Shown in pieces: positions 1 through 64,000 of a DNA stretch of 64,000 nt. Position numbers and translations under genes: made by a program. The first letter of the stretch is position 1. Every line of letters begins with the position of its first letter. The notes beneath the pieces are model-generated. The model saw only the letters and a list, made by a program, of their open reading frames with translations, searched no databases and had not been told where the DNA came from. The stretch spans positions 1 through 64,000 of the forward strand of contig NZ_JAPWGM010000007.1 of the NCBI RefSeq assembly GCF_027213715.1, written 5' to 3'. The DNA comes from Pedobacter punctiformis (lineage in GTDB: Bacteria; Bacteroidota; Bacteroidia; Sphingobacteriales; Sphingobacteriaceae).

Positions 1-1363
1 TGTTGGTAACCCGGCAAGCGTTAAACCAAATGATGTACTGACTTACAATATTAAAATCAGCAACAGCTTTGGAACAGCAAAAACAGGGGTAACGGCAAGT
101 GATGCGATTCCTGCAACACTGACTAACGTTACTGCCATCAGCAACGGTGGTACTTTAACAGGCAACACGATCAACTGGTCAGCCTTAACAATCCCGGCAA
201 ATGGCAGCTTAACTTTAAGCTTTCAGGCAACGGTAGCCTCAACACTTCCAACCGGCACAACAACGATTAAAAACGTTGCAGCAGTAGTGGATCCTATTGA
301 TCCGAATAACCCTGAAAAACCTGAAGTTGAGGTGCCAATAGATGGTGAACTTACAACCAGAAAAGCAATTGTAGGTAACCCGGTAAGTGTTAAAGCAAAT
401 GATGTTTTAACTTATAACATTATTTTAAGAAATAAATTTAACAGAATCAAATCGGGTATAATGGTGACCGATGATATTCCGGCTACTTTAACCAATATTA
501 CAGACATCAGTAATAATGGTAAATTAACAGGTAACACCATCAAGTGGTCAGATTTAACAGTAGCTGCAAAAGATAGTTTAATCTTAAGTTTCAAAGCCAG
601 AGTTGTATCCTCACTTCCGGTAGGTACAACAAACATTAAGAATATTGCGCTTGTTGTAGATCCATCGTACCCTGATAACCCGCAAAAACCATCAGTAGAA
701 GTGGCTACAGAAGGTAAAGTTACTTCAACCAAAACTATTGCAGGAAACCCTGCAAGTGTTAAATCGGGCGATGTAATTACCTATAATATCACAATTACAA
801 ATAGTTATGGCACAGTAAAAACAGGGGTAAATGTAAGTGATGCCATTCCGGTTCAACTGTATAATATTACCAATATTAATAACGGAGGTGCATTAACCGG
901 TAATGTAATTAACTGGAATAACTTAACGATACCAGCAAATGGAACCTTAGTATTAAGCTTTAATGCAACGGTAAAAGCCAACTTGCCTGTAAGTACAACC
1001 AATATCAGAAATACGGCTATCGTAACAGATCCTCTGGATCCGAACAACCCGGATAAACCTTTCGTAGAGGTTCCGACTACAATTACCGATTTCTTTATTC
1101 CTAACCTGTATACCCCTAATGGTGATGGTACCAATGATACTTTCGTCATCAGAGGACTGGAAATGTTTGCTGAAAATGATTTGATTATCGTAAACCGTTG
1201 GGGTGGGGAGGTTTATAAACAAACCAACTATCAAAATAACTGGACGGGTGAAGGATTGAATGAAGGCACTTATTTCTATGTACTGAGGGTAAAAGAAACC
1301 ACCGGATCAGAGTGGAAAGTTTACAAAGGTTACATCACTTTAATCAGGGCATTTAATAAATAA
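1..1363 (+). CDS. DUF11-repeat surface protein with T9SS type B sorting domain (5' truncated)
   Basis: The reading frame is open from base 2, so the gene starts upstream of the window. The visible part holds three tandem units of about 123 residues, each beginning near GNPxSVKxxDVLTYNI and ending in DPxxPxKPxVEV. They resemble DUF11/Ig-like stalk repeats. The last ~90 residues (from [13 protein letters not shown] through NRWGGEVY to GYITLIRA) match the gliding-motility-associated, CHU_C-type C-terminal domain that directs export by the type IX secretion system and anchoring at the surface. The product is likely a large cell-surface adhesin. A PorP/SprF gene follows 59 bp downstream, the usual partner for type B substrates. 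The partner role is inferred from context. A hairpin lies between the two genes. Confidence 0.88.
5..1075 (+). repeat. Three tandem 369-bp coding repeats (DUF11 units)
   Basis: Repeat starts at about 5, 374 and 743 are exactly 369 bp apart (123 codons). They are clearly related in protein sequence and partly in DNA, but have diverged at many third positions. More copies probably lie upstream of the window. Confidence 0.85.
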
Positions 1364-1375
1364 AAGCGTAAAGAT

Positions 1376-1408
1376 TAACCGGAGGACTGTTAGCAGTTCC
1401 TCCGGTTA
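1376..1408. terminator. Hairpin after the DUF11 adhesin gene
   Basis: Arms 1376-1386 and 1398-1408 are perfect 11-bp complements (taaccggagga / tcctccggtta), extendable with one bulge. No long T-run follows, so it may be a weak terminator or an mRNA 3' stabiliser between the adhesin and porP. Confidence 0.55.
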
Positions 1409-1422
1409 TAAATCATTCATAT

Positions 1423-2391
1423 ATGAAAAAACTATTAATATTATTCGCGATACTTCAGCTTACCGCTAAGCTGGTTCATGGTCAGCAGGATGCGCAGTTT
1501 AGTCAGTACATGTTCAATGGGATTTATATCAATCCAGCTTATGCAGGTTACCGGGAACAACTAAATATTCAGGGTTTCTACCGCAATCAATGGACAGGTA
1601 TTACCGGATCACCAAAAACAATGTCATTAGCGGTTGATGCCATCGCCAACAATGGAAATGTGGGGCTGGCCTTACAAATATCAAGCGATAAACTCGGTGC
1701 TCAGAGTAATCTGGCCGCTTATGCAAATTATGCCTACCGCATTAAAATGAATGCAGATGGAACTTCCCGTTTAGCTTTTGGTATTGGTGCAGGGATGGTT
1801 CAACTGGGTATAGATGGGTCTATGCTGAACCCGAACGATCCTGAGCGTGATCAGCCAGCAGGTATGCAAAGCAGTATTGTACCGGATGCAAGAGCAGGTG
1901 TATTCTTTTCAAACAGCCGCTTCTATGCAGGTTTTAGTGCAGATAATCTGGTATCGCAATACATAAAATTAGATAAATATGCTTTTATACCTCAACCAAA
2001 GCCCCACTATTATCTAACCGCCGGAATGCTGCTTCCACTAAATGAATCGATTCAGTTAAAACCTTCATTTTTGTTAAAAGACGACCGTGGTGGTCCAACC
2101 AGTTTAGATTTAAGTGCCTTCGTTATCATGGCAGATAAAGTTTGGTTTGGCGGTTCTTACAGAACAGGGATAAAGCTATATGATAAAAGCTATCTTCAAA
2201 AAGATTTAACACCTTTAAACTCTGCAGTGGCTACAATACAAGTATTTCCAAACAGCAATTTTCGTATTGGTTATGCCTACGATTTTTCTATCGGTGCTTT
2301 GCAAGGTTATAGCGGAGGAACGCATGAAGTTTCTATTGGTTATTTCTTTAAAAACAAGAATACAAGAATGTTAACCCCACGATATTTTTAA
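1423..2391 (+). CDS. PorP/SprF family type IX secretion membrane protein
   Basis: Residues 1-20 form a signal peptide ending in VHGQ. The mature N-terminus QDAQFSQYMFNGIYINPAYA and the following YRNQWTG are the hallmark of the PorP/SprF family. These are outer-membrane beta-barrels that associate with T9SS machinery and are needed for export or anchoring of particular type B adhesins. Its 322 residues are normal for the family. The stop overlaps an ATG of the next frame (TAATG), so it is probably co-transcribed with the OmpA protein downstream and perhaps with the adhesin upstream. Family assignment is firm; the pairing with the upstream adhesin is inferred. Confidence 0.92.
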   Translation: MKKLLILFAILQLTAKLVHGQQDAQFSQYMFNGIYINPAYAGYREQLNIQGFYRNQWTGITGSPKTMSLAVDAIANNGNVGLALQISSDKLGAQSNLAAYANYAYRIKMNADGTSRLAFGIGAGMVQLGIDGSMLNPNDPERDQPAGMQSSIVPDARAGVFFSNSRFYAGFSADNLVSQYIKLDKYAFIPQPKPHYYLTAGMLLPLNESIQLKPSFLLKDDRGGPTSLDLSAFVIMADKVWFGGSYRTGIKLYDKSYLQKDLTPLNSAVATIQVFPNSNFRIGYAYDFSIGALQGYSGGTHEVSIGYFFKNKNTRMLTPRYF

Positions 2392-2411
2392 TGGTGATTA
2401 AACAGATTCAA

Positions 2412-4400
2412 ATGAAAAAAATATATACAATAATATTAAACAAGACCGGCCTGTTTCTTTTAACCCTGTTATTGGCTTCAACAATAGCGGTAAAAGCCCA
2501 ATATGTAATTAAAGAAGCCGATATACAATACGAATTGTTTAACTATGTTAAGGCAATTGATTTATATGAACAAGCCTGGGCAAAAAAAGAAAGCCTGCAT
2601 ACGGCCGAGCGTTTGGCTTCATCATATCAGTTAACTCAAAATTATAAAGAAGCAGAAAGCTGGTATGCAATAGCTTCAAAAATGCCGGGTAGCTCAGCAG
2701 AAAATACACTGAATTATGCAAAGGCTCTACAAAATAATGGTAAATACAGTGAAGCAAAAACGCAATATCAGAATTATGTAGCACTGAATAATGCTGTAAG
2801 TTTGGAACAGCAAAATGTATGGTACCTTTCCTGCGATTCAGCTATAAAATGGATGCGTAATCCAAAGAAATACACTATCCAAAATGAAAAAGGATTAAAC
2901 AGCAGCCAGTCAGACTGGGCAGCAGTAAACTATCAGGGTGGCGTGGTTTTTACTTCAGACCGTGCACATCAAAGCGATGCAGGCAACGCAAATGGCAGCC
3001 GTCCGTTTTTAAAATTTGATGGCTCTAAAGTTCCTGATCCTAAGATTTACGGCTGGACAGGTAATGGTTATCTGCGTCTTTATTTCAAGGGCAAAGATCA
3101 GGATAGCATCAGCCTTTTCCCAATTAATGCGGATACCCGTTACCACATCGGTTCGGCAAGTTTTAGCCAGGATGGTAAAGAAGTGTATTTTACATTGACA
3201 CGCATTCCTGAAAAATCTGAACTGACAAACGGCAAACTGCGCACCATTAACGTAGAACTTTACAGTAGCAAACAAGATGCAGCAGGCAAGTGGTCTGATC
3301 CGGTAGCTTTTGCTTACAATAACGTAAAAGAATATTCAGTAGGTGATCCTTTTTTATCGCCTAAAGGTGATGCACTTTATTTCTCATCCAATATGGCCGG
3401 TGGTTTAGGAGGGACAGATCTTTATGTATGTTTCCGTAAAGATGGAGGAGATTGGGATAAACCCGTTAATCTAAAAGACGTAAACACTCCAGGTAATGAA
3501 CGCAGCCCGGCTTTTGATCAGGATAATAATATGTATTTCAGCAGCGATGGCAGAATTGGTATGGGCGGGCTGGATATTTATAAAGCCAAACTTAGCGGCA
3601 GTACCATTGGAGCGATAGAAAATTTAGGTTACCCTGCCAATTCTGCTCAGGATGACTTTGCTTTTAATATGAATAATGCCGTTGAAAGTGGAAAAGCTTA
3701 CCTTTCATCTAACCGTACAGGAGGATCAGGCAGTGATGATATTTATAGCTTTATACAACAAAAAATAATGGCTTTACGGCTTGAAGGGGTCGTTTATAAC
3801 AAAAAAACTAACGAACCTATTGCTAATGCACAAGTTACTTTAAATAAAATTGACGGAAGCACTTTAAAAGTAGAGACAGACAATGATGGAAAGTTTAAAT
3901 TTAATTTAGAAGAAAATTCGGATTATGATTTAAGAGGTGATAAAACCGCTTATTTAAGTGATAAAACCAATTTAACCACCAGGAACTTAAATACCTCTAC
4001 AGTAATTAAAAAGGATTTGTTTCTGGATCCTATAGTTCCAAATCAGGCCATCAGACTGGAAAACATCTATTACGATTTTGATAAATCGAACATCAGACCA
4101 GATGCTGCAATTGAACTTGATAAGTTGGTTAAGATACTTCAGGACAACCCAACCATATGGATTGAACTGGGATCGCATACCGATAGCAGGGGTAATGATC
4201 AATATAACCAATGGTTATCACAAAGCAGGGCAAATTCTGCTGTACAATACATCATTGATCATGGAATCAGTAAAAACAGGATTACAGCTAAAGGTTACGG
4301 AGAAAGCCAGTTGTTAAACCGTTGCGCAAATGGGGTAAAATGTACAGAAGCTGAACATCAGTTAAACAGAAGAACTGAATTTAAGATTGTAAAACAATAG
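2412..4400 (+). CDS. OmpA-family protein with TPR, PD40 and carboxypeptidase-regulatory-like domains
   Basis: I chose the ATG at 2412 because it directly opens a signal peptide (MKKIYTIILNKTG...AVKAQ). The in-frame ATG at 2391 overlaps the previous stop and would add seven residues. Domain order in the 662-residue product: TPR-like repeats (about 20-130), beta-propeller PD40/WD40-like repeats (about 165-450, e.g. GDPFLSPKGDALYFSSN), a carboxypeptidase-regulatory-like beta sandwich (about 460-540), and a C-terminal OmpA peptidoglycan-binding domain (NIYYDFDKSNIRPDA ... GSHTDSRG ... SRANS ... NRRTEF). This architecture is common in Bacteroidota beside porP/sprF, where the protein may tie the secretion complex to peptidoglycan. 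That role is inferred. Confidence 0.9.
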   Translation: MKKIYTIILNKTGLFLLTLLLASTIAVKAQYVIKEADIQYELFNYVKAIDLYEQAWAKKESLHTAERLASSYQLTQNYKEAESWYAIASKMPGSSAENTLNYAKALQNNGKYSEAKTQYQNYVALNNAVSLEQQNVWYLSCDSAIKWMRNPKKYTIQNEKGLNSSQSDWAAVNYQGGVVFTSDRAHQSDAGNANGSRPFLKFDGSKVPDPKIYGWTGNGYLRLYFKGKDQDSISLFPINADTRYHIGSASFSQDGKEVYFTLTRIPEKSELTNGKLRTINVELYSSKQDAAGKWSDPVAFAYNNVKEYSVGDPFLSPKGDALYFSSNMAGGLGGTDLYVCFRKDGGDWDKPVNLKDVNTPGNERSPAFDQDNNMYFSSDGRIGMGGLDIYKAKLSGSTIGAIENLGYPANSAQDDFAFNMNNAVESGKAYLSSNRTGGSGSDDIYSFIQQKIMALRLEGVVYNKKTNEPIANAQVTLNKIDGSTLKVETDNDGKFKFNLEENSDYDLRGDKTAYLSDKTNLTTRNLNTSTVIKKDLFLDPIVPNQAIRLENIYYDFDKSNIRPDAAIELDKLVKILQDNPTIWIELGSHTDSRGNDQYNQWLSQSRANSAVQYIIDHGISKNRITAKGYGESQLLNRCANGVKCTEAEHQLNRRTEFKIVKQ

Positions 4401-4430
4401 TCTAAACAATATAATCTTCTTAGTACTTTA

Positions 4431-4478
4431 AAAAAGCATCAGGCAGAATTTCTTCAGAAATTCTGCCTGATGCTTTTT
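4431..4478. terminator. Strong hairpin terminator between convergent genes
   Basis: Arms 4431-4452 and 4457-4478 form a perfect 22-bp stem around a 4-nt loop (ttca), flanked by A-run and T-run. It can stop transcription from both the ompA gene and the antiporter gene. Confidence 0.9.
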
Positions 4479-4604
4479 AGATTATTTTTATCTGGCAAAT
4501 AAAAACATAGGAATACGAATTTAATGATAGAAAGGTTAAAATAGGATTGTACTGATTAATAGATCGGGTAAGGAGGTAAATTCTTCTATTTAATGAGGTA
4601 CTTA

Positions 4605-6185
4605 CTAAATTATTTTTAATCGTTCCTCTTCCAAATCAATCTGGTACAATTGCGTGCGGATTATTTCCTCATTAATTGACGGATCTTTATTAAGCTCAGC
4701 CAAAAATTGGCGCTGGCTTTCAAGCATCTCGATAAATATAGCTTTGGTTTTTTCACTCATCCAGTCATCATCGGCTGCTTTAGTCTTTTCTTCCCAATGT
4801 TGTAATATTTTCTCTATGATCTTATGATCGGACGACTCGTTTTCATGTTTATTTTTAAGAAACTGATAAATGTGCGCCCTTAGTTTTTGCTTTACTCTAT
4901 GACTGGTTTCCTCTTCAGGTTCCTCGTTAAGCCCTGTAAATAATTGTGTTCGTTTAATTAAATAAGGCAACGTAAGCCCTTGCAGCAATAAGGTAAGCAG
5001 TATCACTACAAAAGTGATAAACAGGATAAGGTTGCGGTGCGGAAAGGCAATACCATGATCAAGCGTTACCGGAATAGCCAGGGCAGCGGCCAGCGATACC
5101 ACTCCACGCATGCCCGTCCAGCCTAGTAAAATCGGCAACAATAGCCTTCTTTTAATAGATGTGACGCGGGGCGCAACGCCGGGTCGAAATATAAGTGTGG
5201 TAATCAATGCCGCATAAGAGCTGATTATTCGTGCCAAAATCAAAACCCCGGTAACCATAACCCCATAGCCTATAGCAGTGCCCAGCGGGATGCCTTTACT
5301 TCTCAAACCCTCGGTAATTTCGGGTAACTCAAGTCCTATAATTAAAAAAACAATTCCGTTCAGTATAAACACGAAACTTTCCCATACACTATAACCTTTA
5401 ATACGGCTGCTGCTGTTTAAAAAGATCAATCGCCTGGATGACATAAATAATCCACCCGCTACAACTGCCAGCACACCCGAACTATGTAATTGCTCCGCAA
5501 TCCAATACATAAAATAAGGTTCAATAAGGGTAAGTGCAATATCCGAAGGCGCATCAGTAGGCAACCGTTTGTGTGCCTGCACAAATATCCAACCCAATAA
5601 TAAGCCCAGTCCAATGCCACCAATAATCATCCACCCAAAAGTTAGTGTTGCTTCCTGCCAAATAAACTGACCAGAGCCTACTGCTACCAGTGCAAACCGG
5701 AAGATAATGAGAGAAGAGGCATCATTTAATAAACTTTCTCCCTCTAAAACGGCTGATGTAGATTTAGGGATTTTTACAAACTTTGTAATGGCCCCGGTAC
5801 TCACCGCATCGGGCGGCGATACAATGCCTCCAAGCAAAAAGCCTAATGCAAGCGAAAACCCCGGAATGAAATAATTGGTAAACAGTGCAACCGATAATGC
5901 AGAAAAAAATACCACCAGGAAAGCAAAGCTGCTGATAATGCGCCACCATTTCCTCATTTCCTTAAATGAAATAGACCATGCAGCTTCAAATAGAAGAGGC
6001 GGCAGGAAAATAAAGAAAATAAGATCCGGGTTAATTCTTACAACCGGTAATCCAGGAATAAAACTTACAAGCAACCCGGCAACAACCAATAATATGGGGT
6101 AGGCAATTTTAAGTTTGGTGGCCAACATTTGCAAAAGCACAATGGCCGCAATCATGGCCAGTAAAAAAGGTAAAATACTATGCAT
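4605..6185 (-). CDS. Na+/H+ antiporter, CPA1 family
   Basis: Cation:proton antiporter of the CPA1/NhaP type, which exchanges Na+ (or K+) for H+ across the inner membrane. The start is the ATG at 6185 (MHSILPFLLAMIAAIV); it opens the first membrane helix. An upstream in-frame start at 6284 would add an unlikely 33-residue lead. About 12 hydrophobic helices run to about residue 410, with the family signature around GESLLNDASSLIIFRFA (the ND pair is ion-binding). A charged cytoplasmic tail of about 100 residues follows, as in many CPA1 proteins. Ion preference cannot be read from sequence. Confidence 0.88.
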   Translation of the reverse strand: MHSILPFLLAMIAAIVLLQMLATKLKIAYPILLVVAGLLVSFIPGLPVVRINPDLIFFIFLPPLLFEAAWSISFKEMRKWWRIISSFAFLVVFFSALSVALFTNYFIPGFSLALGFLLGGIVSPPDAVSTGAITKFVKIPKSTSAVLEGESLLNDASSLIIFRFALVAVGSGQFIWQEATLTFGWMIIGGIGLGLLLGWIFVQAHKRLPTDAPSDIALTLIEPYFMYWIAEQLHSSGVLAVVAGGLFMSSRRLIFLNSSSRIKGYSVWESFVFILNGIVFLIIGLELPEITEGLRSKGIPLGTAIGYGVMVTGVLILARIISSYAALITTLIFRPGVAPRVTSIKRRLLLPILLGWTGMRGVVSLAAALAIPVTLDHGIAFPHRNLILFITFVVILLTLLLQGLTLPYLIKRTQLFTGLNEEPEEETSHRVKQKLRAHIYQFLKNKHENESSDHKIIEKILQHWEEKTKAADDDWMSEKTKAIFIEMLESQRQFLAELNKDPSINEEIIRTQLYQIDLEEERLKII

Positions 6186-6389
6186 TAAGGTAGAAGTGTT
6201 TAGTAATTCGTTTATTTTTTTGAATTCAAATTGTATTTTGAATATTGCTATTGCCGGGGATGATGGCAGCAACGTGTAATTCAAAATCTAAAATATAAAT
6301 TTCAAATTAATTTCGTTAGGTATTCTTAATTTATAAATTCCCTTCTTAAATCAATGTATTTTTTATTATTTACTTAATGTAGTATTAAT

Positions 6390-6420
6390 TTTGTTTTATC
6401 AATTTATGGAATTACATTCG
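6390..6420 (+). promoter_or_regulatory. Bacteroidota-type promoter for the JAMM-like lipoprotein gene
   Basis: TTTG at 6390-6393 and TACATTCG at 6413-6420 are 19 nt apart, close to the TTTG/TAnnTTTG consensus with one mismatch in the -7 box. The ATG lies about 55 nt downstream. Confidence 0.5.
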
Positions 6421-6474
6421 TATAATCATCATCCCTAAAAATAGATAACCAATTATTTAACCATTTTTAAACTG

Positions 6475-7992
6475 ATGAGAAAAATTAACGCTTCGTTAAA
6501 ACGACATTGGATTGTTTTAGCATTATTGTTCTCCGCCTGTGTATTTGTCTATTCCTGTAAAAAAGACGAAAAAACAGAAATTAAAGGATTGAGCATATTA
6601 GAACTCAAAAGCTGGTATCAACAGCAAATCAAAACGCGGAATGTAAGCACTAATATGTTTGCGAATTATGTACCAAACTGGGAAACCAGCCAAACCAGTT
6701 CAGTAGATGGATATAATGTTACCGAAGTTAATTTTATAAACCCAAACAAGGTTGTAATGCTACACGGCGAAAAGACAGATGCCGACCGTGACAAAGTTTT
6801 AGACCGGACTCATGTAAAATTATTGCTTTTTAATATGCCTGGGAGTAACACCGTGGAAGCAGCTTTTATGATGTTACAAGAAAACACACAACAAAATGTT
6901 AATAATGTAAACTATAAGAATTTTGGATCGTTTAGCGGAATGCTTTCCTATTATAATTTCGCCGGTAAATTTGAAAATGGCTATGAGTTAAATTCGGGCA
7001 AAATTACCAAGAGCCTTACAAAATCTGTACTTAAGCCTGAGCAAATGTTAGCGTTAAAAGAGAAACAAAACAATATTGGCGCAAAACCAGGTGATAAATT
7101 GGCACTTTACAATATTAATGATGACTGTACAGCAGAAACATATGATTTTTATTATGAAAGTTGTACGTACATTGTTGGAATGCCAGAATTAGGTACTAAT
7201 TGTAGCTGGATATATTCTTATTCGTTAACTGTTGTTAATTGTGTGCCAGGCAGTGAGGGCCCAGGTGGTGGCCCGCCTGATGGGGGTTATGTTGGAATAG
7301 GTGGAGGGGGAAGTTCAACACCTACCAGCGATCCATATAACATTTGCGATAGAAAGGTAAAGGTAAATACAATTGCATCTACACAGCAATTAGCAGATAA
7401 AAATAATTATGCCAAAACAGCGACAAGTGCAACCGGAAATGAATACGGATATGAACAAAAGGTAACAGCGGTAAACGGAACAACATATATGGATATAGCT
7501 GTAAGATCAGATAACAGTACAAACACTTTCAATATGTACTTTACCTGGAATGCAACGCAAGGGTTTACCATTGGCGATGTACACAGTCATCCACTCGGAA
7601 CTCCTCCCTCACCGCAAGATGTTTTCGGGATGGTGGAAAATTTCAATAAGGCAGAATTACAAAATGCTGGTGCAGCAGATATAACTTTTTATAAAACTAA
7701 CGTTTCTATTACGGTAGTCACTTCAAACGGAAACTATGTGGCTACAGTAAAAGATTGGGGTGCATTACAAAGCGCATATAATACCTATTTAAGTGATAAA
7801 GCAGCTTATATTAGCAGATATCAAGATTTTGCCTCTAAATCTGGGGGGCCAACACAGGCTCTTTTAAGTTTACTCGGTAATGCGATTAACCTTTATAAAT
7901 CAAATAATGGCAGTAATAATATGAAACCGTTAACAGTAGGTTCAGATGGTACAGTTTTAATAGTGCCTTGTCCTGGAGAAGTAGTAGAATAA
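6475..7992 (+). CDS. Lipoprotein with a JAMM/JAB-like metallopeptidase motif
   Basis: The N-terminus has basic residues, a hydrophobic stretch and a lipobox-like VYSC with Cys28, so this is probably a lipoprotein. Residues 30-250 match nothing I recognise. A glycine/proline-rich linker lies at about 255-285. The C-terminal part carries H370-S-H372-P...S379-P-Q-D382. This resembles the HxH...SxxD zinc site of JAMM/JAB peptidases (RadC and Rpn11 relatives), but the spacer between the second His and Ser is six residues instead of the usual seven. E323 or E327 could supply the catalytic Glu. Six or more cysteines in the middle suggest disulfides. A DUF4329-like or toxin-associated JAB domain is an alternative. 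Function is unknown. It is probably co-transcribed with the next gene, 24 bp away. Confidence 0.6.
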   Translation: MRKINASLKRHWIVLALLFSACVFVYSCKKDEKTEIKGLSILELKSWYQQQIKTRNVSTNMFANYVPNWETSQTSSVDGYNVTEVNFINPNKVVMLHGEKTDADRDKVLDRTHVKLLLFNMPGSNTVEAAFMMLQENTQQNVNNVNYKNFGSFSGMLSYYNFAGKFENGYELNSGKITKSLTKSVLKPEQMLALKEKQNNIGAKPGDKLALYNINDDCTAETYDFYYESCTYIVGMPELGTNCSWIYSYSLTVVNCVPGSEGPGGGPPDGGYVGIGGGGSSTPTSDPYNICDRKVKVNTIASTQQLADKNNYAKTATSATGNEYGYEQKVTAVNGTTYMDIAVRSDNSTNTFNMYFTWNATQGFTIGDVHSHPLGTPPSPQDVFGMVENFNKAELQNAGAADITFYKTNVSITVVTSNGNYVATVKDWGALQSAYNTYLSDKAAYISRYQDFASKSGGPTQALLSLLGNAINLYKSNNGSNNMKPLTVGSDGTVLIVPCPGEVVE

Positions 7993-8016
7993 TTATTAAT
8001 TTTAAGAATCAACAGC

Positions 8017-8562
8017 ATGAAAATAACATTATTAGCAGGCATGATCTATTGCCTTGGCTTTTTTCAACAAGATGAACCACTAAGTAAAGTGGCTAATATA
8101 GAACTTCCGCAAAGGGCAGAACGAATCAACAAAAACGAGATAAATAATAATACAAAAAGAAAATTTAAATCCACTTATGTCATATCACAATTCGATCAAC
8201 TTTATAAAGTTGATGAGGTTTTATTTGGATTTGAGGATTATAAGGTTCAAAAAGATGATTTTAGGACCCTGGAGGATAGAAAGAACGAATGGCTGGGCGC
8301 TATGTATGAAAATAACTCAAACCCTAATAAGAATGTTGAGCGAGCAGAAATTATTAAAGTAAACAACACAAAATTCCTTATAATGACCGCCTTGCGTAAT
8401 GACGAATATTTTTGTTCGTTCATTTCAGATAAAAAAGGAAGCAGAGGTATTTCGGGTAGCTTGCAATATAAAGCGGTGGATAAAGGTAATGCAGAAAAAC
8501 TGTTAAATACCATTTTAAACCGCCTTATCTTTAAAGCCCCTTCACTTTCTAATGATAATTAA
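8017..8562 (+). CDS. Small probably exported protein of unknown function
   Basis: The 181-residue product begins with a short hydrophobic stretch (MKITLLAGMIYCLGFFQQ) that could be a weak signal peptide or lipoprotein signal (Cys12). The rest is hydrophilic and rich in Lys/Asn, with a likely alpha/beta fold (e.g. YKVDEVLFGFEDYKV). I recognise no family. It follows the JAMM-like lipoprotein gene by 24 bp on the same strand and precedes a strong terminator, so the two form a likely operon and perhaps work together. A secreted partner or immunity-like role is possible but unsupported. Confidence 0.6.
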   Translation: MKITLLAGMIYCLGFFQQDEPLSKVANIELPQRAERINKNEINNNTKRKFKSTYVISQFDQLYKVDEVLFGFEDYKVQKDDFRTLEDRKNEWLGAMYENNSNPNKNVERAEIIKVNNTKFLIMTALRNDEYFCSFISDKKGSRGISGSLQYKAVDKGNAEKLLNTILNRLIFKAPSLSNDN

Positions 8563-8580
8563 GTAAAGATTTACAACAAA

Positions 8581-8613
8581 TAAAGCCACATGAAATATTT
8601 TCATGTGGCTTTA
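8581..8613 (+). terminator. Hairpin terminator after the 8017 gene
   Basis: Arms 8581-8595 and 8599-8613 make a perfect 15-bp stem with a 3-nt loop. It ends the lipoprotein operon. Confidence 0.85.
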
Positions 8614-8621
8614 AAATATAA

Positions 8622-8653
8622 AAACCCCTTTAAGTATTAACTCAAAGGGGTTT
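8622..8653 (-). terminator. Hairpin terminator downstream of the tRNA gene
   Basis: 8622-8631 and 8644-8653 are perfect 10-bp complements (aaacccctttt-type arms), with a T-rich tract following on the minus strand. It lies just past the tRNA 3' end at 8661. Confidence 0.7.
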
Positions 8654-8660
8654 AATAAAG

Positions 8661-8734
8661 TGGGCCCAGCTGGGCTCGAACCAGCGACCAAAAGATTATG
8701 AGTCTTCTACTCTAACCAACTGAGCTATAGGCCC
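8661..8734 (-). tRNA. tRNA with CAT anticodon (tRNA-Ile2 more likely than elongator tRNA-Met)
   Basis: The 74-nt cloverleaf folds fully: acceptor GGGCCTA/TGGGCCC with discriminator A, D arm, anticodon stem GAAGA/TCTTT with loop CTCATAA (anticodon CAT), and T arm CTGG-TTCGAGC-CCAG. CCA is not encoded. A CAT anticodon means initiator, elongator Met, or Ile2 (C34 converted to lysidine by TilS). Acceptor pairs C4-G69 and C5-G68 are present; in E. coli these are reported positive determinants for TilS and are absent from tRNA-Met. The part around TTGGTCGCTGGTTC also resembles E. coli tRNA-Ile2. Identity as Ile2 is an inference; the gene itself is certain. Confidence 0.93.
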
Positions 8735-8761
8735 CGAAAAAACATTTGTTTTTTGCGAGTG

Positions 8762-8769
8762 CAATGTTA
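8762..8769 (-). promoter_or_regulatory. Possible -7 box for the tRNA gene
   Basis: On the minus strand TAACATTG (one mismatch to TAnnTTTG) lies 27 nt before the tRNA 5' end. No matching TTTG box is seen at the right distance, so support is weak. Confidence 0.25.
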
Positions 8770-9209
8770 CTAATTTGCATTCAATTTAAGAAAAAGTTTT
8801 GCCTTAAAATTTTAAAAAAAATTAGATTCACTCATTTTCAATCAAATAATTTCAATAAATGTTTTCAAATGTCCTGTTTCTAATAGCTTTTTAATTATAC
8901 AATTTAAAATACATCCATTAATTTCTTATCAAAGATCAATAGCATCTTTTGTCTTACACATTAAGTTTGTACCATATTTTAGTGCAATTGCCGGAGTGAT
9001 ATACAGTAAAACTATTTTACTGACTAAAGTTGTAGCTTAAAATTTTATTTCAGTTTTAACAGGCATTATTATTGTTTATGGAGCAAGTGCAAAAATCTGA
9101 AATTTAACTTATTTTTATACTTATTATTGGTCTATTATTAGAATTACGACCTTACAAGGGTTTTGATACAACTCTTTAAAAAACCTTGAACCATTTTATC
9201 AGACAAAAA
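8770..9209. other. AT-rich intergenic region with no recognised gene
   Basis: About 440 bp between the tRNA gene and the HD-domain gene. It is very AT-rich, with no ORF of useful length, no clear RNA fold and no repeat. It probably contains the promoter of the downstream operon, but I could not find a convincing pair of boxes. Confidence 0.5.
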
Positions 9210-10439
9210 ATGAATTATATAAAACTGCAGGGGGATGTAGAACAACATGTTACCGGTTATTTTAATACACACCACGATCCCCGATTAGTTTACCACAATT
9301 TGCAGCATACGATAGATGTTGTTCACGCTGCGCAACAAATTGCCAATCATTATCAGTTAAACGAACAGGACTTTTTCATTGTTACAGTTGCCGCATGGTT
9401 TCACGATACAGGTTATTTTGAAGACGCAATACATCATGAAGCAAAAGGTGCCGGGCTTGCAGATCGTTATCTGGCTAAGCATAATGTAGATCAGGAAGTA
9501 AGAGAGCAGGTAACCGCGGCAATTTTAAGCACCAGGATTCCTCAAAAACCGGTTAATCAGCTTGACAAAATTTTATGTGATGCTGATCTTTTTCACCTGG
9601 GCTTAGAAGATTTCAGAAGAAAGGGAAAACTGATGCATAAAGAGGTGGAATTAATCCATAAAAAAGACATCAGTAAGTCTGACTGGCGCAAATTAGATAT
9701 TCAGTTTATGGCATCTCATCATTACCATACCGATTACGCTAATTTATTGCTGAACGATCAGAAGCAAAAAAATATTGATAAGCTTAAAACCAGGTTAGCC
9801 GAAGACATTAAAGATAAGGAGGACAAAGAAGGGCAAGTACCTGATCACATCGATGAAAAACCAATGGCCATTATAGAAAAAGAGACCAAAACAAATAAAA
9901 AAGATCGTCCCGAAAAGGGAATTGAAACTATGTTTAGAATCACTTCGGCAAATAACCAGCGTTTGAGCGATATGGCAGATAATAAAGCACACATTCTGAT
10001 TACCGTAAATTCTATTATTTTATCATTGGTGGTAAGTTTACTGTTAAGAAAGCTCGATAGCAGTAATTTTCTGATGATTCCAACTTTTATTTTGTTAATG
10101 GTCAGTTTGTCCTGCGTGGTGGTTTCCATTTTATCAACGCGGCCATCTATACCCGCAGGTATTTTTACACCCGATGATTTGGATAAGAAAAGTGTAAACC
10201 TTTTATTTTTTGGTAATTTCTACAAAATGTCTTTACAAAACTATACCGAAGGTATGGTGAAGGTGATGAACGATAAAGACTTTTTATACGGCACACTCAT
10301 CCGCGATGTATACTCGCAGGGCGTTGTTTTAGGTCGTAAATACAAATTAATCCGTTTAGCCTACAATATTTTTATGTTTGGCTTAATTGCTTCGGTATTG
10401 TCATTTATGGTTGCTTTTTTATTTTTCGGTAAGGACTAG
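9210..10439 (+). CDS. HD-domain phosphohydrolase fused to Pycsar-type (DUF5706) transmembrane domain
   Basis: The ATG at 9210 is preferred over an in-frame TTG at 9186. Residues about 1-200 form an HD domain with the metal ligands visible: H33 (NLQHT), H65-D66 (WFHDTG) and D124/D126 (LCDAD). Such domains hydrolyse phosphoesters, often in nucleotides or cyclic nucleotides. A charged linker follows (about 190-240). From about 243 the sequence, with ADNKAHILITVNSIILS (D257, K259) and two pairs of membrane-helix-like stretches, matches the DUF5706/PycTM family, which acts as the membrane effector in Pycsar anti-phage systems. No pyrimidine cyclase is next to it; ppk1 follows 5 bp downstream. Domain calls come from motif recognition, and what it senses or degrades is unknown. 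Confidence 0.78.
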   Translation: MNYIKLQGDVEQHVTGYFNTHHDPRLVYHNLQHTIDVVHAAQQIANHYQLNEQDFFIVTVAAWFHDTGYFEDAIHHEAKGAGLADRYLAKHNVDQEVREQVTAAILSTRIPQKPVNQLDKILCDADLFHLGLEDFRRKGKLMHKEVELIHKKDISKSDWRKLDIQFMASHHYHTDYANLLLNDQKQKNIDKLKTRLAEDIKDKEDKEGQVPDHIDEKPMAIIEKETKTNKKDRPEKGIETMFRITSANNQRLSDMADNKAHILITVNSIILSLVVSLLLRKLDSSNFLMIPTFILLMVSLSCVVVSILSTRPSIPAGIFTPDDLDKKSVNLLFFGNFYKMSLQNYTEGMVKVMNDKDFLYGTLIRDVYSQGVVLGRKYKLIRLAYNIFMFGLIASVLSFMVAFLFFGKD

Positions 10440-10444
10440 TTTTT

Positions 10445-12508
10445 ATGGTAGAAATACAAAATACCACTTCTTTTTTTAACAGAGATTTAAGCTGGTTAAA
10501 GTTTAACGAACGGATTTTAATGGAAGCCGAACGTAAAGAGGTGCCACTTTTAGAAAGAATAAAATTCCTGTCTATATTTTCGTCGAATCTGGATGAATTT
10601 TACCGGGTACGGATGCCTGTTTTGCTTGCTCTGGAGAAATTGCGTGGTAAAACAGATAACGATATTCAAATTGAACGGGATTTATTAAATACTGCGAATA
10701 ATTTAATTTTAGCGCAACAACAACGCTACGGTAAAACTTTGCAGCAGGATATTATCCCTGAACTCAAGCAAAATCATATTAATTTAGTTTATGCCGAAGC
10801 TTTTCCTGATGAAATTAAAAACGAAATTACCCGCTACTTTCAGAGTCAGGTTTTAGCCTTTCTGCAACCTGTTTACATCAATAAAAAAACAGATTTCTTT
10901 CCATCCAACAACGAACTTTATTTTTTGGTTACACTTAAAAAAGAAGGTAAAGACAAAGGCGTAATTTTAAATATTCCATCAAGCCAATTGCCCCGTTTTT
11001 ATAAGGTAGTGCATGGCGAAGAAACCTCAGTTGTTTTTTTGGATGATATTATCCGGACACATTTAAACCTTGTCTTTGAATCAGCTGAAATTACGGGTTG
11101 TTTTAGCTTTAAAATTACCAGAGACGCTGAAATTGACCTTACAGATGAATATTCCGGTGGATTATCTGAACAAATAGAAGCCCAGCTTTTAAAGCGTGAT
11201 TCAGGCCTGGCAACCCGCTTTCTGCATCAGCCCGGCATTTCCGAAAGAGGTTTGGAACTGATTAAAAAGTTATTCAATTTAAAGAAAGCCAATATGGTTG
11301 AAGGAGGCAGATACCACAATCTTAAAGATTTTATGGCTTTTCCGGTAAGTTCGGGCAATTTGTCTAATCAATCATGGCCGAAAATTTATAACGATCAGAT
11401 TGCTGGCGGCACTTTAACAGAAGCCATTCATAAAAATGATCTTATTTTTCATACCCCATATCAAAGTTACGACCCTGTTTTAAGGTTTTTTAACGAAGCC
11501 GCAATCGATCCTGCGGTTTGCGAAATCTATGTGACTTTGTACCGGGTGGCCAGTGATTCTAAAATTGTAAATGCTTTAATCAGTGCGGCGAAAAATGGTA
11601 AAAAAGTAGCCGTTTTAGTCGAATTAAAAGCCCGGTTTGATGAAGCCAATAATATCAAATGGGCTAAAAAGATGAAAGAGGCAGGAGTGGATATTATTTA
11701 CAGTGTTACCGCACTAAAAGTACATGCAAAAGTAGGACTTGTTAAGCGGTTAGTTGGAAACCGTACCGATTATACCGGTTTATTTGCAACCGGAAATTTT
11801 AACGAAAGTACAGCTGCTTTTTACACCGATCATATTTTAATGACAGCCAATAAAGACATGCTGCGTGAGGTAGAACTGCTGTTTATCTTTTTGGCAAAAC
11901 GGGAAAAACCAACTTCACCTGACTTAATTAAATTTGAACATTTATTAGTTGCTCAGTTTAATTTGCAGAATGTATTTCTCAAATTAATTGACCGGGAAAT
12001 TAAACATGCAAAAGAAGGAAAAGAGGCTTCAATTACCATAAAAATGAATAACCTCGAAGAGAAAACTTTAATTAGTAAACTCTACGAGGCTTCGGCAGCA
12101 GGCGTAAAAATTACCATGATTGTGCGTAGCATTTGTCGCCTGGTTCCCGGAGTGGAAGATTTAAGCCATAATATTAAAGTAATTCGGATTGTGGATCGTT
12201 ATCTGGAGCATGGAAGGGTTTTTATATTCCATAACTTAGGTAAACAGGATATGTACCTGGGGTCTGCAGACTGGATGAACCGTAATATATACAGAAGGAT
12301 AGAGGTTTGTTTCCCCATTTACGATCAGCAGATTAAGAATGAATTGCTGAAAATCATCGATTTTCAAAAACAAGATAACGTTCAGGCCGTTGTTATTGAT
12401 GACGAAATGAATAATGTGCCTGTGGTAAAAGAAGGCAAAGCAATTCAATCTCAATATGAAATTTATCAATTTTTAAAATCAAAACAGAATACCTTACATG
12501 AAAAATAA
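10445..12508 (+). CDS. ppk1: Polyphosphate kinase 1
   Basis: Reversibly transfers the terminal phosphate of ATP to a growing polyphosphate chain. The 687 residues match the PPK1 family length and domain order: N-terminal (SFFNRDLSWLKFNERIL), head, then two catalytic PLD-like domains. H427 (LKVHAK) corresponds to the autophosphorylated His (H435 in E. coli) and H589 (YLEHGRVFIF) to the second catalytic His (H592). Conserved FATGNFNE and DWMNRN are also present. The gene starts 5 bp after the HD/DUF5706 gene and overlaps the next by 11 bp, so translation is probably coupled in an operon. The neighbours suggest the HD/DUF5706 protein acts in the same physiology, but that is inferred. Confidence 0.96.
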   Translation: MVEIQNTTSFFNRDLSWLKFNERILMEAERKEVPLLERIKFLSIFSSNLDEFYRVRMPVLLALEKLRGKTDNDIQIERDLLNTANNLILAQQQRYGKTLQQDIIPELKQNHINLVYAEAFPDEIKNEITRYFQSQVLAFLQPVYINKKTDFFPSNNELYFLVTLKKEGKDKGVILNIPSSQLPRFYKVVHGEETSVVFLDDIIRTHLNLVFESAEITGCFSFKITRDAEIDLTDEYSGGLSEQIEAQLLKRDSGLATRFLHQPGISERGLELIKKLFNLKKANMVEGGRYHNLKDFMAFPVSSGNLSNQSWPKIYNDQIAGGTLTEAIHKNDLIFHTPYQSYDPVLRFFNEAAIDPAVCEIYVTLYRVASDSKIVNALISAAKNGKKVAVLVELKARFDEANNIKWAKKMKEAGVDIIYSVTALKVHAKVGLVKRLVGNRTDYTGLFATGNFNESTAAFYTDHILMTANKDMLREVELLFIFLAKREKPTSPDLIKFEHLLVAQFNLQNVFLKLIDREIKHAKEGKEASITIKMNNLEEKTLISKLYEASAAGVKITMIVRSICRLVPGVEDLSHNIKVIRIVDRYLEHGRVFIFHNLGKQDMYLGSADWMNRNIYRRIEVCFPIYDQQIKNELLKIIDFQKQDNVQAVVIDDEMNNVPVVKEGKAIQSQYEIYQFLKSKQNTLHEK

Positions 12509-13409
12509 CAAAAACACCATACTATTATCATTACTGGCCCTAGGGTTTGGCTTTTTAAGCGTTTCATGTGTTAATGGCGCCCGTAAAGAAGATAAAACTC
12601 AACAAAACGACACGACTGCAGTTGCTTCATCTGCAGACTTTAGCTATGATCTTAAAAATCCGGTTAAGTATAATATGCCCCAAAACCTTTTTGAAATTTC
12701 AGGCATTGTATTTCATAACGGAGATGCTAAAGAAGTTTTTGCAATTCAGGATGAGGATGGAGATTTATTTCACTTAGGCCTGAACGATAAAGAAGCTAAG
12801 TTTACAAAATTTGGTGGTAAAGGCGATTATGAGGATGTTGCCATTTATAAAAACTTAATTATTGTATTAAAAAGTAATGGAGAACTGCATACTTTCCCAA
12901 TCTCGGCAATTAATCAGTCCGAAGTACCTAATGTAGTTAAAACCAAAGATATGGTGCCAAAAGCCGAATATGAGGGTTTGTTCGCAGATGAAAAAGCTGG
13001 TTTGTTGTATATTTTAACTAAAGAAAATAAAGCCGAAACAAAGAATAAACAAGCTGTAGTGTACTCATTTAAAATAGCCGATGATGGAACATTAACCAAA
13101 AGCGATGAGTTTAATTTATCATTTAAGGAAATTGCCGAAGTTTCAGGCAATTCTAAAGTTAAATTCCGTCCTTCAGCATTAGCTAAAAATCCATTAACCG
13201 ATGAATGGTATATCCTTTCTTCAATCAATAAGATGATTTTAATTACAGATGCTAGCTTTAAGGTAAAGTCCAGTCAGCCATTGGATGGATCATTATTTAA
13301 TCAACCCGAAGGCATTGCCTTTGATAAAGATAATAACCTCTACATTTCCAATGAAGGTGGAACATTAGCCGCCGGAAATATATTAATGTTTAAATACAAA
13401 AAGCCTTAG
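12498..13409 (+). CDS. SdiA-regulated family lipoprotein, beta-propeller
   Basis: The start ATG lies inside the end of ppk1, with an 11-bp overlap. The N-terminus is a lipoprotein signal with lipobox SVSC and Cys24. The rest (from YDLKNPVKYNMP, with EISGIVF and QDEDGDLF, to QPEGIAFDKDNNLYISNEGG) matches the SdiA-regulated beta-propeller family found in Bacteroidota and proteobacteria. Its biochemical function is unknown; some relatives are thought to bind ligands or act as esterase-like propellers. Placement after ppk1 and before a metallophosphatase suggests a shared phosphate or stress response. The stop codon sits in the loop of a terminator hairpin. Confidence 0.8.
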   Translation: MKNNKNTILLSLLALGFGFLSVSCVNGARKEDKTQQNDTTAVASSADFSYDLKNPVKYNMPQNLFEISGIVFHNGDAKEVFAIQDEDGDLFHLGLNDKEAKFTKFGGKGDYEDVAIYKNLIIVLKSNGELHTFPISAINQSEVPNVVKTKDMVPKAEYEGLFADEKAGLLYILTKENKAETKNKQAVVYSFKIADDGTLTKSDEFNLSFKEIAEVSGNSKVKFRPSALAKNPLTDEWYILSSINKMILITDASFKVKSSQPLDGSLFNQPEGIAFDKDNNLYISNEGGTLAAGNILMFKYKKP

Positions 13410-13420
13410 TCAGGCTTTTT
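13398..13420 (+). terminator. Hairpin overlapping the stop codon of the SdiA-regulated gene
   Basis: Arms 13398-13406 and 13412-13420 (aaaaagcct / aggcttttt) form a 9-bp stem with a 5-nt loop holding the TAG stop. The T-run makes it a plausible rho-independent terminator, possibly leaky towards the next gene 42 bp on. Confidence 0.7.
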
Positions 13421-13451
13421 TGGAAAAATTGGATGCTCAAAACGCCCTATA

Positions 13452-16400
13452 ATGATTAAGAAATTTACCCTGATTACAACATTATTACTCCTTAATTTAA
13501 TGGCCTTTGCCCAAAAGGAAGTTAAATATCGTGTGATCCTGTTTGGTGATGCCGGAGAAATGAATTCAGGACAAACCCAGGATTTGAAAAATGCCGCAAA
13601 GCAGATTATACCTCAAAAAACGACTGTTTTATACCTTGGTGATAACATTTATCCTACCGGTATGGGTTTACCTGGCAGTGTTGAAGAAGAAGATACAAAA
13701 AAGATTTTGAGATCGCAGTTTGAACCCATGCGGACAATGGGTGCAGCCGTTTACTTTATACCGGGTAACCACGATTGGGACAAATCCGGTCCGAAAGGTT
13801 TAGCTAAAATTAAGGCGCAGGGCGATTTTTTACAGGCACAAAATGATCCCCTATTAAAGCTGATTCCTCAAAATGGTTGCCCTGATCCTGTTGCTATAAA
13901 TTTAACAGATCGCTTAACTGTAATTGCCTACGATAGTGAATGGTGGCTTTTCCCTTACAAAAAGCAAAATACTGATACAGAATGCGATTGCAATACAAAA
14001 GATGAAATTCTCATCAGAATGGAAGAATTACTGGAACAGAATAAAGGTAAAGTTATCCTTTTAGCATCGCATCATCCCTTTCAAAGTTATGGGCCACATG
14101 GCGGGTATTTTAATTTAAGAAATCATATTTTTCCATTAACAGCCTTAAATCATAATTTATACATTCCAATGCCTGGAGTGGGGTCTTTATATCCAATTTT
14201 GAGATCTACATTGCTTAGCCCTGAAGATTTAAACCATCCGGCCTATAAGGACATGATTAAGTCGGTAACAGATGTTTTTGGCGATTATCCTAATGTAACT
14301 TATGTTGCCGGACATGAGCACGGCTTACAGCTAATTAAGAGTAAACAATTGCAGATTGTTAGTGGCTCTGGTTCTAAAATTTCTCCAAATAAGAAAGGAA
14401 AAAATTCCCTGTTTCATGAAATGAAGCAAGGTTATGTTGTGGCAGATCAGCTGATGAACAATGATATGCGTTACGAATATTATGTTTATGCAGATACGGG
14501 CGTACAACGGGTTTATAGCTATACCAAACCTTTTGAAAAAACTACCTTAAAGGAAAGAAATAAAGAAAAACCAATTACTGCTGACAGTATTATGGTTAGC
14601 ATTAAACCTGAATATGATAGTGTAGGACGTTTTCACCGCTTTTTATTTGGCGAAAACTACCGGAAGGAATATGCTGCTAAAACGAAAATGCCCGTAATCA
14701 GAATTTCTGAAATTGCCGGAGGATTAAAGGCAACCAAACGTGGTGGTGGTAATCAATCCCGTTCATTACGTTTAGAAGATAAAAATGGAAAAGAATGGGT
14801 TTTACGCAGTGTAGAAAAATATCCGGAAGTTTTGTTACCTGCACAGTTGCGTGAAACTTTTGCTAAGGATATTATTCAGGATAACATGTCGGCTCAAAAC
14901 CCATTTTCTGCATTGGTGGTGCCTGATCTTGCTAAAGCAGCAGGCATTCCGCACAGTACACCAAAAATAGGCTGGGTTTCTCCTGATGATAATCTCGGCG
15001 AATTTGCACCAGCTTTTGCCAATACGGTTTGTTTACTGGAAGAAAGAGAACCTTTGGGCGATTCTGATAATTCAGCAAAAATGTATAAAAAGTTAAACGA
15101 AGATAACGACAATACTTTTGACGGACCAGCCTGGCTAAAAGCAAGAGCTTTTGATGTTTTGCTTGGAGATTGGGACAGGCACGATGACCAGTGGCGCTGG
15201 AAAGATACTCAGAAAGAAGGGGGCAAACATTATATTCCTGTTCCGAGAGACCGGGATCAGGTGTTTTTCATGTCAGACGGTTTTATTCAGCGTTATACAC
15301 AAAGTTCTTCTCTGCTGCCAATGATGCAGGGCTACGAACGAAATATTAAAAATATTAACTGGTTTTTATGGGAGGGAAGGGAATTAAGCAGCCGTTGGAC
15401 AGCCAATATTGATGAACAGGAATGGAATAAAATTATAAATGAGTTTTGTGCTTATTATACTGATGAAATTTTTGAAAATGCATTAAAAAAACTTCCTGCA
15501 CCTGCTTATTCATTACATCACGATAAAATTCTGGCAGAGTTAAAAGAACGTAGGGCCACTTTGCCAAAAATGATGAACGATTATTATCATTTCTTCAACA
15601 GAATTGTAGATATAGAAGTATCAGATAAGAATGAACTCGTACAAATTAATGATACAAAGGATAAAGGTTTAGCTGTTAAAATCAATAAAATTTCTAAAGA
15701 AGGAAACATTAAAGGCGAACTTTTTAACCGGGTTTTTGATCCAAAAGTAACCAAAGAGCTTCGTGTTTATCTTCATGATGGCAACGATAGTTTGATTTTG
15801 AACAACAAAACATCGAGCATTAAAATCAGGATTATTGGAGGTAAAGGCAATAAAGTTTACGATTTTGAAAAAAGCAATGGTACGGTAAAACTTTATGATA
15901 AAAAAAATAAAACAGTATTTAAAGGAGATGATGCTTCTAAAATAACCAAAACATTATCAAATGATACGGCTAATGTGAGTTACATTGCTAAAGATATGTA
16001 CAGAAGAAATTCTGTTTTGCTTAATGCAGGTTACAACAGTGATGATGGCCTGTTGCTCGGATTAATTTATAAACAAACCAACCCGGGTTTTAGAAAAACG
16101 CCCTATGGCAATTCGCAAACCATTTCATTTTTGCATTCTTTTCAAACAGCTGCCTTTAAATTTGATTATAAAGGAGAATGGTTAAAAGCAGTTGGAAAAG
16201 CCGATTTTATCCTGAAAGGAAGTGCCAATGCACCAAATAATACTCAAAATTTCTTTGGTCTTGGAAATGAAACTTATTTTGACAGTCACGGTGATGATAT
16301 ACGCTATTACAGGTCCAGATTTAACCTCTATCAGATAGATGCATCATTAAGGTGGCGCAGGCCAAAATCCACGCTTAGTATAGGCCCTTCATATCAGTAC

Positions 16401-17057
16401 TATAAATTTAATAAAGATGGAAATGAAGGTCGTTTTATAAAAAATACTGCTCAGTTACACTCCGCAGATAGTTTAACCATAGAAAACGAAAAGATGTTTG
16501 CTGGTGCTGTGGTAAACTTTACCAATAATACACGTGATAATGATTTATTGCCAACCCTGGGAAGTTATATAGATTTTAAACTGTTAGCTTATAAAGGTGT
16601 AAATAAAAATTCCAACTCTTTTGGACAATTTACAGCCAGTATTGCATTGTATAAAAACCTGGATGGCAGAAAGAATTTTATTTTGGCCGACCGCGTTGGT
16701 GGCGGGTTAACCTTTGGGAAACCTGCATTTTATCAGGCACAGTTTTTAGGAGGGCAGGGTAACTTACTGGGTTTTCGTCAGTACCGTTTTGCAGGAGACC
16801 ATAGTTTTTACAACAATCTGGAATTGAGGGCTAAATTAGGCGATTTGGTTAGTTATGTATTGCCGGGACAAGTGGGATTGCTGGGTTTTTACGATGTTGG
16901 CCGTGTGTGGAAACGTAATGATGTGTCAGATGTATGGCACCATGGTGTGGGCGGCGGAGTTTATTTTGCACCTGCATCACTTACTGTTTTCAGGTTTGTT
17001 ATGGGGCATTCCAGTGATGGATGGTACCCATATATATCTATGAATTTTAGATATTAA
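13452..17057 (+). CDS. Metallophosphoesterase fused to an outer-membrane beta-barrel
   Basis: 1201 residues with a signal peptide (MIKKFTLITTLLLLNLMAFAQ). Residues 22-330 form a calcineurin-like phosphoesterase with all metal motifs visible: GDAG (D33), LGDNIYP, GNHDWD, ASHHPF and AGHEHG. Residues about 390-700 match no common domain but contain DVLLGDWDRHDDQW, a motif of a conserved Bacteroidota extension. The last ~400 residues (NSDDGLLLGLIY ... LGGQGNLLGFRQYRFAGD ... GFYDVGRVW) resemble an Omp85/surface-antigen beta-barrel and end in an aromatic residue plus Arg-Tyr, as outer-membrane proteins do. The enzyme is probably displayed by the barrel in the periplasm or at the surface. The substrate is unknown; proximity to ppk1 makes phosphorylated compounds plausible. 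Confidence 0.85.
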   Translation: MIKKFTLITTLLLLNLMAFAQKEVKYRVILFGDAGEMNSGQTQDLKNAAKQIIPQKTTVLYLGDNIYPTGMGLPGSVEEEDTKKILRSQFEPMRTMGAAVYFIPGNHDWDKSGPKGLAKIKAQGDFLQAQNDPLLKLIPQNGCPDPVAINLTDRLTVIAYDSEWWLFPYKKQNTDTECDCNTKDEILIRMEELLEQNKGKVILLASHHPFQSYGPHGGYFNLRNHIFPLTALNHNLYIPMPGVGSLYPILRSTLLSPEDLNHPAYKDMIKSVTDVFGDYPNVTYVAGHEHGLQLIKSKQLQIVSGSGSKISPNKKGKNSLFHEMKQGYVVADQLMNNDMRYEYYVYADTGVQRVYSYTKPFEKTTLKERNKEKPITADSIMVSIKPEYDSVGRFHRFLFGENYRKEYAAKTKMPVIRISEIAGGLKATKRGGGNQSRSLRLEDKNGKEWVLRSVEKYPEVLLPAQLRETFAKDIIQDNMSAQNPFSALVVPDLAKAAGIPHSTPKIGWVSPDDNLGEFAPAFANTVCLLEEREPLGDSDNSAKMYKKLNEDNDNTFDGPAWLKARAFDVLLGDWDRHDDQWRWKDTQKEGGKHYIPVPRDRDQVFFMSDGFIQRYTQSSSLLPMMQGYERNIKNINWFLWEGRELSSRWTANIDEQEWNKIINEFCAYYTDEIFENALKKLPAPAYSLHHDKILAELKERRATLPKMMNDYYHFFNRIVDIEVSDKNELVQINDTKDKGLAVKINKISKEGNIKGELFNRVFDPKVTKELRVYLHDGNDSLILNNKTSSIKIRIIGGKGNKVYDFEKSNGTVKLYDKKNKTVFKGDDASKITKTLSNDTANVSYIAKDMYRRNSVLLNAGYNSDDGLLLGLIYKQTNPGFRKTPYGNSQTISFLHSFQTAAFKFDYKGEWLKAVGKADFILKGSANAPNNTQNFFGLGNETYFDSHGDDIRYYRSRFNLYQIDASLRWRRPKSTLSIGPSYQYYKFNKDGNEGRFIKNTAQLHSADSLTIENEKMFAGAVVNFTNNTRDNDLLPTLGSYIDFKLLAYKGVNKNSNSFGQFTASIALYKNLDGRKNFILADRVGGGLTFGKPAFYQAQFLGGQGNLLGFRQYRFAGDHSFYNNLELRAKLGDLVSYVLPGQVGLLGFYDVGRVWKRNDVSDVWHHGVGGGVYFAPASLTVFRFVMGHSSDGWYPYISMNFRY

Positions 17058-17114
17058 TAAAACAAAAAAACGCTGGAAAAGTTATTTTCGTAAATAGTAT
17101 TACGTTTAGAAGAC

Positions 17115-17144
17115 TTTGTGTAACTTTTTCAATTCATATCTTTG
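17115..17144 (+). promoter_or_regulatory. Bacteroidota promoter upstream of the GAF-like protein gene
   Basis: TTTG at 17115-17118 and a perfect TATCTTTG at 17137-17144 are 18 nt apart. This matches the TTTG/TAnnTTTG consensus. The predicted 5' leader is about 60 nt. Confidence 0.75.
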
Positions 17145-17206
17145 CAAACGTTTAGTTACTAAATACATAACGCTAATTAAAAGACAACTTATAACAAACA
17201 TATACA

Positions 17207-19609
17207 ATGAATACCAATGTAATTAAAATACATAAAGATGAATGTATTCATTGCCAGGTAAAATCAAGCCTGTCATTCGGCCCACTTGTGGCCTATTTAA
17301 AAGGAAGGCTAATTACTGAAAAATCTGTAAAATCTGAATTTTACAGGTTTTTATTAGAAAAGATTGAAAAAGAAGATGCCTTGCTTGGCAATATCAACGC
17401 ACAAAAATTATCAAAACATAAAGATACACTTGAATTAATTTTTACAATACTTACGCCGTTAATGGCGAATGAGAACGATATGTTCTGGGCACTGAGTACA
17501 CCTGTACCAGATGAAATATTTTTCAGCACCAACGCATTTTATAATTTTTTTAAAGATCACGATCCAAAAAGTAAAGTTAAAAAGGATGATGAGCCTGTAG
17601 AGAAAAAACAAAAGAAATTTATTTACAATTTAATTCTCGACCGCTTTTATAATTTCAATTCTGTACTTAAAAATGAAATTATTTATGCACACCTGAATCC
17701 GGATACGGCTTTAACACAGTACTATAATATTCATACTGATTTACAGTTTGTAGATGTTTTCTACAAAGGCGATTTACCTGAACTTAATTTTGAAGAGCTT
17801 GCCCAACACTTTCAGGAAGGAAATGAACTGGAATACCTGGATGAAAAAATTCCTTTAGAGAATATAAGTTTCGAAGGATTTACGGTAATTTCTATAACAG
17901 ATGTAACCACTCAGCATGCTATTGATGGTATTCGTGATGCGTTGGTAAATCATAACTATCAAAAAGAAGCTTACAACCATGTAATGCATGCTTTAAAAAC
18001 CTTAGGTGGAAATGGTCAGCTGGAATTTGGACTGATGCCTTTTTTAACTGTAAATAACAAGCTGGTTTTTAATGACGGCGACTTTTCTCAAAGTATGCTC
18101 ATCAATTCAGCTAAAGCAGCTAATCTGGAAGAAGAAATTTTTTATTCGCTGGTTGATAAATACAAAGAAAATCCAAGGTCTATTTTTGTAACCGCTATTA
18201 ATGACGATCACGTTAAAAAAGATCCGATTTTAAGGGTTTTAAAAGAAGCAGGTGTAAATTCATGGTCTATTTTGCCGGTTTATTACAATTCGCAACTGGC
18301 CGGCGTGCTTGAAATTTATTCTAAAAAGGAAATTGTTGTTGATGATAAATTACTATCACGTTTACGTCCTGCAATTCCATTAATCGGACAGCTGTTTCAA
18401 TATAGTATTGAAGAATTTAGTGCGAAAATGGATGATGTGCTGATGGATAAGTTTACGGCTTTGCAACCTTCGGTACAATGGAAATTTAATGAAGCTGTTT
18501 GGCGTTTCCTTCAGCAAAATAAAGGCTTCCATAAACTAAAAGAGATAGAAACGGTTACATTTAAACACATGTATCCACTTTTTGGAGCTATTGATATCCG
18601 CAATTCAACAATAGAGCGGAATAAAGCTTTAAAAGACGATATGGAGGTTCAGCTGGGCAGTTTAGTACGCACGCTGAAAGAACTTCGAAAATTTGTCTAT
18701 TTAGAACTGACTGATAAATTACTTTTCAATTGTAAAGACTGGATTAAGCGCATCAGTAATTTTGCTTCATCAAACGAAGAAATGTTGCTGAACGAGTTTC
18801 TGGAAAGCGAAGTTTATCCATTTCTGTCTATTATGAAAATCAATTACCCGAATACCGCGGAAACGGTAAACCGGTATTTTGAAGATATTAGTGCCGAAGC
18901 CGGTGCTGCATTTGAAAACAGAAGGAAGCTCGAAAATTCTATGCAACTGATTAATACAGAAGTTAGTCAGTATCTGGAAAGAGCACAACAAAATTTACAA
19001 ACTTCTTATCCTTGTTATTTTGCTAAATTCAGAACGGATGGGGTAGAATACGACATTTATATTGGACAGGAGATAGCACCGGATAAGCCTTTTGATTTAT
19101 TATACCTTAAAAATATTCGTTTGTGGCAATTAACCTCAATGGTTGAAATTGCCCGTCTTTCTAACAGTTTAATAGGAGAGATGTCGAAGCCATTGGAAAC
19201 GACGCAATTAATTTTTATTCATTCTAACGCCATTGATATTAGTTTTAGAAATGATGAACGTAGATTTGATGTAGAAGGTGCCTATAATATTCGTTACGAG
19301 GTGGTCAAGAAAAGAATTGATAAGGTTCTTATTAAAGGCACTAACGAACGTTTAACCCAGCCGCATAAAATTGCCATGGTTTATTTTAATGCGGATGAAG
19401 CAAAAGAGTACTCGGAATACATTAAATATATGCAGGATCAGGGCTTTTTAAATGATGACCTTGAACAACTGGATTTAGATGAACTACAGGGTGTTTCTGG
19501 TTTGAAAGCACTAAGAGTAGGTGTGAAATATTTAGAAGAGAAAAAAACAAAGATTAAAGCAAAAGAAGTTTTAATTAAAACAGAGCAGCTTTTACAAAGC
19601 TCAAATTAA
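17207..19609 (+). CDS. Large GAF-like domain protein of unknown function
   Basis: 800 residues with no signal peptide or membrane segment, so probably cytoplasmic. Residues about 320-400 (SWSILPVYYNSQLAGVLEIY) look like the end of a GAF domain, a small-molecule or nucleotide sensing fold. The following ~400 residues are helical and lack catalytic motifs; a C-terminal stretch (LTQPHKIAMVYFNADEAKEY) is conserved-looking. The N-terminus has a CIHC pair. I know similar GAF-domain proteins of this length in Bacteroidota but no function for them. It stands alone with its own promoter and terminator. Confidence 0.7.
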   Translation: MNTNVIKIHKDECIHCQVKSSLSFGPLVAYLKGRLITEKSVKSEFYRFLLEKIEKEDALLGNINAQKLSKHKDTLELIFTILTPLMANENDMFWALSTPVPDEIFFSTNAFYNFFKDHDPKSKVKKDDEPVEKKQKKFIYNLILDRFYNFNSVLKNEIIYAHLNPDTALTQYYNIHTDLQFVDVFYKGDLPELNFEELAQHFQEGNELEYLDEKIPLENISFEGFTVISITDVTTQHAIDGIRDALVNHNYQKEAYNHVMHALKTLGGNGQLEFGLMPFLTVNNKLVFNDGDFSQSMLINSAKAANLEEEIFYSLVDKYKENPRSIFVTAINDDHVKKDPILRVLKEAGVNSWSILPVYYNSQLAGVLEIYSKKEIVVDDKLLSRLRPAIPLIGQLFQYSIEEFSAKMDDVLMDKFTALQPSVQWKFNEAVWRFLQQNKGFHKLKEIETVTFKHMYPLFGAIDIRNSTIERNKALKDDMEVQLGSLVRTLKELRKFVYLELTDKLLFNCKDWIKRISNFASSNEEMLLNEFLESEVYPFLSIMKINYPNTAETVNRYFEDISAEAGAAFENRRKLENSMQLINTEVSQYLERAQQNLQTSYPCYFAKFRTDGVEYDIYIGQEIAPDKPFDLLYLKNIRLWQLTSMVEIARLSNSLIGEMSKPLETTQLIFIHSNAIDISFRNDERRFDVEGAYNIRYEVVKKRIDKVLIKGTNERLTQPHKIAMVYFNADEAKEYSEYIKYMQDQGFLNDDLEQLDLDELQGVSGLKALRVGVKYLEEKKTKIKAKEVLIKTEQLLQSSN

Positions 19610-19610
19610 T

Positions 19611-19644
19611 AAAAAAGGTTCCCGGTTTACCAGGAACCTTTTTT
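19611..19644. terminator. Bidirectional terminator between convergent genes
   Basis: Arms 19611-19622 and 19633-19644 (aaaaaaggttcc / ggaacctttttt) form a 12-bp stem with A and T runs. It serves the GAF gene and the sulfatase gene. Confidence 0.88.
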
Positions 19645-19653
19645 ATTTGTGGT

Positions 19654-21603
19654 TTATTTAATCCTTAATTTCCCGCTTTTAAACAGATCAAAAGCAGCCT
19701 GGTAATTTGCAATTCCCTGATCGGTAATTTCCTTTGGCAATTGAGCTGGCTTTTGTTCATTTTTAGCTTTATTGTACAGGTAAGTATCAACTTTATGCTG
19801 CGGACTTAAAATAACCAGACTGTCACCTTTCATGTAAACCAGTTTTTGATAAGTTCCTAAAAATACTCTTGGCTGATATTGCTCATCGAGTACATTTTTA
19901 CCAAAAAACTCACTGGTATAATTCCAGCCCAATAAATTCCATAAAGTTGGAAAAAGATCGACCTGAGAAGTCATTTTACTAATATTGGTCTTCGCAACAT
20001 CTTTCAGGTTTAAAATCATACACGGAATCTGATATTTCGAAATGTCAATTTCATTTTTTCCGGCACTGCTGGCACAATGATCAGCAACAATAATAATAAC
20101 CGTATTGTTAAACCAGGGTTTGTTTTTAATCTGATCAATAAAATTTCCAATGGCGTAATCCGTGTACTTTACAGCAGCCTCTCTGCTTCCGGCAGGTAAA
20201 TTAATTTTATTGGCGGGAAAAGTAAATGGTCTGTGGTTAGAAGTCGTCATAATGAAATTATTAAACAGTTTATTCTGCTTATATTTTTCATCTGCATCTT
20301 TAATAACCACATTAAAAATATCTTCATCACAAATGCCCCAGGCATTTTCAAAAGTTACCTCATTATCCTGAATAAGTGTTCTTTTGCCACCATAAGTTTC
20401 ATCAAGCAGTTTGCGGCCACGGTCTACAATATCGTATCCATTGTTGCCAAAAAAGTGGTTCATGTTATCAAAATAACCATCGCCACCATAAAAAAATGTA
20501 TTGGTATAACCGTTTTCTTTAAAAACATGACCTACCGTAAAAAGATTCTCATTATCTGTTCTGCGTACAATACTGTTGCCTGGTGTTGGTGGAATCGCCA
20601 GTGTAAGCGCTTCCATTCCCCTCACTGTACGGGTTCCGGTGGCATACATATTACTAAAAAATAGGCTGTTATTGGCAAATGAATCCAATCTTGGTGTAAT
20701 ATGTTGTGTATTGCCAAAGTGCTCCAGAAAATCAGCACTTAAACTTTCCACCGTAATCATAATTACATTGGGCTTATATGGCGTACGGGTAGACTGGATT
20801 GTTCTTTTAATCGTATTTTTAGAATGATCGAAAACAGTTCCGTTTTCATAAAGCTCTTTCTTAACTAAATCGTAAGCTTTTGTGCTGTCAATTAAGCTGT
20901 AAAAATCTAAATAGTTTAATTCATTGTTTTTAAATGCAGCAAAGAACGAATAAATCCCTGCTTTACTGAGTTCATTTGTATACCTGTTATTTCCACTTTC
21001 TGCCCAACTGTTTTTAACGATTACTGCAAACAGGATGGCAGGTACAATAATTAAGGATGAAATAAGTACACGATTCTTAAAGGCAATCTGGCTGTTAAAA
21101 CTGTTTTTAAATAATTTAAATTTATGGAAAGCGAAGGTAACTCCAACAGCCAGCAACAGCATCCCTGAAATTAGCAGAGGCAGCGGGTAAGATTCGTTAA
21201 TATTATGAATTACCTCATAAGTATAAATTAAATAATCAACAGCTATAAAGTTAAAACGGCTTTCAAATTCCTGCCAAAAGGTTAATTCTGCGAAAAAAGA
21301 AAATAAAGTAATCAGCAGAAATATAAAAAATAAGCTATAAGTAACGATCTTATTCCATTTTTTGTGGTAAAGCCTGTTCGGAATAATTAACAGGTAAAGG
21401 GCATAAAATGAAACCAAAAGTAAGCCTGTTCCAAGGTCAAAAAATAATCCGGTTAAGTAAAATTTAATGATTTCAAGTATTTTAAAATCGGTATGCTGAC
21501 AGGCAGAAATAAATAAAATGCTCCGGATGATAAAAGAAAATAGAATAAAATAGCTTAAATATCCCATTAAAATGGAATATCTGCTTTTAAATAATTTGGT
21601 CAT
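19654..21603 (-). CDS. LTA-synthase-like membrane sulfatase/phosphotransferase
   Basis: The start is the ATG at 21603 (MTKLFKSRYSILMGYL). The longer frame to 21693 would run into the terminator hairpin of the upstream gene. About five N-terminal membrane helices are followed by a periplasmic alkaline-phosphatase-fold domain: E286 (ITVESL), probable nucleophile T326 (TGTRTVRGME, with E331), and VADHCA. The arrangement is that of lipoteichoic-acid-synthase/OpgB/EptA-like enzymes that move phosphoglycerol or phosphoethanolamine groups. In a Gram-negative cell the acceptor cannot be LTA, so a periplasmic or surface glycan or lipid is more likely. The specific substrate is unknown. Confidence 0.85.
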   Translation of the reverse strand: MTKLFKSRYSILMGYLSYFILFSFIIRSILFISACQHTDFKILEIIKFYLTGLFFDLGTGLLLVSFYALYLLIIPNRLYHKKWNKIVTYSLFFIFLLITLFSFFAELTFWQEFESRFNFIAVDYLIYTYEVIHNINESYPLPLLISGMLLLAVGVTFAFHKFKLFKNSFNSQIAFKNRVLISSLIIVPAILFAVIVKNSWAESGNNRYTNELSKAGIYSFFAAFKNNELNYLDFYSLIDSTKAYDLVKKELYENGTVFDHSKNTIKRTIQSTRTPYKPNVIMITVESLSADFLEHFGNTQHITPRLDSFANNSLFFSNMYATGTRTVRGMEALTLAIPPTPGNSIVRRTDNENLFTVGHVFKENGYTNTFFYGGDGYFDNMNHFFGNNGYDIVDRGRKLLDETYGGKRTLIQDNEVTFENAWGICDEDIFNVVIKDADEKYKQNKLFNNFIMTTSNHRPFTFPANKINLPAGSREAAVKYTDYAIGNFIDQIKNKPWFNNTVIIIVADHCASSAGKNEIDISKYQIPCMILNLKDVAKTNISKMTSQVDLFPTLWNLLGWNYTSEFFGKNVLDEQYQPRVFLGTYQKLVYMKGDSLVILSPQHKVDTYLYNKAKNEQKPAQLPKEITDQGIANYQAAFDLFKSGKLRIK

Positions 21604-21696
21604 TATTGTTGTTGAAAATTTGCGCAAGTTAGTTACATAATCTGAAGAAAAACTGAAGTTATCTGTTAATTTTAAAAGGCCATTTTTTTGCATAAA

Positions 21697-21726
21697 AAAA
21701 GCGGTCAGTAAATGCTGACCGCTTTT
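21697..21726 (-). terminator. Hairpin terminator after the DUF2807-like gene
   Basis: Arms 21697-21708 and 21715-21726 (aaaagcggtcag / ctgaccgctttt) form a 12-bp stem with a T-run on the minus strand, 20 bp past the stop of the upstream gene. It supports starting the next gene at 21603. Confidence 0.85.
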
Positions 21727-21745
21727 GGGGTTAATTTGCGTGTTT

Positions 21746-22351
21746 TTATTTGTTTAAAGCAATTTCTTTATCTATTGCGCTAATGGTTTCTGTTGGGCTG
21801 ATGTTTGTTTTTAACGCTGCAAACTTATCTATTGTAAGAGATGGTGTTTTATCCATAATTAAAGTATGGTTATCAGTAGAACCGCTTAATTTTAAGTCTG
21901 CATGATCTTTAATTACAGTATATAAGCTTTCAGTGCTGGTGTTGATTTCTGCATGTGCATTGCCATTTAAAAGAATCTGAAGGAATTGAGTTTTTAATTT
22001 ACCTTCTGTTTTAACTACTGCATTATCAGCAGCTTCAATTCTGTAAATATTGTTTACATAAACAACCAGTTTGGTTAAACCTTTGCTTTCTGAGGTAATT
22101 CTAAGAATGTCTCCGTCTTGCATTACAGTTGCGCTTCCGGTATTATCATCCGCATAACTTACGCCGTCAGTTGATCTTTGTACTAATAAAACTTCTACGT
22201 TTCCTTTTACAGAAACTCTCTTAACGTTAACAGGGGCTGAAATTTTTGCAGGTTTTGCGTCCATTGCAGAAACACTTGTAGTGATTAAAGCTGTTGATAA
22301 AACAATAGCTGTTAATGATGATGCGATTAGGGTTTTGATTGAGGTTTTCAT
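21746..22351 (-). CDS. Exported DUF2807/GIN-domain-like protein
   Basis: 201 residues with a clear signal peptide (about 1-29, cut near VSAMDA). The mature part is a beta-rich repeat pattern (VKRVSVKGNVEVLLVQ ... YRIEAADNAVVKTEG ... ILLNGNAHAEIN ... DHADLKLSG) that fits the right-handed beta-helix 'head/GIN' domain, DUF2807, common in Bacteroidota. These proteins are periplasmic or surface-exposed with no known activity. It stands alone with its own terminator. The ~250 bp upstream hold no feature I can identify. Confidence 0.75.
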   Translation of the reverse strand: MKTSIKTLIASSLTAIVLSTALITTSVSAMDAKPAKISAPVNVKRVSVKGNVEVLLVQRSTDGVSYADDNTGSATVMQDGDILRITSESKGLTKLVVYVNNIYRIEAADNAVVKTEGKLKTQFLQILLNGNAHAEINTSTESLYTVIKDHADLKLSGSTDNHTLIMDKTPSLTIDKFAALKTNISPTETISAIDKEIALNK

Positions 22352-22608
22352 AATATTTTAATTTATTAATTTATTGTTATTGAGTGATTTGTATGCTTTC
22401 TGAAGCTTTCGTAAATAAGACGCCGTTAGGTTCAAAACGTTGCAGCCTAACCCTCACTTTTATACTATCACTATAAACTAATCGACGAACAGGCGTAATT
22501 CAAAGACGAAAAATTTAGAATATTAAATGAATTGTAAAATAAATTAAGATTTATGCTGAGATTATTCTTTTTATTATATTTAAAAGAAAATTTAATTCAA
22601 CTTAATTC

Positions 22609-22968
22609 ATGAAAAAAAAGGTTGTTCTTGTTCAGGATAATGAAGAAATCCTGGAAATTATGGATCAGGTATTAGAGGAGGAGGGATTTGATGTAACCCC
22701 ATCTTTAACAACCGAACCTATAAAAAATATTGATAAGATTGATCCTGATGTAGTTGTGATTGACGATCATATTAAAGGAGAGGTTAAAGGATCGAAAGTT
22801 GTAAAAGAACTTAAAAATGATCCCCAAACAGAAGACTTGTCTGTTGTTTTAACCTCTACATCTGATAAATTACCACAACAGGCAAAAGATTGTAATGCCG
22901 ATGATTATATAGAGAAACCATTTGATATCGATCATATGGTTGATGTAGTTAAACGCAATGCAGAATAA
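22609..22968 (+). CDS. Single-domain response regulator
   Basis: 119-residue receiver domain with no output domain. D10 is the acidic-pocket residue and D52 (VVVIDDH) the phosphoacceptor. T82/S83 (VLTSTSD) is the switch residue and K103 (EKPFD) the conserved Lys. CheY-like proteins of this type pass phosphate in relays or bind partners. Asn11 stands where a second acidic residue is usual, so Mg2+ binding may be altered. No kinase gene is adjacent. It is flanked by AT-rich spacers. Confidence 0.88.
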   Translation: MKKKVVLVQDNEEILEIMDQVLEEEGFDVTPSLTTEPIKNIDKIDPDVVVIDDHIKGEVKGSKVVKELKNDPQTEDLSVVLTSTSDKLPQQAKDCNADDYIEKPFDIDHMVDVVKRNAE

Positions 22969-22989
22969 TTTCAGTTAAAATCAAATTAT

Positions 22990-23026
22990 GGTAAATCTAT
23001 ATAGATGGGTTTACCTTAATTTTTTA
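22990..23026 (+). terminator. Probable terminator after the response regulator gene
   Basis: GGTAAA (22990-22995) pairs with TTTACC (23010-23015), with an inner self-complementary TCTATATAGA and a short bulge, followed by a TTAATTTTTT tract. Confidence 0.5.
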
Positions 23027-23166
23027 ATTGCTCTAAACTCCTCCATAAAATATCTGTGTAAATCCATATACAGGCTTTATAAAACCCTAAACACTTGTAG
23101 TCTAAATATTTTAGTATTTATTTTAAATTAAATCAATGTTATACTTCTTATTACTAATATAATTAG

Positions 23167-23174
23167 TATTTTTG
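23167..23174 (+). promoter_or_regulatory. Possible -7 box upstream of the HD hydrolase gene
   Basis: TATTTTTG fits TAnnTTTG, 20 nt before the ATG at 23195. No TTTG box is seen at the right distance. Confidence 0.3.
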
Positions 23175-23194
23175 TTTTGATTTAAATTGAGCTT

Positions 23195-24049
23195 ATGATA
23201 CAGGTAAATGATTTTTTATATGGAAAAATGGAATTTCCGCAAGTTATTGCTGATTTGCTGGAAACAGATGCTTTAAAACGTTTGGCTGGTGTTCATCAAA
23301 GCGGAGCTATTTTTTTAGTAAATCCTGATATTTGTCATTCCCGTTTGGAACATGCAACCGGAGTAATGATGCTAATTAAAATGCTTGGTGGTTCGGAGTT
23401 GGAGCAGATTGCAGGTTTGCTTCATGATGTTTCTCATACTGCTTTTTCGCATGTTGGAGATTATGTTTTTGATCATCAGGACGAAGATTACCATGAGACA
23501 ATATTTACTCAGGTTATTGAAAATTCGACTATTCCCACTGTTTTAGCCAGGCATGGTTATCGGGCAGATCAGATTATTAATGGAGAATTTAATATTTTGG
23601 AACAAGCTCTGCCGTCACTTTGTGCCGATCGTTTAGATTATACATTACGTGATGGGATTTACGGTGGTATTATAAGCCGGCAGCGGGCAAAGGAATTTTT
23701 GAATGCCATTACTTTAAAAAATGGGAGAATAGCGGTTACAGTAGAAAAAGAGGCAACCTGGATTAATGAAACTTTTGAAAAACTAAATCAGGAAGTATTT
23801 AAATTACCGCTACATTTATATGCAAATGGTAAAATGGCCGAATTGATTAAGGGGTTTTTGAAGAAAGGGTTGCTGATTAAAGAAGATTTATTTAAAACTG
23901 ATACCCTTTTATTAAATAAAATCCGAAGTAATTTTGAAGGTTATGAAGCAATAAAATCTATTAAACAATTGAAAGGGTTTGCCGAATTTATGCGTCACGG
24001 TGCTGTACCTAAAGTAAAAGTAAGAAGTTTACAGGCACTTTTAGTTTAA
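23195..24049 (+). CDS. HD-superfamily phosphohydrolase
   Basis: 284 residues. The HD metal site is clear: HSRLEHATG (His), LLHDVSHTAFSH (His-Asp pair) and CADRLDYTLRDG (Asp). This is the pattern of dGTPase-like/YdhJ-type HD hydrolases (cf. SAMHD1-like), which act on nucleotides; the exact substrate is unknown. The protein is soluble with no signal. tatA starts 60 bp downstream on the same strand, so they may be co-transcribed, with no obvious functional link. Confidence 0.86.
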   Translation: MIQVNDFLYGKMEFPQVIADLLETDALKRLAGVHQSGAIFLVNPDICHSRLEHATGVMMLIKMLGGSELEQIAGLLHDVSHTAFSHVGDYVFDHQDEDYHETIFTQVIENSTIPTVLARHGYRADQIINGEFNILEQALPSLCADRLDYTLRDGIYGGIISRQRAKEFLNAITLKNGRIAVTVEKEATWINETFEKLNQEVFKLPLHLYANGKMAELIKGFLKKGLLIKEDLFKTDTLLLNKIRSNFEGYEAIKSIKQLKGFAEFMRHGAVPKVKVRSLQALLV

Positions 24050-24109
24050 AAATTTGATTTTTAAAAACACAATTAGCTTTTTTAACGTACATTGTAAAAA
24101 AAATAGAAT

Positions 24110-24250
24110 ATGTCTGCAATAGAAATTATTTTAATCGGAGTTGTTATTCTGCTAATATTTGGAGGTAAAAAAATACCTGAACTAATGCGTGGAATAGGAA
24201 AGAGTGTTAAAGAATTTAAAGATGCAAAAAATGAACCTCCGGTTAATTAA
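24110..24250 (+). CDS. tatA: Twin-arginine translocase subunit TatA/E
   Basis: A 46-residue ORF too short for standard ORF cut-offs. It has a single N-terminal membrane helix (IEIILIGVVILLIF) followed by the TatA hinge and amphipathic-helix signature (FGGKKIPELMRGIGKSVKEF). TatA oligomers form the passage for folded proteins with twin-arginine signals. It is shorter than usual TatA (about 60-90 residues) because the acidic tail is missing, which resembles TatE or the minimal Bacteroidota TatA. No tatC or tatB lies nearby. Confidence 0.9.
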   Translation: MSAIEIILIGVVILLIFGGKKIPELMRGIGKSVKEFKDAKNEPPVN

Positions 24251-24309
24251 TAGTCTGATTTAAAACCTTCTTTAAATTCTTCTGTTTTAGTTTTATAATC
24301 TTTTCTAAA

Positions 24310-24498
24310 ATGAACACTAAAAATGACCATAAAAATAAATTGATTAAAACAGAAGAAAAGAAATCAAGCGGACTTGATCTTTGGAATGACCGCTTAGATG
24401 AAAATCTTGAATCAACAGACCATAAAGACCTTGCTGCTGATGAAAAGGCTAAAGCTTTTTCAGAGAAATTTGATCATCATCATCAATCTAAGCAGTAA
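24310..24498 (+). CDS. Small hydrophilic protein of unknown function
   Basis: 62 residues, highly charged, ending in a His-rich segment (KFDHHHQSKQ), with no hydrophobic stretch. It follows tatA by 59 bp on the same strand and uses the local codon style, so it is probably real. No family recognised. Confidence 0.5.
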   Translation: MNTKNDHKNKLIKTEEKKSSGLDLWNDRLDENLESTDHKDLAADEKAKAFSEKFDHHHQSKQ

Positions 24499-24513
24499 GA
24501 TGCTGTCTTCACA

Positions 24514-24906
24514 CTATGCAGACTTGCTTAAAATTGGATAATGTTCTTCGTTTGAAGCTAATTCGTACTGGATAATGATAATATTAATGTGACTTAAAAT
24601 GCTTTCCAGTTCATTAATGTCGTAAAATGAACTATTAAGTTTATTAATATGAAATTCAAGTTGTTTTTTATCAAAATTATCCAACCGATACTTTAACACA
24701 CTATAAGCATCGTTTATGCAGTTACAAAGATGTTTTCTTAAAAAGAAAAATGCATTTCTGAACTCCAATTGTAACACTTCAAAATTTTCTTTTGCATTTT
24801 GAAAATTATAAAATGCTTTTTCAGCAGTAAAATAAAGTAATAAATCAGATTGTTCTCCTATCCGGGCTGGATAAATTTTGTTTAGCAAGCATCTGTAAGC
24901 ATTCAT
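24514..24906 (-). CDS. Hypothetical helical protein
   Basis: 130 residues, soluble and predicted helical, with Asn/Glu/Phe-rich amphipathic stretches and no recognised motif. It faces the small 24310 gene with only a 15-bp gap between stops. The ATG at 24906 is followed by plausible codon use, but no ortholog family is known to me. A regulatory or four-helix-bundle protein (HEPN- or 23S-IVP-like) is possible but not shown. Confidence 0.5.
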   Translation of the reverse strand: MNAYRCLLNKIYPARIGEQSDLLLYFTAEKAFYNFQNAKENFEVLQLEFRNAFFFLRKHLCNCINDAYSVLKYRLDNFDKKQLEFHINKLNSSFYDINELESILSHINIIIIQYELASNEEHYPILSKSA

Positions 24907-25213
24907 AAAAATAGTATTAATACATTAATCAAACTGGTTCTTATCTTATTTACAAGATGGGATGCGTTGAGTTTCAAAATATTTTCTAGAAATACATTGA
25001 AATTCAATACTTACAGGGATAAACTAAATTAACATTAAGGTGAAATAAAATCTCTTTTTTTACACCAACCTATCAGTTTTTTACACGAAACCGTATTTTT
25101 CTGAGCCGAAATTGTTAAATTTTCTTTGCAGGTATTTCTGTTACCTGTCTTTAATAGTATATTGCATTTATAATAATCTATATCATGTATTGTTTTTGTA
25201 TAACTAATGGTCG
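24907..25213. other. Intergenic region between divergent genes
   Basis: About 307 bp upstream of both the hypothetical gene at 24906 and the adhesin gene at 25214. It should hold promoters for both. The only box-like element on the plus strand is TTTCTTTG near 25123-25130, one mismatch from TAnnTTTG. No repeat or RNA structure noticed. Confidence 0.4.
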
Positions 25214-28200
25214 ATGAATAAAATTGCATTATTAGTTCTTGGTTTTATTTTTATTCTGTCAAATCGTGCTCTCAGTCAAAATATTTCTAATGAGGGTACC
25301 GATTTTTGGACTGTATTTCCAACTCACGTAGAAAGCGCATCAAACGCTCTTGCAAAAATCAGGATTTACGTTACTTCAAAAACTACATCAGAAGTTACTG
25401 TAAGCTGTGGAGTTTATACCAGTCCGGCAACAACAATACCTGCAAATACCAGGGTTCCGTTTGATATTCCAAGAACCAATGCATACATAGATTTAAGTGA
25501 GCAAAATACCATTTTACCCAATAGAGGAATTCATATTAAAGTAACTGACGGTAAACCAAAGGTTTCTGTTTATGCACATATTTATGCAGGAGCACGTTCT
25601 GCTGCAACCTTAGTTTTACCTTTTGAAACGTTAGGGCAAAATTATTACTCCGTTAATTATACTCAATTGGCTAATGGGAACAATTATCTGGCTGTAGTTG
25701 CCGTTGAAGAAAATACATCTATTATTATCCACGAAAAAAATGGCAATTTGATTCATAAAACATTGACTAATATAGGTGATGTTTATGAATATGTATCCGG
25801 ATTAAATGATTTAACAGGGGTATATGTAGAGACAGATGCCAGCACTTCATCCTGTAAAAGATTTGCGGCCTTTTCAGGTACATCTAATACTGCAATTGGG
25901 GATTGCTCTTTGTTAAGAGGATCTGATCCACTCTATCAGCAATTATATGCTATTTCAAGTCTGGGAAAAACCTATGGAGTTGCGCCATTTCATAACCAAT
26001 CTTATTTTTACCGGGCACTTGCTGTAGTTGACAATACTAAAATTTATCAGGACGGTGCTTTAGTTGCTACTTTAAACAAGGGCGATTTCTTTACTTCTCC
26101 ACGATTGGCTTCCGGTGTTTTTGTAACGGGAGACCAAAACTTTTTACTGGCTCAATATATGTATTCTGCTAGTTGTGCAAACCCAAGTGGAGGAGCAGTA
26201 CCCTATGGAGACCCTGATATGGTGATCTTGAATTCTGTTGAGTTTAACATTAATAATATAACCGTTTTCTCCTCCAATGATGAAAGAATTTTTGAGAAGT
26301 ATATTAATGTTTTAATTAAAACCAATCAAACCGCTTCTTTTAAAATTAATAATACTGTCCCTCTTGCTACCTGGATACCATTAAATGGTAATCCATTATT
26401 CTCCTATGCACAAATTGCAGTTTCTGATGAAAACTTAACGCTAACCGCAAACGACGGTTTTAATGCAATTGCATATGGATATGGTGATTTTGAATCTTAT
26501 GCCTATTCTGCCGGCACCAATTTGGCTTCAAATAACTATCTAACGGTTATAAACGAATCAAGTAATGAGGAAAGTGCTAATGGTTGCGTAAATCAGGCCA
26601 GCGATTTTAAAGTGAATTTACCCTATGAAGCAGATCAGATTACCTGGTCTTTGGATGGAGAAACTCCGCTCGTATCCGGATCTAATCCTCCGCACGAAGT
26701 GAAAGTAATTAACGGGCAAACCACTTATGTATATAAATATCCCAATACACTAACTTTTACGTCTCCAGGTCAGCACAGATTTGTTGTAACGGCACATGTA
26801 CCACAAAACGTATCCAGTTGTCAAAGTGGAGATTTAACAACAAATTATATATTTAACATTTATGAATTGCCTACGGCAGATTTTGAACCCGTAACTTTAA
26901 GCTGCGAAACAAACGAAATAACCTTTATAGATAAAAGTGATCCTCATACCACTGATTTTGGGATTACAAGCTGGTTGTGGGATTTTGGTGATGGTACTGC
27001 ACCTTCAACAGCGCAAAACCCCAAACATACTTATACCCATGAAGGCACATATTCCGTAAAATTATCTGTAAAATCCGGAATGCTCTGTTCTTCTGATGTT
27101 TTTAGTCAGGATGTTGTGGTGAGCCCATTACCGGTTTCAAATTTTACCAGTCTGGCAAAAGCATGTATCAATACCAGTTATTTAATTACGGATCAATCTA
27201 CCATAAGCAGTTTAAAAAGTCCAAATAAAATTGTAAAGTGGCACTGGGATTTTGGCGATGGTTCAGCGCCGGTTGATAAAACCGATGGAACACCTTTTAA
27301 TTATACGTTTACCACTTTGGGTGACAAGGTCATCACTTTAACAACAACTTCTGAAAAGGGTTGTGTAAGTACACCTTTTCAAAAAAGAATTATAGTATTT
27401 GATTTGCCTCAGGCCAATTTTACCTTGCCAGATATTTGCTCTGCCGATGTCGCGGCAACTTTTATTAATACTTCAACAAATGCAACAGATGCAAGCGGAG
27501 GATTTACTTATAAATGGGATTTTGGAGATCCGGCAAATGCCAGCACAAATACGTCGACAACAAAAGATGGCAGGCACCAGTATATTAGCCCGGGGCCTTA
27601 TACTGTAACTTTAACCATAACCAACAGTAATGGATGCGAGTCTGTAAGTACGCAGTCATTTGTCGTTAACGGAAGGGTGGATGTTGCAGATTTTACGGTT
27701 CATAACCCTGATAATTTATGCAGCAATGCCGATGTGGTTATAACCAGCGGGTTTACAGCTTTAGTTGGTAAAATTGTTAAAATTGAAATTTATAAGGATT
27801 ATAAGGCAGGAGAGGCAAACGAGATCACAAAAACAATTTTATATCCAAATAACACAGATAATATTAATTTATCTTATGACTCATTTGGTGGAACGGCATC
27901 AAAGACTTATACAATCAGAATTGTTGGTTACACCGGAGATAATAGTCTTTGTATTAAGGAGGTAACAAAAGAAATTACGTTGAAACCTGCTCCGCAAATT
28001 GTTTTTGACGATATTCAATCGATATGTGAAAATCAAGGTTCAGTAATGATTACACAAGCGAATGAAACATCCGGTTTTGCTGGCCATGGCGAATATAGCA
28101 GTGATGGGAATGGAATGTCGGCGGATGGAACATATGATCCAAAAGCCGCTGGTGTAGGTTCGCACAATATTACTTACACTTATATAGGTGATAATGATTG

Positions 28201-28738
28201 CAGCTCTTCCATTACAAAAAGCATACAGGTTTTTAAATCGCCGACGGCGGATGCAGGTAATACACTTTATATTTTAGCCGGCGGAGAAATCAGGATACCT
28301 GCAACAGCTGAAGGCTCAAATCTGACTTATAAATGGACCCCTGCAGCAGGGTTGAATAATGATGCTGTTTTGAACCCCATAGCTTCTCCTGATCAGGATA
28401 CTCAGTATAAACTCGATGTGCTTACCGATGAAGGATGCCCGGCAACAAGCTATGTGTTGATTAAAGTATTGCAGGCTTTAAATCCTCCAAATGCATTTTC
28501 TCCAAATGGCGATAATGTTAATGATGTTTGGACAATAAATTATTTAGATAGCTATCCTAATGCTACCGTTGAGGTTTTTAACAGAAATGGAAGCCGTGTT
28601 TTCTTTAGTAATGGATATAAAGTGCCTTTTGATGGAAACTATCAAAATGAACCACTTCCTGTAGGTGTTTATTATTACCTTATAAACCCAAGGAATGGAA
28701 GAAAAACAATAAATGGACCACTTACAATAATCAGATAA
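25214..28738 (+). CDS. Large T9SS-exported adhesin: IgGFc-binding-like N-terminus, PKD domains, type B sorting domain
   Basis: 1174 residues with a signal peptide (MNKIALLVLGFIFILSNRALSQ). Residues about 25-440 (GTDFWTVFPTHVE ... LRGSDPLYQQLYAISS) match the IgGFc-binding-protein N-terminal family. Three PKD-like domains follow with the WDFGDG signature (SWLWDFGDG, WHWDFGDGS, YKWDFGDP) and further Ig-like stretches. The last ~85 residues (PPNAFSPNGDNVNDVW ... EVFNRNGSRVF ... GPLTIIR) are the gliding-motility C-terminal type B sorting domain. It is probably a surface adhesin exported by T9SS. A PorP/SprF gene starts 2 bp after the stop, so the pair is an operon. The adhesin's ligand is unknown. 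Confidence 0.92.
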   Translation: MNKIALLVLGFIFILSNRALSQNISNEGTDFWTVFPTHVESASNALAKIRIYVTSKTTSEVTVSCGVYTSPATTIPANTRVPFDIPRTNAYIDLSEQNTILPNRGIHIKVTDGKPKVSVYAHIYAGARSAATLVLPFETLGQNYYSVNYTQLANGNNYLAVVAVEENTSIIIHEKNGNLIHKTLTNIGDVYEYVSGLNDLTGVYVETDASTSSCKRFAAFSGTSNTAIGDCSLLRGSDPLYQQLYAISSLGKTYGVAPFHNQSYFYRALAVVDNTKIYQDGALVATLNKGDFFTSPRLASGVFVTGDQNFLLAQYMYSASCANPSGGAVPYGDPDMVILNSVEFNINNITVFSSNDERIFEKYINVLIKTNQTASFKINNTVPLATWIPLNGNPLFSYAQIAVSDENLTLTANDGFNAIAYGYGDFESYAYSAGTNLASNNYLTVINESSNEESANGCVNQASDFKVNLPYEADQITWSLDGETPLVSGSNPPHEVKVINGQTTYVYKYPNTLTFTSPGQHRFVVTAHVPQNVSSCQSGDLTTNYIFNIYELPTADFEPVTLSCETNEITFIDKSDPHTTDFGITSWLWDFGDGTAPSTAQNPKHTYTHEGTYSVKLSVKSGMLCSSDVFSQDVVVSPLPVSNFTSLAKACINTSYLITDQSTISSLKSPNKIVKWHWDFGDGSAPVDKTDGTPFNYTFTTLGDKVITLTTTSEKGCVSTPFQKRIIVFDLPQANFTLPDICSADVAATFINTSTNATDASGGFTYKWDFGDPANASTNTSTTKDGRHQYISPGPYTVTLTITNSNGCESVSTQSFVVNGRVDVADFTVHNPDNLCSNADVVITSGFTALVGKIVKIEIYKDYKAGEANEITKTILYPNNTDNINLSYDSFGGTASKTYTIRIVGYTGDNSLCIKEVTKEITLKPAPQIVFDDIQSICENQGSVMITQANETSGFAGHGEYSSDGNGMSADGTYDPKAAGVGSHNITYTYIGDNDCSSSITKSIQVFKSPTADAGNTLYILAGGEIRIPATAEGSNLTYKWTPAAGLNNDAVLNPIASPDQDTQYKLDVLTDEGCPATSYVLIKVLQALNPPNAFSPNGDNVNDVWTINYLDSYPNATVEVFNRNGSRVFFSNGYKVPFDGNYQNEPLPVGVYYYLINPRNGRKTINGPLTIIR

Positions 28739-28740
28739 AA

Positions 28741-29754
28741 TTGAAAAAATATACATTAATATTTCCATTCTTGATTATGTATTTTTCAGGTTTTGCCCAA
28801 CAGAAACCTCAATATACTCAATATATTTTTAATCAGTATTTGCTTAATCCTGCACTGTCAGGCATTGAGAATTATATCGACTTTAAAATGGGTTACCGTA
28901 AGCAATGGGCTGGCATAAATGATGCACCGCAAACCTCATTTGTATCTGCTAACTGGGCACTGGGAAATAATCAGCTGTGGAGTAACGCCCTGACTTCTTT
29001 TCCGGAGCAAACCGGAAGCCCAATGGATCGTAATTATATGCAAAACTACATGTCTTCGCCATCGCACCACGGAATGGGCGTTACAGCAGTTTTAGATAAA
29101 ACAGGGCCATTATCCCGTTTGGATGTAAATGTTACGTATGCTTACCATTTGCAATTAAACAGTGATTTTAACTTATCGGCAGGAGTTGGTGCAGGGCTTT
29201 CCAGTATATCTCTGGACATTAATGCCTTAACTTTTAATAATCCAACTGATCCGTCTATTCCGAGGGTTTGGTCAAACCAATTAAAACCTGATCTGAATAT
29301 TGGATTGTGGTTGTACGGGGCCAGGTTATTTGCAGGTATTTCAGCACAGCAAATTCTGCCTCAAAAGCTAAACCTAACAAACGATAATGCTTATAATAAA
29401 GGTAAAGAAGTACCACACTATTTTGCTACCGCTGGTTATAAGTTTTTTGTAGATGACGAAATTGCGACGATTCCTTCTATAATGGTTAAATATGTGCAAC
29501 CTGCACCGGTTTCTGTAGATTTAAATGTGAAGTTTGCTTTTAAAGATAAAGTTTGGCTGGGTGGAAGTTATCGCAAAGACGACTCTTTTTCTGCAATGGC
29601 CGGATTTAATATCGGGAAAATGGTGAATTTGACCTATTCTTATGATTTTACAACTTCAGAGCTAAATCAGGTTAGTAATGGCAGTCACGAAATTGTATTA
29701 GGCCTGTTGCTAAACAATATTTATAAAGTACCTTCCTATATAAAAATGTGGTAG
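28741..29754 (+). CDS. PorP/SprF family membrane protein (TTG start)
   Basis: 337 residues. The TTG at 28741 is taken as start because the signal peptide KKYTLIFPFLIMYFSGFAQQ begins directly with it; the next ATG (residue 14) would destroy the signal. The mature start QKPQYTQYIFNQYLLNPALS and YRKQWAGIN are PorP/SprF hallmarks. It follows the T9SS adhesin gene by 2 bp and is its likely export or anchoring partner. Unlike the 1.4-kb locus, no OmpA gene follows. Confidence 0.92.
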   Translation: MKKYTLIFPFLIMYFSGFAQQKPQYTQYIFNQYLLNPALSGIENYIDFKMGYRKQWAGINDAPQTSFVSANWALGNNQLWSNALTSFPEQTGSPMDRNYMQNYMSSPSHHGMGVTAVLDKTGPLSRLDVNVTYAYHLQLNSDFNLSAGVGAGLSSISLDINALTFNNPTDPSIPRVWSNQLKPDLNIGLWLYGARLFAGISAQQILPQKLNLTNDNAYNKGKEVPHYFATAGYKFFVDDEIATIPSIMVKYVQPAPVSVDLNVKFAFKDKVWLGGSYRKDDSFSAMAGFNIGKMVNLTYSYDFTTSELNQVSNGSHEIVLGLLLNNIYKVPSYIKMW

Positions 29755-29812
29755 TTCAGCTATTGGCTAACAATTTTTAGCAAACCGCTAACCATCAATT
29801 GAAAACGATTGA

Positions 29813-31285
29813 TTAAAGTTCCTTTCTTAACCTGGCAACAGGAATATTCATTTGCTCACGATATTTTGCAACCGTTCTCCTGGCAATGTTATATCCTCTG
29901 TCTTTTAAAATTTCAGTTAATTTTTCATCTGCAAGTGGTTTGCGCTTATCTTCATTTCCAATACAGTCTTCCAGAATTTTTTTAACCTCTTTGTTGGAAA
30001 CCTCTTCACCGTTTTCTGTCTGAATGGCTTCAGAGAAGAAAGATTTTAATAAAAATGTCCCAAATTCTGTTTGTACATATTTTGAGTTGGCAACCCTCGA
30101 TACTGTTGAGATGTCCATATCAATTTTATCGGCAATATCCTTTAAAATCATAGGGCGCATTTTGCGTTCATCAGCTGTTAAAAAATATTCGTACTGATAG
30201 TGCATAATGGCATTCATGGTTTTAAGCAAAGTTTGCTGTCTCTGCTTAATTGCATCAATAAACCATTTAGCCGAATCTAATTTTTGCTTAACAAATTGTA
30301 CCGCCTCTTTCAGTTTTTTATCCTTAGAAGAAGCTTTATCGTAGTGCTCAAACATTTCCTGGTAAGACCTGCTTACTTTAAGTTCGGGAGCATTTTTTGA
30401 ATTTAAGGTTAATATCAAGATGCCATCATTATTACTGATGTGAAAATCAGGAATAATTTGCATCTGTTTGGTTGTAACCTGATTCGCATCACCCGGTTTA
30501 GGGTTTAAACGCAAAATTTCATTTACAACTTCTTTCAACTCTTCACTATCCAACCCTAAACTTTTTTCAAGTTTATCGTAATGTTTACGGGTAAATTCAT
30601 CCAGATAGTTCTCTACAATATTAATGGCTTTAACAATGATCGGATTTTGAACATCCTTTCTTTTCAATTGTATAAGCAAACATTCTTTTAAATCTCTTGC
30701 ACCAATTCCGGGAGGATCGAAACTTTGAATCAGCTTTAACATTTCCAATACGTCCTCTTCTTCAACCATCACATTTTGAGAAAATGCCAAATCGTCAATC
30801 ATCGAACTTAAAGGACGACGTAAATAGCCATCATCATCTAAACTGCCAATAATTTGCTTACCCACTACAAAATCCTCGTCAGATAGAGGGATAAGGTCTA
30901 ATTGTTCCTGTAAACTTTCAAAAAATGTACTTTCAATGGCTATTGGAGTTTCCTTTTTTTCTTCGTCATCGTCGCCATTATTGTAATTGGTACTGTAATC
31001 GTTGGTGCTGTCATCCTGTAAATAATCATCTACATTAAACTCGTCCATGCTGGTATCTTCAGAGGATTGTTCGTAATCATCCGGACCATCATTTAAATCG
31101 TCATATTCGCCCTTTGGTTCATCCTGAGTCATTAAACTAGGATCTTCAAGAGCGGGGTTCTCTTCCAGTTCTTCTTTAATCCGGGTATCTAAAGCAACAG
31201 TCGGCACTTGCAACAACTTTATAAATTGTATTTGTTGCGGTGATAACTTTTGTAATAATTTTTGTTGTAAATGTTGCTTTAGCAT
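29813..31285 (-). CDS. rpoN: RNA polymerase sigma-54 factor
   Basis: 490 residues from the ATG at 31285 (MLKQHLQQKLLQKLSPQQIQ). The upstream TTG at 31309 belongs to a TATTTTTG promoter box. Region I is Gln/Leu-rich (about 1-50), region II is acidic with long Asp/Glu runs (about 50-115), then come the core-binding and DNA-binding domains. The C-terminal RpoN box ARRTVAKYRE (within NIARRTVAKYREQMN) recognises the -24/-12 promoter. Sigma-54 needs enhancer-binding ATPase activators; none is encoded in this window. Confidence 0.95.
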   Translation of the reverse strand: MLKQHLQQKLLQKLSPQQIQFIKLLQVPTVALDTRIKEELEENPALEDPSLMTQDEPKGEYDDLNDGPDDYEQSSEDTSMDEFNVDDYLQDDSTNDYSTNYNNGDDDEEKKETPIAIESTFFESLQEQLDLIPLSDEDFVVGKQIIGSLDDDGYLRRPLSSMIDDLAFSQNVMVEEEDVLEMLKLIQSFDPPGIGARDLKECLLIQLKRKDVQNPIIVKAINIVENYLDEFTRKHYDKLEKSLGLDSEELKEVVNEILRLNPKPGDANQVTTKQMQIIPDFHISNNDGILILTLNSKNAPELKVSRSYQEMFEHYDKASSKDKKLKEAVQFVKQKLDSAKWFIDAIKQRQQTLLKTMNAIMHYQYEYFLTADERKMRPMILKDIADKIDMDISTVSRVANSKYVQTEFGTFLLKSFFSEAIQTENGEEVSNKEVKKILEDCIGNEDKRKPLADEKLTEILKDRGYNIARRTVAKYREQMNIPVARLRKEL

Positions 31286-31306
31286 AGTTAAATTAAAAGT
31301 ATTTCG

Positions 31307-31314
31307 CAAAAATA
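31307..31314 (-). promoter_or_regulatory. -7 promoter box for rpoN
   Basis: Minus strand TATTTTTG, matching TAnnTTTG, 22 nt before the rpoN ATG. No TTTG box is seen at 17-20 nt upstream. Its TTG had been read as a start codon. Confidence 0.4.
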
Positions 31315-31389
31315 AACAAATGATCTCAGATATTCCTCAGAATTAATCTAAATGCTTTCGATATGATTGGTTAAAATATTTTTTAAACG

Positions 31390-31420
31390 TTTGTAATCAA
31401 TTTTATGTTTGTTACTTTCG
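31390..31420 (+). promoter_or_regulatory. Promoter for mscL
   Basis: TTTG (31390-31393) and TACTTTCG (31413-31420), spacer 19 nt, one mismatch in the -7 box. The start codon is 27 nt downstream. Confidence 0.6.
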
Positions 31421-31446
31421 TAAATAAATTGATAAAAAACTAAACT

Positions 31447-31836
31447 ATGGGATTTGTAAAAGAATTTAAAGATTTTGCTATAAAAGGCAATGTCATCGAT
31501 TTGGCTGTCGGTGTAATTATTGGTGCTGCATTTGGAAAAATTGTAAGCTCATTGGTAGAAGATATTATTACTCCAGCTGTATTAGGGCCTGCACTTAAAG
31601 CAGCAGGACTAGAAGATCTGAATAAACTGACCATTGCTGGCACAGCAATTAAGTATGGTAACTTTTTATCACAATTAATTTCATTTATTATTGTTGCTTT
31701 AGTTTTATTCGTCATTATTAAAGCAGTTAATAAAACGAAAAAGAAAGAAGTAGAAGCACCAGCTGCTGATCCGGTTCCAACTAAAGAAGAAATTTTGTTG
31801 ACCGAAATTAGAGACGTACTTAAGGCGAAAGCTTAA
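31447..31836 (+). CDS. mscL: Large-conductance mechanosensitive channel MscL
   Basis: 129 residues, the normal MscL size. The N-terminal amphipathic helix and TM1 (FKDFAIKGNVIDLAVGVIIG, AFGKIVSSLVEDIITP) are textbook. A short periplasmic loop and TM2 (FLSQLISFIIVALVLFVI) are followed by a charged cytoplasmic helix (KEEILLTEIRDVL). The homopentamer opens under membrane tension to release solutes during hypo-osmotic shock. It is a single-gene transcription unit with promoter and hairpin. Confidence 0.97.
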   Translation: MGFVKEFKDFAIKGNVIDLAVGVIIGAAFGKIVSSLVEDIITPAVLGPALKAAGLEDLNKLTIAGTAIKYGNFLSQLISFIIVALVLFVIIKAVNKTKKKEVEAPAADPVPTKEEILLTEIRDVLKAKA

Positions 31837-31849
31837 TTCATAATTTTTG

Positions 31850-31881
31850 TAACGATAAAGATGCTCCCGGCTTTATCGTTA
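31850..31881. terminator. Hairpin between mscL and the ChaN-like gene
   Basis: Arms 31850-31860 and 31871-31881 (taacgataaag / ctttatcgtta) are perfect 11-bp complements with a 10-nt loop. The T-tract is weak on both strands, so the terminator is probable but may act in both directions. Confidence 0.65.
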
Positions 31882-31888
31882 CCTTAAT

Positions 31889-32761
31889 TTAAAAACTTCT
31901 CTTTACTCCAGGGTCGGTAAGGATAATGTAATCACCAAGATTAGAGAATTTATTCCAGTCAGGATGATCAAATCCTGCGTCAGAGAATGAACTAATATTT
32001 AATGTGCGTAATTTTGGGGCATACTTTTGTAGCTTGGCCGCTGTTCCAAGTTTTTCATCACTATGGAAACGTCCGTTTAATTGCAAAACTTTAAAACCTT
32101 TATTTTCTTTTAAAAACTTGGCAATAGACCAGGCCATAGTTGCATCCCAAAGATTTTGGGTTTGATAAATTTTCATGGTTCCCATACTGTGGCCACCTAA
32201 AGTCTCTATAAATTTTTCGTTATATCTTCCTTCAGCCGTATCAATTGGTAATGGAGGTAAAAACTGTACTGATGTTTTAGGTAAGCTTTTTAATGCAGAT
32301 AATCCATCTTTTGTTACGGCATTGCTATACCTTGTTGCTGCATTTGCACCAATAACAGTTAAATTATTTTGTTTGGCATATTCAATCATTGGTTTATAGT
32401 CTTTATAGTTGCCCCAGGCTCTGCTTTCCTTAATAAAGTTCTTTTCCGAAATTGACCCGGCAATATATTCATTTATAACCGGCTGAACATCCGTGTGAAA
32501 CATTTCCATGGTTAGAGCCGTTTGTTTAGGGTATTTCTCATTGAGTTTTTTAAATAATTCTGCTTCCAGATAATGCCCGATAGAATCATTATGATCTTCA
32601 CCAAAAAATAAAACGTCTGCTTTAGCCATATCCGAAACAATGTTTTCGAGGGTAATGATTTGGTGTTTTTTAACATCATATATTTTATAATGTACACTAA
32701 TATCCTGTGCGTAAAGCCCAACTGGAACTATAAAACTGATGATCAATAATAGAAATTTCAT
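31889..32761 (-). CDS. ChaN-like exported protein
   Basis: 290 residues with a signal peptide (MKFLLLIISFIVPVGLYAQ). The body matches the ChaN domain: VLFFGEDHNDSIGHYLEAEL, TMEMFHTDVQPVINEYIAG and LQLNGRFHSD. The ChaN/Tiki (TraB) superfamily has conserved Glu/His pairs, and ChaN of Campylobacter binds haem and is iron-regulated. The protein is probably in the periplasm or anchored to the outer membrane; the signal ends in AQ without a lipobox. An iron or haem role is known for the family, but no iron regulator or transporter adjoins here. Confidence 0.82.
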   Translation of the reverse strand: MKFLLLIISFIVPVGLYAQDISVHYKIYDVKKHQIITLENIVSDMAKADVLFFGEDHNDSIGHYLEAELFKKLNEKYPKQTALTMEMFHTDVQPVINEYIAGSISEKNFIKESRAWGNYKDYKPMIEYAKQNNLTVIGANAATRYSNAVTKDGLSALKSLPKTSVQFLPPLPIDTAEGRYNEKFIETLGGHSMGTMKIYQTQNLWDATMAWSIAKFLKENKGFKVLQLNGRFHSDEKLGTAAKLQKYAPKLRTLNISSFSDAGFDHPDWNKFSNLGDYIILTDPGVKRSF

Positions 32762-32864
32762 GACCTCAAAATAGTAAAATAATTTTCACCGATGAAATCA
32801 GTCGATTTACCGCCGTTTGTTTAAGTCTTACGGATAACGCCTCGCGTAATCTGTAGTTTATAAA

Positions 32865-32872
32865 TACATTTG
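32865..32872 (+). promoter_or_regulatory. -7 promoter box of the LiaF-like operon
   Basis: TACATTTG fits TAnnTTTG exactly. No clear TTTG partner is seen. The expected start site (about 32877-32879) leaves only a few bases before the ATG at 32881, which favours the ATG at 32893. Confidence 0.5.
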
Positions 32873-32892
32873 AATATTAAATGATTGCACAA

Positions 32893-33660
32893 ATGGAAAA
32901 TTCAAATAATAATAATAATTCAGGCAGGGCATTAAGTGGTTTGATAATCGTTTTTGTTGGGCTGGCTTTCCTGTTGAATAACATAGGGATGGGGCTACCA
33001 CATTGGGTGTTCAGCTGGCATACACTTTTACTGATAATCGGTATCTTTATCGGGATTAGACGTCAATTTAGAGGCGCAGGATGGCTGATTATGGTCTTAA
33101 TTGGCGGATATTTTACCTTAGATGATATCGCTGGAATAGATTTTGATTTTTCTAAATATGCTTTAGGAATAGGCTTAGTTATTTTGGGCGGATTTCTGAT
33201 TTTCAGACCTAAATATTCTTTTAAAAACAGAGGCAGGTTCAGAGATCGTTTCAACCAAGAGTTTAATGATCCTAATGCAGATACAGGAACTTCTCAAAAC
33301 CTGGATCAGGATATTAATAACAATGATGTTATAGAGGTAGTTTCTGTTTTCGGCGGCAGTCATCAAACCGTTTATTCAAAAAACTTTAGAGGAGGAGATA
33401 TTACAGCTGTTTTTGGAGGCGCAGATATCAATTTAACCCAAGCCGACTTTAATAATACAGTTAAACTTGATGTAACCGCAGTTTTTGGCGGTATAAAATT
33501 AGTAGTTCCACAAAACTGGGCAATCAAATCAAATGTAACAGCCATTTTTGGTAGTGTGGAAGATAAAAGATCTCATGTGATGCCACAAGGAGAGATTCAA
33601 AAAACGCTGGTTTTAGATGGTACAGCAATGTTTGGAGGGATCGAGATAAAAAGTTTTTAA
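32893..33660 (+). CDS. LiaF-like membrane protein (DUF5668 plus cell-wall-active antibiotic response domain)
   Basis: 255 residues from the ATG at 32893; an ATG at 32881 is also in frame. Four membrane helices at about 15-105 (SGLIIVFVGLAFLLNNIG; GWLIMVLIGGYFTLD; GIGLVILGGFLIF) form the DUF5668-type N-terminus. After a disordered acidic linker, a beta-sheet domain with repeated VFGG motifs (SVFGGS, AVFGGADINL, AVFGGIKLVVP, AIFGSVED, AMFGGIEI) matches the LiaF C-terminal domain. In Firmicutes LiaF inhibits the LiaRS envelope-stress system. Here the gene leads an operon with a histidine kinase and a LytTR regulator, which suggests a comparable sensor-modulator role. That role is inferred. Confidence 0.8.
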   Translation: MENSNNNNNSGRALSGLIIVFVGLAFLLNNIGMGLPHWVFSWHTLLLIIGIFIGIRRQFRGAGWLIMVLIGGYFTLDDIAGIDFDFSKYALGIGLVILGGFLIFRPKYSFKNRGRFRDRFNQEFNDPNADTGTSQNLDQDINNNDVIEVVSVFGGSHQTVYSKNFRGGDITAVFGGADINLTQADFNNTVKLDVTAVFGGIKLVVPQNWAIKSNVTAIFGSVEDKRSHVMPQGEIQKTLVLDGTAMFGGIEIKSF

Positions 33661-33670
33661 ATCCTTAGCA

Positions 33671-34006
33671 ATGAAATGGTTCGCAGTAAATTATGTTTAC
33701 CAAATTATATGTGGAGAAGGTAAACACACACCTCAGTTTAATGAGCAAATACGGCTGATTAAAGAAATTGATATTAAAAGTGCTTTTAAAAAAGCAAAGA
33801 TGCTGGCGACAGAATACAACAGTTCGTTTAAAAATTTTTTAAATGAAAACGTAATCTGGGAGTTTGTAGGGGTAGGTGGAATTGCTGAGATCGTTGAACC
33901 TGGAGAAGGCGTAGAAATAAGTTCGGTAATTTTAGAACCTGTATCGGTTAAAGATTACCTTGAAAAAATAAAGCACAGAAATAAATTGCTAACAGAAACT
34001 AACTAA
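33671..34006 (+). CDS. DUF4288 family protein
   Basis: 111 residues, soluble, matching the DUF4288 pattern (KWFAVNYVYQIICGEGKH ... PQFNEQIRLI). Function unknown. It lies 10 bp after the LiaF-like gene and 6 bp before the kinase start, so it is embedded in the operon and may adapt or modulate the signalling proteins. Confidence 0.75.
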   Translation: MKWFAVNYVYQIICGEGKHTPQFNEQIRLIKEIDIKSAFKKAKMLATEYNSSFKNFLNENVIWEFVGVGGIAEIVEPGEGVEISSVILEPVSVKDYLEKIKHRNKLLTETN

Positions 34007-34012
34007 ACAGCT

Positions 34013-35077
34013 TTGACAACTAGACCGCTATCTGTACCACAAATACAAAAAATATCTGCAGCACTTGCCATTGCCTGGATGGTTCTGTGCGCTGCCGGCC
34101 TGCACTATTTTATTAATTTTTCCTGGCTGATTTCTTTTACAGATAGCTTTACAAGCAATTTTTTACTTGCAATAGCCTGCGTAAGCATTAGTAACATGCT
34201 GGGCTATTATCAGCCTAAAAATGAACGGATTTTATATGTATTGATTGTAACACTGGCCTTATCGCTTGTTATTCTTTTTGCCGCAAAATACATACTGCTT
34301 TACATTTTTGCAGATTATAAAAACTACATTGATTTTTATAATTTCTCATTCTCTTTTCGTGGATTAATTTCGTTTATATGCCTGGGATGGTGTGCCTTAG
34401 CTAATATTTTATGGTACCGGCTGGAGGAGCAATCAGAAATGCAGTCGCGACTTTTAGCTGCTCAAAACCTGGCTAAAGAGGCCGAGTTGAACAAGTTGAG
34501 ACATCAATTGCAACCACACTTTTTATTTAACAGTTTAAATTCTGTATTCGCCCTAACCATGGTTAACCCAAAAGAAGCAGGCGTTATGATTACCAAGCTG
34601 GCTTCTTTTTTAAGAGGTACCCTAAAACGGGATGATGAATTATGGGTATCTGTAGAAGAAGAAATGGAGTATATTCAGCTTTATCTTGACATTGAAAAAG
34701 TAAGATTTAGTCATCGGTTAAATATAGAGGTTAATGTAGATGAAGATACCCTTAAACTTTGCTTGCCTGGTACATTATTACAGCCAATAGTAGAAAATGC
34801 TATAAAATTTGGCCTTTATAATACTTCATCAGGGATTACGATAAAAATTGATGTAACCGTTCAGGAGCAAATTTTGAAAATAAGGGTGCAGAATCCTTTC
34901 GATCCTGAAATGAAAGCTGCAGGAGGAACAGGTTTTGGTTTGACAGCGATAAAAAGAAGATTATATTTGCTTTTTGCAAATACAGATTTACTGCAAACCG
35001 AAACAGAGGCAAATAATTTATATATTACCACTTTAAAAATTCCTCAAAAAAATGATCAGAACAATACTAATAGATGA
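34013..35077 (+). CDS. LytS-type sensor histidine kinase (TTG start)
   Basis: 354 residues. A TAA stop lies two codons upstream in frame and the next ATG (34079) would cut the first membrane helix, so TTG at 34013 is the likely start. Four membrane helices span about 12-135. The catalytic part is the His_kinase/HATPase pair of the LytS group: HQLQPHFLFNSLNS with H169 as the phosphorylated residue, and PIVENAIKFG as the N box. The stop overlaps the regulator gene by 26 bp, so kinase and regulator are co-translated partners. Confidence 0.9.
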   Translation: MTTRPLSVPQIQKISAALAIAWMVLCAAGLHYFINFSWLISFTDSFTSNFLLAIACVSISNMLGYYQPKNERILYVLIVTLALSLVILFAAKYILLYIFADYKNYIDFYNFSFSFRGLISFICLGWCALANILWYRLEEQSEMQSRLLAAQNLAKEAELNKLRHQLQPHFLFNSLNSVFALTMVNPKEAGVMITKLASFLRGTLKRDDELWVSVEEEMEYIQLYLDIEKVRFSHRLNIEVNVDEDTLKLCLPGTLLQPIVENAIKFGLYNTSSGITIKIDVTVQEQILKIRVQNPFDPEMKAAGGTGFGLTAIKRRLYLLFANTDLLQTETEANNLYITTLKIPQKNDQNNTNR

Positions 35078-35786
35078 TGAACCTCTGGCCAGGGATATTG
35101 TAAAACATTATCTTTCTGATTATAATGAAATAGAAATTATTGCCGAATGCAGTGATGGCTTTGATGGTTTAAAGGCAATTGCTCAGCACAAACCTGATCT
35201 GATTTTCCTGGACATTCAAATGCCTAAAATTAGTGGCTTTGAAATGCTTGAACTTGTAGATAGTAAACCAGCAGTTATTTTTACCACCGCTTTTGACGAA
35301 TTTGCAATAAAAGCTTTTGAAGTAAATGCAGTAGATTATTTGCTTAAGCCGATAGATAAAACCCGTTTTGATCAGGCCATGCAAAAATTGCCTTCCAGGT
35401 TAAACCAGTCTGAAAATACCGAAGCTGTTTTGGATGCAGCAGCACTAAGCCCGGCGCAAAATAACCGGGTGGTTGTTAAAAAAGATGGTGTAATTAAAAT
35501 TATTCCTGTAGCTGATATTCATTATCTGGAAGCCGATGACGATTATGTGAAATTAAGCACCGCTGATGGTATCTTTTATAAAAATAAAACAATGTCTTTC
35601 TTTGAACAAACACTTGATGCAGGACAATTTATAAGGATTCACCGTTCTTATATTATCAATCTGGCACAGGTAACTAAAATAGAGCTTAAAGAAAAAGATA
35701 GTTACGTGGTATTGTTAAAATCTGATATCTGGCTACCCGTTAGTAAAACTGGTTATATTAAACTGAAGGCTGCACTTGGTTTATAA
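35052..35786 (+). CDS. LytTR-family response regulator
   Basis: 244 residues. Receiver domain (1-120) with D8-D9, phosphoacceptor D54 (IFLDIQMP) and the DYLLKPI signature. LytTR DNA-binding domain (about 140-244; NRVVVKKDGVIKIIP ... IHYLEADDDYVKL ... FIRIHRSYIINL). Such regulators bind direct-repeat sites and often control envelope or adhesion genes. It probably autoregulates the LiaF-like/DUF4288/kinase operon, but no binding site can be named from sequence. Confidence 0.94.
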   Translation: MIRTILIDDEPLARDIVKHYLSDYNEIEIIAECSDGFDGLKAIAQHKPDLIFLDIQMPKISGFEMLELVDSKPAVIFTTAFDEFAIKAFEVNAVDYLLKPIDKTRFDQAMQKLPSRLNQSENTEAVLDAAALSPAQNNRVVVKKDGVIKIIPVADIHYLEADDDYVKLSTADGIFYKNKTMSFFEQTLDAGQFIRIHRSYIINLAQVTKIELKEKDSYVVLLKSDIWLPVSKTGYIKLKAALGL

Positions 35787-35862
35787 GTACATTAAACAGG
35801 GTAAAAAGCATTAAATTTTATCATTAGAAGTCAGGTTGGGGTGGGAGTTCCGGAATAATTAC

Positions 35863-35870
35863 TACATTTG
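35863..35870 (+). promoter_or_regulatory. Possible upstream promoter box for rpmH
   Basis: TACATTTG matches TAnnTTTG. A GTTGG sequence near 35836 is 24 nt away, wider than usual. It may be the upstream of two tandem promoters for rpmH. Confidence 0.3.
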
Positions 35871-35901
35871 CCTTTCAATAAAAAATAAAAACAAAAGAGA
35901 C

Positions 35902-35932
35902 TTGCATTTATAAACGAATAATTTTATATTTG
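35902..35932 (+). promoter_or_regulatory. Promoter for rpmH
   Basis: TTG (35902-35904) and a perfect TATATTTG (35925-35932), spacer 20 nt, 41 nt before the rpmH ATG. Confidence 0.7.
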
Positions 35933-35973
35933 CACCTCTTAATTTTAAAAATTACAACAGATAATATACAGTC

Positions 35974-36132
35974 ATGAAAAGAACATTCCAACCTTCGCAA
36001 AGAAAGAGAAGAAACAAACACGGCTTCCGCGAAAGAATGGCAACAGCTAACGGCAGACGGGTATTAGCATCACGTCGTGCTAAAGGAAGAAAAAGATTAA
36101 CAGTTTCTGACGAGCGCAAGCACAAAGCATAA
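35974..36132 (+). CDS. rpmH: Ribosomal protein bL34
   Basis: 52 residues, very basic. [20 protein letters not shown] and [18 protein letters not shown] are the bL34 signature, and it is too short for standard ORF cut-offs. It is a structural protein of the large ribosomal subunit. It precedes rnpA, the order conserved across bacteria, and is driven by the promoter just upstream. Confidence 0.98.
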
Positions 36133-36200
36133 TTTTTGATTGCTTTTCCGGCTTAACCGGAACTGGCAGATCAAATTCTGCAATTATCAATCAAAAAAAC

Positions 36201-36596
36201 ATGTACACATTTCGAAAAGAAGAACGGTTATGCAGCAGAAAACATTTAGATCTGTTGTTTAAAAACGGTTCTTCTTTTTTATTATACCCATTTCGTATTT
36301 CTTATCTTTTTATTGATCAACCTGCCGAAGTTCCGGCCCAGGTGGTTATCAATGTTCCAAAAAAAAGATATAAGCGGGCAGTAGACCGTAATCTGTTAAA
36401 ACGTCGCATCCGTGAAGTTTATCGGTTAAACAAACAAGAAAATTTTTATACCCAATTACCGGAAGATAAAGGATTACTTTTGTTTTCCATTCAGTTTGTT
36501 GGTAAAGAAAAGTATAATTATACCTTTTTAGAGAAAAAATTGCTGGCTACTTTTAAACGGTTTAAAACTTTGATTCAACCAAATGAAGATCGTTAA
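36201..36596 (+). CDS. rnpA: Ribonuclease P protein component
   Basis: 131 residues. The RNP-motif region [20 protein letters not shown] is the family hallmark. This small basic protein assists the RNase P RNA in 5' processing of tRNA precursors. It lies 68 bp after rpmH and overlaps yidD by 14 bp, giving the conserved order rpmH-rnpA-yidD. Confidence 0.96.
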
Positions 36597-36813
36597 TAAA
36601 ATATTTGGCTGGTTGTTTTTAGGTTTAATCAGGATTTACCAGTATGCAATTTCTCCAATGCTTGGGGCAAATTGCAGGTTTACACCAACCTGTTCTCAAT
36701 ATGGTATGGAAGCAATAAGGAAATACGGACCATTTAAAGGGGGGTGGATGGCACTTAAAAGAATAGGCCGCTGTCATCCCTGGGGGAAGCATGGACACGA
36801 TCCCGTTCCTTAG
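36583..36813 (+). CDS. yidD: Membrane protein insertion efficiency factor YidD
   Basis: 76 residues. [15 protein letters not shown] and [17 protein letters not shown] are the family signature (conserved Cys, Tyr, and C-terminal DPVP). YidD assists the YidC insertase at the inner membrane. It overlaps rnpA by 14 bp, so expression is probably coupled. Confidence 0.95.
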
Positions 36814-36862
36814 TATTTCCGTTAGATGAATGTTTATTATCCTCTTCATTTTACATTTTTAA

Positions 36863-36870
36863 TATCTTTG
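36863..36870 (+). promoter_or_regulatory. -7 promoter box at the tsaB start
   Basis: A perfect TATCTTTG ends 4 nt before the tsaB ATG, so transcription would begin at or next to the start codon. No TTTG box was found. Confidence 0.45.
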
Positions 36871-36874
36871 CCAA

Positions 36875-37561
36875 ATGGCTAAAATACTTCAGATTGAAAC
36901 TGCTACTCAAATTTGCGCTGTCGCACTGTCTGTTGATGGACAAACCATTGCTTTAAAAGAAGAAAGTGGCCAAAACCTTCATGCAGGTAATTTAACCTTG
37001 TTTATTGAAGAAGTAATCACGGCTTCCGGACTGACCTATAAAGATTTAGATGCCGTTGCGGTAAGTAAGGGACCGGGTTCTTACACAGGCCTTCGTATTG
37101 GTGTTTCTACAGCTAAAGGCTTATGTTACGCATTAGATATTCCCTTAATTGCAATAGAAACCCTGAAAATGATGGCTGCCGGTTTTCTTTTTGAAAATTC
37201 TGATTATAAGGGCCTGGTTTGCCCGATGATTGATGCAAGAAGAATGGAAGTATACACTTCGCTGTTTGATGCTGAATTAAAGGTTTTAATGCCTACCTCT
37301 GCAAAGATTATCGATGAAGCCAGTTTCAGTGCAGTACTTAACCAACATCAAATTACTTTTTTAGGAGATGGCGCAGCAAAATGTGCTGAAATACTTGCGC
37401 ATCCAAATTCAGCTTTTAGTGAAATAAATTTCAATTCGGCCGGTTACATGTCGGCACTGTCCTTTAATGCTTTTAAAGCAAATGATTTTGAAGATGTAGC
37501 TTATTTTGAACCCTTTTATCTGAAAGACTTTGTTTTAACTCAACCTAAAAAGAAAGTTTAG
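36875..37561 (+). CDS. tsaB: tRNA threonylcarbamoyladenosine biosynthesis protein TsaB
   Basis: 228 residues with the ASKHA nucleotide-binding fold seen in TsaB/Kae1 proteins: ILQIETATQICAVALS and VSKGPGSYTGLRIGVSTAKG. With TsaD and TsaE it makes the t6A modification at position 37 of ANN-decoding tRNAs. The length is typical. Its stop abuts the stop of the opposite gene with no spacer, and a promoter-like box lies directly upstream of the ATG. Confidence 0.95.
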   Translation: MAKILQIETATQICAVALSVDGQTIALKEESGQNLHAGNLTLFIEEVITASGLTYKDLDAVAVSKGPGSYTGLRIGVSTAKGLCYALDIPLIAIETLKMMAAGFLFENSDYKGLVCPMIDARRMEVYTSLFDAELKVLMPTSAKIIDEASFSAVLNQHQITFLGDGAAKCAEILAHPNSAFSEINFNSAGYMSALSFNAFKANDFEDVAYFEPFYLKDFVLTQPKKKV

Positions 37562-38971
37562 TTACCTTCTGCTGAAAATTGAAAACAGGTTTTTAAAGAA
37601 ACTTCCGCCTTCATTATCATTAATTCCGGGCATGGTATCACTAAATTGCGGGTGATTTACTACGTTTCCAAATTTAATGCCTACACCCATATAAAATGAA
37701 GCGCCATTAGGGCCACTGCCGATATTAGCATCACTGTTTTTTAGTCCATTAAGCTGAGTAGCAGTTGATATTAAGTTATCGGTTCCTAAAAATACCTCAA
37801 AATTTGGTGTTTGATATTTCCCCTGTAAGCCCACCATAAAAATATTGTTAAGGTTATATTGAGGCGTTACACTTGCCGAAAAATCATTATAACTGAAAGT
37901 ATTAACCAAAGCAATATCTCCACCCTGATAAAATAGATTTTTAGAAATCACTAAACCCGGTTTATAAAAGCCGTATACTTTAGAAATGTATAGATCTGCT
38001 TTAGCATTAGTTGGACTGAGAAACTTTTTTGGATTTTCTGAAAGCAGAAATATATCTTTAATTTCCTGGTTAGTATTCGCCTGATTAAAAGCCAGATTAT
38101 CAATAATTTTTGTTGTATTTATTGATGTTCTTTGAGAATTACTCCGCCACCAGATAAAACCAAGGTCTTTAATATTTGCCATTAAAAATAAACCTTTTTT
38201 AGTGGTATAATTGGTGCCGAAACTGAAGGATAAACCCGGATTTTTGAAGTTAGGAAAGAAAGTTTTCTTATTTATTTCATCTGTTTCTCTGAAATTGCTC
38301 GAATAAGTGCCATTTAAACCCAGCGCTAAAGCATTTTCGGTATTATCAATATATAAACTTGAATTATAGATGTTTAATTTGTTGTATAAAATACCACTTA
38401 ATAAACTTGCTTTTATACCAAAAGCGAGTTGTTTATCGTAATTCTCACGATAAGTAAAACTAAACTGGTGATAGGTTTGCTGGTATCCGCTGGTATTGAA
38501 AATATCAGTCAGTAAAGTATTGGCTGGAAATCGAACATAAGAATCAAAAATAGCTAAGGTTTCGTTGGTGTAATCAATATGAGAATCTGATCTGATCTGC
38601 CATGCAAAACCCATTTCCTTTTGGTATTTATATGATTTGAAAAGGCGGAATGTTGCAATATACACGTTGCTGTTTTCATAAAAGTTATTCATCTCGCCCG
38701 TACCAATATCAAGCGATTTAGTGTCATTTATACCTTCCTGAGTATATTTTCTCACTACATATTCTGCAGGGCCTCTGTTGGCTCCGTTTACCCCAAAATA
38801 GGGCAGAAAAAAATTAGAAGAAAATTTTCTGGAAGAATCTAATGTAAAAGACTTTTGTGATGGATTCTCGAAAGCATCAAACATGGTTTTGGTTCCAAAC
38901 AGCGAATATTGCTGAGCGTGTAATTTGTTGACGCTTACTAATAGAATTAATGCAAGTAAAAATTTCTTCAT
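37562..38971 (-). CDS. Outer-membrane beta-barrel-like protein (DUF5723-like)
   Basis: 469 residues with a signal peptide (MKKFLLALILLVSVNKLHAQQ). The mature protein is Tyr/Asn/Phe-rich with alternating beta strands, and carries features I associate with DUF5723 (FDAFENPSQKSF near the N-terminus, long barrel-like repeats after it). Probably an outer-membrane protein of unknown role. The downstream partner is the stop of tsaB; upstream is the 39000 gene on the same strand, 28 bp away, so an operon is possible. DUF5723 assignment is moderately sure. Confidence 0.65.
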   Translation of the reverse strand: MKKFLLALILLVSVNKLHAQQYSLFGTKTMFDAFENPSQKSFTLDSSRKFSSNFFLPYFGVNGANRGPAEYVVRKYTQEGINDTKSLDIGTGEMNNFYENSNVYIATFRLFKSYKYQKEMGFAWQIRSDSHIDYTNETLAIFDSYVRFPANTLLTDIFNTSGYQQTYHQFSFTYRENYDKQLAFGIKASLLSGILYNKLNIYNSSLYIDNTENALALGLNGTYSSNFRETDEINKKTFFPNFKNPGLSFSFGTNYTTKKGLFLMANIKDLGFIWWRSNSQRTSINTTKIIDNLAFNQANTNQEIKDIFLLSENPKKFLSPTNAKADLYISKVYGFYKPGLVISKNLFYQGGDIALVNTFSYNDFSASVTPQYNLNNIFMVGLQGKYQTPNFEVFLGTDNLISTATQLNGLKNSDANIGSGPNGASFYMGVGIKFGNVVNHPQFSDTMPGINDNEGGSFFKNLFSIFSRR

Positions 38972-38999
38972 GTAGACAGAGTTACGGCTTATTTTTTAA

Positions 39000-40571
39000 T
39001 TAACGGTTGCTTAAAGAATCTGGTATTTCTGGTTTTAAATATTTGTTTAAAAGCATGTTAGTGATAAACTTATTTTTATCCGCACTCATTTGATAGTAAA
39101 AAGTATCAAAATCTTTCAATGCGCTATCTGCTCTTAAGTGTTTGTAAAATGGCAATAAAATGTTGTTTCTAAAAATATCTGCTGAATTTTTAGTGTTAAT
39201 GTAATAACTAATGTTCGAAGTATTGGAAATTTGATTTAATGCATCCATATATGGCGGGCTTTGCATTAACAATTTATTGTTTTTATAATGATTAAGAAAC
39301 GACTGTATTGTACTGGCGTTATTGGCTACAATCAAATTGTTATCAATAATAGTATAATAAGGTCTGCCAAATTTTTTAAAGGGTTCACCAAAATAACAGT
39401 ATAAAATGTCTGATGATTTGAAAAGTTTAGTATTCTCATCATAATCAGCACTAACATCCAGTAAAAGTTGTTTTACTTTTTCTCCGTTTGTTAAAGAAAT
39501 GGCACCCAGTTTTTCTGTTGTACTTAATTGAAACACAATAAACTGATTTTTAGCATAAACCGGGAATATTGTATTTAAATCAGTCCTGTATTCGCTTTTT
39601 ATATTTTTAATAATCTTTGCAGTTTTCTCACTTTCGTTTCTTTCCGTCAACCAGTCATTTAATTTCTTAAACCACGTTTTATAATTGTCCGTGGCATATA
39701 AAGCATAGTTTGCAGTGTTGTCAGGAAGTAGGCTAGTGATGGCGATACTCTGCGGAGCTGTATTTTCAAAAAGTTTAAGGTAATTATCTGAAGCTTTTAA
39801 TTCTGTACTACCATTGAAAAGAATTTTCTCTTTACTGAAATTATAATTTAATATCGCATAACTATCCTGCTTGTTAAATAAAGCAATTTCGCCGTTAATA
39901 TTTCCGGCTATTATGTTTTTAAGTAAAAGCGGAGCCTGATTAAAGTTAATGTATATATGAGCAAGTACATTCTTATTAAAACGGTTATTTTCTTTTATGT
40001 ATGCCGTAAATGGATTTTCTGCTAACCTTATTTCTGCATCTTTTACTAGTTTTAAAGAGGTAGAAGCGGTAATAACCTTATTTTCAATACCTATAAAAAT
40101 TGATAAGCTATCGTTTAATTTTAAAGTGAAAATATTAGGTTCATTGGTTTTTGAAATTGCACCGTTAGCCTTTAGCTGGTCGTAAAATTGTTTAACATTT
40201 TTTTCAGGCTGAATTTGGACCGTTAATAAAAAGTTAAGGCTTTTATTCGTATCAGGTAAAACGCTCAGGTAAATCTGCTGATCTTTAATTAAATTGTTAA
40301 AAGCAGGTTTGTTAATGATATTTTCTTTTAAATCGCTTAGTAATTTGGTTTTTTCATCTCCTAAAACCTGTTGAATCAAACTTTGTCCTGAAATTATATC
40401 ATAAAAGCCTTTATCATTTTGAAAGGAGAATATTAGTGCAGCATTATTGGTGGCCGATTGCAGGGCCAGGTCTTTAGCATTATTATCCGTACTTAATTTA
40501 GAGAAATACAGATAGGCCATAAAGGCCACTCCTAAAAATAGTGCGCTTAATAAAATTATTATTTTTTTCAT
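39000..40571 (-). CDS. Membrane-anchored protein of unknown function
   Basis: 523 residues from ATG 40571; a TTG at 40586 is inside a promoter-like TAAATTTG. One N-terminal hydrophobic segment (KKIIILLSALFLGVAFMAYLYF) acts as signal anchor, and the rest is periplasmic, mixed alpha/beta, without catalytic motifs I know. The repeated pattern of FxxxLxxxLxN and AxAxTSLKL recalls DUF3352-type proteins, but this is weak. It is probably co-transcribed with the DUF5723-like gene 28 bp downstream. Confidence 0.6.
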   Translation of the reverse strand: MKKIIILLSALFLGVAFMAYLYFSKLSTDNNAKDLALQSATNNAALIFSFQNDKGFYDIISGQSLIQQVLGDEKTKLLSDLKENIINKPAFNNLIKDQQIYLSVLPDTNKSLNFLLTVQIQPEKNVKQFYDQLKANGAISKTNEPNIFTLKLNDSLSIFIGIENKVITASTSLKLVKDAEIRLAENPFTAYIKENNRFNKNVLAHIYINFNQAPLLLKNIIAGNINGEIALFNKQDSYAILNYNFSKEKILFNGSTELKASDNYLKLFENTAPQSIAITSLLPDNTANYALYATDNYKTWFKKLNDWLTERNESEKTAKIIKNIKSEYRTDLNTIFPVYAKNQFIVFQLSTTEKLGAISLTNGEKVKQLLLDVSADYDENTKLFKSSDILYCYFGEPFKKFGRPYYTIIDNNLIVANNASTIQSFLNHYKNNKLLMQSPPYMDALNQISNTSNISYYINTKNSADIFRNNILLPFYKHLRADSALKDFDTFYYQMSADKNKFITNMLLNKYLKPEIPDSLSNR

Positions 40572-40661
40572 GTGTTTATGCAACAAATTTAATTTATTAC
40601 ATCGATTAGTAAGAAGTTCTTCGTCAATTTATTAATTTAGCGATTGCTTTGAGCAAGTTTT

Positions 40662-41048
40662 ATGAATAAACGAATTATCCTTACCGCTTCTTTTTTTGGT
40701 GCTGTTGCTGTTTTGTTGGGTGCTTTTGGTGCGCATGGTTTAAAAAGTTTAATAGATGCGCCATCGCTGGAAATTTGGCAAAAAGGTGTCGACTATCAGT
40801 TCTACCATACCTTTGCTCTTTTATACCTTTCAACCTTTGCCCGTTACAGAAACAAGCTGATAAATATTGCATATTTCTGTTTTACTTTTGGCATTATATT
40901 ATTCTCCGGTTCTTTATATTTGCTTGCCACCCGTAGCATTTTAAATCTAAGTTTTATTAATTTAATAGGCCCTGTTACCCCAATAGGAGGTTTGTTATTT
41001 GTTTTAGGCTGGATAATGTTGTTTTTTGCGGCAGTAAAGGATAAATAA
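40662..41048 (+). CDS. DUF423 membrane protein
   Basis: 128 residues, four membrane helices. LLGAFGAHGLKSLI and DYQFYHTFALLYL are the DUF423/YgdD signature. Function unknown. Its stop overlaps the priA start (TAATG), so the two are translationally coupled, although no functional link is known. Confidence 0.88.
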   Translation: MNKRIILTASFFGAVAVLLGAFGAHGLKSLIDAPSLEIWQKGVDYQFYHTFALLYLSTFARYRNKLINIAYFCFTFGIILFSGSLYLLATRSILNLSFINLIGPVTPIGGLLFVLGWIMLFFAAVKDK

Positions 41049-43528
41049 TGAATACACCTGATATCGATTTTTTTACAGAAAGAGAAACACTTTTTGTTGA
41101 AGTTATTTTGCCATTATCGCTGGCGAAGAACTATACTTATCGTGTGCCTTTTGATTTAAACAGCCAGATAGAAATAGGAAAAAGGGTAGTTGTTCAGTTT
41201 GGTAAACATCGGATTTATACCGCATTAATTAATGCCATAAGCACTAAACCTCCAACCGCTTACGAAGCCAAATATATTATTGATGTTATTGATGCAGAAC
41301 CTGTAATTACTTCAAACCAGTTAAAGTTTTGGAACTGGATGACACAATATTACATGTGTAATGAAGGTGATGTAATGGCTGCGGCACTTCCGGCAAGCTT
41401 AAAACTGGCCAGTGAAACCATTCTTATTCTTCGCGAAGACTATAATGAGGACGTAACCTTAAATGATAAAGAAGAACTGATTATTTCAGCACTTAAGAAA
41501 CAACAAAAACTTACCGTTAATGATGTATCTAAGCTTTTAGGTCAAAAAACAGTTTATCCAATTATTAATCATTTACTGGATAAAGAATTGATTCTGGTTG
41601 CTGAAGAGGTGGTTCAAAAGTATAAACCGTTGCTAAAATCCTTTATTATACTGAATGATTTTTATACGGAGGAAGAAAATTTAAAGCAACTTTTTGAAAT
41701 TTTAGAACGGGCACCAAAACAACTGGATGCGCTGCTGACTTATATAAAACTTCATAAAGCCGGCATACCCATTTCTAAACAACAGCTTCTCGAAGAAAGT
41801 AACTGTGGTACCGCTGCCTTAAAAGCTTTAACGGATAAAGACATTTTTGTTGTGATGAAAAGGCCGGTAAGCAGGCTTGCGGCCCATGATGAAGAATTTA
41901 GTGTGAATTTTACGTTAAATGATGGCCAGCAAAAAGCTTTAACCAGCATTAATCAATCTTTTGAAGAAAAAGATGTGGTATTGCTTCACGGAGTTACCGC
42001 ATCCGGGAAAACGCAGGTTTACATTAAACTGATTGAGAAAATAATACAGGAAAGTAATGGTCAGGTTTTATTTCTCCTGCCGGAAATTGCCTTAACCACC
42101 CAAATTGTTGAACGGATTAAACGTTATTTTGGAAATGCCATTGGCGTTTATCATTCTAAATTTAACAATAGTGAACGCGTTGAAATTTGGAATAAAGTTA
42201 GAAATGGCGCTTACAGAGTAATTTTGGGAGCTCGTTCGGCCGTTTTTCTGCCTTTCCAGGATTTAAAACTAATTGTTGTAGATGAGGAACACGAACCTTC
42301 TTATAAACAATATGATCCGGCGCCTCGTTATCAGGCCAGAGATGCAGCCATTTACCTTGGGCATCTGCATCAGGCAAAAGTAATTTTAGGTTCGGCTACG
42401 CCTTCGCTTGAAAGTTATTTTAATGCTTTGAACGGGAAATATGGCCTTGTAGAAATGAAAGAACGTTTTGGTGGCGTTCAGCTTCCAAATCAACAGGTAG
42501 TTAGTATTTCCGAAGAAACCAAAAAGAAAAAAATGGTTTCTTATTTTTCAAGCGTATTAATTAAAGATATCGATCAGGCACTTGAAAAAAAGGAACAAAT
42601 CGTTCTTTTTCAAAACCGAAGAGGCTACGCAACGATTCTAATCTGCGCCACCTGCGGATATACTCCAAAATGTGTAAACTGCGATGTAAGCTTAACCTAT
42701 CATAAAAGCAGTGGCAAATTGCACTGTCATTATTGCGGGTATCACCAAAGTAGCGTAAATATATGCCCTGCATGTGGTTCTGTGCATGTAGAACAAAAAG
42801 GTTTCGGTACAGAAAGGATAGAAGAAGAACTTAAACTCCTTTATCCGGATGTAACCATAGCGAGGCTGGATATGGACAGTACGAGAACCAAAAATGGTTT
42901 GCAACAAATTCTCAGCGATTTTCAGGATAAAAAAACTGACATTCTGATTGGTACACAAATGGTTGCAAAAGGTTTGGATTTTGATAATTTGAATCTAATC
43001 GGTGTAATTAATGCAGATACATTACTTGGTTATCCGGATTTTAGAGCCTATGAAAGGAGTTTTCAATTGCTTGCACAGGTTGCGGGCAGGGCGGGCAGAA
43101 GGGCAGATCAGGGAAATGTGTGTATTCAAACTTATGATGCAGAGAATCGCATTATAAAACAGGTTGTCAACAACGATTATGCTGGCATGTACAACGATGA
43201 AATTGCTGAACGCGAACGGTTTTTATATCCTCCGTTTTCCAGAATGATTTTTCTGTACATCAAACATAAAGATGCACATGTGTTGGATTACGCAGCCACC
43301 ACACTAGCCAATACATTAAAAAGTAAATTTGGTAAACGGGTTTTAGGTCCTGAACAGCCTTTGGTAAGCCGGGTCAGAAATCTTTACATCAAGCAAATTA
43401 TCATTAAGGCCGATAAACACACAGCAATCCAAAAAGTAAAAAACGCTTTACGTGAAACTTTAACTGAATTTAATGCAACTAAAGATTTCAAAAGCGTTAT
43501 TACTCAGATTGATGTAGATCCGTATTAG
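41048..43528 (+). CDS. priA: Primosomal protein N' (replication restart helicase)
   Basis: 826 residues. N-terminal DNA-binding domain, then a helicase core with Walker A (GVTASGKTQVYIK), DEEH box (VVDEEHEPSYKQ), and motifs TPSLESYF and QVAGRAGRRADQG. A zinc-binding insert has the cysteine pairs CATC, CVNC, CHYC and CPAC. PriA reloads DnaB at stalled forks through 3'-5' helicase activity. The stop overlaps the stop of the convergent gene by 3 bp. Confidence 0.97.
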   Translation: MNTPDIDFFTERETLFVEVILPLSLAKNYTYRVPFDLNSQIEIGKRVVVQFGKHRIYTALINAISTKPPTAYEAKYIIDVIDAEPVITSNQLKFWNWMTQYYMCNEGDVMAAALPASLKLASETILILREDYNEDVTLNDKEELIISALKKQQKLTVNDVSKLLGQKTVYPIINHLLDKELILVAEEVVQKYKPLLKSFIILNDFYTEEENLKQLFEILERAPKQLDALLTYIKLHKAGIPISKQQLLEESNCGTAALKALTDKDIFVVMKRPVSRLAAHDEEFSVNFTLNDGQQKALTSINQSFEEKDVVLLHGVTASGKTQVYIKLIEKIIQESNGQVLFLLPEIALTTQIVERIKRYFGNAIGVYHSKFNNSERVEIWNKVRNGAYRVILGARSAVFLPFQDLKLIVVDEEHEPSYKQYDPAPRYQARDAAIYLGHLHQAKVILGSATPSLESYFNALNGKYGLVEMKERFGGVQLPNQQVVSISEETKKKKMVSYFSSVLIKDIDQALEKKEQIVLFQNRRGYATILICATCGYTPKCVNCDVSLTYHKSSGKLHCHYCGYHQSSVNICPACGSVHVEQKGFGTERIEEELKLLYPDVTIARLDMDSTRTKNGLQQILSDFQDKKTDILIGTQMVAKGLDFDNLNLIGVINADTLLGYPDFRAYERSFQLLAQVAGRAGRRADQGNVCIQTYDAENRIIKQVVNNDYAGMYNDEIAERERFLYPPFSRMIFLYIKHKDAHVLDYAATTLANTLKSKFGKRVLGPEQPLVSRVRNLYIKQIIIKADKHTAIQKVKNALRETLTEFNATKDFKSVITQIDVDPY

Positions 43529-44205
43529 TTTTTTCTGTTTATATTAAACTGAATTCCTGCAGAAATTGGGTTTAATAAAAACTCCCATTTTCTATAAGTA
43601 TTTACCGTTCTGGCAGCTCCGCTTGGATACGTAATATCTTGTTTTTCATACGAGTAATAAAAATCAAGGTTACTTTCCGCAAAAACACTAACCTGAGAAA
43701 TGATATTAACTCTTAAACCAATGGTCGGTGTTAAAACCAACCCATTTTTAGTGGCGTCTGCAGTTTGATTTACACTGCTGGCCCCTGTACTTTTAGGAGA
43801 AACAGTTCCTGTGAAACGATTAGAACGATAACCTAAGTCAAAAGCAAAATAAGGCTGTATTCTTGAATAGTTAAAGTTTTTTTCAAATCCGATTTTGAAA
43901 GAGTAATCCGTTACTTTTCCTTTTCCGGTTTCGCAAGTCTCGCAGGTATTATCAAATTCTACGTCATTACGAAAGTAATTACCGCTAATTCTATAGCTAA
44001 TTTGGTTGTCGTTAAATTTTAATAAAATCCCGTTAGCATAGGCATTGGTATAATCCTGTGTATTGGTTTGGTTTAAAACTTTAGGCATTTGCATTAAGCT
44101 AAAAGCTTTGAACCCTATTGAATAATTATAATCGGCACCAGTAGATTGTGCAAAGGAGGCTAGAGTGGTAATTGAAATAAATAAACTTAATAAAATTCTT
44201 TTCAT
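43525..44205 (-). CDS. Outer-membrane beta-barrel protein, porin-like
   Basis: 226 residues with a signal peptide ending ASFAQ. Alternating hydrophobic/polar strands (e.g. YSIGFKAFSLM, LVLTPTIGLRVNI, ISAGIQFNIN) and a C-terminal hydrophobic strand before a short basic end fit an 8-10 strand beta-barrel. No specific family recognised. The TAA stop overlaps the priA TAG stop, so convergent transcripts overlap. Confidence 0.72.
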   Translation of the reverse strand: MKRILLSLFISITTLASFAQSTGADYNYSIGFKAFSLMQMPKVLNQTNTQDYTNAYANGILLKFNDNQISYRISGNYFRNDVEFDNTCETCETGKGKVTDYSFKIGFEKNFNYSRIQPYFAFDLGYRSNRFTGTVSPKSTGASSVNQTADATKNGLVLTPTIGLRVNIISQVSVFAESNLDFYYSYEKQDITYPSGAARTVNTYRKWEFLLNPISAGIQFNINRKN

Positions 44206-44383
44206 GTATTGTGGTAGCTTTTTTACGATTTCAAAAGTAAAAATAATTCTTTATTAAACTTACAATTATTATTCTTATGTCCGAATTAGAGAAAATGTTT
44301 TTAGTTTTGATTTACTGTCACTTACCATAATAGTATAATTTTAGCCTTGTATCCCCATTTAAAAAAGCTAATTTTGACATCAG

Positions 44384-45040
44384 ATGGCCTATAAATTTGT
44401 TGATAATTATCGTGAACGTGGTGCAAGGAAAAAACTTGTAGAGTTGTTAAAATCCCGTGGAATTGAGGATGTGAATGTGCTGAAAGCAATAGGCAAAGTT
44501 CCCCGTCATTTCTTTTTTGATGAAACTTTCTGGAATCAGGCTTATAAAGATATAGCTTTCCCGATAGGAGATGGACAAACCATTTCACAACCTTATACTG
44601 TTGCCTATCAAAGTGAACTGCTGCACATAAAAAAAGGAGATAAAGTTTTAGAAATCGGAACAGGTTCGGGTTATCAAACTTGTATTTTGATGGAATTAGG
44701 TGCAAAGGTTTTTACCATTGAAAGACAAGAAAATATATACAACAGAACCATTCAGGTATTGCCGGGAATGGGTTACAAGCCTGATTTTTATTGTGGAGAC
44801 GGTTCTAAAGGTATTGCAGCGAAAGCACCTTACGATAAGATTATTGTAACAGCCGGTGCACCTTTTGTTCCGGAGATATTACTGAAACAACTTAAAATAG
44901 GTGGAATATTGGTTATTCCGGTTGGTGATGAGGATACCCAGAAAATGGTTACCGTAATTCGGGTAAGCGATACAGACTATGAAAAAATAGTTTTAGATAC
45001 CTTTAGGTTTGTGCCTTTGGTTGGCGATCAGGCCTGGTAA
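44384..45040 (+). CDS. pcm: Protein-L-isoaspartate O-methyltransferase
   Basis: 218 residues. IGDGQTISQPYTVAYQSELL and VLEIGTGSGYQTCIL (SAM-binding loop) are the PCMT signature. It methylates damaged isoaspartyl residues so they can be converted back to Asp. Family length is about 205-220. It stands alone; a hairpin follows. Confidence 0.95.
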   Translation: MAYKFVDNYRERGARKKLVELLKSRGIEDVNVLKAIGKVPRHFFFDETFWNQAYKDIAFPIGDGQTISQPYTVAYQSELLHIKKGDKVLEIGTGSGYQTCILMELGAKVFTIERQENIYNRTIQVLPGMGYKPDFYCGDGSKGIAAKAPYDKIIVTAGAPFVPEILLKQLKIGGILVIPVGDEDTQKMVTVIRVSDTDYEKIVLDTFRFVPLVGDQAW

Positions 45041-45050
45041 TTAGTTTGTA

Positions 45051-45095
45051 AACCAGCAGTTTCCAGTTAATAATTTAAACTGAAAACTGCCGGTT
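45051..45095. terminator. Imperfect hairpin between pcm and smpB
   Basis: Arms 45051-45068 and 45078-45095 pair at 16 of 18 positions (AACC.GCAGTTT.CAGTT type). It is probably a bidirectional terminator; the T-tract is weak. Confidence 0.6.
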
Positions 45096-45098
45096 AAG

Positions 45099-45548
45099 TT
45101 ATCTTTTCAACGCTCTGTCCAGTTCGCGTTTGCTATCCCGGTCTTTGATACTATCGCGTTTATCAAATTCTTTTTTACCCTGTGCTAAAGCAATTTCCAT
45201 TTTTGCAAAGCCCCGTTCGTTAATGAAAATGCGTAAAGGCACAATTGTATAACCCTTTTCTTCGCCTTTAACCCTTAGCTTTTTAAGTTCTTTCTTTTGA
45301 AGCAACAAAGCCCGGTCGCGTTTAATATCGTGATGATAAAAAGAACTGTGGCTATATTCTGAAATGTGAAGATTTCTTACATATATAATATTGCCTATAA
45401 ACATGCAAAAAGCATCGGTCATATTTGCTTTACCCTGTCTTATTGCTTTTATTTCTGTACCCAAAAGTGCAATTCCGGCTACATATTTATCTATTAAATT
45501 GTAATCAAAATATGCTCTCTTATTCTTTATATTAATATCGTTTTTCAA
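45099..45548 (-). CDS. smpB: SsrA-binding protein SmpB (TTG start)
   Basis: 149 residues. INIKNKRAYFDYNLIDKYVAG and GTEIKAIRQGKANMTDAFCM are the SmpB signature, and the tail is basic (KKEFDKRDSIKDRDSKREL). It delivers tmRNA to stalled ribosomes. The start is TTG at 45548: an in-frame TAA lies two codons upstream and the next ATG (residue 43) would remove the core. A non-ATG start on such a conserved gene is unusual and may lower its expression. It stands alone. Confidence 0.95.
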   Translation of the reverse strand: MKNDINIKNKRAYFDYNLIDKYVAGIALLGTEIKAIRQGKANMTDAFCMFIGNIIYVRNLHISEYSHSSFYHHDIKRDRALLLQKKELKKLRVKGEEKGYTIVPLRIFINERGFAKMEIALAQGKKEFDKRDSIKDRDSKRELDRALKR

Positions 45549-45771
45549 AATTTATCTCTTTCTATAAGTAAGTTTAAATATAAACCTACGTTTTAATAAT
45601 GGCTAAAATAGCCGGGATGCAAATATCTTAAAAATTAATGTTATACCTATTTTAAATTAAATCATCTTGAAGATATTTAACAACATTGTTGTTCATCTGT
45701 TTGTAAAACCTCAATTTTAATTGGTCTTAAAGAATTAATTGACTTATGTTTGAGTGTAATTTATAATTATA

Positions 45772-46251
45772 ATGAAATTAAAAAACTTTCTTTTCGTCTT
45801 TGTTTTATTTGTTGCCTTACAGGTAAAGGCACAACAACCAACTTTTTTACCGCAGTTTACATTTTTTAAGTTAGATGGAAAAGCTTTCTCTAATAAAGAC
45901 ATGAAACAGGGAAAGCAAAACTTGTTTGTTCTTTTTGACTGTACCTGTGAACATTGCCAAAGAGAGAGTAAATTACTGAAAGATAATTATAACCAATTCA
46001 AAAATGTAAATATTTACATGATTACCCTGGACGAAGCTTACATTGTACCGCAATTTTTTAAATCATATGCACCGGGTTTAGACGCTAAAGCCAATGTAAC
46101 CGTACTTCAGGATAGAAACAAAACCTTTATTCCTGCATTTCTACCTTCAAAATATCCTGCAATGTACCTCTATTCTCCTGCCGGAAAATTGTTGGTTTAC
46201 AACAGTGGAGATGGAGGGGTTAAGAAAATGCTTAAAAACATTAAAAAATAA
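45772..46251 (+). CDS. Exported thioredoxin-like (redoxin) protein
   Basis: 159 residues with a signal peptide ending VKAQ. A thioredoxin-fold domain has a redox pair C-E-H-C within FDCTCEHCQRESK, followed by MITLDEAY and KYPAMYLYSPAGKL (cis-Pro loop near YPAM). Similar to the periplasmic TlpA/redoxin group, used for cytochrome maturation or disulfide handling. The substrate is unknown. The gene ends 4 bp before the convergent metal transporter gene. Confidence 0.78.
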   Translation: MKLKNFLFVFVLFVALQVKAQQPTFLPQFTFFKLDGKAFSNKDMKQGKQNLFVLFDCTCEHCQRESKLLKDNYNQFKNVNIYMITLDEAYIVPQFFKSYAPGLDAKANVTVLQDRNKTFIPAFLPSKYPAMYLYSPAGKLLVYNSGDGGVKKMLKNIKK

Positions 46252-46255
46252 CTGA

Positions 46256-48118
46256 CTACCGGATAATCAGTACAGGGATATTAACCTTATGCCTTACAGA
46301 ATCAACCGTGGTGCCAAAAATTAAATCTTTAAGGCCCTTGTGACCGTGAGCACCCATAACCAGGAGTTCCAAATTATTTTTATTACTGATATCTGCAATG
46401 GCATTTGCGGTACTTCCAAAACCAATAAATATGCTGGAATCGTAGCCTAAATCGGCAAGATTGCTTTTATACTTTTCGAGGTTTTCTGCGTCACTTTGTG
46501 TTTCATGGTCCATTGCTTTATCTCCGTGATAACGGGCTGCGGCAGTTTCAACTACATGCATCAGGTAATAATGAGCATCTTTTCCACCCTGAATTAAAGC
46601 ATGTCTGATGGTATTCCGGTCATTTTTAGAAAAATCTATTGCAATACCAATCCTTTCGTATTTAATTTTTTCAATATTACCAATCGACAAGGCATTTCCA
46701 TGCGGAACCATTTGTTTCTCAGTGTTTTGTTTATCAAGAATAGGATGCAAGAAAACATAGATTAAAAATAATACCGTTAAAATTACCGCCGGAAAAATTA
46801 TGACATAAATCCACCAGCCACCCGACTCTTTTGTCCACCGGCTAATCTCTTCGATAACCAGCTTTACATTTAATGCAATGATTCCGGCTGCACTTGCCCA
46901 TGCTAAAACTTTAACCCAGATTTTAATGGCGAAATCCTTCATCAGCTTTTTATCCGAAGTAAAATGAATTAACGGGATAATGGCAAAGCCCAATTGTAAA
47001 CTTAAAACAACCTGGCTTAAAACCAGTAAACCACCTAATGCATCATCGCCATAATATAAAATGGTAAAGAATGCAGGAATGATGGCTAATAAACGGGTAA
47101 TTAAACGTCTTAACCAGGGTTGAATCCTCAAGTTTATATGGCCTTCCATCACAATTTGCCCAGCCAGTGTTCCCGTTACGGTCGAACTTTGTCCAGCGGC
47201 AATTAAAGCTATTGCGAATAAGGTTGGTGCAACGTTTCCAAAAATGTTTGATAATAATTTGTGTGCATCCTGTATTTCCGCTACTTTGTGTAATCCATTT
47301 TTATAGAAGGCTGCAGCAGCAAGAATAAGAATTGCAGCATTAACGAAAAAAGCAAGATTTAACGCTACCGTTGTATCAATAAGATTAAACTTTAAAGCCT
47401 CCTTAATACCTTTATTGGTCCTTTCTATTTTTCTGGTTTGAACCAGCGAGGAGTGTAAATAAAGGTTATGCGGCATAACCGTTGCACCAATAATTCCTAT
47501 TGCGATATACAATGCATCTCCGCTTAAAAGAGAGGGCTCGAAACCTTTAACCACTTCTTTTATCGAAGGTTCTACAATAAACATTTCGGCCAAAAAGGAA
47601 ATACCAACAATAAATACCATGGATACAATGAAGCTTTCCATAGCCCTCATTCCTTTGTTTAGTAAGAAAAGCAGCAGAATGGTATCGAAAATGGTGATGG
47701 AAATCCCCCAGATTAAAGGTAATCCAAAAAGCAACTGAAGCCCAATTGCCATACCTATAATTTCTGCTAAATCGCAAGCAATAATGGCTGTTTGTGCCAA
47801 CCCAAATAAAGGGATATTTGCCCAGCCTGGATAGGCATTTTTAGAGGCTTGTGCCAAATCAAGGCCACGGACAATACCCAGGCGTGCACTTAAAGATTGC
47901 AATAACAAGGCAATAAGGTTAGACATTAGCAATACCCAGATTAACTGATATCCAAATTTGCTTCCGCCGGCTAAATCGGTTGCCCAATTGCCCGGATCCA
48001 TGTAACCTACACTAATTAAATAGGCGGGACCGATAAAAGCCAATATTCTGCGCCATCCTTTTCGCTTATCTGTGGCTACGCTTTGATGAACTTCACTCAG
48101 TGATTCAGTTTTTGCCAT
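46256..48118 (-). CDS. Nramp divalent-metal transporter fused to a universal stress protein domain
   Basis: 620 residues. The Nramp core (about 1-440) has 11-12 helices with the metal-site motifs DPGNWATD (helix 1) and MPHNLYLHS (helix 6). It imports Mn2+ or Fe2+ with protons. The last ~150 residues (IGIAIDFSKNDRNTIRHAL onward) form a UspA domain with the ATP-binding pattern G-2x-G-9x-G-T (GAHGHKGLKDLIFGTT). Such Nramp-Usp fusions occur in Bacteroidota, and the Usp part may tune transport by nucleotide binding (inferred). The start overlaps the end of the DtxR-type repressor gene by 14 bp, so both are one operon. Confidence 0.93.
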   Translation of the reverse strand: MAKTESLSEVHQSVATDKRKGWRRILAFIGPAYLISVGYMDPGNWATDLAGGSKFGYQLIWVLLMSNLIALLLQSLSARLGIVRGLDLAQASKNAYPGWANIPLFGLAQTAIIACDLAEIIGMAIGLQLLFGLPLIWGISITIFDTILLLFLLNKGMRAMESFIVSMVFIVGISFLAEMFIVEPSIKEVVKGFEPSLLSGDALYIAIGIIGATVMPHNLYLHSSLVQTRKIERTNKGIKEALKFNLIDTTVALNLAFFVNAAILILAAAAFYKNGLHKVAEIQDAHKLLSNIFGNVAPTLFAIALIAAGQSSTVTGTLAGQIVMEGHINLRIQPWLRRLITRLLAIIPAFFTILYYGDDALGGLLVLSQVVLSLQLGFAIIPLIHFTSDKKLMKDFAIKIWVKVLAWASAAGIIALNVKLVIEEISRWTKESGGWWIYVIIFPAVILTVLFLIYVFLHPILDKQNTEKQMVPHGNALSIGNIEKIKYERIGIAIDFSKNDRNTIRHALIQGGKDAHYYLMHVVETAAARYHGDKAMDHETQSDAENLEKYKSNLADLGYDSSIFIGFGSTANAIADISNKNNLELLVMGAHGHKGLKDLIFGTTVDSVRHKVNIPVLIIR

Positions 48119-48767
48119 TTTCCGTTGTTAGTATATGTTTTGCTACTTCTCTGCTTATATTAATTTGTTTGTTATCCACTAAAATTTCTACTGAACCATC
48201 GAAATCCGTCACATCAGATATTTTAACCTGCTTACCAAGTGTTAGGCCAAGTTTTTCTAAATGTTTTAAAAAGGCAGAACTGTGTTGACTTACTCCGGTA
48301 ATGGTGCCGCTTTCTCCAATTTTTAATTCAATAAGCTTAACAAATTGTGTTTTTGCAAATCTTCCATTTTTATCAGGAATTGGATCGCCGTGAGGATCAG
48401 CTTTAGGGAAACCCAGAAATTCATCCAAACGTTCAATTAGGTTTTCAGATTTAATGTGCTCAAGCTCTTCAGCAACATCATGCACTTCATCCCATTTAAA
48501 ATTTAGTTTATCAACTAAAAATACTTCCCACAAACGGTGTTTGCGCACAATATTTATAGCAGTTTGCTTGCCTTTTTCTGTTAAAGTAACCCCCTGATAT
48601 TTAATGTAATCAATCAAACCTTTCTCTGCCAGTTTCTTAATCATATCTGTTACCGAAGCTGGTTTAGTTTGAATTTGTTCTGCTATGGCATTGGTTTGAA
48701 CCGTATTTGTGCTTTCAGATAAATGATAAATTATTTTAAGGTAATTCTCCTCAGTGAAGCTTTGCAT
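48105..48767 (-). CDS. DtxR/MntR-type metal-dependent repressor
   Basis: 220 residues. N-terminal winged helix-turn-helix (EENYLKIIYHLSES, KPASVTDMIKKLAEKGLIDY), metal-binding/dimerisation domain (HRLWEVFLVDKL, HDVAEELEHI), and a C-terminal FeoA/SH3-like domain (GESGTITGVSQHS). It is the DtxR/MntR/IdeR type that represses metal uptake genes when Mn2+ or Fe2+ is bound. Its neighbour and operon partner is the Nramp transporter, so Mn2+ (MntR) is the likely ligand. A palindrome 20 bp upstream of its start is a candidate operator. Confidence 0.92.
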   Translation of the reverse strand: MQSFTEENYLKIIYHLSESTNTVQTNAIAEQIQTKPASVTDMIKKLAEKGLIDYIKYQGVTLTEKGKQTAINIVRKHRLWEVFLVDKLNFKWDEVHDVAEELEHIKSENLIERLDEFLGFPKADPHGDPIPDKNGRFAKTQFVKLIELKIGESGTITGVSQHSSAFLKHLEKLGLTLGKQVKISDVTDFDGSVEILVDNKQINISREVAKHILTTENGKN

Positions 48768-48786
48768 TTATGTGTGTCTAATTTTA

Positions 48787-48806
48787 TTTTTAGGTAAATC
48801 TAAAAA
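48787..48806. promoter_or_regulatory. Candidate MntR/DtxR operator upstream of the metal operon
   Basis: TTTTTAG-GTAAAT-CTAAAAA is a perfect 7-bp inverted repeat with a 6-nt spacer, reading TTTAGGTAAATCTAAA at its core. It lies 20 bp before the start of the repressor gene. It resembles DtxR-family operator half-sites (TTAGGTTA-type). Confidence 0.55.
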
Positions 48807-48855
48807 AATAAAATTAAAATATATAAGATAAATTATGTTAAAATTTAGAATATAA

Positions 48856-48886
48856 TTTGGTTATGTTTGTATTCTCAATACCTTTG
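48856..48886 (+). promoter_or_regulatory. Promoter for the Lrp-type regulator
   Basis: TTTG (48856-48859) and a perfect TACCTTTG (48879-48886), spacer 19 nt, 7 nt before the ATG at 48894. Confidence 0.7.
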
Positions 48887-48893
48887 AAACTAT

Positions 48894-49364
48894 ATGGCAT
48901 CAGAATTAGATAAAATTGATTTTAAAATCTTAAGAATTCTACAAGAAAACGGAAGAATCACCAACCTGCTTTTATCACAGGAAATCGGTTTATCACCAGC
49001 TCCAACATTAGAACGGGTACGTAAGCTTGAAATGGCCGGGTACATTAAAAGTTATCATGCTTTAGTTGATGAAGAAAAGTTAGGGTTAGGTATAAAAACT
49101 TTTATTCAAATCCAACTGGATTTTCATAAAAATAATACCATTCAAATTTTTCTGGACGAAGTAAACCAAATTAAAGAAATTACAGAATGTCATCACGTAA
49201 CCGGACAAGCTGATTTTTTATTGAAAGTTTACGTAAAGGATATCAAAGCCTACGAGCGCTTAATTATGGATAAGATTAGCAAAATCTCTGTCGTTAAAAC
49301 TTTCCAAACGATGATGATCATGTCAACAACAAAGAAAGAACCTATCGTTCCTTTGGAATATTAA
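48894..49364 (+). CDS. Lrp/AsnC family transcriptional regulator
   Basis: 156 residues. N-terminal HTH (ILRILQENGRITNLLLSQEI, PAPTLERVRKLEMAGYI) and C-terminal RAM/AsnC ligand domain (KTFIQIQLDFHKN ... ECHHVTGQADFLLKVYVKD). The Lrp/AsnC group responds to amino acids and controls nitrogen or amino-acid metabolism. It is divergent from the metal operon and has its own strong promoter, with a very short leader. The target genes are not evident. Confidence 0.93.
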   Translation: MASELDKIDFKILRILQENGRITNLLLSQEIGLSPAPTLERVRKLEMAGYIKSYHALVDEEKLGLGIKTFIQIQLDFHKNNTIQIFLDEVNQIKEITECHHVTGQADFLLKVYVKDIKAYERLIMDKISKISVVKTFQTMMIMSTTKKEPIVPLEY

Positions 49365-49469
49365 AATTTAGTGTGAAATTTTTCCACCTGAATCATTATA
49401 AACCCACCAAAGTAAATAATAAGGACTTTTGGATGTTTTATAAATGATTAACTAGGATGTCTTAGGTAG

Positions 49470-50120
49470 TTAATTAATAAGCAATGTATTAATTAACGTT
49501 GAAATTTCCTCAGCGTTTTGATAAACCATAAAGTGGCCTCCATTTTTAATAACAAAATCGGGTTCCACTTTTTTTATTGGAAATATTTTATCATTTGTTC
49601 CGTGGATGTGATAAAGATTTTTTGGCCTTACCTGATTATTCCAAGCTAGAATTACACCAATAGCCCATTTCAAGAAATTAGGATCAGTATCTTCAACAAT
49701 TTTATTAAGCAAATCTTTTTCTTCGGGTAATTTAGTTCCGAAATAATAATTCTGAGTAAGCTTATTGGAAGATTTTAAAACTGCCGCCGGAATAATATTT
49801 AATAAACCTAAATTACCTGAGAATTTATAAAGGCGTGGCAGTTGTTTACTGTTTATAATACTGGAAATTACAATGGTAATTTTTGGATTTAGAATTTTAG
49901 CAATTTCAGTAGCAATCATTCCTCCAAAAGAAACTCCAACAATACAGAATGGTTTTGTGTGATCTATACCCTTGCTTAATTTCTTGGCATAGCTAATCAT
50001 ATCATCGCTTTCTGAATATTCAATCCAATCTAAGTGAATAATTTCAAATTGATTATCCAATTTAATTTTGGAAAATATTCTTTTGTCAGCACCAAGCCCG
50101 CTGATCAGATAAACTTTCAT
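49470..50120 (-). CDS. Alpha/beta hydrolase
   Basis: 216 residues with the nucleophile elbow GVSFGG (in CIVGVSFGGM), acidic residue in HGTNDKIFP and His in NGGHFMV, giving the usual Ser-Asp-His triad. Substrate unknown; no signal peptide, so cytoplasmic. The ATG overlaps the stop of ung (TAATG on the minus strand), so it is co-transcribed with ung. No functional link is known. Confidence 0.85.
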   Translation of the reverse strand: MKVYLISGLGADKRIFSKIKLDNQFEIIHLDWIEYSESDDMISYAKKLSKGIDHTKPFCIVGVSFGGMIATEIAKILNPKITIVISSIINSKQLPRLYKFSGNLGLLNIIPAAVLKSSNKLTQNYYFGTKLPEEKDLLNKIVEDTDPNFLKWAIGVILAWNNQVRPKNLYHIHGTNDKIFPIKKVEPDFVIKNGGHFMVYQNAEEISTLINTLLIN

Positions 50121-50800
50121 TAAGCCGGTAATTGCCAGTCGATAGGTTTTAAATTACTTTGAATCAAAAGTTGATTGGCTTTAGAGAAATGCTTGCTCCC
50201 GAAAAATCCATTATAAGCAGAGAAAGGCGAGGGGTGTGCAGCAGTCAACACATAATGTTTTTTCTGATCGATTAATGCTGCTTTTTGTTGCGCATACTTG
50301 CCCCAAAGCAGAAAAACCAAATGTTCCCGTTTTTGTGATAAAGCTTTTATAATTTCATCAGTAAAAATTTCCCAGCCCTGGTTTTGATGTGAACCTGCCT
50401 CTGACGCACGAACCGTGAGTGTTGCATTTAAAAGTAACACACCCTGTTCTGCCCAGTGAGTTAAATTTCCATGATTTGGTGCTTTAAAACCTTCTATATC
50501 AGTTTCTAACTCCTTGTAAATGTTTTTTAATGATGGAGGGATGGTCATGCCTCTCTGTACAGAAAACGACAGTCCATGCGCCTGTCCAGTGCCATGATAA
50601 GGATCCTGACCTAAAATTACAACCTTAACCTCATCAAATGGCGTTGTGTTTAAGGCATTAAAAATGTCAGCACCTTTTGGATAGATGATTTTGCCTTTTT
50701 GTTTTTCATCCTGCAAAAAAGCCTTTAACTTAATCATATAGTCTTTTTCAAACTCCTGATTTAAAACAGCCAACCAGCCCGGTTCTAATGATGCAGACAT
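50120..50800 (-). CDS. ung: Uracil-DNA glycosylase
   Basis: 226 residues. Water-activating motif GQDPYHGTGQAHGLSF, and the DNA-minor-groove/leucine motif AHPSPFSAYNGFFG with catalytic His. It removes uracil from DNA, starting base-excision repair. Length and motifs are typical of family 1. It precedes and overlaps the hydrolase gene by 1 base. Confidence 0.97.
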   Translation of the reverse strand: MSASLEPGWLAVLNQEFEKDYMIKLKAFLQDEKQKGKIIYPKGADIFNALNTTPFDEVKVVILGQDPYHGTGQAHGLSFSVQRGMTIPPSLKNIYKELETDIEGFKAPNHGNLTHWAEQGVLLLNATLTVRASEAGSHQNQGWEIFTDEIIKALSQKREHLVFLLWGKYAQQKAALIDQKKHYVLTAAHPSPFSAYNGFFGSKHFSKANQLLIQSNLKPIDWQLPA

Positions 50801-50849
50801 ATCAATGTATAAAATGGTAAATGTATATCAAAAATTAATCGCTTTTGAT

Positions 50850-51371
50850 CTAGGGATTTTTCTTTTTTAAAATGGCTAACAAATCTCCTTCAAGAGTTGT
50901 TTTAGGATGCTCAACAATTCGGCCTAATTCTTTTCCTTTTTTATCATAAACAATAAAAGTAGGCACTCTCTGAATGTCAAGACCATCAATAATTCCATTT
51001 TCGGCTTTTTTATGCCCGTCAACAGCAATAATATCTACATTTTTTTCTTTGAAATGCAGGGCATCCAATACTTTAAAAAAGTTAGGTACATTTACTTTGC
51101 TATCGCCACACCAGGTACCGAAAATGATTTTAACTCTTTCTTTTTTAACTAATTTTTTAAGCTCAATCATAGTCGCTGCATCCGGAACGTACGCTTCATA
51201 AAGCGGATCATACATCTCTTTAAATTCGGGAAAGGTTGTAATCCCTTCACGCGTACAACTATTAATTAAAATATCTTTGTTGTGGGCCTGGTCGTGGATT
51301 TTTTTATTTACTTCTTGTGCAGCAACATTCATGGCAAGTACAATTAAGGTAATCGAGAAGAGGGTTTTCAT
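50850..51371 (-). CDS. Exported thioredoxin-like protein with a single-Cys WCGDS site
   Basis: 173 residues with a signal peptide (MKTLFSITLIVLAMNVAAQ). The fold has FGTWCGDSKVNVPNFFKVL in the active-site position and RVPTFIVYDKKG as the cis-Pro loop. The second Cys of CxxC is replaced by Ser, so it cannot form the usual intramolecular disulfide. Proteins of this WCGDS type are common in Bacteroidota; a peroxidase-, glutaredoxin- or chaperone-like use of the lone Cys is possible. One more Cys (SCTREG, residue about 39) could act as partner. Confidence 0.78.
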   Translation of the reverse strand: MKTLFSITLIVLAMNVAAQEVNKKIHDQAHNKDILINSCTREGITTFPEFKEMYDPLYEAYVPDAATMIELKKLVKKERVKIIFGTWCGDSKVNVPNFFKVLDALHFKEKNVDIIAVDGHKKAENGIIDGLDIQRVPTFIVYDKKGKELGRIVEHPKTTLEGDLLAILKKKNP

Positions 51372-51465
51372 GGTTTTGAAATTTTTAATGAAATTATTGT
51401 TTTAAAATCTAATTTCTGCTATTTAAACACGATATTTGCAAAAAAAAATAATTAGAATAAAATTT

Positions 51466-52005
51466 ATGCCAAATATTATCAGATTAATTGCGGGGTTTGC
51501 ATTATTGGGTGGCGCAGTAGCTTTATTTATTTTTGGTTTCTGGCCCTGGGGCATCGTTGCCATTTTATTAGCATTAATTGTACTGGTTACTTATTTCTTT
51601 AATGAAAATATGCTTTTAGCACAATGGTTTTTACGTAAAGACAATATGCCGAAAGCAGAAATGTTTTTAAAGCGCATTACCAATTACGAAACTCAGTTAA
51701 TTAAGGTTCAACACGGCTATTACAATTTATTGATTGGATTAATTGAAAGCAGAAGAGCCCCTATGCAAAGCGAAAAGTATTTTAAAAAGTCGCTTGCCTT
51801 AGGTTTGCACATGGATCATAATGTTGCTTTAGCCAAACTTAGCCTTGCAGGTATTGCAATGGCAAAAAGAAATAAAAGAGAAGCCACCATGTACCTTGCT
51901 GAAGCTAAAAAAGCAGATAAAAATAAATTACTGGCCGATCAGATTAAACAAATGAAGGATCAGATGGGAATGATGGATAAGCAACAGCAAGTTCGTTACC
52001 GTTAG
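51466..52005 (+). CDS. Membrane protein with TPR-like helical repeat
   Basis: 179 residues from ATG 51466. The in-frame TTG at 51436 sits in a promoter-like GATATTTG and is rejected. Two N-terminal membrane helices (RLIAGFALLGGAVALFIFGF; WGIVAILLALIVLVTYFF) precede a cytoplasmic region with TPR-like helices (KAEMFLKRI, SEKYFKKSLALGLHMD, KREATMYLAEAKKADK). Function unknown; TPR proteins usually hold partners together. Confidence 0.72.
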   Translation: MPNIIRLIAGFALLGGAVALFIFGFWPWGIVAILLALIVLVTYFFNENMLLAQWFLRKDNMPKAEMFLKRITNYETQLIKVQHGYYNLLIGLIESRRAPMQSEKYFKKSLALGLHMDHNVALAKLSLAGIAMAKRNKREATMYLAEAKKADKNKLLADQIKQMKDQMGMMDKQQQVRYR

Positions 52006-52024
52006 AATATTCAATTTTAAACAG

Positions 52025-52056
52025 AAGCCATTTTCTTAACTGAGGTGGCTTTTTTT
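52025..52056 (+). terminator. Weak hairpin terminator after the TPR-like gene
   Basis: AAGCCA (52025-52030) pairs with TGGCTT (52046-52051) around a 15-nt loop, followed by a T-run. Confidence 0.5.
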
Positions 52057-52065
52057 ATTTGGAAA

Positions 52066-52186
52066 TGGATCAGCAGTATTCCATTGCTGCTGGAGTCCCG
52101 CTGTACATTATAGCCCCGATAAAAATCGGGGGCTGCCATTTCCATCAGGTTTAGCCTTAAAGGTACGGCGCAATAAGCTATGGTGC
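52066..52186. repeat. Possible dispersed intergenic repeat with G/C-rich hairpin
   Basis: An unusually GC-rich stretch between genes. AGCCCCGAT (52112-52120) and ATCGGGGGCT (52125-52134) form a 9-bp stem with a 4-nt loop and one extra G. The flanks (GGAGTCCCGCTG, TACGGCGCAATAAGC) are GC-richer than the rest of the window. I recall similar hairpins repeated between genes in Pedobacter-like genomes. A second copy is not present in this window. Confidence 0.4.
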
Positions 52187-52684
52187 TTATGGATGATCCC
52201 GTCCGATAAATCTTTCCTTACCCAAAAGAAATTGAATGGACTTAATTACATTCCGCTCTATCGATTCTTCTGTTTTTAAGTTTGCTATATATCTTACAAT
52301 TTCCTTTTGGAGATAGGGTGCAAGCTGTTCAAAAATTTCTTTAGCTCTTTTATTTTCTTCCAAAGCTTCCATTAACTTTGGATGTATTTCGATTTTACGT
52401 ACTTCAGAATCAAATTCCATTTCAAACGTTGCAGTATCCCCAACATCTTTTCCGGCCGCCTTTCGCATTGGCATGTTGAGGTATAAGCGCCAGTGACCGG
52501 CATATTTTATCAGTGTTTGTTGAAAAAGATGACCATCTATTTTCATGATGACCGGAATTTTTCCTTTTTCTTTTTTTGCCTGCTTAAAAAGATAATTTAA
52601 ATAGGCTTCTGGAATGAAAACATAAGGATTTATTCCAATAATATAAATTTCGGCACGAAATGGTTCTGGTTTGACAAGCTTCAT
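52187..52684 (-). CDS. DUF1905/YdeI (OmdA)-like protein
   Basis: 165 residues, soluble. An N-terminal beta-rich part fits DUF1905 (IIGINPYVFIPEAYLN, GHWRLYLNMPMRKAAG, GDTATFEMEFD). A C-terminal helical part (LEENKRAKEIFEQLAPYLQKE) fits the YdeI/OmpD-associated (OmdA) domain. Function unclear; a bacteriocin-protection role was proposed for YdeI-like proteins. It is single and unlinked to neighbours. Confidence 0.72.
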   Translation of the reverse strand: MKLVKPEPFRAEIYIIGINPYVFIPEAYLNYLFKQAKKEKGKIPVIMKIDGHLFQQTLIKYAGHWRLYLNMPMRKAAGKDVGDTATFEMEFDSEVRKIEIHPKLMEALEENKRAKEIFEQLAPYLQKEIVRYIANLKTEESIERNVIKSIQFLLGKERFIGRDHP

Positions 52685-52731
52685 AATAAATCGGTTGATT
52701 AAAGATAGCTTTGCTCATTTATAATTACACT

Positions 52732-53244
52732 TTATCCATTACTTTCTTCTAATAATTTTTGGGTTTTTTCTTCCCTTAAACTAATGATAAACCCCATAAG
52801 CATTAATAAACCAAATGCTCCCCAGCCAATAGCCCAGTACAAATTCTTATTTGAAGAATTTTCCTCTTTTTCAATTTCTAGATTTGCTTTAGGGTCATAG
52901 CAATTAAAATTTGGATCATCTTTTAAATAATAAACTTTTAATATGTTTGATTTAGGTAATTCGGCATTGAATGTATGACTTCCTTCGTATTTTTGATTGT
53001 TAATATCGAAATGATACCTGAATTCATAAGTTTTTATAGGCAGTTTCATAATTTTAACTGTAACCTCTTTATAATTTGGATATAACTCTGCCTCAATAAT
53101 AGAATTATCAAAAATCATTTTTTCGTAATTCGAAATTGCCTTATTATCCCCACCTTTTAAATGCATATCTGTACACATTTTACAAAATATAGCGCATCCT
53201 GCAATTAAAACCACACCAACAATTTTATCTGATAATTTTGACAT
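52732..53244 (-). CDS. Small membrane-anchored protein, DUF3592-like
   Basis: 170 residues from ATG 53244 (MSKLSDKIVGVV). The frame extends further upstream to 53406 but that part looks non-coding. An N-terminal membrane helix (IVGVVLIAGCAIFCKMC), a beta-rich extracytoplasmic middle and a C-terminal helix (LYWAIGWGAFGLLMLMGFI) resemble DUF3592-type proteins (residues FRYHFDINNQKYEGSH). Function unknown. The gene is AT-rich, codon use unremarkable. Confidence 0.6.
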   Translation of the reverse strand: MSKLSDKIVGVVLIAGCAIFCKMCTDMHLKGGDNKAISNYEKMIFDNSIIEAELYPNYKEVTVKIMKLPIKTYEFRYHFDINNQKYEGSHTFNAELPKSNILKVYYLKDDPNFNCYDPKANLEIEKEENSSNKNLYWAIGWGAFGLLMLMGFIISLREEKTQKLLEESNG

Positions 53245-53492
53245 TATTAATTTTTTTTCGTTAAAAAATGGGATGGTTTGTATTGCAAATACAGAGATGT
53301 GACCGTAATATACCAATTTTTTATTCAAAATAAAAAATACTACGAGGGTTATATTAAAGATAACTTTTTTGGTTTGAAGTAGAAAATTTGACCATATACA
53401 TTGCAAGAATAAAATAAATATTCCCTGCTCCTTTTTAAAATATTAAAACCAAATCTATTTTTTGAGTGTAGTGTATATAAAATCTTATACCT

Positions 53493-54044
53493 ATGAAAAC
53501 ATCACAAGAAGGAAGTACAAACAATACGCAAGAAGAAAATATTAAGGATTTAGGCGGAAAAGAAGCTATTGAAAAGTTAAAAAACCTGGCAGAAAAGGCT
53601 GAAAGTTGCTTTTTTTGTACCAATATTAAAACAGGTTTACCTTTATCAGTTAGGCCAATGGCTATACAACAGGTTGACGATGAAGGTAATATTTGGTTTA
53701 TGAGCATGAAAGATAGCCATAAGAATAATGAAATTACAACAGACCCGTTTACACATTTGTTATTTCAGGCTGGGGCACACTCAGGATTTGTAAATATATA
53801 TGGCATTGCTGAAGTGAGCAGAGACCAAGCGAAAATTGATGAATTGTGGAGCCCTTTTATCAAAACCTGGTTTCAGGGAGGGAAAGATGATCCGAATATT
53901 ACTTTGATTAAGGTAATCCCATCCGAAGGCTATTATTGGGATACCAAACATGGAACCGCTGTTGCATTTTTAAAAATAGCGGCATCAGTTATAACCGGTA
54001 AAACAATGGATGATTCTGTAGAAGGAAATCTGGATATTGATTAA
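53493..54044 (+). CDS. Pyridoxamine 5'-phosphate oxidase-like (general stress protein 26 type)
   Basis: 183 residues with the split-barrel FMN-binding fold: CFFCTNIKTGLPLSVRPM, NIWFMSMKDSHKN and TKTWFQGGKDDPN-like region. This is the general-stress-26/PPOX-like family, probably flavin-binding; the true substrate is unknown. It stands alone. Confidence 0.85.
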   Translation: MKTSQEGSTNNTQEENIKDLGGKEAIEKLKNLAEKAESCFFCTNIKTGLPLSVRPMAIQQVDDEGNIWFMSMKDSHKNNEITTDPFTHLLFQAGAHSGFVNIYGIAEVSRDQAKIDELWSPFIKTWFQGGKDDPNITLIKVIPSEGYYWDTKHGTAVAFLKIAASVITGKTMDDSVEGNLDID

Positions 54045-54106
54045 GAGATATTGTACTGAATTTATTTCAATAACCTATTTTAGAACAGATTATGAAATAA
54101 ATTTAG

Positions 54107-54147
54107 GAAGGTTTTGATTATTTATCGCCTAAATAATCAAAACCTTC
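54107..54147. repeat. Perfect 18-bp inverted repeat across the stop of the 54118 gene
   Basis: Arms 54107-54124 and 54130-54147 are perfect complements (gaaggttttgattattta / taaataatcaaaaccttc) with a 5-nt loop. One arm codes for the last residues and stop of the small protein, so the hairpin is partly coding and may end its transcript. Confidence 0.8.
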
Positions 54148-54324
54148 TAATTCTTCCCTTTGTGCTCTACGACTGATGATATCTTCTTCATCGTTAGCTT
54201 TTTTGAAGAAAAAGGCTTCGGCCTGTATTCTTTTAATTAACTGATGTACTAAGGAAAGATCAAAAGTATCTTTACTTAACTTAATGCAGTATTCGCTTTC
54301 CGTAATTTCTAAACTCGAGTTCAT
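54118..54324 (-). CDS. Small acidic protein of unknown function
   Basis: 68 residues, helical, with a basic/acidic pattern (HQLIKRIQAEAFFFKKANDEED, then SRRAQREELEGFDYLGDK). Size and charge fit an antitoxin, but no toxin gene is adjacent. The last codons and stop lie in the arm of a perfect hairpin. Codon use fits the neighbourhood, so it is probably a real gene. Nothing recognised. Confidence 0.55.
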   Translation of the reverse strand: MNSSLEITESEYCIKLSKDTFDLSLVHQLIKRIQAEAFFFKKANDEEDIISRRAQREELEGFDYLGDK

Positions 54325-54360
54325 AACAGATGATTTTATTGATGACTGCTGTAAATATAG

Positions 54361-54395
54361 AAAAGGCTTGCTAATTGTTTGTTAGCAAGCCTTTT
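54361..54395 (-). terminator. Terminator downstream of lysS
   Basis: AAAAGGCTTGCTAA (54361-54374) and TTAGCAAGCCTTTT (54382-54395) form a perfect 14-bp stem with a 7-nt loop, 67 bp past the lysS stop. Confidence 0.8.
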
Positions 54396-54461
54396 AAGTT
54401 TTTGTTATCTTTATGTTAAGATGATCCTCCTGTTTTTTAAAATTCAGGAGCAAAAACTTAA

Positions 54462-56171
54462 CTATTTATGCGATAAAAATAAGCCATCATCGGTTTTAGC
54501 AACTTTTAAAATCCCTTTAGAAGTTAAAGCTTTTAAGGTAGTATCCCATTTCTTATTGCTCCACTCGGTTAATTTTCCTTTTACATCAGATAAAAGTGCT
54601 TGCTCGCCTTCAGAAACCAATGAAAATAATTCTGTCTCTTCAGCGGTCAATTCTATTTTCTTTTTCTCAGGACGCATCTGGGGGAAAAATAAAACTTCCT
54701 GAATGGTACTTTGATTCGTCATTAACATAACTATACGATCAATACCGAAACCTAAACCTGAAGTTGGTGGCATGCCATATTCTAAAGCACGAACGAAATC
54801 ATCATCCATTGCCATAGCTTCAGCATCGCCACGATCAGCAAGTTTTAATTGATCTTCGAAGCGTTCTTTTTGGTCAATCGGATCGTTCAGTTCTGAATAG
54901 GCATTTCCGATTTCTTTACCATTAACAAAAATTTCAAAACGCTCTACCAACCCTGCTGCTGAACGGTGTTTTTTGGCAAGCGGTGTCATTTCTATCGGAT
55001 AATCAGTAATAAATGTAGGCTGGATTAAATTAGCTTCTACTTTAGCGCTGAAAATTTCATCAACTAATTTACCACGACCCATTGTAGAATCGGTTTCGAT
55101 ATTTAAATCTTTACAGGTTTGCGCTAATTCTTCTTCGGTCATTGCCGAAACATCAATTCCGGTATATTTTTGAATAGACTCATACATGGTTAGTTTTTCG
55201 TATGGCCCTTCAAAATTGATCTCGTTTTCGCCAACTTTAACTGTTGCAGAGCCATTAGTAGCAATAGCCACTTTTTCCAGGCATTCTTCAACCATAGCCA
55301 TCATCCAGATATAATCTTTATAGGCTACGTAGATTTCCATTGAGGTGTACTCTGGATTGTGCGTACGGTCCATCCCCTCATTACGGAACATTTTGCCGAA
55401 CTCATATACGCCATCAAAACCTGCAACAATTAATCTTTTTAAATACAGCTCATTCGCAATACGCAAATAAAGCGGCATATCCAAAGTATTGTGGTGTGTA
55501 GCAAAAGGTCTTGCAGCAGCACCGCCATGGATAGGTTGAAGGATAGGTGTTTCAACTTCCATCCAGCCTTGTTCATCAAAATAGTTGCGCATGCTATTGA
55601 TAACCTTGCTGCGTTTGATGAAAATTTGTTTATAATCAGGGTTTACCGTCAAATCTACGTAACGCATGCGGTAACGTAGTTCAGGATTTGTAAAACCATC
55701 ATATACGTTTCCTTCGTCATCGCGTTTTACAATAGGTAAAGGGCGTAATGATTTAGCCAGAACTTTAAATTCTGTAACGTGGATAGAAATTTCTCCGGTT
55801 TGAGTGGTAAAAACATAACCTTTAACACCGATGAAATCTCCAATATCTAAAAGCTTTTTAAATACCGTATTGTATAAAGTTTTATCATCTCCCGGACAAA
55901 GTTCATCTCTTTTTAAATAAACCTGAATACGACCGGTAGAATCCTGAATTTCAGCAAAAGAAGCGGCACCCATAATGTTGCGTCCCATGATACGGCCGGC
56001 TAAGCTAACCGTCTTGTAGGCCGTTTTATCCTTTTCGTAGTTTGCTAAAATATCTGCAGCGTTTACATTAATCTCATAAGATTCTGCAGGATAGGGTTCT
56101 ATACCCAGTTGGCGTAGTTGTTTTAGCGACTCGCGTCGTAATATTTCTTGTTCTGATAATCCTATACTCAT
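54462..56171 (-). CDS. lysS: Lysyl-tRNA synthetase (class II) with a C-terminal extension
   Basis: 569 residues from ATG 56171; the TTG at 56189 is inside a TACTTTTG promoter box. OB-fold anticodon-binding domain (about 50-160), then the class II catalytic core with motif 2 FRNEGMDRTHNPEYT and motif 3 GLGFGIDRIVM. About 70 residues follow the core (from PEKKKIELTAEE), with EKKKIELTAEETEL and LTEWSNKKWDTTLKALTSKG suggesting a winged-helix-like appendix. Canonical LysRS is about 490-510 residues. It charges tRNA-Lys; the extension may bind tRNA or another factor (inferred). Confidence 0.95.
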   Translation of the reverse strand: MSIGLSEQEILRRESLKQLRQLGIEPYPAESYEINVNAADILANYEKDKTAYKTVSLAGRIMGRNIMGAASFAEIQDSTGRIQVYLKRDELCPGDDKTLYNTVFKKLLDIGDFIGVKGYVFTTQTGEISIHVTEFKVLAKSLRPLPIVKRDDEGNVYDGFTNPELRYRMRYVDLTVNPDYKQIFIKRSKVINSMRNYFDEQGWMEVETPILQPIHGGAAARPFATHHNTLDMPLYLRIANELYLKRLIVAGFDGVYEFGKMFRNEGMDRTHNPEYTSMEIYVAYKDYIWMMAMVEECLEKVAIATNGSATVKVGENEINFEGPYEKLTMYESIQKYTGIDVSAMTEEELAQTCKDLNIETDSTMGRGKLVDEIFSAKVEANLIQPTFITDYPIEMTPLAKKHRSAAGLVERFEIFVNGKEIGNAYSELNDPIDQKERFEDQLKLADRGDAEAMAMDDDFVRALEYGMPPTSGLGFGIDRIVMLMTNQSTIQEVLFFPQMRPEKKKIELTAEETELFSLVSEGEQALLSDVKGKLTEWSNKKWDTTLKALTSKGILKVAKTDDGLFLSHK

Positions 56172-56186
56172 TTCGGGTATTTTTTG

Positions 56187-56194
56187 CAAAAGTA
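56187..56194 (-). promoter_or_regulatory. -7 box for lysS
   Basis: Minus strand TACTTTTG, matching TAnnTTTG. The TTG inside it mimics a start codon. Confidence 0.45.
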
Positions 56195-56430
56195 ATGATT
56201 TTGCAATTTGTTATGTAATTATAAATTAACAGCGATGATTAAAATGAAAACATTTTTAATTTTCCGAAAATTCAGGTACGAAATATAGTGCTTTGCACCT
56301 TTTATAATCTTTAAAAGCTGATGGTTGCAAAGATAAGAAAGGAAAAGAAATAACTAAATGCTTTGATGGATATAATGTTAATTATAAAAATTTAGCAAAT
56401 AGAAAACAGTGATTTAATTTTTTGCAGATG

Positions 56431-56438
56431 TTATATTT
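56431..56438 (+). promoter_or_regulatory. -7 box for the DUF2461 gene
   Basis: TATATTTG, perfect TAnnTTTG, 45 nt before the ATG. No TTTG box at the right distance. Confidence 0.4.
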
Positions 56439-56483
56439 GTTCATGGACAATTTTTATCGTTCTTTAATTAATTAGATTCCAAT

Positions 56484-57173
56484 ATGCCTGCTATCAAACA
56501 AATACAGCCTTCGGGTTTAGATTTTTTAAAATTATTAAAGAAAAATAATGACCGGGAGTGGTTCAATGCTCATAAAACGGAGTTTCAAAAGAAGCAGGTA
56601 CTTATAGAATCCTTTGCGCAAGCTTTACTGGACTTAATGAATACACATGATGTAATAGAAACGCCTTCAGGAAAGAAAAGTCTGTACCGGATTTATCGGG
56701 ATACACGGTTTTCTAATGATAAAACGCCCTATAAAACACATTGGAGCGGTAGTTTTAAACGAATGGGTAAGCAAAGGCGGGGAGGATATTATTTTCATAT
56801 CGAGCCGGGCAATAGTTTTGTTGCTGGCGGCTTTTTTGGGCCATCACCGCAAGATTTAAAACTAATAAGAGAAAACATTGCTTTTGATGATCAGCCTTTA
56901 AGAGAAATATTAAAAGATAAAACCTTTATTGCTTCGTTTGAAACTTTAAAAGGCGAACAGTTAAAAACCACCCCAAAGGGGTTTGAGGCAGATCATGAAG
57001 CGATTGATTTACTTCGTTACAAACAGTTTTTGCTGGTTCGTAAATTTTCAGATGAAGAGGTTTTGAGTACTGACTTTTTGAATAAATGTGATCAGGCATT
57101 TAAAAATATGCGCCCATTTTTTGATTATATGACAGAAATACTTACTACAGATGCTAATGGACTGGCTTTGTAA
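56484..57173 (+). CDS. DUF2461 family protein
   Basis: 229 residues matching DUF2461 (TIGR02453): LKKNNDREWFNAHKTEFQ near the N-terminus, YRIYRDTRFSNDKTPYKTH and GGYYFHIEPGNSFVAGGFFG. Soluble, function unknown. It stands alone and ends at a bidirectional terminator. Confidence 0.85.
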   Translation: MPAIKQIQPSGLDFLKLLKKNNDREWFNAHKTEFQKKQVLIESFAQALLDLMNTHDVIETPSGKKSLYRIYRDTRFSNDKTPYKTHWSGSFKRMGKQRRGGYYFHIEPGNSFVAGGFFGPSPQDLKLIRENIAFDDQPLREILKDKTFIASFETLKGEQLKTTPKGFEADHEAIDLLRYKQFLLVRKFSDEEVLSTDFLNKCDQAFKNMRPFFDYMTEILTTDANGLAL

Positions 57174-57199
57174 CTGGATTAAAATTCAATTTTAAAAAG

Positions 57200-57234
57200 A
57201 AAGGGTCATGATTATTGTGCAATCATGACCCTTT
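57200..57234. terminator. Bidirectional terminator between DUF2461 and acyl-CoA ligase genes
   Basis: Arms 57200-57213 and 57221-57234 (aaagggtcatgatt / aatcatgacccttt) are perfect 14-bp complements with a 7-nt loop and a T-run on either side. Confidence 0.88.
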
Positions 57235-57238
57235 TTAA

Positions 57239-59155
57239 TTATGATTCGGCTTCTATGCCTTCCTCATACATATCGTTAATGGCTTCAGCGTATTTCTTTT
57301 CAACAACCCTGCGCTTTACCTTCATTGTTGGTGTAATTTCACCTTCATCAATATTAAAAGGATTGCGTTTTATTTTGAAGTTTTTAATGCGTTCAAATTT
57401 AGCCAGTTCATTAGAAATCTTTTTAATGTCCAGCTCAATCCAGTCTATAATTTCCTTATTCTGGATAAACGGATCTGCTTCATCAAAGAAAGAAGGTTTT
57501 AACTTAAAAGTTTCTTCCAGTGTTTCCCGGTTTGGAATAATGATGGCGGTAATAAATTCACGTTTATCACCAATTAAAAATAGCTGATCTATTTTAGGGC
57601 TTTTCAGATAAATGTTTTCAACAGGGGTAGGGTAAACATTTTTACCGTAAGCGTTTACGATCATGTTTTTTAAACGATCAGTAATTTGCAGGTTGCCCTT
57701 GTAAAAACGACCAATATCTCCGGTATGGAACCACAGGTCTTTATCAATGGCCTCGGCAGTTTCTGCAGGTTTATTAAAGTAACCTTTCATTACACAATGC
57801 CCGCGAACAATTACTTCGCCTTCAGGGCATTCAAAGTCTTCATTAAAAGTTTCGTGTGTTTGTATGTTAATTATAGCCTTAGTTTCCACATCCTGAATGC
57901 CAACTTCTATTCCCGGAATCACACGGCCAACAGTTCCATAAACCTGTCTGTGGTATTCTGTTACCGACATTACCGGCGAAGTTTCGGTTAAACCAAATCC
58001 TTCTAATATTTTAATGCCTAAATCGCCAAAAAACTCTCCTACATTTTTAGGAAGGGCAGCACCACCTGAAATCATAAATTTTAAGCGACCGCCTGTTTTT
58101 TCCTTTATTTTACTGAAAACCAATTTTTCGGCAATTCCTTTTTTTGCTGATAAAATCAATCCTGGATTTTTACCGGCTTCTTTTAATACCCGGTAATTTT
58201 TACCCGTTTCTAACGCCCATGTAAATATTTTAGCTTTAGCGCCCCCTGCAGCTGTACCTGATTTTATGGCTTTATCATGAATGCGTTCCAATAAACGGGG
58301 TACACAGCTCATTACCGTAGGACGAACTTCGCCCATGTTTTTAGCCAATAACTCTAAGCTTTGAGCAAAGGCAATTTTACAACCCTGCGCACAACAAACA
58401 TGGTAAGTGGCAGTCCGCTCAAACACATGTGATAAGGGTAAAAAAGATAAAAAGGTTTCTGTCTGATCAATTACCGGAATTTGCTGCAGACAAACTTTTA
58501 CGTTTTCTACAAAATTGCTATGCGTAAGCATTACACCTTTTGGCGTGCCCGTAGTACCCGATGTATAAATTAGTGAAGAAACATCTGTTGGCAAAACGAG
58601 GTTTCTGGCTTCATCTATTGCTGCTTTTTCGGCGGCTGTAACCTGATGTTTTAAGGCTAAAATATCCGAAAAGCTAATTACTTCAACTTTTACATCTTCA
58701 GGAACAACTACTTTTTCGTAATCTTTAAATGCAGGAATAATATATTTTAATTCTTTACAGTTTGCCGCTACCTTTAATACCTTGCGGTACAGGAAATTAT
58801 TGCCAACTAAAATGGATTTAATTCCCGAGTCATTGATAATATAGGCAACTTCCTGTTCAGAAAGTGTGGGATAAATAGAAACATTAATGGCACCAATTTG
58901 CTGAATTCCCTGATCATAATAAACATATTCGGGAGAGTTTTCAATCATTAAGCCCAATCTATCGCCTTTACTGATTCCTTTTTCAAGAAAAAATGCAGAA
59001 ACTGCGTCTGCTCTTTTTAAAGTGTCTTCATAAGAAATTTCAGCCCATTCGGCACCTTGTTTATGTATTAAGAAGGTTTCCTCCGGTTTATGAATGTTTT
59101 TTACCACATTACGTAAAAGGGTAGGGACAGTTGAAAACTCATTTATTAATGGCAT
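57239..59155 (-). CDS. Long-chain acyl-CoA ligase (AMP-binding)
   Basis: 638 residues from ATG 59155 (MPLINEFSTVPTLLRNV). The TTG at 59188 is not used. ANL-superfamily signatures are SLIYTSGTTGTPKGVMLTHS (ATP/P-loop) and GFGLTETSPVMS, and KNMIVNAYGKNVYP near the C-terminal Lys domain. It activates long-chain fatty acids with ATP and CoA, for beta-oxidation or lipid synthesis; similar to FadD15-type. Cytoplasmic or membrane-associated. It stands alone between a terminator and an AT-rich spacer. Confidence 0.93.
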   Translation of the reverse strand: MPLINEFSTVPTLLRNVVKNIHKPEETFLIHKQGAEWAEISYEDTLKRADAVSAFFLEKGISKGDRLGLMIENSPEYVYYDQGIQQIGAINVSIYPTLSEQEVAYIINDSGIKSILVGNNFLYRKVLKVAANCKELKYIIPAFKDYEKVVVPEDVKVEVISFSDILALKHQVTAAEKAAIDEARNLVLPTDVSSLIYTSGTTGTPKGVMLTHSNFVENVKVCLQQIPVIDQTETFLSFLPLSHVFERTATYHVCCAQGCKIAFAQSLELLAKNMGEVRPTVMSCVPRLLERIHDKAIKSGTAAGGAKAKIFTWALETGKNYRVLKEAGKNPGLILSAKKGIAEKLVFSKIKEKTGGRLKFMISGGAALPKNVGEFFGDLGIKILEGFGLTETSPVMSVTEYHRQVYGTVGRVIPGIEVGIQDVETKAIINIQTHETFNEDFECPEGEVIVRGHCVMKGYFNKPAETAEAIDKDLWFHTGDIGRFYKGNLQITDRLKNMIVNAYGKNVYPTPVENIYLKSPKIDQLFLIGDKREFITAIIIPNRETLEETFKLKPSFFDEADPFIQNKEIIDWIELDIKKISNELAKFERIKNFKIKRNPFNIDEGEITPTMKVKRRVVEKKYAEAINDMYEEGIEAES

Positions 59156-59356
59156 GCTCGTATTTGGTGTATTCGTTATAATTAACAATTATAATGCTTT
59201 TTGGTTTAATAATGCAAAGGAGGGAGTATCATAAAATTAATTTATTTTTTACAATTTCTATCACACTGAGATTATAGAAATACTTTAAACGTATTTGAAT
59301 ATATCCTTTGATGAGCCAGGGGTGATAATCTGTTGTTTAGAACCTCTTTTAAACGC

Positions 59357-59384
59357 AAAAAGGCCCCATAAATGGAACCTTTTT
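59357..59384 (-). terminator. Terminator downstream of iscA
   Basis: AAAAAGG (59357-59363) pairs with CCTTTTT (59378-59384), with an inner CCAT/ATGG stem separated by a small internal loop. It lies 18 bp past the iscA stop. Confidence 0.6.
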
Positions 59385-59401
59385 GTATTTTGTAAAATAT
59401 T

Positions 59402-59728
59402 TTATACAGAGAAGCTTTCTCCACAACCACAACTGCGACTTGCATTAGGGTTGATGAAGTTAAATCCTTTTCCATTTAATCCATCAGAAAAATCTAATTC
59501 TGTTCCGGCTAAATAAAGAAAAGATTTCATGTCAAGCGCAATTTTAATGCCTCTGTCTTCAAAAAACTGATCTCCTGTTTTAGATTCATTATCGAAATCT
59601 AAATTGTACGATAAACCTGAACAGCCTCCTCCTTTTACAGAAACACGTAAGAAATAATCAGAACCCAATTCAGAATCCTGCATCAGGTGATCTATTTTAT
59701 CTTTTGCTTTATCGGTTATTGTTATCAT
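59402..59728 (-). CDS. Iron-sulfur carrier/scaffold IscA-type protein
   Basis: 108 residues. Three conserved Cys ligands: C36 (GGCSGLSYNLDF) and C100/C102 (SRSCGCGESF), the A-type carrier pattern. It probably receives Fe-S clusters from IscU and passes them on. It lies in the same orientation as iscS and iscU, after a cupin gene. IscA, SufA and ErpA cannot be told apart here. Confidence 0.92.
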   Translation of the reverse strand: MITITDKAKDKIDHLMQDSELGSDYFLRVSVKGGGCSGLSYNLDFDNESKTGDQFFEDRGIKIALDMKSFLYLAGTELDFSDGLNGKGFNFINPNASRSCGCGESFSV

Positions 59729-59784
59729 TTCTTTAATATATTATGTATTACGAATTGTGGCTGTAAACCTTCTCTGTTAATCTA

Positions 59785-60219
59785 TTATTTAGCAGGTAAC
59801 ATTTCTATTAATTCCTTTTCATCATTAATAAGATAATAAGGAATAAAAATTAAAGGCTTTGTTTTTGAAGCATTATCAAAATGTATTACCGGCTTACCTG
59901 CAGGTTCAAAAGCGACATCTCCGGCTTTTAATGTCTTAGATACACCACCTTCTATTTGAAAAAGAACAGTTCCAGACACAATATAACTTACAACCGGACA
60001 GGGATGTTTATGAAAACCTGATTGTTGTCCTGGTTTAAATTTTATCTCCTTAACGTCTACTTTTTTTATTACCCGGTTTCCAATGTCCGCAGTCAAAAGC
60101 GCTTTTCTTACTATTTTGTCTTGCGCAATAGAATTTATAGAAACCAGCAACAAACACACTATTCCAATTAACCTTAAACAAAGGTTGCCATCACTATTTT
60201 CTTTAATCTGCTTAGCCAT
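59785..60219 (-). CDS. Exported cupin protein
   Basis: 144 residues with a hydrophobic N-terminal signal (LRLIGIVCLLLVSINSIAQ). A cupin barrel follows: FKPGQQSGFHKHPCPVVSYI and SGTVLFQIEGG, with a His pair (HKH) as possible metal ligands and AGKPVIHFDN as the second motif. Function unknown; such small exported cupins are common in Bacteroidota. It sits between iscU and iscA (52-57 bp gaps), but nothing links it to Fe-S assembly. Confidence 0.78.
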   Translation of the reverse strand: MAKQIKENSDGNLCLRLIGIVCLLLVSINSIAQDKIVRKALLTADIGNRVIKKVDVKEIKFKPGQQSGFHKHPCPVVSYIVSGTVLFQIEGGVSKTLKAGDVAFEPAGKPVIHFDNASKTKPLIFIPYYLINDEKELIEMLPAK

Positions 60220-60270
60220 AATAAATTTATTTAAAAATGTCTAGCACTATTAATTCTTATTGTAAAATTT

Positions 60271-60684
60271 CTAGTGATGCGATTTTTCTAATACCAATGC
60301 ATCTAAACCATTTTTAACGCGGTAATCGTTAATAGCAGATTTAATTGCATCTTCAGCTAATACAGAACAGTGAATTTTAACAGGAGGTAAAGCCAGTTCT
60401 TCCACAATATCCATATTGTCAATTGCTAAAGCTTCATCAATGGTTTTTCCTTTTAACCATTCAGTAGCTAAAGATGATGATGCAATTGCAGAACCACAGC
60501 CAAATGTTTTAAATTTAGCATCGGTGATTACGTTATCTGCTCCAACTTCAATTTGTAAGCGCATTACGTCGCCGCACTCTGGTGCACCAACTAAGCCTGT
60601 ACCTACATTTTTCTCGTCTTTGTTTAATGTACCAACGTTACGAGGATTATTATAATGATCGATTACTTTTTCTGAGTATGCCAT
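60271..60684 (-). CDS. iscU: Fe-S cluster scaffold IscU
   Basis: 137 residues. C37 (APECGDVMRLQI), C63 (KTFGCGSAIASSS) and H105-C106 (VKIHCSVLAEDA) match the E. coli positions C37, C63, H105 and C106. It assembles [2Fe-2S] clusters with sulfur from IscS. It follows iscS by 123 bp, a gap that holds an inverted repeat; iscA follows downstream. hscA/hscB and ferredoxin genes are not nearby. Confidence 0.97.
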   Translation of the reverse strand: MAYSEKVIDHYNNPRNVGTLNKDEKNVGTGLVGAPECGDVMRLQIEVGADNVITDAKFKTFGCGSAIASSSLATEWLKGKTIDEALAIDNMDIVEELALPPVKIHCSVLAEDAIKSAINDYRVKNGLDALVLEKSHH

Positions 60685-60701
60685 AATATTTAAGATTTTT
60701 G

Positions 60702-60736
60702 ATTTGCGATTTTAGATTGAAACCCAAATCGCAAAT
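60702..60736. repeat. Inverted repeat between iscS and iscU
   Basis: ATTTGCGATTT (60702-60712) and AAATCGCAAAT (60726-60736) are perfect 11-bp complements around a 13-nt loop. A related half-site (GCAAATCG) recurs near 60769-60777. It could be an attenuator or repeat-family element. Confidence 0.45.
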
Positions 60737-60807
60737 TATTAATTTTTATACTTTATTTAATCGCAGACAGCAAATCGTAATTCGTTAATCTACAATTGTA
60801 ATTTAAT

Positions 60808-62019
60808 CTAGTGTTCAGCCCACTCAATTTTGCTCAAATCAATTCCTTCTTTAAACATTTCCCAAAGCGGAGAAAGTTCTCTTAAGTGATTTACCGCTTT
60901 TTGAGTAATTTCAATAGCGTGATCTATATCTTCTTCAGTTGTAAAACGACCTAAACCGTAACGGATAGAAGAGTGTGCTAAATCATCTGATAAACCTAAA
61001 CTCTTTAATACATAAGAGGGCTCTAAAGATGCTGAAGTACAAGCAGAACCCGAAGATACCGCTAAATCGCTCATGGCCATCATTAAACCTTCACCTTCTA
61101 CATATTTGAAAGAAATATTTGCTACGTGTGGTAAACGGTGTTGTGTATTACCATTAACATAACTTTCTTCCATTTTGTTTAAAGTAGACTCTAATTTATC
61201 ACGTAATGCAGCTAAACGGGCGGCTTCGCTTTCCATTTCTAAACGGCAAAGCTCACAAGCTTTACCTAAACCTACAATACCAGGAACGTTTAATGTACCA
61301 GAACGCATTCCACGTTCATGACCACCGCCATCCATTTGTGCTGTAACTTTAACCCTAGGGTTTTTACGGCGAACGTAAAGCACACCAACACCTTTCGGGC
61401 CGTACATTTTATGTGCTGAAAAAGCCATTAAATCAATTCCGTCTGCATTTACATCAACAGGAATTTTTCCAACTGCCTGCGTTGCATCCGTCATAAACAA
61501 TGCGCCATGTTTGTGTGCAATGTCTGAAATTTCTTTAACAGGCTGAATTACACCGATTTCATTGTTGCCATACATGATAGAAACTAAAATCGTTTCCGGA
61601 GTCATAGCAGCTTCAAGTTCAGCTAAATCAATTAAACCATCTTCTTTAACGCCCAAATAAGTTACTCTTGCACCATTTTTCTCTAAATGTTTACAAGTAT
61701 CTAAAACAGCTTTATGTTCAGTAACCGCAGTAATAATGTGATTACCTTTTTCTTTATACATCTCAAATACACCTTTAATTGCAAGGTTATCTGCTTCAGT
61801 AGCACCAGATGTAAAAATGATTTCTTTTTCAGTACAGCCGATTAATTTGGCCACCTGCTCACGGGCATAATCTACTCCTTCTTCTGCCACCCAGCCAAAA
61901 GCGTGATTACGGCTCGCGGCGTTTCCAAATTTCTCGGTAAAGTAAGGTAGCATTGCTTCCAGCACCCTTGGGTCAAGTGGGGTAGTTGCATTATTATCTA
62001 AATATATCGGCTGTTTCAT
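60808..62019 (-). CDS. iscS: Cysteine desulfurase IscS
   Basis: 403 residues from ATG 62019 ([16 protein letters not shown]), the usual IscS start; the TTG at 62070 is rejected. PLP-binding Lys in [12 protein letters not shown] and catalytic C327 in [11 protein letters not shown] on the mobile loop. It converts cysteine to alanine, giving sulfur to IscU and tRNA modification enzymes. It leads the iscS-iscU-(cupin)-iscA group and has its own promoter. Confidence 0.97.
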
Positions 62020-62042
62020 TTCAGTTACTATTATTTGTAATA

Positions 62043-62070
62043 CAAAGATACGAAAAAACTTTTCTAACAA
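62043..62070 (-). promoter_or_regulatory. Promoter for iscS
   Basis: Minus strand TTG (62068-62070), 17-nt spacer, then a perfect TATCTTTG (62043-62050). The iscS ATG is 23 nt downstream. No IscR-type site was recognised. Confidence 0.6.
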
Positions 62071-62138
62071 TTATAAATAATAGCTATGAGGTTATAGTTA
62101 AAACCTGCATTTTTACATTCAACAAACCTTTTAAAACG

Positions 62139-62546
62139 ATGAACAAGATAGAACATATCGGAATTGCTGTAAAAGACCTCGATAAAGCCGTTTCCATTTA
62201 CGAACAATTGTTGAATACTTCTTGCTATAAAACCGAAATGGTGGCTTCAGAATATGTAAATACAGCTTTTTTTAAAACCGGTGAAAATAAGATCGAATTG
62301 CTTCAGGCTACCGCTGAAGAAAGTGCTATTGCTAAATTTGTGGAGAAGAAGGGAGAGGGGATTCATCATATTGCCTTTGCTGTAGATGATATTCTTGCTG
62401 AAATGGAACGTTTAAAGGCAAATGGCTTTGTTTTATTAAATGAAGTGCCAAAAAAAGGCGCAGATAATAAAATGGTTTGTTTCGTTCACCCTAAAAATAC
62501 AAATGGTGTTTTAATTGAACTTTGTCAGGAAATTAAGTGGACATAA
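62139..62546 (+). CDS. mce: Methylmalonyl-CoA epimerase
   Basis: 135 residues from ATG 62139 (MNKIEHIGIAVKDLDKAVSIY). The frame runs further upstream but that part looks non-coding. Glyoxalase/VOC fold with metal ligands His (IEHIGIAV), His (GIHHIAFAVDD) and Glu (GVLIELCQ). It interconverts (R)- and (S)-methylmalonyl-CoA in the propionate/succinate pathway. No mutase or carboxylase gene lies in the window. Confidence 0.93.
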   Translation: MNKIEHIGIAVKDLDKAVSIYEQLLNTSCYKTEMVASEYVNTAFFKTGENKIELLQATAEESAIAKFVEKKGEGIHHIAFAVDDILAEMERLKANGFVLLNEVPKKGADNKMVCFVHPKNTNGVLIELCQEIKWT

Positions 62547-62712
62547 TTATAAAATCAGTAATAAGCTTTTGCTTTTTGGAAGTTAACGGATTGTGATTCT
62601 TTTTGTTATACTTTAAACTACTCTTACTGCCAATGAAAAAATTGGCATTCATACTATCGGGTTTAAATACAAAGAACTTGTTTCTGACGTAAAAAAATAT
62701 TTTAACAAAAAA

Positions 62713-63006
62713 ATGAGTGATATTCAATCGCTAATCAAAATTATCAGTAAAGATTTCGATTTAGAAGAACATCTTTCAGAAAATCAGTTGCGTGAGGCTA
62801 TGGTTGATGCTTTTGCCTACCTGGTCGATAATGATTTTCCTAAACTGATCCAAATCTTATATAAAGCAGATGTTGATCAGTATAAATTAAAAGAATTATT
62901 AGAAAACAGTACAGGTTTAAGCTCTGCAGAAATTATTGCAGATGCTTATATTAATCGTCAACTCGCTAAAATTGAAACCTGGAAAAAGTATAGCAAGCCT
63001 CACTAA
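62713..63006 (+). CDS. Small conserved-looking hypothetical protein
   Basis: 97 residues, helical, soluble: SDIQSLIKIISKDFDLEEHL, REAMVDAFAYLVDNDFPKLI, SGxSSAEIIADAYINRQLAK-like. No domain recognised. It lies 166 bp after mce and ends in a terminator hairpin. Probably real given codon use and helical pattern. Confidence 0.65.
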   Translation: MSDIQSLIKIISKDFDLEEHLSENQLREAMVDAFAYLVDNDFPKLIQILYKADVDQYKLKELLENSTGLSSAEIIADAYINRQLAKIETWKKYSKPH

Positions 63007-63033
63007 CAATTATTTTTGTTATTAGTGAGGCTT
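62995..63033. terminator. Terminator between the 62713 and 63746 genes
   Basis: AAGCCTCACTAA (62995-63006) pairs with TTAGTGAGGCTT (63022-63033). The left arm includes the stop region of the 62713 gene. A T-run follows. It is likely bidirectional. Confidence 0.75.
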
Positions 63034-63038
63034 TAATT

Positions 63039-63746
63039 TTATTTATCTAAAGGTGCCATACCAAACATGAATACCAGTTTATTGTCCTGATAAAAATTTA
63101 AGGTTTGATCGGCTACATCATATTTAAAGCTATGGTTGGACAATAATTTTAAAAATTCATTTTCCAGTTTGCTTTTATCACCATCTATGCAAGCCATCAT
63201 GGTACTTGCAATATTTTTAAAGGTAATTTGATCATCTTTTAACTCGAAACCACCAAAAATCCGATTACAACCGCCTGAACCACTCATTGTATTTTTATCA
63301 CTTTGGAAAGTTAAATAAGCAGTAGAATTTGTTAAGGTAACCCCATTCATTTGGATTAATTTCCAGTTGTGTTTTGTTACAAAAGTCCAGCTATCCGGTT
63401 TTTTTGTGAAAATTTGTGTTTTAGTAATTACTTTTTTCAATTTATAGGTATATGCAGAAGCATCAGCCGGAACATTTTTCCTTTTGGTTCTGGTTACATC
63501 AATTACATACCTAAAGCCCGGTTTATAATCAAAGCCTGAAATTTGACTATAGAAAAATTCCCAATTTTTACTGTTTTTGTATTTTACCTGGAAACAAGTT
63601 TGAGGTGCTACGCCGGTGCAGTCAGCTTGCTCTTCTTTAACGGTCAATCTGATGGTATCCGCTTTTGCACCAATAGAAATGCTGATCAATACAATAACGG
63701 AGAGGGCTAATTTATACGTTGATTTTAAATTTAATAATGATTTCAT
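63039..63746 (-). CDS. Exported DUF4377/META-domain protein
   Basis: 235 residues from ATG 63746, the most likely start because it opens a signal peptide (LALSVIVLISISIGAKA). Earlier in-frame starts (63791, 63809) would add a polar lead. The N-terminal part (about 27-125; VKEEQADCTGVAPQTCFQV, W-rich FDYKPGFRYVIDV) fits DUF4377. The C-terminal part (about 128-235; WKLIQMNGVTL, SGSGGCNRIFGGFEL, MMACIDGD) fits the META domain. META proteins (HslJ-like) are periplasmic or surface and linked to stress or motility. Function unknown. Confidence 0.83.
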   Translation of the reverse strand: MKSLLNLKSTYKLALSVIVLISISIGAKADTIRLTVKEEQADCTGVAPQTCFQVKYKNSKNWEFFYSQISGFDYKPGFRYVIDVTRTKRKNVPADASAYTYKLKKVITKTQIFTKKPDSWTFVTKHNWKLIQMNGVTLTNSTAYLTFQSDKNTMSGSGGCNRIFGGFELKDDQITFKNIASTMMACIDGDKSKLENEFLKLLSNHSFKYDVADQTLNFYQDNKLVFMFGMAPLDK

Positions 63747-63851
63747 TTTCTTTGTGTTTTTATAAGGATGTAAAATTTGTTTGTTTTCCATAACATAATT
63801 TATGCCCAATAGAAGAGGGCATCAATTATTTTTTATTAAAAGTATTTGATG

Positions 63852-63883
63852 TTTGATTTTTATAAAATATTTCAATACATTTG
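63852..63883 (+). promoter_or_regulatory. Rightward promoter at the window end
   Basis: TTTG (63852-63855) and a perfect TACATTTG (63876-63883), spacer 20 nt. The gene it drives lies beyond the window; about 110 bases of leader are visible with no ORF started. Confidence 0.65.
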
Positions 63884-64000
63884 CATCCTCTAAAATAGAG
63901 GTAGAAAGACTAATAGGAAATGTCATAAGCGTTGTTGCCAGCAAATTGCAAGAATGTTCTTGATGCTTTCACATAAATAACTAAAATAATATTTCAAATG

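Follow-up and report, generated by a model that had tools for sequence, protein, structure and literature searches.

The window, i.e., the whole stretch of 64,000 nucleotides that was analysed, belongs to a genome whose genus was judged to be Pedobacter from its closest named relatives. On its minus strand, mntR, encoding a DtxR-family repressor, overlaps mntH, encoding a transporter of the NRAMP type. A gene for an Lrp/AsnC-family regulator (lrp) is divergent from mntR. The lrp-mntR gap is 126 bp long with a GC content of 16%, and both flanking genes start at it. The features discussed below are the following.

46256-48118, minus strand: mntH, NRAMP Mn2+/Fe2+ importer with a C-terminal Usp domain, 620 aa (Pfam PF01566, PF00582).
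48105-48767, minus strand: mntR, DtxR-family metal-dependent repressor, 220 aa (Pfam PF01325, PF02742, PF04023); the first base of its start codon is 48767.
48767-48782, minus strand: O2, weaker second copy of the putative operator, ATTAGACACACATAAA, 22 bp downstream of O1.
48787-48806, no strand assigned: inverted repeat of the initial annotation, with 7-bp arms and a 6-bp spacer, TTTTTAGGTAAATCTAAAAA.
48789-48804, minus strand: putative operator O1, 16-bp core TTTAGATTTACCTAAA in the mntR orientation, its degenerate pattern occurring in 81/81 upstream regions.
48795-48802, minus strand: presumed degenerate -7 box TAGATTTA of a putative promoter, inside O1.
48894-49364, plus strand: lrp, divergent from mntR and probably not the owner of the site.

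The repressor combines an N-terminal winged helix (HTH), a metal-binding and dimerisation domain and a FeoA domain, all above the Pfam cut-offs (PF01325, 64.6 bits; PF02742, 114.6 bits; PF04023, 57.1 bits), and thus belongs to the DtxR/MntR family. It is called MntR by context and not as an equivalog because it falls below every NCBIfam MntR cut-off: its best score for an MntR equivalog is 175.6 bits for a cut-off of 350, and none of the eight listed families reaches its cut-off. The mntH product scores 570 bits against NF001923 (Mn2+ transporter MntH), for which the cut-off is 430. It is an NRAMP protein fused to a C-terminal universal stress protein domain (46256-48118), a fusion also found at locus L149 of another genome. 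Solved structures matching the repressor include ScaR and SloR, with whose metal-site residues E100, E103, H104, and H126 align. Mn-type DtxR proteins have a Glu at the position of Cys102 of DtxR, a Glu/His pair after it and an Asp ligand near position 8; E100, E103 and H104 agree with this, but Asn8 replaces the Asp. Lys11 is found at the position of Glu11 of Bacillus subtilis MntR, as judged from the ligand names in the available text of PMC4805248, B. subtilis MntR itself being outside the alignment. Searching its own genome with the repressor gives one match at E 0.001.

The perfect TTTTTAG/CTAAAAA arms described in the initial annotation, 20 bp before the repressor start, are confirmed, TTTTTAGGTAAATCTAAAAA being read at 48787-48806 with its lower edge 20 positions away from where the start codon begins. 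Over the whole genome (4.12 Mb), the exact spaced pattern is found once and the reversed control pattern not at all. When up to three mismatches are allowed, the window contains 41 matches for 29.7 expected, a number attained by 4/100 shuffles. The 126-bp gap was also shuffled 2000 times with its dinucleotides preserved: 66% of the shuffled gaps contain one or more perfect 7-bp inverted repeats (spacer of 0-20), and 19% contain one whose arm includes a G or C. The 7-bp arms were consequently dropped as stand-alone evidence, being at chance level in shuffles of such an AT-rich gap. A terminator is unlikely because the flanking genes are divergent and both start at the gap.

The palindrome is judged real because it is conserved among relatives, and not because of the bare repeat. 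The upstream regions compared are those of the window and of the best 80 of 350 relatives in named genomes, whose proteins are 72-93% identical. The pattern TTTAGATTT[AG][CT]CTAAA occurs in 81/81 of them, starting at -35 to -38 from the start codon. In the window, the O1 core ends 21 bp before the mntR start codon. Among the 39 more diverged regions (72-79% protein identity), 14 of the 16 core columns are invariant and the two others are divided 36 vs 3 and 37 vs 2. The flank of O1 is largely variable in these regions, except for a block on the lrp side and an invariant TTAG that begins 23 bases after the O1 start. On these alignments, the conserved core is TTTAGRYnnRYCTAAA rather than the TTTTTAG arms, and its family-wide form is TTTAGRnnnnYCTAAA. 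Operators of DtxR and IdeR are of the TTAGGTTAG type, and the TTAGG/TTAGR core half-site is common to them and to the Pedobacter site.

A wider survey covered 80 further DtxR-family loci, hand-picked from match lists and not random, scored for TTAGRnnnnYCTAA as the perfect core. In this hand-picked set, the perfect core is present at 17/18 mntH-linked loci from other genera of the family. It is found at 18/20 loci of the first family set, in which 18 loci are mntH-linked, and at 1/10 of the second family set, made mostly of distant paralogues. Within Pedobacter, 3/4 further orthologues carry it (three of the four were chosen because the exact 16-mer had missed them), as do 10/16 paralogues, and 9/30 DtxR homologues from elsewhere in the phylum have it. 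When the letters of the upstreams are shuffled, the count is 4/3220. The mntH-linked loci L172 and L169 have no perfect core, and a strict scan found none at L212 and L223, which are mntH-linked but lie outside the family. A palindrome with TTAGR-type half-sites, as expected of a DtxR/MntR operator, is kept upstream of the regulator gene in 81/81 close upstream regions (the window included) and at 17/18 mntH-linked loci of other genera.

The ends of the site also vary. Nine of the 16 Pedobacter paralogue loci have GTTAGRnnnnYCTAAC and one has ATTAG..CTAAT. Of the 38 distinct sites with a perfect core, 32 have a symmetric end pair (T..A 24, G..C 7, A..T 1) and six an asymmetric one. That both ends change together in paralogues fits a palindrome read by a dimer. 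This symmetry also bears on the idea that the palindrome arose by chance in AT-rich DNA, or forms a weak hairpin in RNA, and that no protein binds it. Shuffles of the gap often hold such a repeat, as this idea has it, but the invariance of 14/16 core columns among 39 diverged sequences, the symmetric change of the ends, and a second location carrying the same 22-bp array (see below) make it scarcely credible.

A second, weaker copy of the palindrome, O2, is centred 22 bp downstream of O1, its last base being the A of the mntR start codon. All site-bearing sequences counted (101/101) contain the TTAG of O2. With all offsets between -30 and +44 scored, those of -2 to +2 excluded, +22 is the top secondary offset in all three ortholog groups, with means of 13.9, 12.4, and 12.5 (of 16), the next-best offsets reaching 11.3, 10.3, and 9.5. 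In this scoring, the O2 count is 41 rather than 42 owing to the omission of L012, which has 67 bases upstream, and the 20 sequences of the group called other exclude L169 and L172 (no perfect core) as well as L189 and L190 (paralogues without mntH). In many loci, O2 touches the start codon with its A-rich end, so that the match may partly reflect translation signals; at nine loci of the other group where O2 and the ATG are separate, O2 still reaches scores of 10-14. Palindromes thus recur with a period of about 22 bp over the presumed promoter, as in arrays of the SloR type.

The promoter itself is more elusive. According to the available text of PMC9723704, TAnnTTTG is the -7 consensus of Bacteroidota. 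The corresponding TAGATTTG (TAnnTTTG) lies inside O1 in 36/39 diverged orthologues, and in the other group TAnnTTTG lies inside O2 in 13/20 sequences and inside O1 in 1/20, which resembles a shift of the promoter box, by one operator period, from one copy to the other. Between -20 and +40, a perfect TAnnTTTG is found in 0/42 sequences of the clade of the window, and a TTG located 17-23 bp ahead of the O1 box is lacking from 42/42 near and 37/39 diverged sequences. The mntR promoter assignment is weak because of these two absences.

Since the palindrome sits in the lrp-mntR gap and lrp is divergent in most of the mntH-linked loci read, the Lrp/AsnC-family regulator could be its ligand and lrp its target. 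Several observations run against this. The site is kept before mntR-mntH at loci where no lrp was detected in the fetched stretch (L179, L191, L208; tblastn), at L149 it is kept before mntH without mntR, with lrp still divergent, and it also stands before TonB-receptor genes. It stays 35-38 bp away from mntR in 81/81 regions, and a separate conserved block sits closer to lrp. Ownership by the Lrp-type regulator is hence extremely unlikely. The site is assigned to the repressor and transporter because it is kept without lrp, before mntH alone, and before TonB-receptor genes. The proposal of an MntR/DtxR operator serving the repressor-transporter operon is thereby supported, the site appearing to track repressor and transporter and not lrp.

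At 48844-48869 of the window, before lrp, stand this conserved block (CCAAATTTTATTCTAAAA, minus strand, in diverged relatives) and a TAnnTTTG box, TATGTTTG, at 48862-48869. Block and box are perhaps the promoter or autoregulation signals of lrp. At L149 (G084:C1:735300-743300), mntR is absent between lrp and mntH and the operator is kept before mntH; another DtxR paralogue of that genome (G084:C3) may act on it.

A second site was found elsewhere in the genome of the window. The degenerate 16-mer has four exact places there, one of them 26 bp before a gene encoding a TonB-dependent receptor of 818 aa. A 26-bp composite, made of the 16-mer and a TTAG at a 22-bp offset, is exact at two places in the genome, namely mntR and the TonB receptor, and its reversed control has 0 exact matches. 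The expectation that the palindrome would stand before other metal genes is hence borne out once in this genome, and on the condition that the TonB-dependent receptor is a metal receptor. Scans tolerating mismatches are uninformative genome-wide, their counts being near the control: the 16-mer at two mismatches gives 263 vs 245 and the 26-mer at one mismatch 12 vs 17, i.e., background. A further exact 16-mer, at C9:416160, lies within a lactate/malate dehydrogenase gene, has no exact 22-bp partner, and was taken as chance. Another, TTTAGATAAGCCTAAA, at L112 1501-1516 (G000:C8:2379-2394), lies 29 bp before a PorP/SprF gene, also without an exact 22-bp partner.

An orthologue of the receptor is present in 47/98 genomes at E 1e-150, of which 30 were taken as loci. 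The 16-mer is found in 29 of the 30 orthologues read, the exception, L274, having a changed core, TTTAGTTTTGTCTAAA. TTTG is the -33 element of Bacteroidota promoters. In 29/29 site-bearing receptor orthologues, a TTTG-N19-TAGATTTG arrangement is formed with the -7 box inside the operator, which would be an almost ideal Bacteroidota promoter. Additional imperfect copies of the operator occur at -22 and +22 (means of 13.0 and 12.3 of 16), and by our reading the -22 copy would cover the TTTG element. The overlap of the operator with promoter-like sequence is thus clear and strong at the receptor, and weak at mntR of the window.

The receptor gene is divergent from a cluster composed of MerC, ABC ATPase, FtsX permease, two small proteins, and a Fur-family gene, the region concerned being L131 5110-11635 (G000:C8:498109-504634). 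This cluster looks like a zinc or iron regulon, and a dual control of the gap is possible, as is a role of the receptor in Zn or Fe uptake given the Fur-family gene beside it. That neighbourhood gives some ground to a further explanation, in which the palindrome is a Fur-family (Zur/Fur) box common to mntR-mntH and the TonB receptor, the latter being a zinc or iron receptor. Against it, symmetric variants of the motif precede the genes of DtxR paralogues elsewhere, and these genes are divergent from TonB receptors, among them orthologues of this very receptor in the Pedobacter genomes G032 and G029 (71 and 68% identity to that of the window genome). The neighbourhood evidence favours a DtxR over a Fur-family owner, and a Fur-family box is very unlikely.

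This evidence comes from the neighbours of 22 DtxR loci, out of 55 fetched that lack mntH. DtxR paralogues are divergent from TonB receptors at 12 of these 22 loci (plug domain by Pfam in 12/12) and from di-haem oxidoreductases at six (DHOR in 4/4 tested); at the four others, neither a divergent TonB receptor nor a di-haem oxidoreductase was seen. Nine paralogues that are 43-52% identical to the repressor of the window (L152, L153, L155, L157, L159, L160, L161, L162, and L171) have GTTAG..CTAAC operators and are divergent from TonB receptors. In MntR of the window, the putative recognition helix is PASVTDM; in eight of these nine, it is PATATDM.

At the scale of the genus, TTTAGATTTRYCTAAA matches at 146 places over 99 Pedobacter genomes (with a match in 90 genomes), for 5 places with the reversed pattern. 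The composite matches at 106 places and its reversed form at 36, over 60 genomes; because the reversed pattern also matches, some composite matches must be chance. Among 22 composite loci read, TonB receptors stand at 11 (seven confirmed, four listed as orthologues), a DHOR gene at five, and a LysR-type gene at one. Seven further composite matches, located at neither mntR nor a receptor, lie outside this reading (in G003, G018, G026, G027, G029, G054, and G055). Six composite matches were judged chance, five lying within genes and one having no adjacent gene. TonB receptors and di-haem oxidoreductases are thus common to the composite search and to the paralogue neighbourhoods (18/22). At seven receptors of a 752-770-aa type, the composite has its third half-site directed away from the receptor and so is not arranged exactly as at mntR.

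At L141, L151, L250, L251, and L252, the di-haem oxidoreductase gene (DHOR in 5/5) is preceded by a central palindrome flanked on either side by half-sites, and at L251 a Rieske protein and a 408-aa protein without Pfam match come after it. At L257, near 4787-4855, the composite stands 41 bp before a LysR-family gene that reads like oxyR, for which a link between Mn and peroxide control is possible.

Several characterised systems help to place the site. On a 19-bp DtxR site, two dimers bind opposite faces and overlap, whereas the Pedobacter palindromes are separate and 22 bp apart. SloR of Streptococcus mutans, whose structure 5cvi is the third best solved relative of the repressor of the window, is a DtxR-family Mn repressor controlling mntH, as here (PMC12096823, available text). 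In the same text, its sites at sloABC and mntH are tandem inverted repeats overlapping promoter elements, like O1/O2, and its recognition elements are described as three 6-6-6 motifs, 4 bp apart, overlapping -10 and -35. These figures compute to a 22-bp period that matches O1/O2 and the three receptor copies, approximately so, the total span of 72 bp given there not being an exact fit to 6-6-6 units 4 bp apart. Cooperative binding is also reported for SloR in that portion of PMC12096823. The half-sites differ, AATTAA with a 6-bp spacer for SloR as described there and TTTAGR with a 4-bp spacer and a TAnnTTTG-type promoter for Pedobacter. Pedobacter further departs from SloR in having the repressor gene at the head of the mntH operon and a TonB receptor gene as a putative second target.

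Closer in phylogeny, PgMntR of Porphyromonas gingivalis is a Bacteroidota DtxR-family Mn regulator with a FeoA domain, as here, and it binds the promoter region of its own operon, which encodes a Mn transporter too (PMC4805248, available text). It is the one characterised Bacteroidota MntR found in the literature search and, as presented in that text, it was shown binding a promoter fragment. According to the same text, PgMntR has two FeoA domains and the transporter is FB2 (FeoB2), whereas in Pedobacter it is NRAMP; the ligands Asp19 and Cys108 named there correspond to N8 and E100 of the repressor of the window in our own alignment. No operator motif seems to be defined in the main text of PMC4805248, which has none of the words palindrom-, operator, or consensus. 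In Stenotrophomonas maltophilia, the available text of PMC13217887 describes an MntR regulon with a box before mntH and a TonB-dependent receptor, as here. The box is of 25 bp and the receptor has a CQNC plug motif and a thioredoxin-fold partner; the likeness is one of description and not of box letters. A literature search of a limited collection found no published description of the Pedobacter operator.

Taken together, the palindrome is read, with a probability of about 0.9, as an operator through which the repressor encoded by mntR would shut off mntR-mntH and also the receptor gene, a reading built on comparison of sequences. When manganese, or possibly iron, is sufficient in the cell, metal-loaded MntR dimers would bind O1 and, more weakly, the second copy O2 centred 22 bp downstream. 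MntR on O1/O2 would cover the promoter region and exclude RNA polymerase, keeping the mntR-mntH operon off, and under metal scarcity it would release the operator so that the importer is made. The same array over the promoter of the TonB-dependent receptor gene would allow metal uptake across the outer and inner membranes to be controlled jointly. We infer the binding of MntR, the repression, Mn as the signal, and the carrying of Mn by the receptor. Mn is favoured as the signal by MntH, by Glu100, Glu103, His104, and His126, and by a ZnuA-type ABC operon behind the homologue L207; with Asn8 where an Asp is usual, the signal could be another metal.

A broader proposal, for which the odds look about even, is that Pedobacter and its relatives have a so far unrecognised MntR regulon in which an operator array with a 22-bp period couples the inner-membrane NRAMP importer to a TonB-dependent Mn receptor of the outer membrane and, in some species, to a di-haem oxidoreductase-Rieske operon. 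In it, the half-site TTTAGA would double as the start of the -7 box (TAGATTTG), which would be shifted by exactly one period between O1 and O2 across genera. The site itself appears, from sequence comparison, to be a well-supported addition to the DtxR/MntR operators, with a candidate regulon (the TonB receptor and, in some species, the DHOR operon) that goes beyond what the initial annotation proposed.

As a predicted operator with strong comparative support, it opens the way to regulon prediction across the family. MntR and the paralogues with GTTAG..CTAAC operators form a natural pair for dissecting how specificity is divided in the DtxR family. The TonB-dependent receptors become candidate outer-membrane manganese importers, and the entry of Mn through the outer membrane becomes a testable question.
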